Shown: in pieces, positions 1-48,882 of the stretch
Layout of the letters: each line of letters starts with the position of its first letter
How positions within the stretch are numbered: the stretch's first letter is position 1
From: Verrucomicrobiota bacterium
GTDB taxonomy: Bacteria; Verrucomicrobiota; Verrucomicrobiia; Limisphaerales; UBA11358
Direction of reading: 5' to 3'
Assembly: GCA_028873125.1 (NCBI GenBank)
Contig: JAGWMQ010000013.1
Span: forward strand, 1-48,882
DNA length: 48,882 nucleotides
Position numbers and translations under genes: made by a program
The notes under the pieces: generated by a model
What the model was told of the DNA's origin: nothing
What the model saw: only the letters and a program-made list of their open reading frames with translations
Databases searched by the model: none

Positions 1-60
1 AAGCTGCCGAGCCGCCCGACCGGGCACCGCTGCTCGAAGGGGCACCAGAGCCTTTTTTCA

Positions 61-142
61 CGAGGCAGAGCCTCCGGCCAGGCCCTTGCAAGCCTGACGT
101 CCAAACGCTCCTACACCTCGCCTGGTCGGAGGCTCTGCCTCG
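61..142. repeat. REPIN-like pair of inverted short palindromes
   Basis: A 22-nt arm at 61-82 and its reverse complement at 121-142 match at 21 of 22 positions and are separated by 38 nt. Each arm contains its own small hairpin, GAGGC-aga-GCCTC and GAGGC-tct-GCCTC, with a 3-nt loop. Two REP-like hairpins in inverted orientation with a short spacer is the architecture of a REPIN. The element sits at the 5' edge of the first large reading frame, whose open frame runs into it. No RAYT transposase is visible in this window. Confidence 0.6.
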
Positions 143-148
143 CTGGTA

Positions 149-2476
149 TTGGTATATTACCAAATCCAAATCTCCGGTGGCGTAACAGTGTATGCGCTGT
201 TATTCACTTACACAGATCAGCTGTTCGAATGGGATTGGCCAGAGACAAACGCTCCTTTGACGCAATGTGCGCCTATTGTGATTGTGAACCAGCCTGGCAC
301 TCCACATCTTTATTCACGCAATTACTTGAAAATTTCGTATGCGACCTTTAGCGGCAGACCATCCACTGGTATTCATCCGCTGATTCGTCCTCTGGGGCAG
401 CCCAGCAACACGCAGAACCAACTGCTTTACGCGCTACAAAGCAACGTTTTCCCGTTCTCGGAACCCAGCCTTTCGGCGAACGGCACCAATTGCTATGCCG
501 TCTGGCCCTACGACAACACGAACCGGACAGCAATCAATCGGACGATGCTGGTATTTTCCAAATATATCGGCACGAATTGGAGCGCTCCGAGCGCGGTTGC
601 GGACGACGGAACGGCTGATTTTCATCCGCAGTTGCGGACATTTGCGGATGGGTCGGCGGTTGTGGCCTGGGAAAATGAAGGCGCGGTAATCCCCGCCAAC
701 GGCGGTTTTACCGCCATGACGACCAATCTGGAAATCGCGACGGCCTTTTACAATCCGGCGGGCGGCGCCTGGCGGCCAATGCGGCAATTCACGACCAACG
801 ATTATTTGGACCGCAGCCCGCTCATTGCCGGGCCTTCGGAAACCAACCTGATGCTGGTGTGGGTGGCCAACACCAACAATGATCTAGAAGGAAGCGCGAC
901 AAACGTCAATCAGCTTTGGTTCAGCACTTGGAATGCCTCGGCCTGGAGCGCGCCCCAGGCGTTCGCCAACGTGCCTTATCCGCTGCTCAAATACGACATG
1001 ACCTACAACGGTACCAATGCCTACGTGGTGATGAGCCTGGACGCCGACAACACGTTGACGAACGTGAACGCCCACGAATTGTTTGAACTGGCTTATCAGA
1101 ACGGCAGTTGGGGCAGTCTGCAACAGTTGACCACCAACCAGGCGCCCAACGACAATCCACAAATAGCGATTGATTCTAATGGGCACGCCGTGCTGGTCTG
1201 GCTTCAGGGCAACACATTGGCGTCCGTGGCGGATTTTAACTTTGCCAATCCGCAGATCGTCAGCACAAACCAGTATTCGAGCAACCTAGGGGATTTCAGA
1301 TTGGCCAACAGCAGCGACGGGCGGTTGGCCATTCTTTGGGCCGCGCCGTCGGCACAATACAGTTCGGATTTGTGGGGAATATTTTATGACCCAAACTTTG
1401 GAGTTTGGGGAAGACCCTATCAAATGACAGTAGACCCGGAGACAGAGATGGAGACCGCCGCGACATTTTACAGCACGAATCAATTGATGGCACTTTACGA
1501 CCGGGTGGACATCGCCGTCGGGGATACCAATCAGATCGGCAGCGTGATTACCAACGCGGATTTGTATGTGCTGCAATATCAACTGACGAACGATCTGTCG
1601 CTCATTGGCAGTTCTTTGATGGTCTCGCCCGCCAATCCCGCGCCCGGCGCCGGCGCGACTTTGTCTGTTACGGCGGCCAATCTGGGCGACAACGCCGTGT
1701 CAAACGTGCTGGTCGCGTTTTATCAGGGAGACCCGGCCGATGGAGGGATTGAATTTGCCTCCACAAATTTGGCCGTGGTGCTGGCTCCGGGCGCAACAAA
1801 TGTGGTAAGCATTCCGTGGACGGTGCCCGCGACGACGAACGCCATGGCCATTTACGCGGTGATTGATCCCAACCACCAATACGCCGACAGCGATCTGCTC
1901 AACAACGAGGCGAGCAATACCTTTGTCGAGCCGGATTTGGCGGTGCAAGCGGTGACATGGGGGCAAATCACAAGCAATCTGCTCTCGGTCACGGCCACGA
2001 TCATCAATCAGGGAACGTTTGCCAGCCAGCCGGCCACGGTGAGCTTCTTCGTGAATTCCCCGACTGGAACGAGCCTGTTTACCACGAACATCGTCGGGTT
2101 AGCGCCGGGACAATCGGTGGACGTGAATTATCTCTGGAATGTGTCTAACCTGGGGAGTGGCGTGAATTTGTATGCGGTGGTCAACACTGGCACGAACGCG
2201 GATTTCAATCCGCAAGACCAAACACAGGAGATCACGATTCAGCCGAACGTTGCGCAGGTCAACGTTGTGCTGGGGCCGGTGTCGCTGATGGCGAACGGCG
2301 CGTCGCAAGTCACGGTGTCGGGCCTGGCCGGGCAGACGTATCCCATCCAGGTTTCAACAGACCTCGTGAATTGGGAAACGCTGACGAACCTGACGTTGAA
2401 CGGTTCGAGTGGACAATTCGTGGATTCCACAGCGACGAATTCGCCGTATCGGTTTTATCGGGCGGTGCTGCCGTAA
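149..2476 (+). CDS. Secreted-type beta-propeller / CARDB surface protein, probably N-terminally truncated
   Basis: A 775-residue protein in three parts. Residues 1 to about 480 hold repeated W/G-rich blades (for example SNG-WENEG, GNTLASV) that resemble BNR/propeller repeats. About 490-695 hold two CARDB-like modules with the typical NLG, NNEAS and NQGTF motifs. The last 75 residues form a module ending in FYRAVLP, as seen in many verrucomicrobial secreted proteins. Such proteins normally begin with a signal peptide, but none is present here. The best start is a TTG at 149, the open frame continues only to about 98, and that stretch lies in the REPIN-like repeat, so the 5' end looks truncated or replaced. 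The substrate and role are unknown; I infer a cell-surface or exported protein. GC content is lower than in the housekeeping genes that follow. Confidence 0.6.
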   Translation: MVYYQIQISGGVTVYALLFTYTDQLFEWDWPETNAPLTQCAPIVIVNQPGTPHLYSRNYLKISYATFSGRPSTGIHPLIRPLGQPSNTQNQLLYALQSNVFPFSEPSLSANGTNCYAVWPYDNTNRTAINRTMLVFSKYIGTNWSAPSAVADDGTADFHPQLRTFADGSAVVAWENEGAVIPANGGFTAMTTNLEIATAFYNPAGGAWRPMRQFTTNDYLDRSPLIAGPSETNLMLVWVANTNNDLEGSATNVNQLWFSTWNASAWSAPQAFANVPYPLLKYDMTYNGTNAYVVMSLDADNTLTNVNAHELFELAYQNGSWGSLQQLTTNQAPNDNPQIAIDSNGHAVLVWLQGNTLASVADFNFANPQIVSTNQYSSNLGDFRLANSSDGRLAILWAAPSAQYSSDLWGIFYDPNFGVWGRPYQMTVDPETEMETAATFYSTNQLMALYDRVDIAVGDTNQIGSVITNADLYVLQYQLTNDLSLIGSSLMVSPANPAPGAGATLSVTAANLGDNAVSNVLVAFYQGDPADGGIEFASTNLAVVLAPGATNVVSIPWTVPATTNAMAIYAVIDPNHQYADSDLLNNEASNTFVEPDLAVQAVTWGQITSNLLSVTATIINQGTFASQPATVSFFVNSPTGTSLFTTNIVGLAPGQSVDVNYLWNVSNLGSGVNLYAVVNTGTNADFNPQDQTQEITIQPNVAQVNVVLGPVSLMANGASQVTVSGLAGQTYPIQVSTDLVNWETLTNLTLNGSSGQFVDSTATNSPYRFYRAVLP

Positions 2477-3085
2477 TTTTGGCAAAAACCTCATTTTTCA
2501 GTCAAAACGTTCACTTTGCGCCGGGATAACGCCGGGTTGCGCCCAGGAGGCAGACAAAAAAGTGACGAAGGCGTCGCCGCCACGACTTTTGCAGAAGTCT
2601 CAGTTGGTATTGCGCGGATGGTTATCCGACTTGGATTCGTGTTGGCGTCCCGGTTCCGCTGAGTGTGCAGGAACAGAGGTCTAGCACGAATGTCATCCTT
2701 TCCTGGCCGTCCTCACCACAAAACGTGATCCTGCAAACCAGCATCAATCTCGCCGATCCAAATTCCTGGACAACAGTAACGAACATCCCAACCTTCGTGA
2801 ATCTGCAAAATGTCATCTCGAATCGGGTTATCGGTAATCAGGGCTTTTATCGGCTCCTTCAGCAGTAGAAACCATGAAAGACAATACCCTTATCGAACAC
2901 CGCCGGCTCCCGCGACAATCTTGTGCTCCACTTCGCGGGTATTTCCCATCTTGGTGGCAAATTGAGGCCTGGAATCGGACAGGGACGGCGCGCGGATGCG
3001 CCCTGTGAGCGCGGAATGCGCTCCTCGTCCTGCCTGGCCTGCCGGACCGCCTCCCTGCTCTTGACGACGCGCGGCGCCGCTGCGA
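2477..3085. other. Gene-poor stretch with a surface-protein relic
   Basis: Between the first gene and mfd the only recognisable coding material is the C-terminal relic at 2566-2868. The rest shows no convincing open frame on either strand; the overlapping minus-strand frames at 2828-3452 have no family features and are antisense to the mfd start. I see no clear terminator or promoter. Confidence 0.4.
2566..2868 (+). pseudogene. C-terminal relic of a secreted protein (FYR-ending module)
   Basis: The frame opens just after a stop at 2563-2565 and has no plausible start; a GTG at 2665 would give only 67 residues. The readable part contains ILSWPSS, LQTSINLADPNSWTTV and the end GFYRLLQQ. This is the same type of C-terminal module that ends the preceding 775-residue protein and the GloVer protein at 30.6-31.6 kb. 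It is therefore a leftover 3' end of a deleted surface-protein gene, not a functional small gene. Translation of the short form cannot be excluded. Confidence 0.6.
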
Positions 3086-3133
3086 TTGTGCCTTGGCTTG
3101 GCGCAACATCCCGCAGTGGAAGCGGCAGGCACA

Positions 3134-6100
3134 GTGTTTGATCGCGTGTCGCAAGCTCCCGCCGCACAATCCCTGGCGCGGCGCCTGGAGAATGGGGGGG
3201 TGTTGTCGTGCGTCGGCTTCGCCGCGCCCGCCCAGCCGTTTTTTGCCGCGTGGCTCCGGATGGCTTTCCCAAACCGCCCCATCGTCCTGGTCGCGCCGGA
3301 TTTGAAAGCGCAGGAGTCGTTTCAGCAGGACCTGGAAACCTGGATGGCGTTTGAGTCCGAAGTCCACAGTTCAAAGTGCGAAGCCCAGACCGCCCAACTT
3401 CCAGCTCCCAGCTCCCAACTCCTTTTCTATCCGGCCTGGGAAGTTTTGCCACACGAAGGCCGGTTGCCGCACGCCGATGTCATCAGCGACCGGCTTCAGA
3501 CGCTCGTCACCCTTTCTCAAGAACGCAAAGTTCAGGAGTCAAAGTCCAGGATTGTCGTCACCAGCGTCGTCGCTCTGCTGCAAAGGACTTTCGCGCCGGA
3601 GGATTTGAAAAACCGCACCCGGCGGCTCCACCGCGGCGACAAAATCGCCCCGCTGGATTTGATCGAATGGCTGGAAGCGCAGGGCTACGAGCCGGAAGGA
3701 CAAGTGACACAGAAAGGCGAACTGGCCCTCCGGGGCGGCATCGTGGACGTGTTCCCGCCGACCAGTCCCTGGCCAGCGCGCCTGGAATTCTTCGGCGATG
3801 AATTGGAATCGCTCCGCCAGTTCGATCCGCTCACGCAAATTTCGCGTCAGGAAATTTCCGAAATCACGATTCCGCCCGCCGGCGAACTGGGAATTTTAAT
3901 GAGGAATCCGAGGAGCGCAGCCGCCCCGGCTGCGGTTTTCGGCGCCTCGCCGAAAAACTCCACGCTGCTTGATTTTCTTCCGGGCGAGACTCTTTTCCTG
4001 CTTTGCGCCCCGGAACAAATCACTTTGCGCGCCGCTGAATACGCCGCGCCAATCCCCGCCGGCGATCCGTTTTTCATTTCCTGGCCGGATTGTCTGGCCG
4101 GGCTGAACCGGCGCGGATTCACGCGCGTTGAGTTGAACGACGACAGCCGCCAAACTCAAAATCGGTGGGTCGAGGCTCACGACGAGCCACTCGCTGACCA
4201 CGCGCCGGCAACGGCACGCGAGGACGTTGGCGTCACCGAATTGCGTTTCGATTCTTTGGAGGCCTACCGCCCGTTGGCCGAGCGCGCGCTGGAACCGCAG
4301 ATCGCCGAGGCGCAACGCCACGAATTTTTCCAGCAAATCCACCGCTGGTTGCGGCGGGCTTATGCGGTCCACATCTTCTGCAACAACGACGGCGAGCGGC
4401 AGCGCTTCGTGGAAATCTGGGCGGAACTCAACATAGGGCAGGCGTCCCGCCTGCTCGGCGGAGAGGAGAGCGAAATAAAATTTTCCGACGCCGATCCCGA
4501 TTCGCGCCATTCGGGCAGGCGAGACGCCTGCCCCACGTTACACCTCGGCACCCTGTCGCGCGGTTTCATTTGCGAGGCAGCCAAGCTGGTCGTTGTGACC
4601 GATGCGGAAATTTTTGGGCGTTACAAAATCCAGCGTCCGCGCCGGCTTAAATCGCCCCACGCGCCGGCGCTCCGCTCGGCGCTGGACATTGATTTCACCG
4701 AACTGGAGGAAGGCGATCTGGTCGTTCACCTGCAGCACGGCGTCGGAAAGTTTCTCGGCCTAAAGAACCTTCCAGCATCGAGCCGTTCCCCCAACTCCCA
4801 ACTCCCATCTACCAACTCCGGCACGGAGTGCCTTGTTATCGAATACGCGCCGCGCAACCCCGGCGACGAGCCGCCCAAGCTGTACGTGCCCGTCAGCGAG
4901 GCGCACCTGGTGAGCAAATACATCGGGGCGGGCAAGGCGCAGCCGCCGCTCAATACGCTCGGCGGCGCGCGCTGGCGCAGGGCGAAGGAACAGGCCGAGC
5001 GCGCCGTGCGCGACCTGGCCGCCGAATTGCTGCAGATCCAGGCCGCGCGCGAATCACAACCCGGCCACGCCTTCAAACCCGACGCCCCGTGGCAGCGCGA
5101 GTTTGAGAGCGCGTTCATCTACGAGGAAACGCCCGACCAGCGCCGCGCCATCGAGGAAGCCAAGTGCGACATGGAAAAGCCCAAGCCGATGGACCGCCTG
5201 ATCTGCGGCGACGTGGGGTTCGGCAAGACCGAAGTGGCCATCCGCGCCGCCTTCAAGGCGGTGATGGACGGCAGGCAGGTCGCCGTGCTGGTGCCGACGA
5301 CGGTGCTGGCCCAGCAGCATTTCAACACCTTCCGCGACCGCATGGCCGATTATCCGGTCCGCATCGAATTGCTCTCGCGTTTCCGCACGCGCCGCCAGCA
5401 AGAGCGCGTCGTGAGGGATTTGGCCAACGGCGCGGTGGACATCGTCATCGGCACGCACCGGCTGATACAAAGCGACATTGTCTTCAAAGACCTTGGCCTG
5501 GCGGTCATTGACGAGGAGCAGCGGTTCGGCGTGTTGGACAAGGAGAAATTCAAGCGCCTGCGCACACTGGTGGATGTGCTCACCCTCAGCGCCACGCCGA
5601 TTCCGCGCACGCTTTACTTGGCGTTGACCGGGGCGCGCGACATGAGCACCATCCAGACGCCGCCGCATGACCGCCTGCCGGTGGAAACCATCATCAGCCA
5701 GTACGACGAGCGGGTCATCCGCGACGCCATCCAACGCGAACTGAACCGTGGCGGCCAGGTTTTTTTCCTGCACAACCGCGTCATGACCATTGAGGCGATG
5801 GCCGACCGCTTGAAGAAACTCCTGCCGGGCGCGCGCATCGTCGTCGGTCACGGGCAGATGGATTCCGACGACCTGGAGGAGGTGATGACGAAATTCGTCA
5901 ATGGCGAGGCGGATGTGTTGTTGTCCACGACGATCATCGAAAGCGGGTTGGACATTCCGAACGCGAATACGATCGTCATTGACCGCGCCGACCGTTTCGG
6001 CTTGAGCGACTTGTACCAACTGCGCGGACGCGTCGGGCGTTACAAGCATCAGGCTTACGCCTATCTGCTGCTGCCGCGCCACGCCAGCCTGCTCACCGAC

Positions 6101-6763
6101 GTGCGCAAGCGCATCAGTGCCATCCGGCAGTACGCCACGCTTGGCAGCGGCTTCAAGATCGCCATGCGCGATCTCGAAATCCGCGGCGCGGGCAACCTGC
6201 TCGGCCCCGAGCAAAGCGGCCACATCACGGCCGTCGGCTTCGAGCTTTACTGCCAGTTGCTCAAGCAAAGCGTGAGCGCGCTCAAGGGCGGGAAACCACG
6301 ACCGCGCGCCGACGTCAGCGTCCGGCTGGATTTCCTGGAAACGAATCCGACGGACGCCGGACCGAGGGTTGGCCAGCCGCCGGGAGCCGGACGAGAGTCC
6401 GTGGCGGGACAGCCCGCTGCCGCCGCGCTGCCCCATGGTTACGTCACCGAACCGCGGCAGCGGATTGAAATTTACCGCAAGCTGGCACAGGCCGCCGACA
6501 AGGCCGCGCTCGGCGAGCTGCAGAAGGAAATGCGCGACCGTTTTGGCCCGTTGCCGCCGCCAGTGGAAGCGCTGCTGCAAGTGGCCGAACTGAAAAATCT
6601 GGCCGGCGAAAAATCGGTGACGGCCATCGAGGCGCAGGAGGACAAATTGATGCTCACGCGCCACGGCGATTTCATCACGCTCGGCGGCAAGTTTCCGCGG
6701 CTCACAAAAAAGGACGCCAGGGCGCGATTGCGGGAAATCAAGAAACTGCTCCTGGCGATTTGA
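3134..6763 (+). CDS. mfd: Transcription-repair coupling factor Mfd
   Basis: Mfd displaces RNA polymerase stalled at DNA lesions and recruits UvrA. Domain order is as in the family: a UvrB-like N-terminal part, the CarD/RID polymerase-interaction domain (from about residue 520, EEGDLVVHLQHGVGKF), helicase lobe 1 with Walker A GDVGFGKT (Lys698) and DEEQ (793-796), helicase lobe 2 with the GRVGRYKH motif, and the C-terminal TRCF domain. I chose GTG 3134, preceded by a GGAAG-type purine run; TTG 3086 would add 16 residues and GTG 3146 is also possible. At 1209 residues it is longer than usual (about 1150). The extra length lies in low-complexity or palindromic inserts at 3353-3421, 3917-3956, 4436-4533, 4790-4817 and about 6355-6420, all in frame. 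The identity is certain; only the start is open. Confidence 0.95.
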   Translation: MFDRVSQAPAAQSLARRLENGGVLSCVGFAAPAQPFFAAWLRMAFPNRPIVLVAPDLKAQESFQQDLETWMAFESEVHSSKCEAQTAQLPAPSSQLLFYPAWEVLPHEGRLPHADVISDRLQTLVTLSQERKVQESKSRIVVTSVVALLQRTFAPEDLKNRTRRLHRGDKIAPLDLIEWLEAQGYEPEGQVTQKGELALRGGIVDVFPPTSPWPARLEFFGDELESLRQFDPLTQISRQEISEITIPPAGELGILMRNPRSAAAPAAVFGASPKNSTLLDFLPGETLFLLCAPEQITLRAAEYAAPIPAGDPFFISWPDCLAGLNRRGFTRVELNDDSRQTQNRWVEAHDEPLADHAPATAREDVGVTELRFDSLEAYRPLAERALEPQIAEAQRHEFFQQIHRWLRRAYAVHIFCNNDGERQRFVEIWAELNIGQASRLLGGEESEIKFSDADPDSRHSGRRDACPTLHLGTLSRGFICEAAKLVVVTDAEIFGRYKIQRPRRLKSPHAPALRSALDIDFTELEEGDLVVHLQHGVGKFLGLKNLPASSRSPNSQLPSTNSGTECLVIEYAPRNPGDEPPKLYVPVSEAHLVSKYIGAGKAQPPLNTLGGARWRRAKEQAERAVRDLAAELLQIQAARESQPGHAFKPDAPWQREFESAFIYEETPDQRRAIEEAKCDMEKPKPMDRLICGDVGFGKTEVAIRAAFKAVMDGRQVAVLVPTTVLAQQHFNTFRDRMADYPVRIELLSRFRTRRQQERVVRDLANGAVDIVIGTHRLIQSDIVFKDLGLAVIDEEQRFGVLDKEKFKRLRTLVDVLTLSATPIPRTLYLALTGARDMSTIQTPPHDRLPVETIISQYDERVIRDAIQRELNRGGQVFFLHNRVMTIEAMADRLKKLLPGARIVVGHGQMDSDDLEEVMTKFVNGEADVLLSTTIIESGLDIPNANTIVIDRADRFGLSDLYQLRGRVGRYKHQAYAYLLLPRHASLLTDVRKRISAIRQYATLGSGFKIAMRDLEIRGAGNLLGPEQSGHITAVGFELYCQLLKQSVSALKGGKPRPRADVSVRLDFLETNPTDAGPRVGQPPGAGRESVAGQPAAAALPHGYVTEPRQRIEIYRKLAQAADKAALGELQKEMRDRFGPLPPPVEALLQVAELKNLAGEKSVTAIEAQEDKLMLTRHGDFITLGGKFPRLTKKDARARLREIKKLLLAI
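3353..3421. repeat. Two adjacent 7-nt-period repeat tracts inside mfd
   Basis: Positions 3353-3387 read as five degenerate heptamers (gagtccg, aagtcca, cagttca, aagtgcg, aagccca). Positions 3394-3421 read as four (ccaactt, ccagctc, ccagctc, ccaactc). Because 7 is not a multiple of 3, successive units are read in different frames, yet the mfd frame stays open. The tracts resemble the short tandemly repeated repetitive (STRR) heptamers known from cyanobacteria and other phyla. Confidence 0.6.
3917..3956. repeat. Tandem double hairpin inserted in mfd
   Basis: Two back-to-back palindromes lie in the mfd coding sequence: GCAGCC-gcccc-GGCTGC at 3917-3933 and TTTTCGGCG-cct-CGCCGAAAA at 3936-3956. 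They encode an Ala/Ser-rich stretch (SAAAPAAVFGASPK) that is not part of the conserved Mfd core. Confidence 0.5.
4436..4533. repeat. REPIN-like inverted pair of GGCAGGCG palindromes inside mfd
   Basis: The first hairpin, GCAGGCG-tcc-CGCCTGC, is at 4438-4454. The second, GGGCAGGCG-aga-CGCCTGCCC, is at 4513-4533 in inverted orientation, with about 60 nt between them. Read through in the mfd frame they give IGQASRLL and GRRDACPT. I recall the latter peptide as a recurrent translation product of an interspersed repeat in Verrucomicrobiota. The insert leaves the mfd frame intact just upstream of the RID domain. Confidence 0.6.
4790..4817. repeat. 7-nt-period repeat tract inside mfd
   Basis: Four heptamers (cccaact, cccaact, cccatct, accaact) lie in the RID-domain coding region. 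They encode a short Ser/Pro/Asn-rich loop (SPNSQLPSTNSG) between the GVGKF strand and the following conserved CLVIEYA segment. The sequence closely resembles the second tract at 3394-3421. Confidence 0.55.
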
Positions 6764-6805
6764 AACTTGCATTTGAATTTCGCGCCGTCCGGCTTAATCT
6801 GTGGC

Positions 6806-7117
6806 ATGTCGAGCATCGGAAAACTGATGAAACAGGCTGCGCGGATGCAGCAGCAGATGGAGCAGGTGCAGGCGCAACTGGCCGCCCGCACCGTCGAGGC
6901 CACCAGCGGCGGCGGCGCCGTCAAGGTCACTGCCAAGTGCGACGGCACCCTGGCGACGGTCAAAATTGACCCCCAGGCGCTCAACCCGTCCGACGCGCAA
7001 CTGATCGAGGACATGATCCTGACCGCCGCCAACCAGGCCCTCGGCCAGGCCAAAAACATCGCCAACGCCGAAATGGGCAAGGTGACGGCCGGCTTGAATC
7101 TGCCCGGCTTCGGCTGA
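6806..7117 (+). CDS. ybaB: YbaB/EbfC family nucleoid-associated protein
   Basis: A 103-residue DNA-binding protein that dimerises into tweezers and coats DNA; it is usually encoded next to recR, as here. It starts with MSSIGKLMKQAARMQQQMEQ, a predicted helical N-terminus rich in Gln and Met. The family core follows: a Gly-rich turn (SGGGAVKV), the KVTAKCDG strand, IDPQAL, the LIEDMILTAANQA helix and a Gly-ending C-terminus. I chose ATG 6806 because the 13 residues upstream in the open frame match nothing in the family. It lies 42 nt after mfd and 73 nt before recR. The dnaX gene that often precedes this pair is absent. Confidence 0.9.
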   Translation: MSSIGKLMKQAARMQQQMEQVQAQLAARTVEATSGGGAVKVTAKCDGTLATVKIDPQALNPSDAQLIEDMILTAANQALGQAKNIANAEMGKVTAGLNLPGFG

Positions 7118-7190
7118 TGGATTCGGGAAAGCGTCAAAACGGGACCGACCGTTGCTTCTTCCACACTGTCAGGCCCGCCGCTGTCACACC

Positions 7191-7790
7191 ATGGCCCTGC
7201 CCAATTCTGTCGCTACGCTCATCGCCGCCTTGAACAAGCTGCCCGGCGTGGGCCCGCGCTCGGCCGAACGCATTGCGCTGCACCTCGTCCAGTGCGAGGC
7301 CGCCGCCGTGAAGCAACTGGCGGAAACCATTCTGGACGCGCGGGAAAAAATCCGGTCGTGCGAAATTTGCGGCGCATTGACCGAGCAATCCCCCTGTCCC
7401 ATCTGCGCCGACGCGCGCCGGGACCCGGCCCTGGTGTGCGTCGTCGAGCACGCGGTGGACGTTTTGAGCATCGAAAAGTCCGGCGCCTTCCGCGGCAGAT
7501 TCCACGTGCTGGGCGGGAAAATCTCCCCGCTGGACGGCGTGGAACCGGAGGATCTGCGGATTGCCGAACTGGAAAAGCGCCTCGCGCGGGAGCCGGTCCG
7601 GGAAATCATCCTGGCGCTGAGCACGGACGTGGAAGGCGACGCGACAAGCTATTACCTGGCCAAACGGCTGGCGCGAAATGGGCTGACAATCTCCCGCATC
7701 GCCCACGGCCTGCCGGCGGGCAGCGGGCTGGAGTTCGCCGACGAATTGACCTTGAGCCGCGCGCTGGAAGGGCGGAGGGAACTCCATTGA
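7191..7790 (+). CDS. recR: Recombination mediator RecR
   Basis: RecR works with RecO/RecF to load RecA on single-stranded gaps. The 199-residue length is typical. Visible parts are the helix-hairpin-helix LPGVGPRSAERIA (17-29), a zinc finger with Cys57, Cys60, Cys69 and Cys72, and the Toprim domain beginning VCVVEHAVDVLSIEKSG. The C-terminal part has the GLTISRIAHGLPAGSGLEFADE signature with its Walker-B-like end. ATG 7191 fits the family start (MALPNSVATLIAALNKLPG); a TTG 13 codons upstream does not. It is probably cotranscribed with ybaB and the HAD gene 37 nt downstream. Confidence 0.95.
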   Translation: MALPNSVATLIAALNKLPGVGPRSAERIALHLVQCEAAAVKQLAETILDAREKIRSCEICGALTEQSPCPICADARRDPALVCVVEHAVDVLSIEKSGAFRGRFHVLGGKISPLDGVEPEDLRIAELEKRLAREPVREIILALSTDVEGDATSYYLAKRLARNGLTISRIAHGLPAGSGLEFADELTLSRALEGRRELH

Positions 7791-7827
7791 AACCGGCCGC
7801 GCCCGCGCGGACTTCACGCAACTGACC

Positions 7828-8436
7828 ATGTCCACTCCCGCCATCGTTGTCTTCGACCTCGGCAAGGTGCTCGTGGACTTCGATTACGCCATCGCGGCGC
7901 GGAAGGTCGCCGCGCGCTGCAAGAAATCGGTGGGGCAAATCAAGCCGCTCTTGGAACATTCCCGCTTGATCCTGGATTACGAATCCGGCCGGCTCACGCG
8001 CCGGGAATTTTTTGAAGGCGTCCGCGGCGTCGCCAGCTATGGCGGAACGATGGAGGAGTTCAGCGCTGCATTTGCCGACATTTTCACCCCGATTCCGCCG
8101 ATGATCGAACTTCACGCTTGGGTGCGGCGCCAAAAGATCCCGACCTACATCTTTTCAAACACCAATGATCTGGCGGTGGAACACATCCGGCGCAACTTCC
8201 CCTTTTTCCGGGAGTTCGACGGCTACGTGGTCTCCTATGAAGTTGGCGCGATGAAGCCCGATGCGAAGATCTACGCGGAACTGGAGCGCCTGAGCGGCCG
8301 GCGCAACGCGGAGATTCTTTACATGGACGATCGCGCTGAAAACGTGGCGGCCGGCGCGGCGCGCGGCTGGCGGACAATTTTGCACGAATCGCCGGAACAA
8401 ACCCTGGCGGTGATGAAGCGTTTTGGCCTGCCCTGA
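7828..8436 (+). CDS. HAD-superfamily phosphatase (YihX-like, subfamily IA)
   Basis: A 202-residue haloacid-dehalogenase-fold hydrolase. Motif I is VFDLGKVLVDFD with nucleophile Asp10; the second Asp of DxD is Gly here, as in YihX-type DLGN/DLGK proteins. Motif II is IFSNTND, motif III the Lys in MKPDAKIY, and motif IV ILYMDDRAENV. An alpha-helical cap lies between motifs I and II. YihX hydrolyses alpha-D-glucose-1-phosphate, but the substrate here cannot be read from sequence. The gene follows recR by 37 nt and converges on the minus-strand hypothetical at 8495. Confidence 0.85.
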   Translation: MSTPAIVVFDLGKVLVDFDYAIAARKVAARCKKSVGQIKPLLEHSRLILDYESGRLTRREFFEGVRGVASYGGTMEEFSAAFADIFTPIPPMIELHAWVRRQKIPTYIFSNTNDLAVEHIRRNFPFFREFDGYVVSYEVGAMKPDAKIYAELERLSGRRNAEILYMDDRAENVAAGAARGWRTILHESPEQTLAVMKRFGLP

Positions 8437-8494
8437 GGGACTCAAGCCGGCCCCGCGGCTGCACACGCTGAGATCGGCGCCCGCTGCCGCCAAA

Positions 8495-8764
8495 TCATCC
8501 CGCCCGCCGCCGGCGCCGTGTCAAGCCGGCTTCCCGCACGATGTCCACGAACTCTTCACGGCTGATGTCTTCGAGTTGTTTGCCGCGCTCCCGGACTTTT
8601 TCGTTGATTTGGAGGGCGTGCTCGGTCATCCGCTCGTGCGTTTCCTGGGTGCCGCCAAACAGCGCAAAATTCGGCCCGGTGGTGAGCCGTTTGTGACCGT
8701 CTGAATCCAGACCGATTCCGATGAGGGCGGCCTTGAATTTTCCTAGTTGTTTCGCGTTCCCCAT
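8495..8764 (-). CDS. Small hypothetical protein (89 aa)
   Basis: I do not recognise this protein. It starts MGNAKQLGKFKAALIGIGLD, then has a GPNFALFGGTQETHERMTEHA segment and a charged helix (QINEKVRERGKQLEDISREEFVDIV), and ends in a poly-Arg tail (RRRRR). It has no signal peptide or membrane segment. ATG at 8764-8762 is preferred over an upstream start adding six residues. The amino-acid composition and ordered helix pattern suggest a real cytoplasmic protein. It is divergent in function from the neighbouring SDR gene, which lies 34 nt upstream on the same strand and may share its transcript. Confidence 0.6.
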   Translation of the reverse strand: MGNAKQLGKFKAALIGIGLDSDGHKRLTTGPNFALFGGTQETHERMTEHALQINEKVRERGKQLEDISREEFVDIVREAGLTRRRRRAG

Positions 8765-8798
8765 GTCCAAACGTAAAGGCAAATCCGTGGCCGGTCAA

Positions 8799-9563
8799 TC
8801 AATCATTCGCGCCGCGGACCGGCGCCGTCAGCGGCCGGCCATTGTCGGCGGGACCGAGATTCAACAGAAACCGCACGGCGTTTTGCGCCCATTCGCGCGG
8901 ACCGGGATAATTTGCGGCCGATCCGCCAAAGCAGCTTCGCAGCATGTCGGTGTCAATGATGCCGGGATTCAGCGGCACGGCGGCCATGCCGGGCGGCAAC
9001 TCGAGCGCCAGCGCCCGCGTCAGCCCCTCAATCGCCCATTTGGTCGCACAATATGGCGCGACCCCGGCGTCCGCCGAGCGGCCCCAGCCGGAACTGAAAT
9101 TCACGATGACGCCGCGTTGGCACCGGACCATGGCCGGCACAAAATGGCGGATGACGTTCGCCACGCCCTTGAGATTCACGTCAACGACGCCTGAAAATTC
9201 CTCCGCGCCGATTTCCCAGAGGGGAGCATTGCGGGTGATGAGCGCGGCGTTGTTGAGTAGCAAATCCGGCGCCCCGCGGGACGCCAGCACTTTCCCGGCC
9301 CAGGTTGCGACCTCTTCGTCCACGGCCACGTCCACAACATCGAACTCATGCGGTGGTTGAAATTCGGCCCGCCACCGGGCGACACCGGCCTCCGAGCGCC
9401 CGCAACCGACCACCACGTGGCCCAGACGGATGAATTCCTCCGCCATCGCGCGCCCCAACCCGCGCGTGACGCCGGTAATGACAACCGTTTTCACAATGTT
9501 CCGGGGGGAGGCACGACGCGCATCCTTTTTGGCCCGCGCGTTGCGTTTCGGAAATTGGGACAT
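8799..9563 (-). CDS. Short-chain dehydrogenase/reductase (SDR)
   Basis: A classical SDR of 254 residues: cofactor motif TGVTRGLG (30-37), NNAA (104-107), catalytic Ser157/158 in FSSGWGRS, and the Tyr171-x3-Lys175 pair (YCATK), followed by the PGIIDTDM segment. The first 24 residues are unusually basic and lie outside the Rossmann fold. A GTG at 9494-9492 would start the protein at KTVVITG and may be the true start. The cofactor preference and substrate are not evident. The dnaJ-like gene upstream on the same strand ends or starts within 30 nt, so the two may be cotranscribed. Confidence 0.85.
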   Translation of the reverse strand: MSQFPKRNARAKKDARRASPRNIVKTVVITGVTRGLGRAMAEEFIRLGHVVVGCGRSEAGVARWRAEFQPPHEFDVVDVAVDEEVATWAGKVLASRGAPDLLLNNAALITRNAPLWEIGAEEFSGVVDVNLKGVANVIRHFVPAMVRCQRGVIVNFSSGWGRSADAGVAPYCATKWAIEGLTRALALELPPGMAAVPLNPGIIDTDMLRSCFGGSAANYPGPREWAQNAVRFLLNLGPADNGRPLTAPVRGAND

Positions 9564-9587
9564 GTCCCTCCCGGTCCTCCGGTTTCC

Positions 9588-10559
9588 TTAAATTCGCGGA
9601 TTGAACCGGGATTCACGTTTGAGTTGTTCCCAGAGTTTTCTTTCCGCGTCGGTCACCTTGGCGGGGACGACGATTTTGGTGGCGACGATCAAATCGCCCT
9701 GCCCGCCTTCCCGGGCTGGCAGGCCGCGTCCGCGCACACGCAGCTTCTGGCCGCTCTGCGTCCCGGGCGGGATTTTGATCTGGACGCGGCCGTCGAGGGT
9801 GGGCACGGAAAGTTCGGCGCCAAGCACGGCCTCCCAAGGCGCCAACTCCGCTTCATAAATCACGTTGTGATCCTCGACCTCGAAATCGGGATGCTTCGCC
9901 AGCCGCACGCGCAGGTACAGATCGCCGGCCTCGGCGCCGCCGCTCCCAGTCTCCCCGCGGCCGGCCAGACGCAGCCGTTGTCCCTCCGCAACGCCGGGAG
10001 GGATTTTGACCTGATGCGTCTCGGTGCGCGAGTCGTGGCGCACGGTCACGGTGCGCACCGAACCGCGCGCCGCCTCCTCCAGCGTGACCAGAATGTCCCC
10101 TTCGATGTCGCGTCCGCGCTCGGCGACTTCCTCTTCTTCAAAGCGCGCCGCGCGGCCAAAGCGGGTCCGTCCGCGGCCCATCGAACCGAAAATCTGCTCG
10201 AAGAAATCGCTGAAGCCGGTGCCGCCGAAGTGAAACTCAAACCGCTCGGCTCCCACGCCGCCGCGGCCGTTGAAGGCCCGGCCGCCGGAAAACGCTTCCC
10301 AGCCGGGTGGGGGGCGGAATTCGGCGCCGGACTTCCAATGGGCGCCCAGTTCGTCGTATTTTTTGCGCTTGGCCGGGTCGCCCAAGACCTCGTAGGCCTC
10401 GTTGATTTCCTTGAATTTCTCCTCAGCCCGCCTTTTATCGCGGGCGACGTCGGGATGATATTCGCGGGCGAGCTTCCGGAAGGCCTTCTTGATGTCGGCG
10501 TCGCCCGCCGCTCGCGGCACACCGAGGATTTCGTAGTAATCTTTGTATTGAACGGGCAT
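9588..10559 (-). CDS. cbpA: CbpA-type DnaJ co-chaperone
   Basis: A 323-residue type II J protein that stimulates DnaK. The J domain spans residues 7-70 with the invariant HPD at 35-37. It is followed by a G/F-rich linker (GGRAFNGRGGVGAERFEFHFGG, broken into short blocks) and two C-terminal beta-sandwich substrate-binding domains (CTD I from about DIEGDILVTLEEA, CTD II from about VPTLDGRVQIKIPPGTQ). The four CxxCxGxG zinc motifs of DnaJ proper are absent, hence CbpA-like. I chose ATG 10559-10557 (MPVQYKDYYEILGV). The 65 upstream codons read through intergenic 7-nt repeats and are not protein. It lies in a chaperone/protease cluster with degP and FKBP. Confidence 0.9.
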   Translation of the reverse strand: MPVQYKDYYEILGVPRAAGDADIKKAFRKLAREYHPDVARDKRRAEEKFKEINEAYEVLGDPAKRKKYDELGAHWKSGAEFRPPPGWEAFSGGRAFNGRGGVGAERFEFHFGGTGFSDFFEQIFGSMGRGRTRFGRAARFEEEEVAERGRDIEGDILVTLEEAARGSVRTVTVRHDSRTETHQVKIPPGVAEGQRLRLAGRGETGSGGAEAGDLYLRVRLAKHPDFEVEDHNVIYEAELAPWEAVLGAELSVPTLDGRVQIKIPPGTQSGQKLRVRGRGLPAREGGQGDLIVATKIVVPAKVTDAERKLWEQLKRESRFNPRI

Positions 10560-10617
10560 TTCGAGTTGCAGGCCGCAAATTGACCGCCACAGGTCGTTCG
10601 CGTTCCACCGCGCAGTC

Positions 10618-10652
10618 AACTTGTAACCTGAAACCTGAAACTTGCAACTTAC
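10618..10652. repeat. 7-nt-period repeat tract between the CbpA and DegP genes
   Basis: Five heptamers (aacttgt, aacctga, aacctga, aacttgc, aacttac) fill the gap between the two genes. The last unit contains the TAA stop codon of the DegP gene (complement of 10649-10651). Confidence 0.6.
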
Positions 10653-12157
10653 TTTTCTTTCCGGTTGTCCACGCTCAACCACTCCCGGCCGGACAGTCCG
10701 CCGCTGCGTTGCCAGACCCAGAGCAGAATTTGGTCGCCCTGGGCCTGCTCGCAAAGGTTCACCGCGTCCTGGGCGTTCTCGACGGGGTGATGGTTGATTT
10801 GAAGGATCACGTCGCCCTGCCGCAAACCGGCCCGGGCGGCGTTGGAATCGGGATCCACGTCGGTGACCAACGCCCCGTGAATGTTTGCCGGAATGTGGAG
10901 TTCCTGCCGGGCGTCCGCGTCCAGATCGCTCACCGTCACGCCGTCCAGCGCGTCCGTCGAAGCCTGCGCCTGGGCGCCGGATTTATTGGACCCGCCATTT
11001 TCGGCTTCCTCGGGCAACTCACCCAGGGTGACGGTGACGGTCTTTTCATGGCCGTTGCGGAGGAGCTTGAGGGTCGCCTCGCTGCCCGGCGACAATTCGG
11101 AAACATGCAAGCGCAGGCTGTCGGCGTCGGTGACCTTCTTGCCGTTGACGCCGATGATGACGTCGCCCGGCTCGATGCCGGCTTTTTCGGCGGGCGTGCC
11201 CGGCAGCACGTCGTCCACCAGCGCGCCGCTTTCATCAGACACGTGGAAGTCCTGGGCCAGCGACGGCGTGAGGTCCCGCTCCAGGATTCCCAGATAACCA
11301 CGGGTGACCTTGCCGCCGTGGATGAGGCGTTCCATGACGTTGCGGGCCAGATTCACGGGTATGGCAAAGCCGACGCCCTCGTTGCCGCCGCTGCTGGAGA
11401 CGATGGCGGTGTTGATGCCCACCAGCCGGCCCTCGGCGTCCACGAGCGCGCCGCCGGAATTGCCCGGATTGATCGCGGCGTCGGTTTGAATGAAATCCTC
11501 GTAGTCATACTCGTCGCCGCCAAAGTGCAGACCGTGCCGGCCCAGCGCGCTCACGATGCCCATCGTGACGGTGCCGCGCAGGCTGAAGGGTTCGCCGATG
11601 GCCAGCACCACGTCGCCGACCTGCAACTTGTCGCTGTCGGCCAGGGTGATGGCGGGCAGGCCGGTCGCGTCAATCTTCAGGACGGCCACGTCCGTGGGCG
11701 GATCGGTTCCGACAATTTTGGCCGTGTAGCGTTTGCCGTTGGCCAGCGACACCCGGACTTTCTGCGCGCCTGCGACGACGTGGTTGGCGGTGAGGATGTA
11801 GCCGTTGGGCGAAATGATGACGCCCGAACCCAGGCTCTCCTCCTTGCGGGTCAATTCACGGCTGCCGCCGGGAAACTGGCCGCCGAAGAACTGCTGGAAA
11901 AACGGGTCCGTAAAAAACGGGTACGCGCGCTCGTGAATAATGCTCGTGGAAGAGATGTTGACCACGCTGGGCGCGGCCTTTTTGATGACCGCGGCGTAAC
12001 TGGTGACCGGCGCGGCGCGGCGGTTGACCGGCGAGTTCTCGACCCGGACCTCCGGCGCCGAAGGGTCCGCCTTGAGCGGGAGTAGGCGTGTGCCGCCCAG
12101 AACCACCAGTCCGCCGAACAGGGCCGAGCAAATTCCAAAAAACAACGTGCGTTTCAT
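10649..12157 (-). CDS. degP: Do-family periplasmic serine protease (DegP/HtrA-like)
   Basis: A 502-residue envelope protease-chaperone. The N-terminal membrane/signal segment (FFGICSALFGGLVVLGGTRL) starts at residue 6. The trypsin-like domain has the triad His126 (TANHVV), Asp156 (PTDVAVL) and Ser234 (PGNSGGAL). Two PDZ domains follow: the first starts near GYLGILERDLTPSLA with GALVDDVLPGTPAEKAGI, the second near GVTVSDLDADARQEL with GALVTDVDPDSNAARAGLRQGDVI. One trypsin plus two PDZ domains is the Do arrangement, as in DegP/DegQ. ATG 12157-12155 fits the signal segment. It degrades or refolds damaged exported proteins; the FKBP isomerase gene lies directly upstream on the same strand. Whether it is a DegP or DegQ equivalent cannot be decided. 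Confidence 0.9.
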   Translation of the reverse strand: MKRTLFFGICSALFGGLVVLGGTRLLPLKADPSAPEVRVENSPVNRRAAPVTSYAAVIKKAAPSVVNISSTSIIHERAYPFFTDPFFQQFFGGQFPGGSRELTRKEESLGSGVIISPNGYILTANHVVAGAQKVRVSLANGKRYTAKIVGTDPPTDVAVLKIDATGLPAITLADSDKLQVGDVVLAIGEPFSLRGTVTMGIVSALGRHGLHFGGDEYDYEDFIQTDAAINPGNSGGALVDAEGRLVGINTAIVSSSGGNEGVGFAIPVNLARNVMERLIHGGKVTRGYLGILERDLTPSLAQDFHVSDESGALVDDVLPGTPAEKAGIEPGDVIIGVNGKKVTDADSLRLHVSELSPGSEATLKLLRNGHEKTVTVTLGELPEEAENGGSNKSGAQAQASTDALDGVTVSDLDADARQELHIPANIHGALVTDVDPDSNAARAGLRQGDVILQINHHPVENAQDAVNLCEQAQGDQILLWVWQRSGGLSGREWLSVDNRKEK

Positions 12158-12385
12158 ATTTTTTCGGAGCGTTTCTGAAAATTTCCGCGGGCCGCCTTGG
12201 CCGAAATTTCACCAACATCGAAGACGGGACGAGAACTGCTCCCCACGTTTGTTCAGGGAGCGCATTTTCAGTCCGCTCACAAAAAAATTGACCCCTTGCG
12301 GGCCGAAATGTTCAAAAAAGGTAATGGGCGGACGCGACGAAGCGTGGAAGCGAATGACGCCTCCGCCTTTCAGCGCTCCGCCTCA

Positions 12386-13258
12386 TCACTGATTTGTGGC
12401 GGAATGATTGGTCGCCGACTGCGCCTGTTGTTGCAGCTTCTGGAGCTCATCCGGCTTGATGATTTCCACCTTCGCGCCCTTTTTCATTTCCGCCAGCGAG
12501 GGCACCTTGATGATGTCGCTGGTGAGCGGCGGGTTGGTCGGGTGCGCCGCGGCGGGCGGCGGCGCGGGATGCTGGATGGAAAGCAGCTCCACGTCGAAGA
12601 TCAAGGCCGAGTTCGGTGGTATGACCGGCTGCCGGCCCATGGGACCGTAGGCAAGGTCGGGCGGGATGAACAACTGCCATTTGGAGCCCACCTTCATGCG
12701 GGTGAGGGCCTCGGTCCAGCCGCGAATGACGCCGCCCACGCGGAATTCGGCCGGATGTCCGTGCTTGGCCGAACTGTCGAATTCCTTCCCGTCAATCAGC
12801 GTGCCCCGATAGTTCACCGTCACCGTGTCGTCGGCGGTGGGGATGGGGCCGCTGCCCTCCTTGACGACCTTGTATTGCAGGCCGTCGGGCAGGGTGACCA
12901 CGCCGGGTTTCGTCTTATTCTCCGCCAGAAACGCGTCGGCGGCCGCCAGGTTCGTTTTGGCCGCCTCCTCGCGCATCTTTTGTTGTTTGGCAACAAGCTC
13001 CTTTTGAAAATCCATCAAGGTGCTTTGCATCTCCTGTTCGGTCAGCAGCGTGGGGCGGCCGCTCTGGGCGTCCTTGAGGCCGCGCAGAAACAGGTCGTCA
13101 TTCACCTCGATGCCCTGCTGTTTCCAGAGCGAGCCGAACCTCATGCCGATGGCGTAGCTGACGCGGGATTGGGTGTCGCTCAACACGTTGGTGTCCGCGG
13201 CCTTGGAAACCGGGGCCGCTGCCAGACATAAAACCAGCATCCAGATCTTCTTTTTCAT
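12386..13258 (-). CDS. FKBP-type peptidyl-prolyl isomerase, exported (Mip/FkpA-like)
   Basis: A 290-residue exported prolyl isomerase. It has a signal peptide KKKIWMLVLCLAAAPVSKA and an N-terminal helical dimerisation region (SYAIGMRFGSLWKQQGIEV to about residue 120, typical of Mip/FkpA). The FKBP domain follows, with LPDGLQYKVVKEGSG, VTVNYRGTLIDGKEFDSS, the GVIRGWTEAL loop and the IPPDLAYG motif. A C-terminal Pro/Ala-rich tail of about 60 residues ends in Gln/Asn repeats. Three ATGs lie close together (13273, 13264, 13258); I chose the one directly before the basic signal-peptide start. The neighbouring degP and Prc-type protease genes suggest a shared role in envelope protein folding. It is transcribed divergently from the protease gene. 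Confidence 0.9.
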   Translation of the reverse strand: MKKKIWMLVLCLAAAPVSKAADTNVLSDTQSRVSYAIGMRFGSLWKQQGIEVNDDLFLRGLKDAQSGRPTLLTEQEMQSTLMDFQKELVAKQQKMREEAAKTNLAAADAFLAENKTKPGVVTLPDGLQYKVVKEGSGPIPTADDTVTVNYRGTLIDGKEFDSSAKHGHPAEFRVGGVIRGWTEALTRMKVGSKWQLFIPPDLAYGPMGRQPVIPPNSALIFDVELLSIQHPAPPPAAAHPTNPPLTSDIIKVPSLAEMKKGAKVEIIKPDELQKLQQQAQSATNHSATNQ

Positions 13259-13404
13259 GGTCATTGAAACCATTCTTGAAAACGGCGCTCAAATTGCAAT
13301 CTCATTTTTTCATCCGTGCCTCCGGGGCGGTCGAGTTTCGAGCCTTCATGCGAAAATGTTTTCCCAATGAACATCTTCTGTTATATTGGGTCGAACTTGT
13401 GCAA

Positions 13405-15702
13405 ATGACAATCTGCCGCTTGACAAAGGCGTTTCCACGCCTCCACCTGAAACGCCTCGCGCCACTCGCCCTGGCCGCGCTGCTGCCTTGGAGCGGCGCG
13501 TCCGCCGCCGGCACGCGCACCAACGCCCCGGCGACGCTGGCCCCCGGCCCCAACGACGGGCGCATTGCGTTTTGGACCGCACGCCTGCTGGAGGAATACC
13601 ATTACTCGCAGCATCCTCTGGACGCGGCCATGTCCAAAAAATTCTACGACGGGTACCTGGATGAACTGGACCCGCAGCATGTGGATTTTTTACAGTCGGA
13701 CCTGGCGACGTCCGCGCACTACCGGACCAACCTGGACAAGCTTACCATTACCGATTCGGGCAGCGCCGACCTTGCGCCGGCCTACGACATCTTCCGGCGT
13801 TTTTTGGAGCGCGTGCATCAACGGGTGGCCTACGTGGACAAACTGCTCCAGCACGACCGGTTCGACTTCAACACCGATGAGCGCATTCAACTGGACCGCC
13901 ACGACGCCGCCTGGCCCAAGGATCTGGACGAGGCGCGGCAACTCTGGCGGCGGCGGCTACGCTGGGAGTTTCTGCAGGAGAAACTCAACCTGGACGACTC
14001 ACCGACCAACGCCCGCCCGGCGGTCTTGCGGTTGACCAAGGCCGAAGAGGACCAGATCCGCGCCCGGCTGCAACACCGGTATGACCGCAGCCTCCGCCTC
14101 TTCACCGAAATGGACGGCAGCGACGTGCTGCAAATCTACCTCGAGGCCCTCGCCCACGCCTACGACCCGCACTCCGACTATTTCAATCTGGAACACGCCC
14201 AGGATTTTTCCATCGGCATGAGCCTCTCCCTCTTCGGCATCGGCGCCGAACTGAGGTCGGACGACGGCTATTGCACCATCCTGTCGCTGGTGCCCGGCGG
14301 CCCGGCGGCCAAGAGCAAGCAGATCAAGGTCAATGACCGGATCCTGGCCGTCGCCCAAAGCAACCAACCGCCGGTGGACGTCGTGGACATGGAACTTTCC
14401 AAGATCGTCCAGATGATCCGCGGCCCCAAGGGCACCGTGGTGCGGCTGACGATCGCGCCGGCGGATGGACCGGGCGCGCGCCACGTGGTGACGCTGGTCC
14501 GCGACGAAATCAAGCTGGAAGACCAGGAGGCCAAGGCCGACCTCATTGAAGTGCCCGATGGCCACGGTGGCGCCAACCGCCTGGGCGTGCTCGAGGTGCC
14601 GGCATTCTATGCAACCATCAATTACACCGACACCGGCCAGCAATTGCCGCCCAAGAGCCTTTCCGCGGACGTCACGCGCCTGATCCAAAAACTCAAACGC
14701 GAGCACGTCCAGGGGATCATCATTGATTTGCGCAACAACGGCGGCGGTTCGCTCGATGAAGCCGTCAAGTTCGTCGGGTTGTTCATCAAAGACGGCCCCG
14801 TGGTGCTGGTCCGCAAGCCCAACGGCCGCGTGCTCGAGGACGACGACACCGATCCTTCGGTGCTCTACGGCGGCCCGCTGGTCGTGCTGGTCAACCGCGC
14901 CAGCGCCTCCGCCTCGGAAATTGCGGCCGGCGCCCTGCAGGATTACGGACGGGCCGTGGTCGTGGGCGACACTTCCACCTTCGGCAAGGGTACGGTGCAG
15001 GATATCAACCCGCTGCGGCCGTTCATCTGGCCCGCCACGGAGACTGCCACCAACGATCCGGGCGTGGTCAAAATCACCATCCGCAAATTCTATCGTGTCA
15101 GCGGCGCCTCGACCCAGCTCAAGGGCGTCACGCCGGACATCGTGTTGCCGGATGTGCTGAGCTATGCCACCGATCTGGGCGAAAGCGCGCTGCCCAACGC
15201 GCTTCCTTGGGACACCATTCCCTCGGCCAGCTACGACAAATTGAACCTGGTGGGACCTTACCTGGCCGATTTGCGCAGGCGTTCGGAAACACGCGTGGCC
15301 ACCAACCGGGATTTCGTTCACATCCGGCGGGACATCGCTGAATTTAAAAAAATGCAGGCTGAAAAGACCGTTTCCCTGAACGAACGCGAGGAGTTGAACG
15401 AACGCGAGCAGGCGGATGCGCGCAAAAAGGCCTGGGACGCCGAACTGGCCAGGCGCAAGGCGCCCGATGAGAAAACCTTTGAAATCACCGTGGAAAATGC
15501 CGGCAAGCCCGGCCTGCCACCGCCGCTGGCGGAGACCAACGCCTTGGCCGGTGTCCTCGCCACCAACATCGCCGCCACGGCGGCCACGATCCTGACGAAC
15601 GCGCCGCCGGAAATTGACCCCATGCTCGACGAGACCGAGCACATATTGGAGGATTATATCGCCTTGATGGGCACCAATCGAGCCATGATCGCGATCCATT
15701 GA
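13405..15702 (+). CDS. prc: Carboxy-terminal processing protease (Prc/Tsp, S41)
   Basis: A 765-residue periplasmic protease that trims the C-terminal ends of proteins. It has a signal peptide (LAPLALAALLPWSGASA, about residues 22-38) and a Tsp N-terminal helical domain (DGRIAFWTARLLEEYHYS, then YLDELDPQHVDFL). A PDZ domain follows near IGAELRSDDGYCTILSLVPGGPAAKS, then the S41 core with Ser502 (NRASASASEI) and Lys528 (TFGKGT). A Tsp-type C-terminal coiled/charged tail extends past residue 610. The true start is ATG 13405; the upstream open frame (from 13264) overlaps the divergent promoter region. A TATATT at 13382-13387 is a possible -10 box. MsrA follows 20 nt downstream. Confidence 0.92.
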   Translation: MTICRLTKAFPRLHLKRLAPLALAALLPWSGASAAGTRTNAPATLAPGPNDGRIAFWTARLLEEYHYSQHPLDAAMSKKFYDGYLDELDPQHVDFLQSDLATSAHYRTNLDKLTITDSGSADLAPAYDIFRRFLERVHQRVAYVDKLLQHDRFDFNTDERIQLDRHDAAWPKDLDEARQLWRRRLRWEFLQEKLNLDDSPTNARPAVLRLTKAEEDQIRARLQHRYDRSLRLFTEMDGSDVLQIYLEALAHAYDPHSDYFNLEHAQDFSIGMSLSLFGIGAELRSDDGYCTILSLVPGGPAAKSKQIKVNDRILAVAQSNQPPVDVVDMELSKIVQMIRGPKGTVVRLTIAPADGPGARHVVTLVRDEIKLEDQEAKADLIEVPDGHGGANRLGVLEVPAFYATINYTDTGQQLPPKSLSADVTRLIQKLKREHVQGIIIDLRNNGGGSLDEAVKFVGLFIKDGPVVLVRKPNGRVLEDDDTDPSVLYGGPLVVLVNRASASASEIAAGALQDYGRAVVVGDTSTFGKGTVQDINPLRPFIWPATETATNDPGVVKITIRKFYRVSGASTQLKGVTPDIVLPDVLSYATDLGESALPNALPWDTIPSASYDKLNLVGPYLADLRRRSETRVATNRDFVHIRRDIAEFKKMQAEKTVSLNEREELNEREQADARKKAWDAELARRKAPDEKTFEITVENAGKPGLPPPLAETNALAGVLATNIAATAATILTNAPPEIDPMLDETEHILEDYIALMGTNRAMIAIH

Positions 15703-15722
15703 AACGTCACCGATTGCCGAAA

Positions 15723-16352
15723 ATGAGACGGACCATGGGCATTTTGTTCGCCGCCGGCGCGCTGAACTTTTCGGCGCCGGCACAACCGGCCAATTCCATG
15801 AATATGACCCACCCCCATCCCGTTGAAGTGGCCACCCTGGGCGGCGGCTGTTTCTGGTGCATGGAAGCCGTCTTCGGGCGGCTCCCCGGCGTCCTCTCGG
15901 TCACCAGCGGCTTTGCCGGCGGCCACGTGCCCAATCCGACTTATCAGGAAGTCTGCACCGGCAGCACCGGGCACGCCGAGGTCATCCAGATCCAATTCGA
16001 CCCGGCGAAGATTTCCTACGCGAAGCTGCTCGACGTCTTCTGGCAGGCGCACGATCCGACCACGCTGAACCGCCAGGGGGCCGACGAGGGCACACAGTAT
16101 CGCTCCATCATCCTCTACCACGACGAGCGGCAAAAACAAATTGCGGAAAAGTCCAAAGCCGAGGCCCAGAAAAACTTCAAGCACCCCATCGCCACCGAAA
16201 TCGTGCCGTTCACCCGTTTCTACAAGGCCGAGGCCTATCATCAGGAATACTACGAGCACAACTCCGCGGCGCCCTATTGCCAACTGGTCATCGCACCCAA
16301 GCTGGAAAAACTGGAGAAAGAAAAGGTGATTCAGGAAAAGCCGGTGCATTGA
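15723..16352 (+). CDS. msrA: Peptide-methionine (S)-S-oxide reductase, exported
   Basis: MsrA reduces Met-S-sulfoxide in damaged proteins. The catalytic motif GGCFWCME places the nucleophile at Cys43. The family motifs GVLSVTSGFAGG, TGHAEVIQIQFDP, FWQAHDPTTLNRQG, YRSIILYHDERQ and the C-terminal EYYEHN are all present. The 25 N-terminal residues (MGILFAAGALNFSAPAQPA) look like a signal peptide, so the enzyme probably acts in the periplasm with the Prc and DegP proteases. I chose ATG 15723; an upstream TTG at 15699 would overlap the prc stop. Length 209 residues is normal for an exported MsrA. Confidence 0.93.
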   Translation: MRRTMGILFAAGALNFSAPAQPANSMNMTHPHPVEVATLGGGCFWCMEAVFGRLPGVLSVTSGFAGGHVPNPTYQEVCTGSTGHAEVIQIQFDPAKISYAKLLDVFWQAHDPTTLNRQGADEGTQYRSIILYHDERQKQIAEKSKAEAQKNFKHPIATEIVPFTRFYKAEAYHQEYYEHNSAAPYCQLVIAPKLEKLEKEKVIQEKPVH

Positions 16353-16415
16353 CGCGGCACAGACGCCGGCGAAATCGCGGGGTGGGCCGCGGCCCGGCGC
16401 GTCCGGCCATGGGAC

Positions 16416-17240
16416 TCAACAGGCTGACGAGGGGATCGGTGCTTCATTTCGCAGCGCCGCGTTCGCGCCCGCGACCAGCGCCTCCACACGCGCGGACAGC
16501 GGGAAATCCGACGGCGCCTCGAGCGTGTAACCCAGCCGGGCCTTGTTCATGATCAGGTAAAAGGCCTCCGCCCATTGCGGGCGCGTGCGCGGGTCAGGAT
16601 TCGGTCGGATGATGCCATTTTTGGCCGGCCGGTCTTCAATGATCTCCGAGGGGTCAATCGGACAGACCGGTTTCACCGCTTCCATGATGGCTTCTGCCAG
16701 CGACGGTTTGCCGTCCGGGTTCTGTTCATAGAGATAAAAGCCGTGCGATTCCCAATCCTCGTGGAGGCACAGGTACAGGTCAAATTGCGGCTGGCGCTCC
16801 AGCCAGGCGATGTGCGCGCGGACTTCGGCGGTTTGGGGATGGCGATAATCGCGGTTCAAGTCCACGCCGTCGGGGTTTTCGCGCCGGTTCAAAACAAAGC
16901 CCGCCGGGTTGAGGCACGGGCAAAACCAGAGCTCCGCCTCGGCGGGCCAGCGGTCTTCCTCCAGCAACCGGAACGCCGCCGGCGGTCCGGCCGGTTCATC
17001 GCCGTGAATGCCCGTTGAAAGGTAAATGCGCGGCGCGGCGCCCCGGGGACGGGAGGAACGCGGGGCGCGATGCAAGGCGAACAAATTGAATTCGCCTTGC
17101 CGGCCGAAGGTCTCGGAAGCCCAGCCGTGTTGTTGCCCCGCCGCTTCGACATCGCGCAGCACGGCGCGGATGTCAATGGTTTCGCCGCGGTAGCCGCCGT
17201 GATTTTTGCCCAGTCTTTCCACGCGGAAAATTTCACGCAA
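16416..17240 (-). CDS. M14-family zinc carboxypeptidase
   Basis: A 274-residue metallopeptidase. Zinc ligands His79 and Glu82 lie in STGIHGDEPAG. The substrate-binding DLNRDYR motif is followed by a His in LCLHED, and the general base Glu lies in TLEAPSD near the C-terminus. It has no signal peptide and resembles cytoplasmic MpaA/succinylglutamate-desuccinylase-like enzymes that trim peptides such as murein tripeptide; the exact substrate is unknown. The start is uncertain: TTG 17240, or GTG 17222 six codons later. Both lie in or beside a 7-nt repeat tract that fills the gap to the alkyltransferase gene upstream. Confidence 0.8.
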   Translation of the reverse strand: MREIFRVERLGKNHGGYRGETIDIRAVLRDVEAAGQQHGWASETFGRQGEFNLFALHRAPRSSRPRGAAPRIYLSTGIHGDEPAGPPAAFRLLEEDRWPAEAELWFCPCLNPAGFVLNRRENPDGVDLNRDYRHPQTAEVRAHIAWLERQPQFDLYLCLHEDWESHGFYLYEQNPDGKPSLAEAIMEAVKPVCPIDPSEIIEDRPAKNGIIRPNPDPRTRPQWAEAFYLIMNKARLGYTLEAPSDFPLSARVEALVAGANAALRNEAPIPSSAC

Positions 17241-17257
17241 AGAGGCGAAGAGGCAAA
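17230..17257. repeat. 7-nt-period repeat tract at the start of the M14 gene
   Basis: Four heptamers (atttcac, gcaaaga, ggcgaag, aggcaaa on the plus strand). On the minus strand this reads tttgcct-cttcgcc-tctttgc-gtgaaat. I recognise this as a widespread interspersed motif. It spans the 5' end and possible start codon of the M14 peptidase gene. Confidence 0.55.
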
Positions 17258-17270
17258 CGAATTTACACCC

Positions 17271-18128
17271 TTACGCCGGCTCCGGAACCGGAGTGCCCTG
17301 CTCGATACGCGGCGCATTTTCCCAGGCAATCATCGCGCGCTTGCGGGTCCGGCCCCAATAATAATTCCCAATCACGCCCGTTTCGCGAATCACGCGATGG
17401 CAGGGAATGAGATAGCCCAGCGGATTTTGTCCCGCGGCGGCGCCGACGGCGCGCGCGGCGCCGGGGCGGCCAATCGCTGAAGCCAGACGTCCGTAGGTGG
17501 TGAGCGAACCCGGTGGAACCTGCAACAAGGCCCGCCAGACGCGCACTTGAAACGGCGTGCCGCGCACGAACGCCCGCAGCGTCGCCGGCGCAGTCGAACC
17601 GCCTGGCCGCCTGAAGATTTTTGAGGCGGTGCCGGCGGCGGCGGCATCGTCGCGTTTCAATTCTGCCTGCATCCAATCGCTTTGAAGTTCGGCCATTGCC
17701 GATTTTTCGTTTTCGACGAAGGAGAGATGGCAGGTCCCGCGCGGGCTTTCGGCGATGAGGCATTGGCCGAAGGGACTTTCCGCGATGCCGAAGGAAATGG
17801 CCCAACCTGCGCCGCCGGATTTCAGTTCGCCGGGCGAGGCGGCCTCCAGGCTCACGCAAAGGTCGTGCAACCGGCCCGGTCCCGAAAGGCCCGATTCCAG
17901 CGTGACATCCAGGATGCTTCCTCCGGCCAGCAGCAGTTTCTTCGCGTGGGCCAGCGTGAGGCACTGGAGGAAATCTTTGGGCGTCACGCCGGCCCAGGCC
18001 GAAAACAGGCGGTGCAAGTGAAACCGGCTCAGCCCGGCACGCCGGGCCAGCAAAGCCAGGTCGGGTTGCTCGGCATGGCATTCGTCCAGATGGCGAATCA
18101 CGCGGGCGATCCGCTCGTAATCATTCAT
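17271..18128 (-). CDS. AraC-domain / methylated-DNA-protein cysteine methyltransferase fusion (Ada-like)
   Basis: A 285-residue two-domain protein. Residues 1-100 form an AraC-type helix-turn-helix (LALLARRAGLSRFHLHRLFSAWAGVTPKDFL). The C-terminal half is an Ogt/Ada alkyltransferase with PFQVRVWRALLQVPPG, an Arg finger region (RPGAARAVGAA) and the acceptor Cys243 in IPCHRV. It lacks the N-terminal four-Cys zinc domain of full-length Ada, which senses methylphosphotriesters. It therefore probably repairs O6-alkylguanine and may regulate genes without that sensor. I chose ATG 18128; the upstream open frame reads into the intergenic region and bioB. The M14 gene follows after 30 nt. Confidence 0.88.
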   Translation of the reverse strand: MNDYERIARVIRHLDECHAEQPDLALLARRAGLSRFHLHRLFSAWAGVTPKDFLQCLTLAHAKKLLLAGGSILDVTLESGLSGPGRLHDLCVSLEAASPGELKSGGAGWAISFGIAESPFGQCLIAESPRGTCHLSFVENEKSAMAELQSDWMQAELKRDDAAAAGTASKIFRRPGGSTAPATLRAFVRGTPFQVRVWRALLQVPPGSLTTYGRLASAIGRPGAARAVGAAAGQNPLGYLIPCHRVIRETGVIGNYYWGRTRKRAMIAWENAPRIEQGTPVPEPA

Positions 18129-18227
18129 GCGCCCAATCTGCCACGGTGCGCCGGCCGCTCCCACCCGATTCTTGCGGCAATTTGTTCTCTCCCCACCAAA
18201 CAACAGCGCACGCCAGCATGGAGGATT

Positions 18228-18255
18228 CCCTCTCTCCGCCCGGGCGGGGAGGGAG
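18228..18255. repeat. GC-rich interspersed palindrome between the Ada-like gene and bioB
   Basis: A near-perfect palindrome centred on 18241/18242 (ccctctctccgccc / gggcggggagggag) pairs at 13 of 14 positions. It lies in the gap after the bioB stop codon. It might act as a terminator for bioB, but it has no U-tract. It resembles a repeat family of the genus more than a classical terminator. Confidence 0.4.
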
Positions 18256-18277
18256 AAGATTTTCGCGGACGGGCGAT

Positions 18278-19381
18278 TTATTTCGCGTCCGCAAGTTCGA
18301 TTTCCGTTTCGCGACTGCCGTTTCCACAGCCGCAGCCGTCTTCTTCCTGATCGCTGAAACCTTGGCGGTCCCATCTCGGGTCCAGGCCGAGGTCTTTGAG
18401 CATCTGCAGATCCTTTTCGACCGGCTGGTTGAGGGTGGTCAGATAATTGCCCACCATGAGCGCGCTGGCGCCGGCCATGAAGATCAGGCTTTGCGCGTCC
18501 CGCAGGTTCACCACGCGGCCGCCGGCGATCATGATTTCCTGCCGGGGCAGGATGAACCGGAAACAGGCGATGGTCTTTAAAATCTCCAGCACCGGCAGGG
18601 GCGGATTTTTTTCAAACGGCGTGCCTTGGATGGGATTGAGGATGTTGAGGGGAACGACGTTTGCGCCGATGGCTTTCAATTCAAACGCCAGGTCGCAGCG
18701 GTCTTCGCGCGTCTCGCCCATGCCGATGATCCCGCCGGAGCAAATTTTGATGCCGGCCTGTTTCACGCGCCGGATCGTCTCCAACCGGTCGTCGAACGTG
18801 TGCGTGGTGCAGGTCTTCGGGAAGAAGCGGCGCGAACTTTCCAGGTTGTGGTTGTAACATTCCAGACCGGCTTCTTTCAGGCGGTCGGCGACGTTCTGCG
18901 ATTTGATGATGCCCAGCGAGGCGTCGGGCCGCGTCTTGCCGCCGGCTTTCAACTCGCGGATCCGGTCGCAGACTTCATCCAGAATCGGGCCTTCACTCAG
19001 CCCCCTCCACGCGGCGACGAGGCCGAGGGCGGTGACGCCGTTTCGCCCGGCCTCCTCAGCGGCCTCGGCGACCGGCCCGGGATCCACAAAGCCATAGCGC
19101 GGCGAGCCGGTCTGATAAAAGGACGATTGGGCGCAGAAGCTGCAGTTTTCTGAACAGGCGCCGGCCTTGGCGTTGACAATGGAGCAGAGGTGAATCTTGT
19201 TGCCCTTGAAATGTTCGCGGATCCGGTTGGCCCACGAGAGCAGATCCAGAACATCCACGGAGGATTCGAGGTGGAAGAGCCACAACGCCTCGTCGCGGGA
19301 AATGGGTCCGCCGCCCAAAATGCGTTCGCCGAGCCCGGCAATCACGCCGTGATTTTTTGTGTCAACCTTTGTCATGGTCAC
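18278..19381 (-). CDS. bioB: Biotin synthase
   Basis: A radical-SAM enzyme that inserts sulfur into dethiobiotin. The [4Fe-4S] cluster motif is C76SENC80SFC83. Other family marks are YGFVDPGPVAEAAEEA, YNHNLESSRRFFPKTCTTHTFDDRLETI, SGGIIGMGETREDRCDLAFELK and PLNILNPIQGTPFE. The C-terminus ends in a Cys/Gly-rich tail (DGCGCGNGS) that is not part of the core. ATG 19381 is used; a second ATG two codons later is equally possible. No other biotin gene (bioA/D/F) is visible here. It lies downstream of lepB on the same strand with an 86-nt gap. Confidence 0.95.
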   Translation of the reverse strand: MTMTKVDTKNHGVIAGLGERILGGGPISRDEALWLFHLESSVDVLDLLSWANRIREHFKGNKIHLCSIVNAKAGACSENCSFCAQSSFYQTGSPRYGFVDPGPVAEAAEEAGRNGVTALGLVAAWRGLSEGPILDEVCDRIRELKAGGKTRPDASLGIIKSQNVADRLKEAGLECYNHNLESSRRFFPKTCTTHTFDDRLETIRRVKQAGIKICSGGIIGMGETREDRCDLAFELKAIGANVVPLNILNPIQGTPFEKNPPLPVLEILKTIACFRFILPRQEIMIAGGRVVNLRDAQSLIFMAGASALMVGNYLTTLNQPVEKDLQMLKDLGLDPRWDRQGFSDQEEDGCGCGNGSRETEIELADAK

Positions 19382-19467
19382 GGTTGACAGCTTAACCGCA
19401 CTGCAACCGGGCGCAAGGCCGGATTGAGGAAAACCGCCATGACCGGCGAGAAAGAGAAGGCCCGGTC

Positions 19468-20139
19468 CTATTCGACAACCTTGCCCAGGATGTTCCGCCG
19501 CGGGACCGGGCCGAAAACGCGGCTGTCGCTGCTGTTCCGGCGGTTGTCGCCCATGACGAAGTATTGGTCCTTGCCCAGACGAAAATACCCGTCCCTGTTT
19601 TCCCCGTCGCCATAAGTCGGCGTGTCCGGCAGCAGATAAGGTTCCCGCAGCAACCGGCGGTTGACGTAAACCCGTCCGTGGTTGAAGGCGATGGACTGGC
19701 CGGGCGTGGCAACGATGCGTTTGACATCAAAGCCGCCGTCGCTCGGGTCTCGGAGAGCGACAATGTCTCCCTGCCGCGGCTCGCCCACCAGGTAGGCAAA
19801 CCGGTTGAGCCAGTAGTAACCCGAATTCATCAGCGTCGGAGACATGCTGGGACCGAGCACCTGGACGGATTGGAAGATGAAATGAGTGACCAGCCAATAG
19901 CTCAACAGTCCCAAGGCCAGCAACGCCGCCAGATGGGAAGACCGCCCAAAAAAACGCAACCAACACGAACGCAGATGATCAATGTTCCACCACGGCCTCG
20001 TGGCGGCGGAATGCCGGTCCGCGGCCGGCTCCGAGGCAGGCACCCTTCGACCCGTGTTGAATTTCTGCAACCACCGTTCCATAGCTTCTCCGCGCGGGGA
20101 CAAGGGGGCTTCGATCTCGTTGCCGTCGCGTCCCGACAT
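19468..20139 (-). CDS. lepB: Signal peptidase I
   Basis: A 223-residue inner-membrane leader peptidase. It has one N-terminal membrane segment (SHLAALLALGLLSYWLVTHF, about 68-87), nucleophile Ser98 in VLGPSMSPTL, general base Lys140 in DVKRIVATPG, and the box E-like GDNRRNSSDSRVFGPV near the C-terminus. The cytoplasmic N-terminus is long and polar. The start ATG at 20139-20137 overlaps the stop codon of the DUF1573/cytochrome gene by one nucleotide (TGATG), which indicates translational coupling. A second ATG at 20082 is possible but lacks that coupling. It cleaves signal peptides of the many exported proteins encoded nearby. Confidence 0.93.
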   Translation of the reverse strand: MSGRDGNEIEAPLSPRGEAMERWLQKFNTGRRVPASEPAADRHSAATRPWWNIDHLRSCWLRFFGRSSHLAALLALGLLSYWLVTHFIFQSVQVLGPSMSPTLMNSGYYWLNRFAYLVGEPRQGDIVALRDPSDGGFDVKRIVATPGQSIAFNHGRVYVNRRLLREPYLLPDTPTYGDGENRDGYFRLGKDQYFVMGDNRRNSSDSRVFGPVPRRNILGKVVE

Positions 20140-20987
20140 CACTGCGGTCCGGATCGGACGTGCGAGGGAATGACCATGTTCAGGTAGGCGGCCAGCGAGG
20201 CGATTTGCAGGTCGGAGAGCGCCCCCCCCTGCGAGGTGGCGAAGGCGGGCATGAGGGTGCCGGGCTTGCCATAACTGATCCACGTGCGCCAGAAATCCTC
20301 GTTGGTCGGCACCTTGAGCGCGTGCAAATCCGGCACCATCGTCGCGCGCGGCTGGGCTTCGTGGCACACCGCGCAATCCGCCTGATAGAGCGCCTCGCCA
20401 TATTTGCCCTGGCCGTGGTTGACGTGGCAGGTCGCGCACTGGCCGTGGAAGACCGCCTGCCGGTCGGCCTTGGCCATCTCCACGCCCCGCGCCCGCTCGG
20501 CCGCCGACAGCGTCGGCATCGCCGGCGGAAGGATGGTGATCTTGAGCACCAGCATTTTGGAACCCTTGTCCGTGGAGACATTCACGGTCTTGTAGATCGT
20601 GCCGCTTTTGCCCTCCAGGTTGACCGTCACGCCGAAGCCATTGCTGGTGTCGGGTGAAATGGTCCACGGCAGCGACGGCACCTGCGCCGTGGTGCAACCG
20701 CACGAGGGATGCACGCCCAGGATGACGACGGGGTTGGTGGAAACATTGTCGAAGCTGAAGGCGAAGTGCGCCGCGTCCGCGTCGGCGGACACGTTGGTTT
20801 CCTGGCTGGTGGCATCCCAACGCAGAACCGCGTCGGAAAGCGGCCCTGACGCCTGGGTCAAATTGGGCACATAAACCGGCGGCGTGGCCACGGCGGGTTT
20901 GGGCGATGGGACGCCCGCGGCAAAAAGAAGGGCGCCGTCGAACACCATTCCCGCCACACCGCAAAACAGAATCAGACGCGATCGCAT
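20139..20987 (-). CDS. Exported DUF1573 protein fused to a cytochrome c domain
   Basis: A 282-residue protein. It has a signal peptide (SRLILFCGVAGMVFDGALLFAAG, in two parts from residue 3) and a DUF1573 Ig-like domain ending its conserved motif in HPSCGCTTA (Cys96, Cys98). The C-terminal part has two heme-binding motifs, CATCH (184-188) and CAVCH (205-209), with a possible Met ligand in GTLMPAF. Two CxxCH motifs only 17 residues apart suggest a diheme domain or one motif serving another metal. It would act in the periplasm in electron transfer. Its stop overlaps the lepB start, so the two are likely one operon. The redox partner is unknown. Confidence 0.8.
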   Translation of the reverse strand: MRSRLILFCGVAGMVFDGALLFAAGVPSPKPAVATPPVYVPNLTQASGPLSDAVLRWDATSQETNVSADADAAHFAFSFDNVSTNPVVILGVHPSCGCTTAQVPSLPWTISPDTSNGFGVTVNLEGKSGTIYKTVNVSTDKGSKMLVLKITILPPAMPTLSAAERARGVEMAKADRQAVFHGQCATCHVNHGQGKYGEALYQADCAVCHEAQPRATMVPDLHALKVPTNEDFWRTWISYGKPGTLMPAFATSQGGALSDLQIASLAAYLNMVIPSHVRSGPQ

Positions 20988-21058
20988 AACCGCCTGGAAA
21001 TTAGCCCCGAGGCGGCGGTTTGACGAGCGGATTTTTGCGCCGAACACCGCCAGGATCG

Positions 21059-22714
21059 TCACGACCGGTTCAGCGCGCTCAAGACCGCGCGCACGGAGGC
21101 CAGTTCAATGTTGGTGTCCACGCCCGCGCCCCAGCGCGTCTTGCCGTCGGCATGCCGGACTTGGATATAGGCAATGGCCGCCGCTTCCTCGCCGCTGCTC
21201 AGGGCGTGTTCGCTGTAAGCGGCGATCTCAAATCGCGGCACTCCGACCCTGCCGAAACCATGGACCAACGCGGCGAGCGGGCCGTTGCCTTCGCCGGCAA
21301 GTTCCATCACCTGGCCATCGTGGAGCAGTTTCGCGCGGCATCGGACAACGCCGTTCCTGCTTTCTGTCCGGAACGACTGGAGTTGCCAGGGCGAGGCGCG
21401 CTCGATGTATTCGCGCCAGAACATCTGCTTGAGTTCGGCGCCGCTGACCTCGCGGCCGAGCCGGTCCACCTCGTCGTTCGCAATCGGACCGAACTCGCGT
21501 TGCAGGTCCTTGGGCAGTTCGATGCCGAACTCGCTCTCCAGCAGATAGGCCACGCCGCCCTTGCCGGACTGCGAATTGACGCGGATGACTTCGCGGTACT
21601 CCCGTCCGATGTCCGCCGGGTCAATCGTCAGATAGGGCACGTCCCAACATTCGCGCCCGTTCTCCTTCCATTCGTTCAGGCCCTTGCGAATGGCGTCCTG
21701 GTGCGAACCGCTGAACGCGGTGAACACCAGTTCGCCGGCGTAAGGCTGGCGCGGCGGCACGGTCATGCCCGTGCATCGCTCGTAGATCTCGATGATCGAA
21801 TTGAGATTCGCGAAATCCAGTTTCGGATCAATCCCGTGTTGGTAAAGATTCAAGGCCAGCGTCACGATGTCCAGGTTGCCCGTGCGCTCGCCGTTGCCAA
21901 AGAGCGTGCCCTCCACCCGCTCCGCGCCCGCGAGCAGGCCCAATTCCGTGGCCGCCACGCCGGTGCAACGGTCGTTGTGGGTGTGCAGACTGACGATGAG
22001 CGAGTCGCGATTCCTGATGTTCCGGCAGATCCATTCGATCTGGTCCGCATAAACGTTGGGCATGGCCACCTCGACCGTGTCCGGCAAATTCAAGATCATT
22101 TTGCGTTGCGGCGTGGGCTGCCACACGTCCATCACCGCCTCCGAAACTTCCCTGGCAAATTCCACCTCCGTGGCCGAAAAACTTTCCGGCGAATACTGGA
22201 GCATCACTTCCGTGCCTTTGAGCCGCGGCAGACGCTCCCGGATCCAGGTCGCGCCGCGCACGGCCACCTGGCTGATCTGCTCCTTGGACATGCCGAAGAC
22301 GACGCGGCGTTGCGCGGGCGAAGTGGAATTGTAGAGATGGATGACGGCCTTCCTGGCGCCGACGAGCGACTCGACGGTGCGCTCGATCAAGTCCTCGCGC
22401 GCCTGCACCAGCACCTGGAGCCACACGTCGTCCGGCGCGCGGCGTTCCTCGATCAGCCGGCGGTTGAAGGTGAACTCGGTGTTGGACGCGGAGGGAAAAC
22501 CGACCTCGATCTCCTTGAAGCCGATTTTGACGAGCGTCTGGAACAGTTCGAGTTTCTGCGACACGTTCATCGGCACGGCCAGTGCCTGGTTGCCGTCGCG
22601 CAAATCCACGCTGCACCAGATGGGCGCCCGGGTGAGGACGCGGCCGGGCCATTGCCGGTCCGGCAGGTTGACCGGCCGGAACGGACGGTATTTCTTCGAT
22701 GGATCCTTGAGCAT
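21059..22714 (-). CDS. leuA: 2-isopropylmalate synthase (type 2, fungal-like LeuA)
   Basis: Catalyses the first step of leucine synthesis, condensing acetyl-CoA with 2-oxoisovalerate. The 551-residue length and N-terminus (KYRPFRPVNLPDRQWP) match the type-2 LeuA class found in fungi and some bacteria. It has the metal/substrate Arg39-Asp40 in SVDLRDGNQ, SLHTHND (His244, His246), GTLFGNGERTGN, and a C-terminal LeuA allosteric domain (about 420-551) for leucine feedback inhibition. ATG 22714 (MLKDPSKKYRPF) is the start; the 36 codons upstream in frame belong to the regulatory leader. Transcription is probably controlled by the leucine-rich leader peptide at 22812-22898 and the terminator at 22751-22790. 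Downstream lies the DUF1573/lepB pair, 71 nt away. Confidence 0.95.
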   Translation of the reverse strand: MLKDPSKKYRPFRPVNLPDRQWPGRVLTRAPIWCSVDLRDGNQALAVPMNVSQKLELFQTLVKIGFKEIEVGFPSASNTEFTFNRRLIEERRAPDDVWLQVLVQAREDLIERTVESLVGARKAVIHLYNSTSPAQRRVVFGMSKEQISQVAVRGATWIRERLPRLKGTEVMLQYSPESFSATEVEFAREVSEAVMDVWQPTPQRKMILNLPDTVEVAMPNVYADQIEWICRNIRNRDSLIVSLHTHNDRCTGVAATELGLLAGAERVEGTLFGNGERTGNLDIVTLALNLYQHGIDPKLDFANLNSIIEIYERCTGMTVPPRQPYAGELVFTAFSGSHQDAIRKGLNEWKENGRECWDVPYLTIDPADIGREYREVIRVNSQSGKGGVAYLLESEFGIELPKDLQREFGPIANDEVDRLGREVSGAELKQMFWREYIERASPWQLQSFRTESRNGVVRCRAKLLHDGQVMELAGEGNGPLAALVHGFGRVGVPRFEIAAYSEHALSSGEEAAAIAYIQVRHADGKTRWGAGVDTNIELASVRAVLSALNRS

Positions 22715-22750
22715 GTTGACTTTCAGTTGTGGCAGTGGCGCTTCTGTTTG

Positions 22751-22790
22751 GCAAAACAAAAACCCCACCGCCGGTTGCGACGATGGGGTT
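22751..22790 (-). terminator. Attenuator terminator of leuA
   Basis: On the minus strand a 12-bp stem (arms 22779-22790 and 22761-22772, two G-U pairs, loop GCAACC) is followed by a T-rich run at 22751-22760 (tttgttttgc). It lies between the leader peptide and leuA. Its 5' arm overlaps the segment 22782-22791, which can instead pair at 9 of 10 positions with 22815-22824, the end of the leader-peptide coding region. Terminator and antiterminator are therefore mutually exclusive. Confidence 0.8.
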
Positions 22791-22811
22791 CGATAAACTC
22801 TTGAAACGCAA

Positions 22812-22898
22812 TCAGAACCCAACCGCCGCGCCGCGCAGCAGCAGCAGCGCGTTCAGCAGCAGGCCCAGGTTCAAATTACGATTCACTATGCCGAACAT
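22812..22898 (-). CDS. leuA leader peptide (28 aa, nine Leu codons)
   Basis: The open frame ATG 22898-22896 to TGA 22814-22812 encodes 28 residues including NLNLGLLLNALLLLRG: leucines at positions 9, 11, 13-15 and 18-21, eight CTG and one TTG. It lies directly before the attenuator terminator and 98 nt before leuA. This is the arrangement of classical leucine leader peptides such as LeuL of enterobacteria. When leucyl-tRNA is scarce, the ribosome stalls on codons 13-21 and frees 22815-22824 to form the antiterminator. When it is abundant, the ribosome reaches the stop and covers that segment. No clear Shine-Dalgarno is visible. It is too short for automatic gene callers. Confidence 0.8.
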   Translation of the reverse strand: MFGIVNRNLNLGLLLNALLLLRGAAVGF

Positions 22899-23232
22899 AT
22901 CAAGCCGGACCCGGTGAGTCAAATTGATTTTCCGTTTTGCACCACCGTTCGTGTTGACTCCGGATAAATGAAGAGCCGCCAGGCTTGGCAACTTGCGAAC
23001 GCTCTGAGCGGTTCAAAAACCAGGCCGTCCCGCCCGCCCCCAAAATGGGCTATGGCAAAGGCGGCAGGGACCGTCTATTCTCCGGTCCCGTCACCGTCGG
23101 AACATTATGAGACATCGTCGCCTTTTGTCCGCTCCTTTCAAAGGTTGCAAACCCGTTGCTTGGAGGAATGATCGTCGCCGTGCCGCGCAGACTTGAACAA
23201 ACCATCGGGATTGCGGAAAATCCGGCCACAAC
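22899..23232. promoter_or_regulatory. Divergent regulatory region between leuA and the MFS transporter
   Basis: No gene is visible. On the minus strand a TTGCCA near 22990 followed 17 nt later by TTTATC could be a weak promoter for the leu leader. I see no convincing promoter for the plus-strand transporter. Confidence 0.35.
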
Positions 23233-25071
23233 ATGAACGACCACAGCGCTGCCCAACCCGTCGCCAAAGTCGGTTACAATCGCTTTCTTCTGCTCGTCGC
23301 CGGGCTGGGCGGACTGCTCTACGGCGTGGACGTGGGGATCATTTCCGGCGCGCTGCCTTACCTGCAGGCGACCTTCACGCTGCCCGACGGCAGCCTGTTG
23401 AACTCCGGGCAAATTTCGCTCGTCGTCGCGGCGGTTTTGCTGGGCACCATCATTTCCACGCTGTTTGCCGGGGCGCTGGCGGATTTGTTCGGGCGCAAAG
23501 CTATGATGACCGCCAGCGGGCTCCTCTTTGTGGTCAGCGTTCCGATGATTGCGCTGGCGCATCAGTATTGGCCGCTGGTGTTCGGGCGCATTTTGCAAGG
23601 CATCAGCGGCGGACTGATCGGCGTGGTGGCGCCGCTGTATCTGGCCGAATGTCTCCGCGCCTCCAATCGCGGCAAGGGCACGGGAGTTTTTCAATGGCTG
23701 CTGACGCTGGGCATCGTGGCGGCCACAATCATCGGTTATTATTTCAGCATCCGGGTGGATGAGGTGGCCAAACTCGGCAATGCCTCAAAACTGTTCGCGT
23801 TCGAGGACGTTGCCTGGCGCGGCATTTTCTGGGTGTCGCTGCCGCCGGGAATCCTGTTTGTCATCGGCAGCCTTTTTGTGGCCGAATCGCCCCGCTGGCT
23901 GTTTCGACGCGGGAAAAAGGACGCCGCGCGCGCCGCGCTCCTGCGCTCGCGCTCCGAGACCCAGGCGGAAATGGAATTGAAGGAAATGGAGGAAATCGTC
24001 GCCGCGGAAAAAAGCAGGGTTTCCGCCACCGGCGAGCAAATCCGCGAATCGCTGCTCCGCCGCAAATATGTCATTCCCTTTCTCCTGGCCTGCGTCATTC
24101 TGGCGTGCAACCAGGCCACCGGCGTCAACTCCGTCATCGGCTACAACACCACGACCCTGATTCAAGCCGGTCTCGGCGACGAGGCGGCGCACTTTGGCAC
24201 GGTCGTTTTCACCATCGTCAATTTCCTGATCACCATCATCGCCGTGGTCCTGGTGGACCGCAAAGGCCGGAAGTTCCTGCTGTCGCTGGGCACCGGCGGC
24301 GTGGTCGTTTCGATGATCTGTATCGGGCTGGTGTTTCATCGAACGGAAAAACTGCGCGTGAACGTGAAGGACGCCGTGCAGTCCATGGTTACCACCAATC
24401 AAACGCTCACGCTCGCGTTCAACCGACACACCGCGACGAATCTCCTGGCCGCCTTGCCGCTTCAACGCTTCAACGCCTCCACGCCCGTTTCGCTGGTCGT
24501 CATCTATTCATACGGAGATTTTCACGCCGCAACGGCGGCGGTGCGCTCGGATGACCCGTCGGCCAAGCCGATCGAACTCTCGCGCGAAAATTGCGTTCCG
24601 GGAAACAAAGTCGTCGCCTTTTTCAAAAATCCATTCGCCAACCTGGAGGCCGCGCGCGTGGCGCCGCTGAAAATTGACGCCGCGCTCGTCACCCCCATCC
24701 AGGATGCGCGCAACGGCTGGCTCACCGCCGTTCTTCTCTACATTTACATGGCGTTTTTCGCCGTGGGACCGGGCGTGGTCGTCTGGCTGGCGTTGTCCGA
24801 ACTCATGCCCACGCGCATCCGCTCCAACGGCATGAGCATCGCGCTGGTGATCAACCAGGCCGTCTCGACGGCCATCGCCGCCATCTTCCTGCCCACGGTC
24901 GGCAAGTACGGCTACGCCACGATGTTCTTCTTCTTCGCCGGCTGCACGGTGATTTATTTCATCACCGCGACCTTTTTCCTGCCGGAAACCAAGGGAAAAA
25001 CGCTGGAAGAAATCGAGGAATACTTTGAAGGCGGGGAGTTCCGTTCCCACGCTGAAACGCCAAAACGCTGA
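23233..25071 (+). CDS. MFS sugar porter with a large extracytoplasmic insertion
   Basis: A 612-residue major-facilitator transporter of the sugar porter family. TM1 contains LLVAGLGGLLYGVDVGIISGALPYL. The family motifs DLFGRKAMM, the RILQGISGGLIGVVAPLYLAE helix, SPRWLF and the C-terminal PETKGKTLEEIEEYF are present. Sugar porters are normally 450-500 residues. The extra sequence here (about 130 residues, from RTEKLRVNVKDA to IQDARNG) lies between TM9 and TM10, so it would face the outside. It probably imports a hexose, perhaps N-acetylhexosamine released by the downstream glycosidases. The GH89 gene follows after 49 nt, suggesting one operon. Confidence 0.88.
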   Translation: MNDHSAAQPVAKVGYNRFLLLVAGLGGLLYGVDVGIISGALPYLQATFTLPDGSLLNSGQISLVVAAVLLGTIISTLFAGALADLFGRKAMMTASGLLFVVSVPMIALAHQYWPLVFGRILQGISGGLIGVVAPLYLAECLRASNRGKGTGVFQWLLTLGIVAATIIGYYFSIRVDEVAKLGNASKLFAFEDVAWRGIFWVSLPPGILFVIGSLFVAESPRWLFRRGKKDAARAALLRSRSETQAEMELKEMEEIVAAEKSRVSATGEQIRESLLRRKYVIPFLLACVILACNQATGVNSVIGYNTTTLIQAGLGDEAAHFGTVVFTIVNFLITIIAVVLVDRKGRKFLLSLGTGGVVVSMICIGLVFHRTEKLRVNVKDAVQSMVTTNQTLTLAFNRHTATNLLAALPLQRFNASTPVSLVVIYSYGDFHAATAAVRSDDPSAKPIELSRENCVPGNKVVAFFKNPFANLEAARVAPLKIDAALVTPIQDARNGWLTAVLLYIYMAFFAVGPGVVVWLALSELMPTRIRSNGMSIALVINQAVSTAIAAIFLPTVGKYGYATMFFFFAGCTVIYFITATFFLPETKGKTLEEIEEYFEGGEFRSHAETPKR

Positions 25072-25120
25072 AACGAGGCTGCCTTTGCCTCAAGAATTCA
25101 ACCGCTCAGGACTTTATCAA

Positions 25121-27418
25121 ATGAAAAAGATGCAACGAAAACTGGAAGCGACCGTTCAGGCCATCGCGGTTTGCCTGGTGGCGGTCCTGTTCTCCGGCGG
25201 GCCGTTGCGCGCCTCGGAAACGTCGGAAACTCCCGCCGCCACGGCGGCGCGCGCCCTGATCGAGCGGTTGCTTCCGAAGTAGGCCGGCCAATTCGTCGTG
25301 GAAACCATTCCTTCGGACAACGGCCGGGATGTTTTTGAAGTCGCCGGTCGCGACGGCCGGGTCGTGCTGCGCGGCAACAACGCCGTGTCCATCGCCTCGG
25401 CGCTGAACTGGTATCTGGAAAAGGATTGCCACTGCGACCTTTCCTGGGGTTGCGGCGACCAGCTCCGGCTGCCCGCAAAATTGCCGCCGGTCTCCGGAAC
25501 CGCCCGGCGGGTCAGCCCCTGCCAATACCGATACGCCTACAATTTTTGCACCTACGGCTACACGATGCTGTGGTGGCGCTGGCCGCAGTGACAGCGCGAA
25601 CTGGACTTTCTGGCGCTCCGCGGCATCAACCTGGCGCTGGTCATCGAGGGCCACGAAGCCGTCTGGATCAACACCTTCACCCATTTCGGCTACACCGCCG
25701 CCGACGTCCGGCGCTGGGTGGTGGATCCGGCGCACCTGCCGTGGTTTGAAATGGACAACATGGAAAGCTACGGCGGCCCGCTGTCGCCGCAACTGGTGGC
25801 GCAGCGGCTGGAAATGGGCCAGAAAATCATCGCCCGCATGCGCGAGCTGGGCATCGCCCCCGTGCTGCCCGGTTATTACGGCATGGTGCCGCCGGATTTT
25901 CACCGGAAATTTCCCAAGGCCGACGTCCACGCGCAGGGCGATTGGGCGGGGGTAAAACGCCCCGACATCCTCGACCCGACCGACCCGGTGTTCGCCAAGG
26001 TCGCGGCCGCGTTTTACACAGCGCAAGACCGCCTGTTCGGCGGCGCGGATTTTTACGACGCCGATCCGTTTCACGAGGGGGGCGCGACCCGGAACATTGA
26101 CCTGGCCGCCGCCGGCCGGGCGATTCAAAAGCCGATGAACGGCGCCACCTGGGTGTTGCAGTCGTGGCAAGAGAATCCGCGCCAGAAAATGGTGGATGCG
26201 CTCGACAAGGACAAGGTGCTGGTGCTGGATTTGTATTGTGAAGACCACGAGAACTGGCGGCTGCGGAACAATTTCAACGGCGCGCCGTGGCTGTGGTGCG
26301 CCATCAATTGTTTCGGCGGCAACATGGACGTCGGCGGCCGGCTGCTGTGGATGGCCGAAGGACCGGACAACGCGCTGGCCGATCCGAACAAGGGCCGCAT
26401 GTCCGGCATCGGCGCGCTCATGGAAGGCACCGGCGTCAACCCCGTCCTTTGGGAAATGATCCTCGGCGACGCCTGGCGCACGAACACCCCCGATCTCGAC
26501 ACGTGGCTGGACCAATACGCCTGGCGCCGGTACGGCGCGAACGTCCCCGCCGCCGGGCAGGCCTGGAAAATCCTCGCCGAGACGGCCTACAACGCGCCCC
26601 CGCCGTCCACCGCCCACACGGTCAAGCCCGCCGTCTGTTCGCGGCCGACCTTGGAACAACCGGAACTGCCGGCGCAAATGACACAGCCCATTGGGAACCG
26701 GCCGGTCACGAAGCCGCATTACGCTCCGGCGCGCCTGGTCCAGGCCTGGAAACTTTTGCTCGAAGCCGCGCCGCAGGCCGGGTCGTCCGACGGCTACCGC
26801 TTTGATCTGTGCGACGTGGGCCGCCAGGTGCTGGCCGACTTGAGCACGCGCTACAACCGGCTGATTGTCGCCGCCTACAAGGCCGGCGACGAGGCGCGCC
26901 TGCGCCTCTTGAGCCAAAAAATGCTCGGCCTGATCCGCGACATGGACCGGTTGACCGGCACGCGCCGCGAATGGCTGCTGGGCGTCTGGCTGGCCGACGC
27001 CCGGTCCTGGGGCGCGACGTCGGCGGAGAAGGATTTGTGCGAGCGCAACGCCCGCGAGTTGCTGACCACCTGGACGCGCTACGACAACATCACCGACTAT
27101 GCCAACCGGCAATGGAACGGGCTGCTCGGCGACTTTTATTATCATCGCTGGCAGATGTGGCTCCAGGCGCTCAACGAGGCGCTGGCGCACCATGTCGCGC
27201 TGGACGAAACCGCCACATGCAACCATATCCGCGACTGGGAACTGTCGTGGACGCGCCAGACCCGCGGTCATTACGCCACCCGGTCGCACGGCAACCCGAT
27301 CGCCATTTCGCGGGAGTTGTTCGCCAAATACGCCGCCGAGGCGTCACGGCCCGTCACAGCAGAAACCACATCGCACCCATCAAACCTCCAAGACCTGGCC
27401 GGAGCGGCGTCCCGATGA
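25121..27418 (+). pseudogene. GH89 alpha-N-acetylglucosaminidase interrupted by two in-frame stops
   Basis: The frame from ATG 25121 to TGA 27416 encodes a GH89 enzyme (human NAGLU family) that removes terminal alpha-linked GlcNAc. It has a signal-like N-terminus (AIAVCLVAVLFSGGPLRA). The catalytic residues aligned to human E316 and E446 are Glu319 (DPFHEGG) and Glu435 (LMEGTG), with WLWCAINCFGGN and WNGLLGDFYYHRW also conserved. Two codons in the same frame are stops: TAG at codon 54 (25280) and TGA at codon 157 (25589). The TGA sits where human NAGLU has a Trp (WARWEREID), with no frameshift. Each would arise from a single C-to-T or G-to-A change. It is a recent pseudogene, a sequencing error, or a readthrough case. 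Its stop overlaps the next gene start (ATGA). Confidence 0.8.
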
Positions 27419-28476
27419 GGATCCAGCATCATCTGCCGTTTGTAGTCTGTGTCGGTTTGCTCGTGCTGGCGGCCGGCTGCCGCACACAAACTGGCGCGAC
27501 GGCACCCGTCGGCCAAACTTGGCGCGGGGTTCACCTGGCCGTTGAGAGCGACCGGCGATTGGCGGTGTTGCAAGGGCAATTGCCGAAGCTGGCCGCCGAT
27601 GGCGTCAACGTCCTGGTCATTCAGGTGGATTACCACTTTGATTTTCAATCGCATCCGGAACTGCGTGACAATCCGTTCATTACCCGGGCCGGGGCGCGCG
27701 CATTTTCAAGGGCCGCCAGAAAACTAGGCATCCGCATCATTCCCGAGCTGGACTGCCTGGGCCATCAATCCTGGGCAAAAACCACGTTTCCGTTGCTCGC
27801 CAAATATCCGCAGTTCGACGAGACGCGCGGACAATTTCCCGGCAACAAGAGGATTTATTGCCGAAGCTGGTGCCCGTCCAATCCGGGTGTCAACAAAGTC
27901 GTTTTTGCCCTGATTGACGAGTTGACGGACGCCTTTCAGGCGGACGCGTTTCATGTCGGCATGGACGAGGTCTTCATCATCGCCGACCCACACTGCCCGC
28001 GCTGCCGCGGCCGCGACCCGGCGAAGTTGTTCGCCAAGGCCGTCAACGACTTGCACCGGCACATTGTCGGCAAACGCGGACTTGCCATGCTGATGTGGGG
28101 GGACCGCCTGCTCGACGCCAACACGATGGGCTGCGGCCGGTGGGAAGCCTCGGCGAACGGCACGGCGCGCGCGGCGGACCTCATCCCGAAGGACATCGTC
28201 CTCTGCGACTGGCATTATCGTGAACAGACGAATTATCCTTCGGTGCCCTTCCTGCTGGCGAAAGGCTTTCGCGTCTGGCCGTCGGGTTTTCAACCATTGG
28301 CGGCGACGGAGGCGTTCAGCCGCTTTTCACTCGAACAGCGGCGGCGGAACAAGCGGGTGCTGGGCTACCTTTGCACGACTTGGAACAAGGCCACCCCCGC
28401 CAGCGCCGGCGACTGGCCTCCGATCACTGAAATTTTGCCCAACTGGAAGCCAGACCGGGTTCCGCGCCGGTTTTAA
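27415..28476 (+). CDS. GH20-like glycosidase, predicted lipoprotein
   Basis: A 353-residue protein with lipobox-type signal (LLVLAAGC, Cys near residue 19) and a TIM-barrel related to glycoside hydrolase family 20. It carries RIIPELDCLGHQSW and the catalytic-type Asp184-Glu185 in FHVGMDEVF. It also has conserved Cys-rich CPRCRGRD, MLMWGDRLL and CDWHYREQTNYPS. It lacks the GH20 N-terminal domain. It is likely an outer-membrane-anchored beta-hexosaminidase-like enzyme; the exact substrate is not known. The start ATG overlaps the GH89 stop by four nucleotides (ATGA), so translation is coupled. The next GH20 gene follows after 7 nt, making a compact operon. Confidence 0.75.
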   Translation: MRIQHHLPFVVCVGLLVLAAGCRTQTGATAPVGQTWRGVHLAVESDRRLAVLQGQLPKLAADGVNVLVIQVDYHFDFQSHPELRDNPFITRAGARAFSRAARKLGIRIIPELDCLGHQSWAKTTFPLLAKYPQFDETRGQFPGNKRIYCRSWCPSNPGVNKVVFALIDELTDAFQADAFHVGMDEVFIIADPHCPRCRGRDPAKLFAKAVNDLHRHIVGKRGLAMLMWGDRLLDANTMGCGRWEASANGTARAADLIPKDIVLCDWHYREQTNYPSVPFLLAKGFRVWPSGFQPLAATEAFSRFSLEQRRRNKRVLGYLCTTWNKATPASAGDWPPITEILPNWKPDRVPRRF

Positions 28477-28483
28477 AAAAGAA

Positions 28484-30154
28484 ATGAAAAAGGCCATGAA
28501 AAACAGGATGGCCATCCTTGCCGCCACGTTTTTGGCCGCAAGCGTGCTGGCCAACGCCACGACGCCCGCCCTCATTCCCCAGCCGCAAAAGCTGGAACTG
28601 GGCGCGGGCGAATTTCATCTCAGCCCCGACACCAAAATTTTGGCCAACCTCGCTTCGCTTGGAACAGCGAGGCAATTGGCGGCCCGGCTCCGCCCCTCCA
28701 CCGGCTATCCTCTCAAGGTCCACGTGAAATTTGTTTCCGACACGGCGGCTGACAACGCGATTTTGCTGACAACCAGGAATGCCAGCACCAATCTTGGCCC
28801 GGAAGGTTACGAACTGACCGTCGCCACCAATTCCGTCGTCATCCGCGCGCCGACGCAGGCGGGTTTGTTTTACGGCACGCAAACCCTACGGCAACTGCTG
28901 CCGCCGGAAATTTTTTCCAGCAACCGGGTGGCGGACGTGGATTGGCGGGTGCCGTGCGCGCGGATCGAGGACTGGCCGCGGTTCAAGTGGCGCGGGTTGA
29001 TGCTCGATGTCAGCCGCCATTTTTACACCAAGGCCGAGGTGGAAAAAATTCTGGACCTGATGGCGTTGTGCAAATTGAACCGGTTCCACTGGCATCTGAC
29101 CGACAACCAGGGCTGGCGGATCTCCATCAAGAAGTATCCGCGGCTGACCCAAATTGGCGCGTGGAGAAAAGAAAGCAGCCTCGCGCGACCTCCCGCCGCC
29201 GGCAAATCCAATGTCCACCCGGCCTGGGCCGGGCCGGCGGCCGACAAGTTCGGACCGGACGGGCGCTACGGCGGATTTTACACCCGGAAGGACATTCGCG
29301 ACGTGGTGGCCTACGCGGCGGCGCGGCACATCATGGTGGTCCCGGAAATCGAGATGCCCGGCCACTCGGTCGCGGCGCTGGCGGCCTATCCGCAGTTCAG
29401 TTGCTCCGGCGGGCCTTACAACACGAACGTCAGGGCCGGCGTGGGCGACGGCATTTATGATCCGGCCAATCCCGGAACCTTCAAATTTTTGGAGGGCGTG
29501 TTGACGGAGGTGTTCCGGCTTTTTCCCGGCCAATACGTGCATATCGGCGGCGACGAGGTGCGGAAGGAGTATTGGGTTCAAAGTCCTGACTGCCAGGCGC
29601 TGATGAAACGGGAGGGATTCACCAATGCCGACCAGTTGCAGAGCTATTTTGTCAAACGCATCGGAAAATTTGTCAACGCCCACGGAAGGACGCTCATCGG
29701 CTGGAGCGAGATTATCAAAGGCGGACTGGCGCCCAACGCCGTGGTCATGGACTGGATTGGCGGCGGCAGGGAGGCGGCCAGCGAAGGGCACGACGCGGTG
29801 ATGACACCCACCGGATATTGCTACCTCAACTATTATCAATCACCGGATCATTCCACCCAGCCGTTTGCGGCGGGTAAATACACTTCTCTGCGCAAGGTTT
29901 ATTCCTTTGAGCCGATCCCCGAAGGACTGCCGCCGCAGGACGACCCGCACATCCTGGGCGCCCAGGCCAATTTGTGGACGGAGTGGATCGCGTCGCTGCC
30001 CCACGCCGAATACATGCTCTTCCCGCGCCTGTGCGCCCTGGCCGAGGTTGTCTGGTCGCCGAAAGATTCGCGCGATTGGACCGACTTCCAACGGCGGCTC
30101 GTAGTGGATGAGCGGCGGCTGGACGAACTGGACGTCAACTATTACCACGACTGA
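28484..30154 (+). CDS. GH20 beta-N-acetylhexosaminidase, copy 1
   Basis: A 556-residue exported beta-hexosaminidase. It has a signal peptide (MAILAATFLAASVLANA), the GH20b N-terminal domain (ALIPQPQKLEL to about residue 150), then the catalytic barrel from about WPRFKWRGLMLDVSRHFY. The catalytic pair is Asp357-Glu358 in YVHIGGDEVRKEYW; the Trp-rich WHLTDNQGWR and the ANLWTEW motif that lines the substrate pocket are present. It releases terminal beta-GlcNAc or GalNAc through the substrate-assisted mechanism. The start is ATG 28484; an ATG four codons later is equivalent. It is the last gene of the MFS-GH89-GH20-like group. The paralog at 32174-33847 is closely similar. Confidence 0.92.
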   Translation: MKKAMKNRMAILAATFLAASVLANATTPALIPQPQKLELGAGEFHLSPDTKILANLASLGTARQLAARLRPSTGYPLKVHVKFVSDTAADNAILLTTRNASTNLGPEGYELTVATNSVVIRAPTQAGLFYGTQTLRQLLPPEIFSSNRVADVDWRVPCARIEDWPRFKWRGLMLDVSRHFYTKAEVEKILDLMALCKLNRFHWHLTDNQGWRISIKKYPRLTQIGAWRKESSLARPPAAGKSNVHPAWAGPAADKFGPDGRYGGFYTRKDIRDVVAYAAARHIMVVPEIEMPGHSVAALAAYPQFSCSGGPYNTNVRAGVGDGIYDPANPGTFKFLEGVLTEVFRLFPGQYVHIGGDEVRKEYWVQSPDCQALMKREGFTNADQLQSYFVKRIGKFVNAHGRTLIGWSEIIKGGLAPNAVVMDWIGGGREAASEGHDAVMTPTGYCYLNYYQSPDHSTQPFAAGKYTSLRKVYSFEPIPEGLPPQDDPHILGAQANLWTEWIASLPHAEYMLFPRLCALAEVVWSPKDSRDWTDFQRRLVVDERRLDELDVNYYHD

Positions 30155-30594
30155 CTTTCGGAAATTAAAAGCGTTTCAGCAGCGGCTGTTGTTTCGATCG
30201 GGGCACTCGCCTTGTTTCCGAACGACTTTGCAGAAATTTAAGCCGCCTGTTTCTGCTGAAATTGGTTTTTTTCAAGCGCGTGTCCGAGAAATCATTTTCA
30301 GGGCGTGCGGGCAAATAGTGCTCGAGGCGGCGTTCTGCCTGTGTTTGGTCGAAAATGGGTGCTGAACCTGATCGAGGGCGGAAGCCATCTCCTGCAGAGT
30401 CGGGAATCCAGTCGGGGAGCGACAACAAAGTCTTGATGGCACGGGCAAAGAGGATACGATTTTGGTCAATGAGTCAGAATGGCCGGCGATCGTCGAGAGG
30501 CGTGAGTCAGATGGTAAATGTCGCTGAAACATTTGCTGATGTCTCTGGCCGTTTCTGGCGGCCTGTTTACCGACGTCAATCTAAATTCAATTCA
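30155..30594. other. Intergenic stretch with one copy of a 28-nt direct repeat
   Basis: 440 nt with no convincing gene; the open frames on both strands look random. It contains copy 1 of a 28-nt direct repeat (30278-30305). No clear terminator for the upstream operon or promoter for the GloVer gene was seen. Confidence 0.4.
30278..30305 (+). repeat. 28-nt direct repeat, copy 1
   Basis: The segment starting gcgtgtccgagaaatcattt matches 31591-31618 at 25 of 28 positions in the same orientation. The two copies flank the GloVer gene. On the minus strand both encode a similar short peptide (ALKMISRTRA and ALKVISQTRS), so they may be the 3' ends of a lost coding element. Confidence 0.5.
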
Positions 30595-31581
30595 ATGAAA
30601 ACCCGGATCACGACACACAATAACGGAAGTGGAACCTGCGCAATGCCTGAAGCGGTGCCGGGAAGGAGGCCGGTTTTGATTTTGCTCATGCGACTGCTTT
30701 GGGCGGCCATGCTCCTGCTGCCGGCTTTTGGAGCCTCAGCCGGCGTCGTCTTCACCAGCCTTCATTCATTCCAGGGTTTTCCCAATGGCGCTCATCCCGA
30801 GGCCGCGCTGGTGCAGGGCAGCGACGGCAATTTCTATGGCACGACTTACGATGGCGGTACGAACAACGCTGGCACTGTGTTCAAAATCAGCGCCACGGGG
30901 GCGCTGACCAATTTGTATTTATTCACCGGCGGCAATGATGGCTCAAATCTTTATGCCGGGCTGGTGCAGGGCACCGACGGCAATTTCTATGGCACGACCT
31001 TCTTCGGCGGCACGAACGGCTGGGGCACCGTGTTCAAAATCAGCGCCTCGGGGGCGCTGACCAGTTTGTATTCATTCACCGGCGGCTATGATGGCGGGGA
31101 TTCCTATGCCAGACTGGCGCAGGGCAACGACGGCACTTTCTATGGCACGACTGCACACTGGGGCACGAACGGCTATGGCACTGTGTTCAAAATCAGCGCC
31201 ACCGGGGCGCTGACCAGTTTGTATTCATTCACCGGTGGCGATGATGGCGAGGGTCCCGCCGGGCTGGTGCAGGGCAGCGATGGCAATTTCTATGGTACGA
31301 CTTATGCCGGCGGCACCTACGGCGCCGGTACCGTTTTCCGGCTGACCGTGGCGCAGGCGGCACCGGTGTTCCTGGCGGTTACATTAACCAATGGCACACT
31401 CAGTTTGACTTGGAGTGCGGAGGCTGGAGGGGTGTATCAGTTGCAGTATAATTCCGGCTTGAGTTCGAGCAACTGGACCAACTTGGGCGACCCCGCCACC
31501 GCGGCAGGAACGACGCTCAGCGCCACAGACTCCGTCACGAACGGCACGCGACGGTTTTACCGGGTGGCGCTCCTGCCGTAA
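30595..31581 (+). CDS. GloVer tandem-repeat secreted protein with FYR C-terminus
   Basis: A 328-residue exported protein. After a signal segment (LILLMRLLWAAMLLLPAFGASA, in two blocks) there are four tandem repeats of about 51 residues. Each contains VQGSDGNFYGTT, GGTN, GTVFKIS, GALTSLYSFTGG. This is the GloVer repeat (TIGR03803), named for Gloeobacter and Verrucomicrobia, and probably forms a beta-propeller-like solenoid. The last 70 residues are a module ending RRFYRVALLP, like those of the first protein and the relic at 2.6-2.9 kb. I chose ATG 30595; the upstream open frame adds 80 unlikely residues. Function unknown. It sits between two paralogous GH20 genes and between the two 28-nt repeats. 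Confidence 0.75.
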   Translation: MKTRITTHNNGSGTCAMPEAVPGRRPVLILLMRLLWAAMLLLPAFGASAGVVFTSLHSFQGFPNGAHPEAALVQGSDGNFYGTTYDGGTNNAGTVFKISATGALTNLYLFTGGNDGSNLYAGLVQGTDGNFYGTTFFGGTNGWGTVFKISASGALTSLYSFTGGYDGGDSYARLAQGNDGTFYGTTAHWGTNGYGTVFKISATGALTSLYSFTGGDDGEGPAGLVQGSDGNFYGTTYAGGTYGAGTVFRLTVAQAAPVFLAVTLTNGTLSLTWSAEAGGVYQLQYNSGLSSSNWTNLGDPATAAGTTLSATDSVTNGTRRFYRVALLP

Positions 31582-31590
31582 GAGCGTGGA

Positions 31591-31618
31591 GCGTGTTTGA
31601 GAAATCACTTTCAGGGCG
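31591..31618 (+). repeat. 28-nt direct repeat, copy 2
   Basis: Second copy of the repeat at 30278-30305, 25 of 28 positions identical, ten nt after the GloVer stop codon. The two copies may mark the boundaries of an inserted cassette or remnants of a mobile element. Confidence 0.5.
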
Positions 31619-31772
31619 CCTGGACAGTCGTTGTCCAATGGAGCCTCGCGAGCCGGCCGGATGCAAAATTCTTTGCATCCGAGCGACTTGAGGAATCGCG
31701 GCGGATGGCACAGGTAATGGCCATGTTTCCGGCCATGAGAATATCGTCATTGGGACAATCACTCCGGCAGGC

Positions 31773-32021
31773 GTGATTACTGCCGCAGATGGATACCAGG
31801 ACGTTCCGACGGTTTTGATGGAGCAAGGTGACCAGGCTATGTTTAACAAACCGCACGGGTTGGTAAGAGATAAGGCAGGCAATCTCTATGCAGCGAATTT
31901 TGGCAGTTATGCCATTCGCAAGATGACCGTGGAAGGAACCAACGGTCTCGTGAGCACAATAGCCGGACTTGCTGGCAGCGCGAATTGGCGGGACGACTTT
32001 GGCGCCGACGCTCGATTTTAA
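31773..32021 (+). pseudogene. NHL-repeat protein fragment
   Basis: The frame from GTG 31773 encodes 82 residues with NKPHGLVRDKAGNLYAANFG, YAIRKMTVEG and VSTIAGLAGSANW. These are typical of one NHL beta-propeller blade and the linker to the next. The frame is open upstream for about 20 codons and ends abruptly in ARF, so both sides of a longer propeller protein are missing. No signal peptide or start is convincing. I treat it as a relic. Confidence 0.55.
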
Positions 32022-32173
32022 GATGCTGAGTTGCCTCTGGACAAGCGAGTTCGTAGCATCCAATCCTGTCTTTTGGGCGCCGCAGCGTTCCGGTCGCTCC
32101 AGCAAGCGAGTCTTTGCCAGATGAAAAATTGGACAATATTGAACAATTGAATGGAAACAAAGTGAGACACAGG

Positions 32174-33847
32174 ATGAAACTACCAGTCGCCGGACTATGC
32201 TTGACGTTCTTGACAACAACAACCGCCTTTGCCGCCAGCACGCTCGCGCCCGCCCTTATTCCCCAACCGCAAAAGCTGGAGCTGGGCGTGGGCGAATTTC
32301 ATCTCAGGCCCGACACCAAAATTTTGGCCAGCCTCGCCTCGCTTGGAACGGCGAAACAATTGGCGGCCCGGCTCCGCCCCTCCACCGGCTATCCCCTCAA
32401 GGTCCACACGAAATTTTTTTCCGACACGGCGGCTGACAACGCGATTTTGCTGACAACCAGGAATGCCCGCACCAACCTCGGCCCGGAAGGTTATGAACTG
32501 ACCGTCAGCACCCATTCCGTCGTCCTCCGCGCGCCGACGCAGGCGGGCCTGTTTTACGGAGCGCAGACCCTGCGGCAACTCCTGCCGCCGGAAATTTTCT
32601 CCACAAACGTCGTCGAGGATTTCAACTGGCAGATGCCCTGCGTGCGGATCGAGGACTGGCCGCGGTTCAAGTGGCGCGGACTCATGCTCGATGTGAGCCG
32701 GCACTTTTACACGAAGGCGGAGGTGGAAAAAATCCTCGACCTGATGGCGCTGTATAAATTGAACCGGTTCCACTGGCACCTGACCGACGACCAGGGCTGG
32801 CGCATTGAAATCAAAAAATACCCGCGCCTAACGCAAGTCGGCGCGTGGCGGGACCAAAGCAGCGTCGTGCCGCCCAATCCACCCGAGACCAACGCGCATC
32901 CGGCCTGGGCCGAGCCGGCGGCCGGCAAGTTCGGGCCGGACGGTCGCTACGGCGGCTTCTACACGCAGCAGGACATCCGCGAGGTGGTGGCCTACGCGGC
33001 GGCGCGGCACATCACCGTGGTCCCGGAAATCGAGATGCCCGGCCACTCGGTCGCGGCGCTGGCGGCCTACCCGCATTTCAGTTGCTCCGGCGGGCCTTAC
33101 AGCACAAACGCCAAGGCCGGCGTGGGCGACGGCATTTATGATCCGGCCAATCCCGGCACCTTCAAGTTTTTGGAGGGCGTGTTGACGGAGGTGTTCCGGC
33201 TCTTTCCCGGCCAATACGTGCACATTGGCGGCGACGAAGTGCGGAAGGAGTATTGGGCCAAAAGCCCCGACTGCCAGGCGCTCATGAAACAGGAGGGCTT
33301 CACCAACGCCGACCAGTTGCAGAGCTATTTCGTCAAGCGCATGGCGGCCTTCATCGGCGCCCACGGCAAGACGCCCATCGGCTGGAGCGAGATTTTGCAG
33401 GGCGGACTGGCGACGAACGCGGTCGTCATGGACTGGATCGGCGGCGCGGTGGAGGCGGCCAGCGCCGGCCACGACGTCGTGATGACGCCGACGACCTATT
33501 GTTACTTTGACCACTACCAATCCACGAATCACGCCACTGAACCGCGCGCCATCGGCGGATTCTTGCCGTTGAAACAAGTTTATTCCTTTGAACCGGTCCC
33601 GGCCAATCTGCCGGCGCCGGACGATTCGCGCATCCTGGGCGCGCAGGCGAATTTGTGGACGGAATACGTCGCCTCTCTGCCGCACGCCGAATACATGCTC
33701 TTCCCGCGGCTGTGCGCGCTGGCCGAGGTCGTCTGGTCGCCCAAAGACGCGCGCAACTGGAAGGACTTCCAGCAGCGGCTGGCGGTGAATGAGCGGCGGC
33801 TCGACGAGTCAGGCGTGAATTATCGCCGCCAAACTGCCGCGGAGTGA
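32174..33847 (+). CDS. GH20 beta-N-acetylhexosaminidase, copy 2
   Basis: A 557-residue paralog of the gene at 28484-30154, with long stretches nearly identical at DNA level (for example within the N-terminal domain and around the active site). It has a signal peptide (LPVAGLCLTFLTTTTAFA), the GH20b domain, and a catalytic barrel with Asp354-Glu355 in YVHIGGDEVRKEYW; ANLWTEY replaces ANLWTEW. Differences are concentrated in surface loops, for example near SVVPPNPPETNAHPAW. ATG 32174 is the start; the 20 upstream codons are not a signal peptide. It probably shares substrate class with copy 1 but may differ in linkage preference. Confidence 0.92.
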   Translation: MKLPVAGLCLTFLTTTTAFAASTLAPALIPQPQKLELGVGEFHLRPDTKILASLASLGTAKQLAARLRPSTGYPLKVHTKFFSDTAADNAILLTTRNARTNLGPEGYELTVSTHSVVLRAPTQAGLFYGAQTLRQLLPPEIFSTNVVEDFNWQMPCVRIEDWPRFKWRGLMLDVSRHFYTKAEVEKILDLMALYKLNRFHWHLTDDQGWRIEIKKYPRLTQVGAWRDQSSVVPPNPPETNAHPAWAEPAAGKFGPDGRYGGFYTQQDIREVVAYAAARHITVVPEIEMPGHSVAALAAYPHFSCSGGPYSTNAKAGVGDGIYDPANPGTFKFLEGVLTEVFRLFPGQYVHIGGDEVRKEYWAKSPDCQALMKQEGFTNADQLQSYFVKRMAAFIGAHGKTPIGWSEILQGGLATNAVVMDWIGGAVEAASAGHDVVMTPTTYCYFDHYQSTNHATEPRAIGGFLPLKQVYSFEPVPANLPAPDDSRILGAQANLWTEYVASLPHAEYMLFPRLCALAEVVWSPKDARNWKDFQQRLAVNERRLDESGVNYRRQTAAE

Positions 33848-33880
33848 GCATCAAAACCTTGTCCCGATGATGACCGAGAT

Positions 33881-34558
33881 ATGAAACGCGAAAAACCCGG
33901 TCGTCCGCTCATCGAGTGCCGCGAATTGCCGCCATTTGCCGAACATAGTCTCGGAACGGTCCGCCGTGCCTTTGAGCGCGCCGTGCCCTGCCCGCTCGGC
34001 CAAGCGTGGCTGAAAAAAACCGAAGTCGGTTTCGCGCCCGCCGTCGTCCGTACCGGTTGGCGCGACCAATCCTTGCTCGTGTTCGCCGAGTTGCGCGATG
34101 CGGATATCTTCACCCGCGCCAAGGCCCATGGCGAGCGGCTCTGGGAACTGAGCGATGCGTTCGAGATTTTTTTGCGTCCAGCCGGGCGGCGCGGTTATGT
34201 GGAATTTCAGGTCGCCCCGAACAACCTGCGCCTCCAACTGCGCTTTGCCGACGCCCGCGCCGTCGCACGCGCCCGAAAAACCGGCTCGCTCGAAGATGCG
34301 CGGATGGGCGGCGACGCCTTCCGATCCCGGACCTGGCTCCGGCCAAAGGCGGGCCGCTGGTTCGTTTTTGCGGAAATTCCCGCGGCGTCGGTCTGCGGAA
34401 GACCGGAACCGCTGCCCGGCTCGGAATGGTTCTTCTCGTTCAGCCGTTACGATTACACGCGCGGGTGCGAAGAGCCGGTGATTTCCTCCACCTCCCCGCA
34501 TGCCAGACCGGACTTCCATCGCCGGCACGAATGGGGCGTCATCCGTTTTCAAAATTAA
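33881..34558 (+). CDS. CBM9/DOMON-like carbohydrate-binding protein
   Basis: A 225-residue protein without a signal peptide. The beta-strand pattern (AWLKKTEVGFAPAVV, SLLVFAELRDADIF, ERLWELSDAFEIFLRP, GYVEFQVAPNN, SRTWLRPKAGRWFVFAEIPA, EWFFSFSRYDYTRG) fits a carbohydrate-binding module family 9-like sandwich. These domains are common in Bacteroidetes and Verrucomicrobia glycan loci. The match is by eye; the sugar bound is unknown. Its stop codon is directly followed by the ATG of the nucleotidyltransferase, so the two are cotranscribed. Lack of a signal peptide suggests a cytoplasmic role, or the start may be wrong. Confidence 0.6.
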   Translation: MKREKPGRPLIECRELPPFAEHSLGTVRRAFERAVPCPLGQAWLKKTEVGFAPAVVRTGWRDQSLLVFAELRDADIFTRAKAHGERLWELSDAFEIFLRPAGRRGYVEFQVAPNNLRLQLRFADARAVARARKTGSLEDARMGGDAFRSRTWLRPKAGRWFVFAEIPAASVCGRPEPLPGSEWFFSFSRYDYTRGCEEPVISSTSPHARPDFHRRHEWGVIRFQN

Positions 34559-35458
34559 ATGAGCCAACCCACTCTGCTCGTTCTGGCCGCCGGCATCGGC
34601 AGCCGCTACGGCGGTCTCAAACAGATGGACCCCGTCGGGCCGTCCGGCGAGACGCTCATGGACTACTCGATTTACGACGCCCTGCGCTCCGGCTTTGGCA
34701 AGCTCGTCTTCGTCATCCGCCGCGACATCGAGGAGCCGTTTCGGAAATCCATCGCCGCGCGTTTCGAGAAACGCGCATCCGTCACCTGCGTCTTTCAGGA
34801 ACTCGGCAATCTACCGCCCGGATTCTCCGTCCCGCCAGGCCGCGAAAAGCCGTGGGGCACCGGCCAGGCGATTCTCTCGGCCGCAGACGCCATCGCCGAA
34901 CCGTTCGGCGTCATCAACGCCGACGACTTCTACGGGGCGCGGTCGTTTCAAATTCTGGCGGACCATCTGCGCTCCGGCAGCCCGGACTTCGCGATGGTCG
35001 CCTACGTGCTGCGCCAGACGCTGTCCGAACACGGCAGCGTCGCCCGCGGCGTTTGCATGACGAATCGGGAAGGCTTTTTGAAAGGCGTGACGGAGATTGT
35101 CGGCATCGAAAAGGACGGGGACGGAGCGAAATACGCCGGCATCGGCGGCACAATTTATCGCCTCATCGGGGATGCGCCGGTCTCGCTGAACCTGTGGGGT
35201 TTCACGCCGGCATTGTTCGGACATTTGCGCACGCAATTCGACCAGTTCCTGAGAGAACACGGCCAAGACGAAAGGATTGAGTTTTACATTCCCGCCGCCG
35301 TCAACGAACTCATCCGCGCGGGGCGCGTCCGCGTGAAAGTGTTGCGCACGCCCGACTCCTGGTTCGGCGTCACCTACCGCGAAGACCGGCCGCGGGTCAT
35401 GGAAGGCATCCGCCGGCTGATCACGCGCGGCGATTATCCGGAGAAACTCTGGCCCTGA
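34559..35458 (+). CDS. Sugar-phosphate nucleotidyltransferase-like protein
   Basis: A 299-residue Rossmann-fold NTP transferase (GT-A-like). The signature LAAGIGSRYGGLKQMDPVGPSG (nucleotide binding, about 9-30) and VINADDFYG (metal Asp) are clear, with PWGTGQAIL and GFTPALF further on. This group lies next to N-acetylhexosamine pathway genes in many genomes and may form UDP-activated sugars or salvage hexosamine-1-phosphate. The substrate cannot be read from sequence. ATG 34559 directly follows the CBM9-like stop codon. The gene converges on nagB over a 40-nt gap containing a strong hairpin. Confidence 0.75.
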   Translation: MSQPTLLVLAAGIGSRYGGLKQMDPVGPSGETLMDYSIYDALRSGFGKLVFVIRRDIEEPFRKSIAARFEKRASVTCVFQELGNLPPGFSVPPGREKPWGTGQAILSAADAIAEPFGVINADDFYGARSFQILADHLRSGSPDFAMVAYVLRQTLSEHGSVARGVCMTNREGFLKGVTEIVGIEKDGDGAKYAGIGGTIYRLIGDAPVSLNLWGFTPALFGHLRTQFDQFLREHGQDERIEFYIPAAVNELIRAGRVRVKVLRTPDSWFGVTYREDRPRVMEGIRRLITRGDYPEKLWP

Positions 35459-35488
35459 CCGGCGGCGTTTGGGCCAAGGCGCCGCCGG
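35459..35488. terminator. Bidirectional hairpin between converging genes
   Basis: A perfect 9-bp inverted repeat, CCGGCGGCG at 35459-35467 and CGCCGCCGG at 35480-35488, with a 12-nt loop lies between the stop codons of the nucleotidyltransferase and nagB. It has no U-run, so it may be a factor-dependent terminator or transcript end. Confidence 0.5.
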
Positions 35489-35498
35489 GGCGTGTCTC

Positions 35499-36290
35499 TC
35501 ACCCCTTGCGAAACGGCGCCCACTTCGGCTCCTGTTCAAACAGGGAGCGATAATGATCGGCATCCTCAAGCCGGCCCGCCGCCGCCTCGTCGAGAATCAC
35601 CTCGCAGTCTGCGTGCAATTGCAGCGCGCTGGCCGGGACCCGGGCGCACATCGGGCCTTCGAGCGCCCAGGCGACGATGTCCGCCTTGTCGCCGCCCGTG
35701 GCCAGCAAGAGACAGCGCCGGGCCTCCAGAATCGTCCCCAAGCCCATCGTCAGCGCGCGGCGCGGCATGTCGGCGGGGCTGGAAAAAAGCGGCGCATTCT
35801 GCTGGCGGGTGGCGGGCGAGAGGGTGACCACCCGCGTGCGTGAACGGAATGACGAGAGCGGTTCGTTGAAGCCCAGATGCCCGTTGAGCCCGATGCCGAG
35901 CAGTTGCAGGTCAATGCCGCCGCACCCAACGATCAATTCCTCGTAACGCGCGCATTCGGCGCGCAGATCGGCGGCTGTGCCGTCGGGCAGATGCGTCCGC
36001 CCCGGTTGGATGTTGACCTTCTCAAACAGGTGCCGGTTCATGTAGTGCCGGTAGGATTGCGGATGTTCCGGCGGCAGTCCGGCGTATTCGTCCAGGTTGA
36101 ACGTGCGGCACTGGGAAAAGTCCAGGCCGTCTTCCTGGTGCATCCACGCGAGCCGCGCATAAACGGCCTCCATCGTGCAACCGGTCGCCAGCCCGAGGGT
36201 CAAATTCGGCCGGGCGCGCAACGCGGCGGCGATCAGACGCGCCGTCAATTCGGCGGCGTCCTCGGCGGTGGGGCGGATGACAACGTCCAT
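35499..36290 (-). CDS. nagB: Glucosamine-6-phosphate deaminase
   Basis: Converts glucosamine-6-phosphate to fructose-6-phosphate and ammonia, the last step of amino-sugar catabolism. The 263 residues show the sugar-isomerase fold with LGLATGCTMEAVYARL (33-48), FNLDEYAGLP with Asp67, and LGIGLNGHLGFNEP with His138. The C-terminus has VILDEAAAG. Asn136 replaces the Asp of the E. coli GNDGH motif, as in Bacillus NagB. The start is ATG 36290; the 17 upstream codons are not conserved. It closes the amino-sugar part of the glycan locus; no NagA deacetylase or kinase is in the window. Confidence 0.92.
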   Translation of the reverse strand: MDVVIRPTAEDAAELTARLIAAALRARPNLTLGLATGCTMEAVYARLAWMHQEDGLDFSQCRTFNLDEYAGLPPEHPQSYRHYMNRHLFEKVNIQPGRTHLPDGTAADLRAECARYEELIVGCGGIDLQLLGIGLNGHLGFNEPLSSFRSRTRVVTLSPATRQQNAPLFSSPADMPRRALTMGLGTILEARRCLLLATGGDKADIVAWALEGPMCARVPASALQLHADCEVILDEAAAGRLEDADHYRSLFEQEPKWAPFRKG

Positions 36291-36334
36291 AAAATGACCC
36301 GCAGGTCCGAGGCAAAATAATCCGTCACTCACCG

Positions 36335-36362
36335 GAAACAATCCCCTGAATTGGGGGTGCGC
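36335..36362 (-). terminator. Possible terminator after the ABC-2 permease
   Basis: On the minus strand ACCCCC-aattca-GGGGAT followed by TGTTT forms a 6-bp hairpin before nagB. The U-run is weak, so this is tentative. Confidence 0.3.
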
Positions 36363-36475
36363 GCCGGTTGTGTCTCTTCAAAACTCCGTCTCCGGCGGAC
36401 CCACGAATTACTGTGCCAGACTTTTGCCGGGTTCCAATCACATCCTGTTCGGATTTCAAGCCTGCCGACCTCTTC

Positions 36476-37288
36476 TCACCCTCCAAAGGCCGAGTATTTC
36501 TTGATGCCGCGCCGCCAGGCGAACCGGGCCAGCGCGTAGCCGGCCAGCACCCAGCCCAGTTGCGCCAGCAACCGCAGCCACAGCGTCGTTCCGGTGGTAT
36601 TGCCCATGTAAATGGACACCGGAAAATAGAGCTGATACGGAAACGGCGTGAAAAACAACGCTTGTTCCAGCGCCGGACTGATCGAATGCAGCAGCGAGAG
36701 TGGAAACAGATGGCCGCTGGCGATGTATTCAAACGCGAACAGGATGAAGATGAAGGTGGAGATTTCCAGCAGCCAGAACGCCAGCATCGCCATGGCGTAG
36801 GAAATGAAAAATTGCAACAGCGCCGTCAGCGCCAGCGACACCAGGAAAATCCCGAACGTGGCCGCGTCGGGCGGCGGCACGACGTTTTTGCGGAAGCAGA
36901 AGATGAAGGCCGCCAGGGGCACGGCGGCCATGGCCGTGAAGGCGACGCGCCCGGAGAAAAACAGGAAAAGCCGATACCACAGGTAATCAATCGGCTTGAG
37001 CAGGAACTGGCTGATGTTACCTTCGCGGATGTCGGCGGCGATCTGCCAGTCGTCGTCGTTGACCGCCGTCAGCACGTCCACCACGGCGATCATCAGGTAA
37101 TAAAAAATCATCTCCGACTGGGTGTAGCCGCCGGGCGCGCCCCCGCCCTTGCCGGCATACACGGTGCGCCAGAGCGAAAGCATGGCGAAGAGCGGGATGA
37201 AACTGAACAGCGTCCGCGTCAGATAATTGACGCGATACGTCAGGTTGTTCTGAATCCCGACGCCCAGGACATGCCAGTATTTTTGCAC
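36476..37288 (-). CDS. ABC-2 type permease (DUF990-like)
   Basis: A 270-residue integral membrane protein with about six predicted membrane segments (such as LFSFIPLFAMLSLW, YYLMIAVVDVLTAV, AAVPLAAFIFCF, FGIFLVSLALTALLQFFIS, LEISTFIFILFAF, LAQLGWVLAGYALARF). The DIREGNISQFLLKPIDYLWYRL motif is typical of the ABC-2/DUF990 family that exports drugs or glycans with a separate ATPase. The start is a GTG at 37288-37286. The expected ATPase and second permease genes are absent on either side; upstream lies decayed and mobile DNA, which suggests that this operon has been broken. Confidence 0.75.
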   Translation of the reverse strand: MQKYWHVLGVGIQNNLTYRVNYLTRTLFSFIPLFAMLSLWRTVYAGKGGGAPGGYTQSEMIFYYLMIAVVDVLTAVNDDDWQIAADIREGNISQFLLKPIDYLWYRLFLFFSGRVAFTAMAAVPLAAFIFCFRKNVVPPPDAATFGIFLVSLALTALLQFFISYAMAMLAFWLLEISTFIFILFAFEYIASGHLFPLSLLHSISPALEQALFFTPFPYQLYFPVSIYMGNTTGTTLWLRLLAQLGWVLAGYALARFAWRRGIKKYSAFGG

Positions 37289-37384
37289 CGGACAGGAGAA
37301 TAGCCGGGGACGCGGTGGATTGCAAAAGTTGGCCGCGCGCGCCGTGTCTTGACTTCAAAATTTCCGGGCGCATCGCTTAACAGT

Positions 37385-37480
37385 GTCCTGAATTCAAACT
37401 TGGCGGGGCGGGCAGTCCTCCGCCCGCCGCAACCACCAAAAGAGGCGCGCATGGAGTGGTGCGCCCTGCCGAATCAGGAC
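37385..37480. repeat. Short inverted-end palindromic element
   Basis: The segment is bounded by gtcctgaattc and gaatcaggac in inverted orientation. It contains an internal palindrome GCGGGC-agtcctcc-GCCCGC and a second imperfect pair ggcgcgca/tggtgcgcc. About 95 nt long, it could be a small interspersed repeat or a MITE-like element. Confidence 0.4.
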
Positions 37481-37488
37481 ATTTCCCA

Positions 37489-37723
37489 TCACTTCGCAGC
37501 CTTGACTTTCAACAAAACCGACCCGGGCGGCGGCACGGAAACGGTGAGGTTTTGATGGAATATTCAGGTGGAAATGGTTCCAACCGTTCCAGCCCATCGG
37601 CTGCGTGCGCGCCAACTCGGCGTCCAGGTGGGAAGATTGGACCCGGGCGGCGGACGGCGCGAGAACGGCGCCCGACAAAATGGCCGCGCCGAACAGGAAA
37701 ACTTTTTTGCCGGGCGCGCGCAT
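37489..37723 (-). pseudogene. GH27 alpha-galactosidase relic with internal deletion
   Basis: The minus strand from ATG 37723 encodes a signal peptide (KKVFLFGAAILSGAVLAPSA) and ELARTQPMGWNGWNHF, the well-known N-terminal start of GH27 alpha-galactosidases. Only about ten codons later the reading shifts by one frame into NLTVSVPPPGSVLLKVKAAK and a TGA at 37491-37489, the typical C-terminal end of the same family. The middle (about 350 codons, with both catalytic Asp) is deleted. Confidence 0.7.
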
Positions 37724-37862
37724 TGGATGGCGCAGACTAGCGCGTGAGGCGGGACAGTCAAGCGTGTGATTTGCGATGTGATTTGCGATTTACGAAGGCC
37801 TTGGAACTTTCTAAATTGCCGCTTCAAATTTGCGCATCACGAGCCTCCCCATGAACCATGAT

Positions 37863-39191
37863 TTAATTTACGGCGGAAGGAATGAGGGTAAAACCTTGTT
37901 TTTTGGCCAGCTTGCGCAACAAGCGCGTTTCGGTTTCCAGCACCTTGGCTTCGTAACTCTTGAGTCCTTTCTCGACGTAGTCCAATCCGTAGCGCAGCAG
38001 CCGATAGAACAACAATGCCAGCTTGCGTGCCAAAGCGACGTTGGCCGCCAGTCCGCCGATTCGGCCGCGCAAGCGTCGGTAAAATCCGCCCAAGGCCTTG
38101 TCCACACTTCGTGCCAAGGTAAACGCCGCCGCGCAAAACATCCGCCCGGCCCGGTTGCGATGCGCCTTGACGTAGCCTTTGCGTTTGCCGCTTTGTTTGT
38201 GTCCGCCGGCCAGCCCCAGCCACGAAGCAAAATGTTTCTCGCTGGGCCAGCGCGTCATGTCGGTCCCCACTTCGCTGATCAGTTGCAGCACCAGATACGT
38301 CCCCAAGCCCGGAATCTGCGTCGCGTCGCGCCCGCCGCAAATGCGCGCCAGCAATTCCTGAAAACGCTCAATGGCCGGCGTGTTCTTGGCCAACGCTCTG
38401 GCTGGGGCCAATCTCAGCGGGGCGGCATGGTCGCCCGGCGGAGGGGTGGGTCCCGCCATCGCTTGGAGCAGTTTTTCCAGTTCCCGATCACAATCGGCCA
38501 CCTTTTGCTGATACGTCTCCCACAACTCCAGCGCCTGTCGCAGCGCGAAGAGTTGTTCGGCTTTCCAACAGCCCCGCAGACTTTCCTTGACCCGCTCGGA
38601 TTTCTTTTTGCGGATTTGCTCGTCGCACAAGGCCAGCAGTTCTCCGGGGCGGCGTTCGCCCGCCAGAATGGCGCGCACCACCTTGAGTCCGCTCACGCCC
38701 GTCAAGTCGCTGATTACGTCGTGGAACTTGATGTTCATGCGTTCCAGCGCCTGCTGCATCTTCTGCACTTGCGCGGCCGCGCCGATAATGTGATCGGAGC
38801 GCAGCCGTTGATAATCCTGCAAGCGACGAATATCGCCGGGCGGCACAAAACCGCCGCGCAACAGTCCATGCGCGTGCAAGGTGGCCAGCCATTGGCAATC
38901 GGCCATGTCGGTCTTGCGACCGGGCACGTTCTGCACATGGCGGCCATTCACCACGACCACTTCCAGTCCGGCCGCTTCCAGCGCCTCATAGAGATAGAGC
39001 CAATAAACCCCGGTGGCTTCCATCGCCACAGTGCGCACGCTTTGTTGCAAGAGCCAGTGGCGCAAACTTTCCAGATCGCCGGTGAACGTGCCGAACACTT
39101 TCGGCGGCTCTCCGGCAATGGAGACATGGAGCTTTTCGCTGCCCACATCAATGGCGGCAGCCTTGGAATCAAGGACGGGCAAACTTTTCAT
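37863..39191 (-). CDS. IS110-family transposase
   Basis: A 442-residue DEDD transposase/recombinase. The N-terminal RuvC-like domain begins SKAAAIDVGSEKLHV (Asp15), with AMEATGVYW and the RKTDMADCQWLA motif that completes the acidic active site. A coiled middle region (AAAQVQKMQQALERM) follows, and the C-terminal Tnp20 domain contains the IPGLG turn and TDMTRWPSEKHFASWLGL, where the catalytic Ser of the family lies. No frameshift or premature stop, so it may be active. The ATG is at 39191-39189. IS110 enzymes use an RNA from the noncoding end to choose the target. Confidence 0.9.
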   Translation of the reverse strand: MKSLPVLDSKAAAIDVGSEKLHVSIAGEPPKVFGTFTGDLESLRHWLLQQSVRTVAMEATGVYWLYLYEALEAAGLEVVVVNGRHVQNVPGRKTDMADCQWLATLHAHGLLRGGFVPPGDIRRLQDYQRLRSDHIIGAAAQVQKMQQALERMNIKFHDVISDLTGVSGLKVVRAILAGERRPGELLALCDEQIRKKKSERVKESLRGCWKAEQLFALRQALELWETYQQKVADCDRELEKLLQAMAGPTPPPGDHAAPLRLAPARALAKNTPAIERFQELLARICGGRDATQIPGLGTYLVLQLISEVGTDMTRWPSEKHFASWLGLAGGHKQSGKRKGYVKAHRNRAGRMFCAAAFTLARSVDKALGGFYRRLRGRIGGLAANVALARKLALLFYRLLRYGLDYVEKGLKSYEAKVLETETRLLRKLAKKQGFTLIPSAVN

Positions 39192-39449
39192 AACGTGATG
39201 TGTGAATGTTGGTTGAACGGGCCAGCCGTCCGGTGCCCGGTTGCCTCCTCAAAGAGGAACAAGCCTCCCCAGCGGGAACACCGTCCAGAAACGGCGTCAC
39301 CAAACAATACACCTGTCGGCGACCGGAACCAGTCTATGCTGCGGGCAATCCCAAAACTGAGGATGCGCCAAAGGTTAGGACGGTCACACTGCGCCCGACG
39401 GCTGGTGACGCTCACGCTATCAGGTTCAGGGGTTCAATGCGCCAAATTT
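39192..39449 (-). ncRNA. Candidate bridge RNA region of the IS110 element
   Basis: The 258-nt noncoding end upstream of the transposase contains several possible stems on the minus strand. Examples are TTCCTC-ttt-GAGGAG (about 39243-39257), CCGT-ttctgg-ACGG (39283-39296) and a longer-range pairing CGGTG...CACCG. IS110-group elements encode their bridge RNA in this position. I cannot identify the two guide loops by eye, so the assignment rests on position and structure. Confidence 0.4.
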
Positions 39450-39465
39450 ATTTTGGAGGAATTCT

Positions 39466-40161
39466 ATGCTTAAAACCATCCGCCATCGCTGCCTCCCGCC
39501 GGCCTTGTTCGCCGCGCTCGCCCTCAACACGCCGCAACTTCCGGCGCAAACCCCGCCCCGGGTTTCCCAATGGGAACCGGAAATCCGGCGCTTCGAGCGG
39601 ATGGACCGCACCAACCCGCCGCCGCAGCACGCCGTGCTCTTCATCGGCAGTTCCTCCATCCGCAAGTGGCACACCCTGGCCCAGGATTTTCCCGGCGTGC
39701 ACGTCATCAACCGCGGCTTCGGCGGCTCGGAAATCCACGACTCGACCCACTTCGCCCGGCAGATTATTTTCCCCTATCAGCCGCGGATCATCGTGTTCTA
39801 CGCCGGCGACAACGACCTGGCCACCGGCATGTCGCCCGATCAGGTCGTGGCCGAATACCAGGCCTTTGTGCATGCCGTCCATGCGCGCCTGCCCGACACC
39901 CTCATCGTCTTCATTTCCATCAAACCCAGCCCGATCCGATGGCGGTTGAAGGACAAAATCATCGAGACCAACCGACGCATCGCCGCCCTGAAAGGTCCGC
40001 ATCTGGCGTTCGTGGACATTTTTTCGCCCATGCTGGACGCGCAGGGCAATCCGCGTCAGGACCTGTTCCTGTCAGATGGATTGCACCCAAACGAAAAGGC
40101 CTATCGCCTTTGGGCCTCGCTGATTCAGCCGTATTTGAAGCCATCCTCACCCCGCGAATGA
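39466..40161 (+). CDS. SGNH/GDSL-type esterase, exported
   Basis: A 231-residue exported hydrolase with signal peptide (LPPALFAALALNTPQLPA). The SGNH blocks are visible: FIGSSSIRKW (Ser in block I, residues 62-64), NRGFGGS (Gly), YAGDNDLA (Asn) and SDGLHPNEKAY (Asp and His near the C-terminus). Such enzymes often remove acetyl or other acyl groups from glycans. A clear ribosome-binding site GGAGGA at 39455-39460 fits ATG 39466. Its stop overlaps the start of the GH2 gene, so both enzymes are made together and probably attack the same polysaccharide. Confidence 0.85.
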   Translation: MLKTIRHRCLPPALFAALALNTPQLPAQTPPRVSQWEPEIRRFERMDRTNPPPQHAVLFIGSSSIRKWHTLAQDFPGVHVINRGFGGSEIHDSTHFARQIIFPYQPRIIVFYAGDNDLATGMSPDQVVAEYQAFVHAVHARLPDTLIVFISIKPSPIRWRLKDKIIETNRRIAALKGPHLAFVDIFSPMLDAQGNPRQDLFLSDGLHPNEKAYRLWASLIQPYLKPSSPRE

Positions 40162-42575
40162 AAGCAAGTCAACTCGTTGTTGCCGGGCTGCTCCTGTCCG
40201 GTACCGCAGCCTGCGCCGCCTCCTCTCCGCGCCTGCGCCAGAACTTCGACTTCGACTGGCGGTTTCATCTGGGCGACGTGCCCGCGGCGTCGGCGCGGAA
40301 TTTTCCCGACGCCGATTGGCGCGCACTGAACGTGCCCCACGACTACAGCCGGGAAGGAGATTTTTCCGAGACGAACGACAGTTGCACCGCGTTTCTGCCC
40401 GGGGGCATCGGCTGGTATCGCAAGACGTTTGTCGTGCCGGCGGCCTGGAGCAACCGGCTCGTCAGCGTCCAGTTCGACGGCGTATCGGAACAAAGCCGGG
40501 TCTGGATCAACGGCCACTTTCTCGGCGAGCGGCCTTATGCCTACACCACCTTTGCCTACCGCCTGACGCCCTGGCTGAACTTCGGCGGCACCAACGTCCT
40601 CGCCGTCCGCTGCGACCGCGTGGCCATTGACGACTCGCGCTGGTATCCCGGCTCCGGCATCTACCGCCACGTCTGGCTCCTCGTCACCGGAAAAATCCAC
40701 TTCGCGCGATACGGCGTCTTCATCACCACGCCGGAAGTGTCGGCCCAGCGGGCGCAGGTGAAAATCCGGACGCGGGTTCAAAACGAAACCGGCGATGGCT
40801 GGAACACCCATGTCATCACCACAATTTTGAACCCGAAAGGTGACGAAGTGTTGAGCCTGGATTATGGCGAGGACATTGACGCTCATCAGGACGGCCAATT
40901 CGCCCAGACCGGCGAAATTTCCTCGCCGCAACTCTGGTCGCCGGATTCGCCGTCGCTTTACACCGCCGTCACTGAAATCTGGGTCGCCGGAAAAGTCGTT
41001 GACCGGTTGCAGACGAAATTCGGTATCCGCTCCATCCGCTTTGACGCGCAGCGCGGCTTTCTCCTGAACGGCGCGCCGCTCAAACTCAAGGGCGTCTGCC
41101 TGCACGATGACGCCGGCGCGCTGGGCGTGGCCGTGCCGGACCGGGTGCTCGAGCGCCGCCTGCGCCTGCTCAAGGCCATCGGCTGCAACGCCGTCCGCTG
41201 CTCGCACAATCCCAAGGCGCCGGAATTTTACGACTTTTGCGACCGGCTGGGTTTGCTGGTCATGGACGAGGCGTTTGACGAATGGACGGGCGCCAAGCGC
41301 AAATGGATTCACGGCTGGAACGTCGGCACGCCCTCGCGGCATCCGGGCTACTCGGCGTTTTTCAACCAATGGGCCGACCGCGACCTGCGCGACCTGGTGC
41401 GGCGCGACCGCAATCATCCCTGCGTCATCCTCTGGAGCATCGGCAACGAGATTGATTATCCGGGCGACCCGTTCAGCTACCCGACGGACAACGACTACAA
41501 CTCCAACCAACCCTCGGCAAAAGTTCTGGTCCCCATCGCCCGGCGTTTGATCGCCGACGTGCGCCAATGCGACGACACGCGGCCCGTCACCGCTGCCCTG
41601 GCCAACCTGCCCGCCTCCGACGCCACCGGCCTGTCCGGCCTGCTCGACGTGGTCGGCGTCAATTATCAACTCGACCAGTTCCTCAAGGATTTGGCGCGTT
41701 ACCCAGACCGGAAATTTTTCTCCAGCGAATGCGGCTTTGGCCTGAACTACGCCGGGCTGTGCGCGACCAACCCGCGCGTGGCCGGGCAATTTTTGTGGGC
41801 GGGCTTCGATTACTTGGGCGAGGCCAAGCGCTGGCCGGGGCACGGCTGGGATGACTGCCTGTTCGACACCTGCGGTTTCGAGAAGCCGCGCTGCTATTTC
41901 CGTCAATCGCTCTGGTCGAAAAAGCCCATGGTCCATGCCGCCGTCCGCACCCGCGCCGCCCGTCGCGGCGCCAGAAGCTGGCAGGGCGACTTCGGCTGGG
42001 CGCCGATGCGGAGCGATTGGAACTGGGCCGGCGACCCGCGCCCGGAACTGCCGGTGGAAGTCTATTCCAACTGCAAAACCGTCGAACTGTTCCTGAACGG
42101 CCAAACGCTCGGAAAAAAATCCCTGGCCGACGCGCCCGATCGCATCCGTCGCTGGCGGGTTCATTTTGAACCCGGCGAACTCAAAGCCGCCGGCGCCGGC
42201 TCCGGGAAAACCGTCGTCTATCGTCTCGTCACCGCCGGCAAACCGGACCATCTCCAGCTCATTGCCGACCGCACCCGGCTGGCGGCCGACGGCGAGGACG
42301 CGGCCCAAATCGAAATTCGTCTGGTGGACGCCAAAGGCGTCCGGGTTCCCAATCACGACGTTGTTTGTTCCGTGCGCGTGACCGGCGCGGGGCGGCTCCT
42401 GGCCGTGGACAACGGGAATCAGGAGGACATGACGCCGTTGACTTCCTCCTCGCGCCAACTTCACGACGGCCGCGCGCTGGCCATCGTGCAGAGCCGCCGC
42501 CGGAGCGGCGACATCACGATGACCGTGTCCGCGCCGGGTTTGCCCGAAGCGCAACTAAAATTGAGGGCTTTATAG
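40158..42575 (+). CDS. GH2 beta-galactosidase-like enzyme with DUF4982 domain
   Basis: An 805-residue exported enzyme. Signal peptide (LVVAGLLLSGTAACAA), sugar-binding jelly-roll (about 30-200), Ig-like domain, and TIM barrel from about KLKGVCLHDD. The acid/base is Glu431 in WSIGNEID; the nucleophile is Glu524 in FSSECGFG. A DUF4982-like domain (PVEVYSNCKTVELFLNGQTLG) and a C-terminal Ig-like domain (EIRLVDAKGVRVPNHD) follow. Beta-galactosidase activity is the usual activity of this architecture, but beta-glucuronidase or mannosidase cannot be excluded. The start ATG overlaps the SGNH stop by four nucleotides (ATGA). Confidence 0.88.
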   Translation: MKASQLVVAGLLLSGTAACAASSPRLRQNFDFDWRFHLGDVPAASARNFPDADWRALNVPHDYSREGDFSETNDSCTAFLPGGIGWYRKTFVVPAAWSNRLVSVQFDGVSEQSRVWINGHFLGERPYAYTTFAYRLTPWLNFGGTNVLAVRCDRVAIDDSRWYPGSGIYRHVWLLVTGKIHFARYGVFITTPEVSAQRAQVKIRTRVQNETGDGWNTHVITTILNPKGDEVLSLDYGEDIDAHQDGQFAQTGEISSPQLWSPDSPSLYTAVTEIWVAGKVVDRLQTKFGIRSIRFDAQRGFLLNGAPLKLKGVCLHDDAGALGVAVPDRVLERRLRLLKAIGCNAVRCSHNPKAPEFYDFCDRLGLLVMDEAFDEWTGAKRKWIHGWNVGTPSRHPGYSAFFNQWADRDLRDLVRRDRNHPCVILWSIGNEIDYPGDPFSYPTDNDYNSNQPSAKVLVPIARRLIADVRQCDDTRPVTAALANLPASDATGLSGLLDVVGVNYQLDQFLKDLARYPDRKFFSSECGFGLNYAGLCATNPRVAGQFLWAGFDYLGEAKRWPGHGWDDCLFDTCGFEKPRCYFRQSLWSKKPMVHAAVRTRAARRGARSWQGDFGWAPMRSDWNWAGDPRPELPVEVYSNCKTVELFLNGQTLGKKSLADAPDRIRRWRVHFEPGELKAAGAGSGKTVVYRLVTAGKPDHLQLIADRTRLAADGEDAAQIEIRLVDAKGVRVPNHDVVCSVRVTGAGRLLAVDNGNQEDMTPLTSSSRQLHDGRALAIVQSRRRSGDITMTVSAPGLPEAQLKLRAL

Positions 42576-42684
42576 TTTGCGGAAAATTCCATTCGGCGAT
42601 CTTCCGAACAGATCGTTGACTAAAGACCGCCAACCGGACACGGCATCGTGACAAGGCTGTCAGCAATTTTTAGCAGAGATTTTC

Positions 42685-42713
42685 TTGACAAATCAGAGAA
42701 TTGAAATAAGCCT
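42685..42713 (+). promoter_or_regulatory. Possible promoter of the response regulator
   Basis: A perfect -35 box TTGACA at 42685-42690 is followed 17 nt later by AAGCCT; TAAGCC at 16 nt spacing is also possible. The -10 is weak, but no better match lies in the 190-nt gap before the response-regulator gene. Confidence 0.35.
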
Positions 42714-42774
42714 GTAGGCAGCGATTGCTCAGTGGCCTGAATAACCCGAAACAGGGGCGAAAAGGATGGCCATT

Positions 42775-43467
42775 ATGTCAGAAGTTTATCGAGCGGAAGC
42801 AGTGTTGGTTACCGGGAACAACGAAACGGCGGACAGCCTTCGACGTGTGGCTGTGGTGGATGATGATGAGCCTACCCGCCTTTACTTCCAGGACATTTTG
42901 CGCTCGGCGAAGGGCTTCATGTTCGCCGGGGCTTTTTCAAACGCCATTCAAGCCTTGAAGGGTATCCCTCAATTGCGGCCGGATTTGGTGCTGATGGACA
43001 TTCGCCTGCCCGGTTTGAACGGCATTGAATGCCTCAAACAGCTCAAGCAAGTGCTGGCCGGTTTGAAAATCATCGTCATGACCGGGATGTTCAACATGGA
43101 CTTGATAGAGTCTGCGTTGCGGGCGGGAGCGGACGGTTTTTTGACCAAACCGGTCGCCGTGGAACAATGCCTGGCGACATTGAGGGTGGTGGACGCCAGG
43201 CAAAGGGAAGCCAGTCCCAACCGGCAACCGGCGGAGTGGCAGGGCGCCGACGGAGCGCCTTGACAGACACGCCGACTGCTGAATCCACGCGAATTTCAAG
43301 TCATGTGTGGCTTGGAACGTGGGCGACTTTACAAGGAAATAGCGGTTGAGTTAGGAATCAGCGACGCCGCAGTTCGGAAACACGCGCACAAAATTTTCTT
43401 GAAGTTCCATGTTCATAACCGTTCGGAAGCCATTGGCCCTTGGTTCAAGGGGAACGGTTACCCCTGA
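42775..43467 (+). pseudogene. NarL-type response regulator split by an in-frame TGA
   Basis: The first 162 codons encode a receiver domain: acidic pocket DDDE (29-32), phospho-acceptor Asp75 (LVLMDIRLPG), Thr103 and Lys125 (LTKPV). Codon 163 is TGA (43261-43263). The same frame then continues without shift into a LuxR-type helix-turn-helix (LLNPREFQVMCGLERGRLYKEIAVELGISDAAVRKHAHKIF, broken here) and ends at TGA 43467. The stop sits in the linker just before the DNA-binding domain. The product may be a receiver-only protein, a recent pseudogene, or a readthrough product. ATG 42775 is preferred over ATG 42766 because AAAAGG lies nine nt before it. Like the GH89 gene, the TGA is followed by CAG. 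Confidence 0.75.
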
Positions 43468-43779
43468 ATCTTCGTGCTGACCGAACGGCCTTAACAGCAC
43501 ATTCCTTGCCAACATCTGCGCCGGCGGGGGTATAATTTGTTACCCTGTTCAGCATTCGGAGAACGATCTATTCTTTTCGGAAAATTCTCTATGTTATTTG
43601 GAACGGAAAGAGCAACTGGAAAACGAACTGACGATTCTGCCTTTGGCACGGCAGCGGAACGGGATTCAGGTTTTTCGAGGGCCGGGCTTCCGTCCATAAC
43701 GGTGGCAGCATATCTCGCCCATCGAGGATCAAGTTGGTGTGATTTCCCAGACGCCATGAACGCATTCAATCTTTAAATT
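43468..43779. promoter_or_regulatory. Leader region of the large beta-helix gene
   Basis: 312 nt without a convincing gene. A perfect TATAAT at 43531-43536 follows a TTGCCA at 43506-43511 with a 19-nt spacer, a possible promoter that would give a leader of about 240 nt before 43780. No riboswitch was recognised. Confidence 0.4.
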
Positions 43780-46700
43780 ATGAAAACATCAAGTTTAATT
43801 GTGGTTCTACTCGGATCAATCGTTGGTGGAAGCCAAGTTTATGTCGCCGGCGCAAACACCGCCCCGACGTCATCGGGTGGCATAGTCAGTTACCAAATCG
43901 GCGGGCAAGGCGCCAACCACCGGATTTGGTTGAAAATCGTCCGCACCACCGATGCCAACGGCAACACTGTCCTGACCACCAATAAGGCCTTTGTCGAGGT
44001 CGCAACCGGACTCAACTACCTTGGGACGAATGGCCAATACCTGCCCAGCAAAGAGGAGATCATCGCCTATCCAGGCGGAGCCGCCGCCCAACTCGGGGAA
44101 CATCGCGTGATCTTCGCCAACAATATCAACTCCATCGGGGCGATTGATTTGCAGATGCCCCAGACCAATGGCGCGCCGGGCGGCTCGGAAATGAAGAGCG
44201 ACATTTTGGGACTGGCCTACTACGACCCGGCCAGCGGCCAGAGCGTGCTGATTGCCCAGGTCCAAGACAGCCAGGGGCAGATTATCAGCAGCAACGAGGT
44301 GGTCTATGGGGACTGTTTTCAAGGCCTGAAAGCGAATGTGGTTTACAAATACACCCGGGCCGGGCTGTCTCAGGATGTGGTGCTTTTGGAGCAGCCGCCC
44401 TCGCCGCAGTCGTTGGGTCTGTCCTCGACTTCGTGTGTTTTGCAGGTGTTGACGGAGTTTACGGAGGCCCCCACGCCGGTGATTCAGACGGCGCCCGGTT
44501 CAGGAAGCAACGGCCAGTTGCCGGACGCGACCGTATTGGATTTCGGAACGATGCGGATGATTCGGGGTCGGGCCTTCCTGCTGGGGACCAATGCGCCGGC
44601 GGCACCGGTTGCCAAGCAATGGTTGATGGTGAGCAACCGGACGGTGTTGATTGAATCGGTTCGCCTCTCGGCGATCAGCAAATTCATGTCGAAATTGCCC
44701 GCCTTTTCCCAGGCAACGCTAAAGCCGGCGAATGGCTCGCCGCTTTACGCGGTTTCCAGCACACGCCTGTTGCCTTCGCCGAGAACGGCCCGCGTAAGGA
44801 CGGGCAAAATGGAATTGGCCAAAGCCTCGCAGCCAGCGAAGGGTTTTGTGCTGGATTACATCGTGGTGAACAACGAGACGCCTTCCGTTTTCCAGAGCGG
44901 CACGACGTATTTTATTTCCGGCCCGATATATGCCTACGGCAGCGTGACCCTGCAGGGCGGGGCAATTTTGAAATATCCCAATAATACGACGGCATTCATC
45001 GAAATCAACTCCGGTGTTCCTTTCACCTGTCAAGCCGGCCCTTACGATCCGGCGGTATTCACCGCTGGAGACGATGAGAGCGTAGGTGACGACGTGAGTG
45101 GAGCTATGACCGATTTTACGGGCACCATTCAACCCGGCGGCTATGCGGATCCGGCGCTGCGATTCGATGAAAACGTCTCCCTGCCATACGTGCGCATCTC
45201 TTACGCGAAGGAAGCTATTTCGGTCGCTGGCAGCGCCACCGTCACCGTGCAGGACTCGCAGATCGTCAATTGCATCCGGGGAATCAACCTGGACGCTTAT
45301 GGCTATGCCAACCTCAACAATTGCCTCTTCACTTCGGCCGGGATCGGATCAGGGTATCCCGATGGGGTCCCTCTGGCAGGGGGTGACACCGGCGGCCAGT
45401 TCTACCTGCAATACTGCACGATTGATAACGCCAACGAGGATTATCTGATGGGCAGCGGCGACGACGGGAGCGGTCCGGGCAGCCTCTTTGCCGTGAACTC
45501 GATCTTTGCCAATGTGACGGATAATTTTAATGGCGAAAGCGTGGACGGGGTGGAGAACGGATTCTGGAACACGAGCAACACCTTCGGAACAACAAGCCTG
45601 ACCGACTCCAACAACCCTTTTGTGACGGCGGGCGGCGGCAATTATTACCTGAACAACGCCTCGGCGTTCATCGGCGCGGCGACTGGCTGGGATTTCACCA
45701 TTTCGGCGCAGCAGACCACAGAGGCGCCCGTGCAATACAACAATCAATCCTCCATCGGCCCGCAAGGCTTTGGGGGCGACAGCAACCTGGGCTACCATTA
45801 TGATGTCGTTGATTGCCTATTCGACCAAAGCCAAATCAGTTCCGGTTTGACTATCGGAGCGGGCACAATCGCGGCTTGGAGCGGACAAGGAATGTCGGTG
45901 GCAGGTTCGGTTGATTTCTCTGGAACGGCGCAAAATCCATGTTATTTTATACCCGGTAATATGGTTCAAGAGCAAAGCCCCAGCGGAACCGGCATAACGG
46001 GCCAAGGCGGAAGTGTGTCCGCCGCTATCACGGGCTTTTTGGCGCTCGACGCTGAAACCACCTTTTGTGACGCGAGCGCGCTGACTGTGGATGCGAACGA
46101 TTGCGAGTTTGTGAATGGGCAGCTTGGAGGCAATGTGGGCGACCCTAGCGGGGGCCTTTCATTGAGCTTGGTTAACAACTGTCTGCTGGATAGTTGCTCA
46201 ATAATTTTCAATACGATTGCTACCAGCCCATCATGCAGCTTGTCCATACAACAGTGCCACATGAACAATGGTGAGTTATGGCTTACACGATACAACTCGA
46301 GCCAGCTTTGGACGATAAATATTCAGAATACAGCCTTTGATGGCACGTCTATCGCCTTAATGGATCCCTATGGAAATGGAAACAACATTACCTGCGATTA
46401 CAACGCGTATCTGGATGGCTCCACGGAACTAGCCTACCCCGGCACCCATGACGCGGTTGTGCCCGGCAGCTTTTATTACAGTCTGTCGTCTCTGCCAGCA
46501 CAAGTCTCAGGTGATGAGACAATTCCGATCCAGATTGGCTCCGCAACCCCTGCCACCACACCCTTTGTCATATATGTTGGGGGCGTAGAAGCGAACGCTA
46601 CTGTTCAGGACGTGAACGGCAACTGGCAGTTCGAATGGGACACCTTCAATTTTCCGAACGGTCAGTATGAAGTAACTCTGGGATTCCCTTATGATGAAGC

Positions 46701-47787
46701 GGGCGACATTGCGTATAGCGCTTCGGTCGGGGTCACGGTTGATAATCCAATAACGACCGACCAAGATCATAGATGGTTCACCGACCAACTTAATGTCAAC
46801 GCAACTGTCAACAACGGCGCGACCACATATAAGATCGTGGTGACGGATGCCGGCACGGGAAATACCCTTACTACATTGTCCGGCAATGTGGTAAGCGGCC
46901 AATTTCAGACCAGTTACAGCTTGAATAACAATGGTCCTGTGAACTGTGCATTTTATCTTCCATCTTCGGCAAGTGCACCGGCTGTAACGGTGCCTTATTT
47001 TTATGTAGCGCATATTAGTTCAACAGCTTTTGTCGTTGCGTGGGCAGACAGCGAAGTGGATGCTAATTACTGGAGTGACATGATGTTGAATGGGGTGGTC
47101 AATATTCTGGACTCCTTGTCGAACCTTTATGGGCCTGACTATAAACTTCTCCCTAATGGGGGGAGTGGGAATGTAAACAATCCGCCCAACAGTGCCTTTG
47201 AATGGGAAGATAATGCCGGGGATACCCAAACGTTACAGGAAAGCCTTGAACAAGGCGGCAATTTCTTTTATATGGGACACGGAGGCCCTGATTCCATTGG
47301 CCCAACCCCGGATTCGTCCGGTTACTGGCTCGGTGCCGGCGATGTAGCTACCCTCCTGGGCAATACCCTGCAGAATCGGAAGATGATGGATCCCTACCGA
47401 TTGGTAATTCTAAATTGTTGCCACGGCTGGTCAAGAGCATGGGCAAACGCTTTTGGCGTCGCTTTTCATCCGGGAGGCAGTCCCTATGGAGTTGTCGACT
47501 ATCAGCTCATGCATACTGACCCGCGGGCTTTTGTGGCGTGGGATATGAATTTACCAATAGAGCCGACCGGGCCTATTTGGTACAACTACAGCAGCTCGCA
47601 GCAAGCACAAGCGGAAGCGCAGCAATATGAAGCAGGCCTTCAGCTTTTAATGCAAGATTGGCAAGGCGGAACCGAGTTGCAAAACTGCCTGAACGATTAC
47701 GCCAACTATATGATAAGCAAAGCGTACTATGGTTATGATGCCTGGTATATTTGCGGCTGTCGCGATTTGACCCGCTCAGGTCCTTGA
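43780..47787 (+). CDS. Large secreted protein: parallel beta-helix plus C-terminal caspase/gingipain-like domain
   Basis: A 1335-residue exported protein with signal peptide (LIVVLLGSIVGGSQVYVAG). Residues about 380-960 contain many short repeats with N/D-x-C or D-x-S/Q patterns (NCIRGINL, NNCLFTS, QYCTIDN, NSIFAN, QQCHMNNGE), as in right-handed beta-helices. Later blocks resemble Ig-like domains. The C-terminal region has hydrophobic strand-His-Gly (FFYMGHGG, His1167) and strand-Asn-Cys (LVILNCCHGW, Cys1213/1214). This is the His/Cys arrangement of clan CD peptidases (caspase, gingipain, CHAT). Peptidase activity is inferred, not shown. No family name applies. From about 45.9 kb on, the DNA is more AT-rich. 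Confidence 0.7.
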   Translation: MKTSSLIVVLLGSIVGGSQVYVAGANTAPTSSGGIVSYQIGGQGANHRIWLKIVRTTDANGNTVLTTNKAFVEVATGLNYLGTNGQYLPSKEEIIAYPGGAAAQLGEHRVIFANNINSIGAIDLQMPQTNGAPGGSEMKSDILGLAYYDPASGQSVLIAQVQDSQGQIISSNEVVYGDCFQGLKANVVYKYTRAGLSQDVVLLEQPPSPQSLGLSSTSCVLQVLTEFTEAPTPVIQTAPGSGSNGQLPDATVLDFGTMRMIRGRAFLLGTNAPAAPVAKQWLMVSNRTVLIESVRLSAISKFMSKLPAFSQATLKPANGSPLYAVSSTRLLPSPRTARVRTGKMELAKASQPAKGFVLDYIVVNNETPSVFQSGTTYFISGPIYAYGSVTLQGGAILKYPNNTTAFIEINSGVPFTCQAGPYDPAVFTAGDDESVGDDVSGAMTDFTGTIQPGGYADPALRFDENVSLPYVRISYAKEAISVAGSATVTVQDSQIVNCIRGINLDAYGYANLNNCLFTSAGIGSGYPDGVPLAGGDTGGQFYLQYCTIDNANEDYLMGSGDDGSGPGSLFAVNSIFANVTDNFNGESVDGVENGFWNTSNTFGTTSLTDSNNPFVTAGGGNYYLNNASAFIGAATGWDFTISAQQTTEAPVQYNNQSSIGPQGFGGDSNLGYHYDVVDCLFDQSQISSGLTIGAGTIAAWSGQGMSVAGSVDFSGTAQNPCYFIPGNMVQEQSPSGTGITGQGGSVSAAITGFLALDAETTFCDASALTVDANDCEFVNGQLGGNVGDPSGGLSLSLVNNCLLDSCSIIFNTIATSPSCSLSIQQCHMNNGELWLTRYNSSQLWTINIQNTAFDGTSIALMDPYGNGNNITCDYNAYLDGSTELAYPGTHDAVVPGSFYYSLSSLPAQVSGDETIPIQIGSATPATTPFVIYVGGVEANATVQDVNGNWQFEWDTFNFPNGQYEVTLGFPYDEAGDIAYSASVGVTVDNPITTDQDHRWFTDQLNVNATVNNGATTYKIVVTDAGTGNTLTTLSGNVVSGQFQTSYSLNNNGPVNCAFYLPSSASAPAVTVPYFYVAHISSTAFVVAWADSEVDANYWSDMMLNGVVNILDSLSNLYGPDYKLLPNGGSGNVNNPPNSAFEWEDNAGDTQTLQESLEQGGNFFYMGHGGPDSIGPTPDSSGYWLGAGDVATLLGNTLQNRKMMDPYRLVILNCCHGWSRAWANAFGVAFHPGGSPYGVVDYQLMHTDPRAFVAWDMNLPIEPTGPIWYNYSSSQQAQAEAQQYEAGLQLLMQDWQGGTELQNCLNDYANYMISKAYYGYDAWYICGCRDLTRSGP

Positions 47788-47790
47788 ATC

Positions 47791-48657
47791 ATGTCTACAC
47801 TCCCGCTTGCTTACAAATATGTGGCCATTGCAGTGATGCTGGCCGAAGTAAATTATTTTGCTAGCAGGCTGCACCTCCCGATTCGCTTACCCATCGAAAC
47901 ATCAAACTTGACAACCGTGACTATCTTTGACCCGCGATTCCGTGCTCGTTTGGAAGGTCGTGCTACCATATATGGTTTCGGTGGTGTGGTTGGTACACGG
48001 CATTATTTATTTTGCTTCCCTGCTGGACCCCTTTCGCATCCTAGCCCCGCCAAGCTTCGCTTCATCATGCGTGTGGATACTAATGGATTTCAAGTTTACT
48101 CGACCACATTGCCTGATGCTGAATTTTTTTCGCGGGTGATCGGCGTTCACTCGGTCATAGATACAAACGGCGCATATCAGCTTGCCAGCAATTGGCTTGA
48201 AGCTGTTGGCGTTGATGTTGAGCGGTTGCAGCGAGAACATCCTGTAATCGTGCGGCACCTCCGCATGGTTGATGGGTCCCTTCTCCCTCTCTTTCATGTG
48301 TACTGGGGCCCAAAGACAAACACTGTGATTGATGTAATGCTCACGGGAGCAAATAAAAGTCTCCTATATTTGCGACAGAACGACGATTCATATTTAGGAC
48401 GACCGTTCTCCTTAATCAAAGACGCTGATCAACTTTTGGCCATTCCGGATTCCGAATTTCTCAAGTATTCGCCCGAGCAGCGGAGCAATTTGGTTTCCCG
48501 TTTCGCAGCAGTTCAGTATTCGTCTATCGCGCAGCCTTCGCCTAGAGCCAGTTCTCGACGCGTCAGAACTCCAACTGCCTCGCCTGAAATGAACTGGATG
48601 AACTGGAATTGGAACCACTTATCTCAGCGCAAAATTACGGCCAAACACGAAAACTGA
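47791..48657 (+). CDS. Hypothetical exported protein, likely partner of the preceding gene
   Basis: I do not recognise this 288-residue protein. The N-terminus has a membrane or signal segment (YKYVAIAVMLAEVNYFASRL). The middle has alternating beta-strand stretches (GTRHYLFCFPAG, LRFIMRVDTNGFQVYSTTL, LLPLFHVYWG, TVIDVMLTGANKSLLYLR). A Ser/Arg/Pro-rich C-terminal tail follows. It begins three nt after the stop of the beta-helix gene and shares its AT-rich composition, so it is probably in the same operon. Confidence 0.6.
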   Translation: MSTLPLAYKYVAIAVMLAEVNYFASRLHLPIRLPIETSNLTTVTIFDPRFRARLEGRATIYGFGGVVGTRHYLFCFPAGPLSHPSPAKLRFIMRVDTNGFQVYSTTLPDAEFFSRVIGVHSVIDTNGAYQLASNWLEAVGVDVERLQREHPVIVRHLRMVDGSLLPLFHVYWGPKTNTVIDVMLTGANKSLLYLRQNDDSYLGRPFSLIKDADQLLAIPDSEFLKYSPEQRSNLVSRFAAVQYSSIAQPSPRASSRRVRTPTASPEMNWMNWNWNHLSQRKITAKHEN

Positions 48658-48767
48658 AGAACGTGGGGCGTTCATTTCGGCGCGTGGGCAAACGAGATGG
48701 TGGTACTAACGCGGGTGGTTTTGAGCGTCTGTGCTGCTGGGAGGAATTGGTGATGTTGTAAAACTTA

Positions 48768-48882
48768 GAGACTGTTTTAAAATTCATGATTGTTGAAAAA
48801 TCAGGCGAGCCTGCGGAGTTGAATTCGCATCATGGCGATATAGACAAAGGCTTCGGCGCTGGAGATGGTTTGTTCATAATCG
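48768..48882 (-). mobile_element. IS5-family element, end only
   Basis: The sequence gagactgttttaa at 48768 looks like a terminal inverted repeat. A TTA just before it could be a TNA target duplication, as in the IS427 group. The element continues beyond the window. Confidence 0.6.
48801..48882 (-). CDS. IS5-family transposase, C-terminal end (partial)
   Basis: The minus strand reads DYEQTISSAEAFVYIAMMRI followed by QLRRLA and TGA (48803-48801). This is the typical C-terminus of IS5/IS427-group transposases (DYE...SEAFVYIAM...RRLA). The rest lies outside the window. Confidence 0.75.
   Translation of the reverse strand, partial: DYEQTISSAEAFVYIAMMRIQLRRLA

Follow-up and report, generated by a model that had tools for sequence, protein, structure and literature searches.

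A predicted leucine attenuator with a probably leaderless leader peptide upstream of leuA in an order of Verrucomicrobiota

In the window, that is, the whole stretch of 48,882 nucleotides from a Verrucomicrobiota bacterium that was analysed here, a short open reading frame (ORF) rich in Leu codons precedes leuA on the minus strand. Does this arrangement represent a leucine attenuator and, if so, where does its leader peptide start? We consider it, with a probability of about 0.88, to be a ribosome-mediated (classical) attenuator of leuA whose leader peptide would be translated from a leaderless mRNA. The anatomy of the locus, its conservation, and its covariation were determined computationally, and from these we infer the start site, the stalling, and the response to leucine. 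The features of the locus are as follows.

22917..22922, minus strand: -35 element TTGACT, which together with the -10 element has 9 of 12 consensus matches and a spacer of 17
22894..22899, minus strand: -10 element TATGTT, from promoter scoring, containing the ATG from which the peptide was formerly read
22812..22886, minus strand: leader ORF of 24 codons, VNRNLNLGLLLNALLLLRGAAVGF, plus TGA (22814-22812), with nine Leu codons; its GTG start (22886) is placed by promoter position and conservation
22868..22872, minus strand: segment 1, GAACC, putative core of the protector helix formed with segment 2 (pairing, folding, and own-versus-swapped duplexes)
22815..22827, minus strand: segment 2, GGCGGTTGGGTTC, the end of the leader ORF, predicted alternative partner of segments 1 and 3
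22779..22791, minus strand: segment 3, GAACCCCATCGTC, predicted 5' arm of the terminator and partner in the antiterminator
22760..22791, minus strand: intrinsic terminator of 14 pairs with a loop of 4, followed by TTGTTTTG (folding and covariation)
21059..22714, minus strand: leuA, 2-isopropylmalate synthase (family-profile scores), the regulated gene in the proposed model

The initial annotation had identified the downstream gene as leuA, and it scores 813.9 bits against PRK03739 and 725.3 bits against leuA_yeast, above the cut-off in both cases. The ORF of 28 codons from ATG 22898 described there, with nine Leu codons including runs of three and four, is present, and so is a terminator with a T-run before leuA, although its length is 14 pairs and not 12 bp. 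The terminator folded at -23.3 kcal/mol (48-nt piece), as against -12.25 ± 2.72 in shuffles, none of 200 being as good. The pairing of 22824-22815 with 22791-22782 at 9 of 10 positions, within the 5' arm of the terminator, was reproduced, and can be lengthened to a helix of 12 pairs that includes a single mismatch (-19.2 kcal/mol). The supported gene upstream encodes a sugar-porter-like transporter (23233-25071) and is divergent from leuA; on this ground we rejected the terminator as that of an upstream gene. A minus-strand ORF of 214 amino acids at 23050-23694 lies antisense to the transporter. At the other end, the GTG start of an ORF of 307 amino acids with weak cytochrome c matches overlaps the stop codon of leuA (window 21059-21062); this ORF is possibly co-transcribed with leuA. 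A T-box or a known riboswitch was also rejected, as no Rfam family reached its threshold on 22400-23400 in a search with E up to 5. In a related locus, a sub-threshold match to the TPP riboswitch (L159:499-631, plus strand, 36.2 bits against a threshold of 54.3) lies beside the leuA leader.

We then considered how often such a combination is found. When defined as an ORF of 12-40 codons, with at least six Leu codons and at least 30% Leu, and a terminator beginning at most 45 nt away, it occurred at a single place in the window, where one ORF has three nested starts, and was absent from all 30 dinucleotide-Markov windows. An alignment of related loci, proposed in the initial annotation, bears the finding out: of 138 leuA loci from the order, 124 have a Leu ORF with a terminator by an automatic rule, and both stems covary (see below). 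Among the 14 other loci, the element was found by eye in five (L032, which is cut at the contig end, L139, L146, L169, and L186) and was absent by eye in six (L162, L177, L183, L185, L189, and L193); three were uncheckable (L015, masked apart from its terminator, and L117 and L160, at contig ends). The upstream regions came from the genus and the order, and leuA matches cut at the gene start (e.g., in G005, G016, G048, G074, and G216) were omitted. LeuA was found at E ≤ 1e-150 in 119 of the 244 genomes drawn from the order, and the conservation counts concern this LeuA-positive half. Tallied by hand, the element is present under 30 family labels within the order, some of which are represented by a single locus. 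The same rule applied to control loci of the genus gave 1 of 25 for trpE (from 30 trpE-like loci fetched) and 0 of 22 for hisG (from 23 fetched); no Trp- or His-rich leader with a terminator preceded these genes, and one chance ORF with a W pair, in L299, had no terminator.

Before the pairing analysis, five of the 124 leaders were dropped (L116, L133, L143, and L178, with no start 5-10 bases after the -10 element, and L218, a duplicate of L217). In the remaining 119, Leu codons averaged 6.2 per leader in frame, versus 1.2 and 0.5 in the two other frames; they accounted for 29% of the sense codons. In one column, 87 of 118 leaders have Leu, and all six of its codons are represented; Leu positions thus persist through synonymous change, with several codons each. 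CTG repeats presumably arise easily in GC-rich DNA; however, the notion of a chance Leu-rich frame next to an ordinary terminator is contradicted by the conservation, the Markov windows, and the trpE and hisG controls. The frame-specific Leu codons and the position of the terminator between the promoter and leuA also speak against it. We rejected this notion, which has hardly any chance at all of being right.

The initial annotation had placed the peptide start at ATG 22898. As this codon is inside the -10 element (22899-22894) and the spacing of the start is conserved, GTG 22886 is most likely the start codon, giving a peptide of 24 codons on an apparently leaderless mRNA. In each of the 124 leaders, the -10 element was taken as the best-scoring site of a fixed interval upstream of the stop codon, blind to the start codon. 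The first in-frame start lay 6-9 bases past it in 112 leaders (6 bases in 71, 7 in 29, 8 in six, and 9 in six); the distance differed in 10 others, and two had no start. Transcription usually starts about 7 bases downstream of the -10 element. The start codon is GTG in 97 and ATG in 22 of the 119 leaders. Summed over positions, TTGAC begins 34-38 bases before the start in 99 of the 119, and in 77 it is at -36 or -35 (chance, about 0.12 per position); 16 leaders have no TTGAC in the 80 upstream bases. Because the starts were picked 5-10 bases after the -10 element, this -35 peak is not fully independent of the -10 result. Only 68% of leaders had a promoter score above the 95th percentile of shuffles. 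Judged from these sequence patterns, the leader mRNA is probably leaderless.

The same attenuator might instead be carried on an mRNA with a leader of its own, transcribed from a promoter further upstream and encoding the 28-residue peptide from ATG 22898. This ATG is in frame, another promoter-like site is found at 23131-23104, and nine of the 119 leaders have an in-frame ATG at most 30 nt upstream of the assumed start. However, the other 110 have no such ATG, that of the window sits in the -10 element, and the position of TTGAC in most leaders points to the nearer promoter. Moreover, an SD-like (Shine-Dalgarno-like) tetramer precedes only seven of the 119 leaders, in line with the scarcity of such sites suspected in the initial annotation. 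A promoter further upstream thus appears quite unlikely, and we retain the GTG start on a probably leaderless mRNA.

Covariation was examined in an alignment (A1) of 117 of the 119 leaders, without L198 and L204, and duplex energies were calculated for all 119; the shuffle and swap controls leave the relatedness of the leaders in. In the terminator, 90.6% of cells are paired (n = 117). Its 62 cells with two-sided change and its covariation score of 0.201 were each unmatched in 500 shuffles; 7 of its 14 pairs show two-sided change (reached by 3 of 500 shuffles), and its number of pair types was reached by 10 of 500. In the antiterminator, only 73.6% of cells are paired, and the internal fourth pair forms in 6 of 117 leaders. 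Its 50 cells with two-sided change and its score of 0.174 were again unmatched in 500 shuffles, and two-sided change in 7 of its 10 pairs was reached by 3; its number of pair types was reached by 147. The true register exceeded all six slides on both paired cells and covariation score. The duplex of segments 2 and 3 had an energy of -18.57 with each leader's own partner versus -17.18 with swapped partners, and that of segments 1 and 2 had -15.88 versus -14.53, both beyond all 2000 permutations. A leader's own pairing was better than swaps in 86 (2:3) and 89 (1:2) of the 119; L204 is nearly without an antiterminator (-4.1). The terminator/antiterminator switch of the initial annotation is thus supported by covariation in both stems and by own pairings that beat swapped ones on average. 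By prediction and covariation, the antiterminator would exclude the terminator, and the protector would exclude the antiterminator.

In the proposed mechanism, transcription would start at about 22887-22886, the leader mRNA would begin at or beside the GTG start codon, and a ribosome would load onto it without a Shine-Dalgarno site. When leucyl-tRNA is scarce, the ribosome would stall in the Leu codons, on or just past segment 1, and would block the 1:2 pairing; segment 2, being free, would pair with segment 3, the terminator would come too late, and leuA would be transcribed. When leucine is plentiful, the ribosome would run on to the stop codon, which directly follows segment 2, and mask this segment; segment 3 would then pair with segment 4, and transcription would end before leuA. 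If there is no translation, 1:2 and 3:4 would form, and transcription would also end.

These states were folded with assumed bases covered by the ribosome, the footprint size on mRNA being taken from general knowledge. Without a ribosome, the fold consisted of 1:2 plus 3:4. The piece of nt 54-113 (ribosome in the Leu run, 3' arm of the terminator not yet made) gave the 2:3 hairpin at -25.0 kcal/mol, and that of nt 88-134 (ribosome at the stop codon) gave the terminator alone at -23.3. A ribosome at codon 17 would already mask the start of segment 2, leaving -10.4. When nt 54-134 were all present (nt 1-53 covered), the terminator won; thus, the switch would have to operate kinetically, like that of known attenuators.

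The phylum was searched with a covariance model (R1). Matches at E ≤ 0.01 were found in 54 of 387 genomes, two of them from this genus, with one place in the genome of the window itself. The 14 R1 loci inspected were mostly plain terminators or coding DNA; L227 and L245 are upstream of leuA-like genes. R1 also found Val- or Leu-rich leaders with terminators in other Verrucomicrobiota (L244 and L233), where the downstream genes are ilvB-like, judging from the N-termini of their products. At 40 leuA loci from other orders of the class, the best short upstream ORF contained LRL in 14, under a rule that favoured LRL; 4 of the 40 satisfied the Leu-plus-terminator rule, and on inspection by eye L369 was the only possible attenuator. 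Among loci L087-L113, mostly from other groups, 10 of 27 passed, some of them weak; one of the 10, L095, is a subdivision 3 record. Leu-containing short ORFs and terminators precede leuA in L087, L098, L104, L108, L109, and L113, which come from records titled Spirochaetaceae, Desulfocapsaceae, Treponema, and Pirellula.

Of 77 named loci, 25 (L059-L064, L066-L069, L076, L078-L085, L088, L090, L101-L103, and L110) carry a conserved stretch, C(T/C)NCGACTTA, at most 330 nt upstream of leuA; it encodes LRL(T/S) in the short ORFs inspected. The carriers are sister families and a few records titled Dongia, Pelagibius, and Nitrospirae; none is from this order, as judged by titles and upstream sequences. 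Of the 25, one satisfied the Leu-plus-terminator rule, by virtue of an unrelated ORF. In Rfam, the leaders of L079, L086, L061, L090, L102, and L103 gave no match that reached the threshold.

Alternatively, the leader peptide might act chiefly on the translation of leuA or via Rho, the hairpin being secondary. The short Leu or LRL ORFs before leuA in other orders mostly have no terminator, and such a mode has been considered for leaders without terminators, as in the actinobacterial LEU element. In this order, however, the T-run terminator is nearly universal and covaries, and an SD-like tetramer precedes leuA itself at only 5 of 119 loci, which fits an SD-poor lineage; a stem that sequesters the SD site would thus mostly have no target. 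We regard action mainly on translation or through Rho as very unlikely here and favour transcription attenuation at the terminator.

A similar build was found upstream of ilvB. For this gene, 22 of 27 fetched loci of the genus were used, paralogues and cut matches being left out; 20 of the 22 have a Val-rich ORF with an ATG start, and 17 of these 20 have an automatically called terminator. In a promoter search confined to 14 bases before the ATG, 18 of the 20 listed promoters had TTGAC, with the ATG 7-10 bases past the -10 element. The genome of the window (G000) has such a leader, MLKNVSQAANLLVVVVGDDAVGAC, on contig C204 (L253, about 3410-3540, minus strand), and 19 further leaders of the genus are among L252-L273, mostly with a terminator and an abutting promoter. 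The ilvB leader is probably a second leaderless attenuator, with a build like that of leuA. We tentatively suggest, at somewhat less than even odds, that the synthesis of branched-chain amino acids in the order runs on inherited leaderless attenuators (Leu-rich for leuA and Val-rich for ilvB), and that an older, widespread leuA leader with an LRL core (CTNCGACTTA) acquired the terminator switch in this order; in the sister groups this leader would regulate otherwise.

If our reading is correct, control of leucine synthesis by leader-peptide attenuation extends to a phylum in which we found no description of it, and to a lineage with few SD-like sites among its leaders and leuA genes. On a leaderless leader, transcription start and ribosome loading would be almost one event, a clean setting for studying the coupling of leaderless translation to transcription. 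In addition, 129 leuA loci (124 automatic and five by eye) receive an annotation that can be tested.

In the enteric leu attenuator (leuL), a leader peptide with a Leu run, segments 1-4, and an intrinsic terminator precede a leu gene. The same Leu-run peptide, segments, terminator, and downstream leu gene are found here, with the differences that the leader is probably leaderless, starts with GTG, and precedes a leuA_yeast-type gene. The Rfam family RF00512 (Leu_leader) matched the window at 15.3 bits (E 3.5; threshold 50), no better than chance. When scanned permissively, 3 of 26 relatives gave sub-threshold full-length matches (L206, 34.9 bits, E 0.00043; L121, 21.6; L129, 20.9). As the ilvB leader of the same genome matches Thr_leader, Trp_leader, and Leu_leader alike and weakly, the likeness may reflect shared architecture and not descent, and we make no claim of descent from the enteric leu leader.

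No leu attenuator of Verrucomicrobiota turned up in our literature searches, although a 2010 comparative study (Lopatovskaya and others) may hold more. The phylum is unnamed in the excerpted main text of Naville and Gautheret 2010 (PMC2965389), and likewise in excerpts of PMC8632094 and PMC11109978. A passage of PMC10783764 counts some Verrucomicrobiota as SD-scarce, and an excerpt of PMC10272879 describes the ilvB-OMG motif of various phyla with probable upstream ORFs. In the actinobacterial LEU element, a leader ORF with Leu codons also lies before leuA; according to an excerpt of PMC1262725, that element has a pseudoknot, a base stem on the Shine-Dalgarno box of leuA, and no terminator, and classical attenuation was thought unlikely there. 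As so few leuA genes here have an SD-like site, such a base stem would have no partner. A Leu-rich attenuator peptide is reported for the branched-chain amino acid genes of Staphylococcus aureus, a member of Firmicutes, in a passage of PMC5794164, and is likened to ours by that description only. The ilvBNC attenuator of Corynebacterium glutamicum resembles our proposal in its architecture: in the part of PMC11857589 consulted, the start codon of its leader peptide is one nucleotide from +1, and there is a terminator/antiterminator switch. It differs in belonging to Actinobacteria, to an ilv operon, and to a peptide with Ile, Val, and Leu codons. We regard the leuA leader as a well-supported attenuator of a known type; its notable features are its order-wide distribution and its probably leaderless mRNA.
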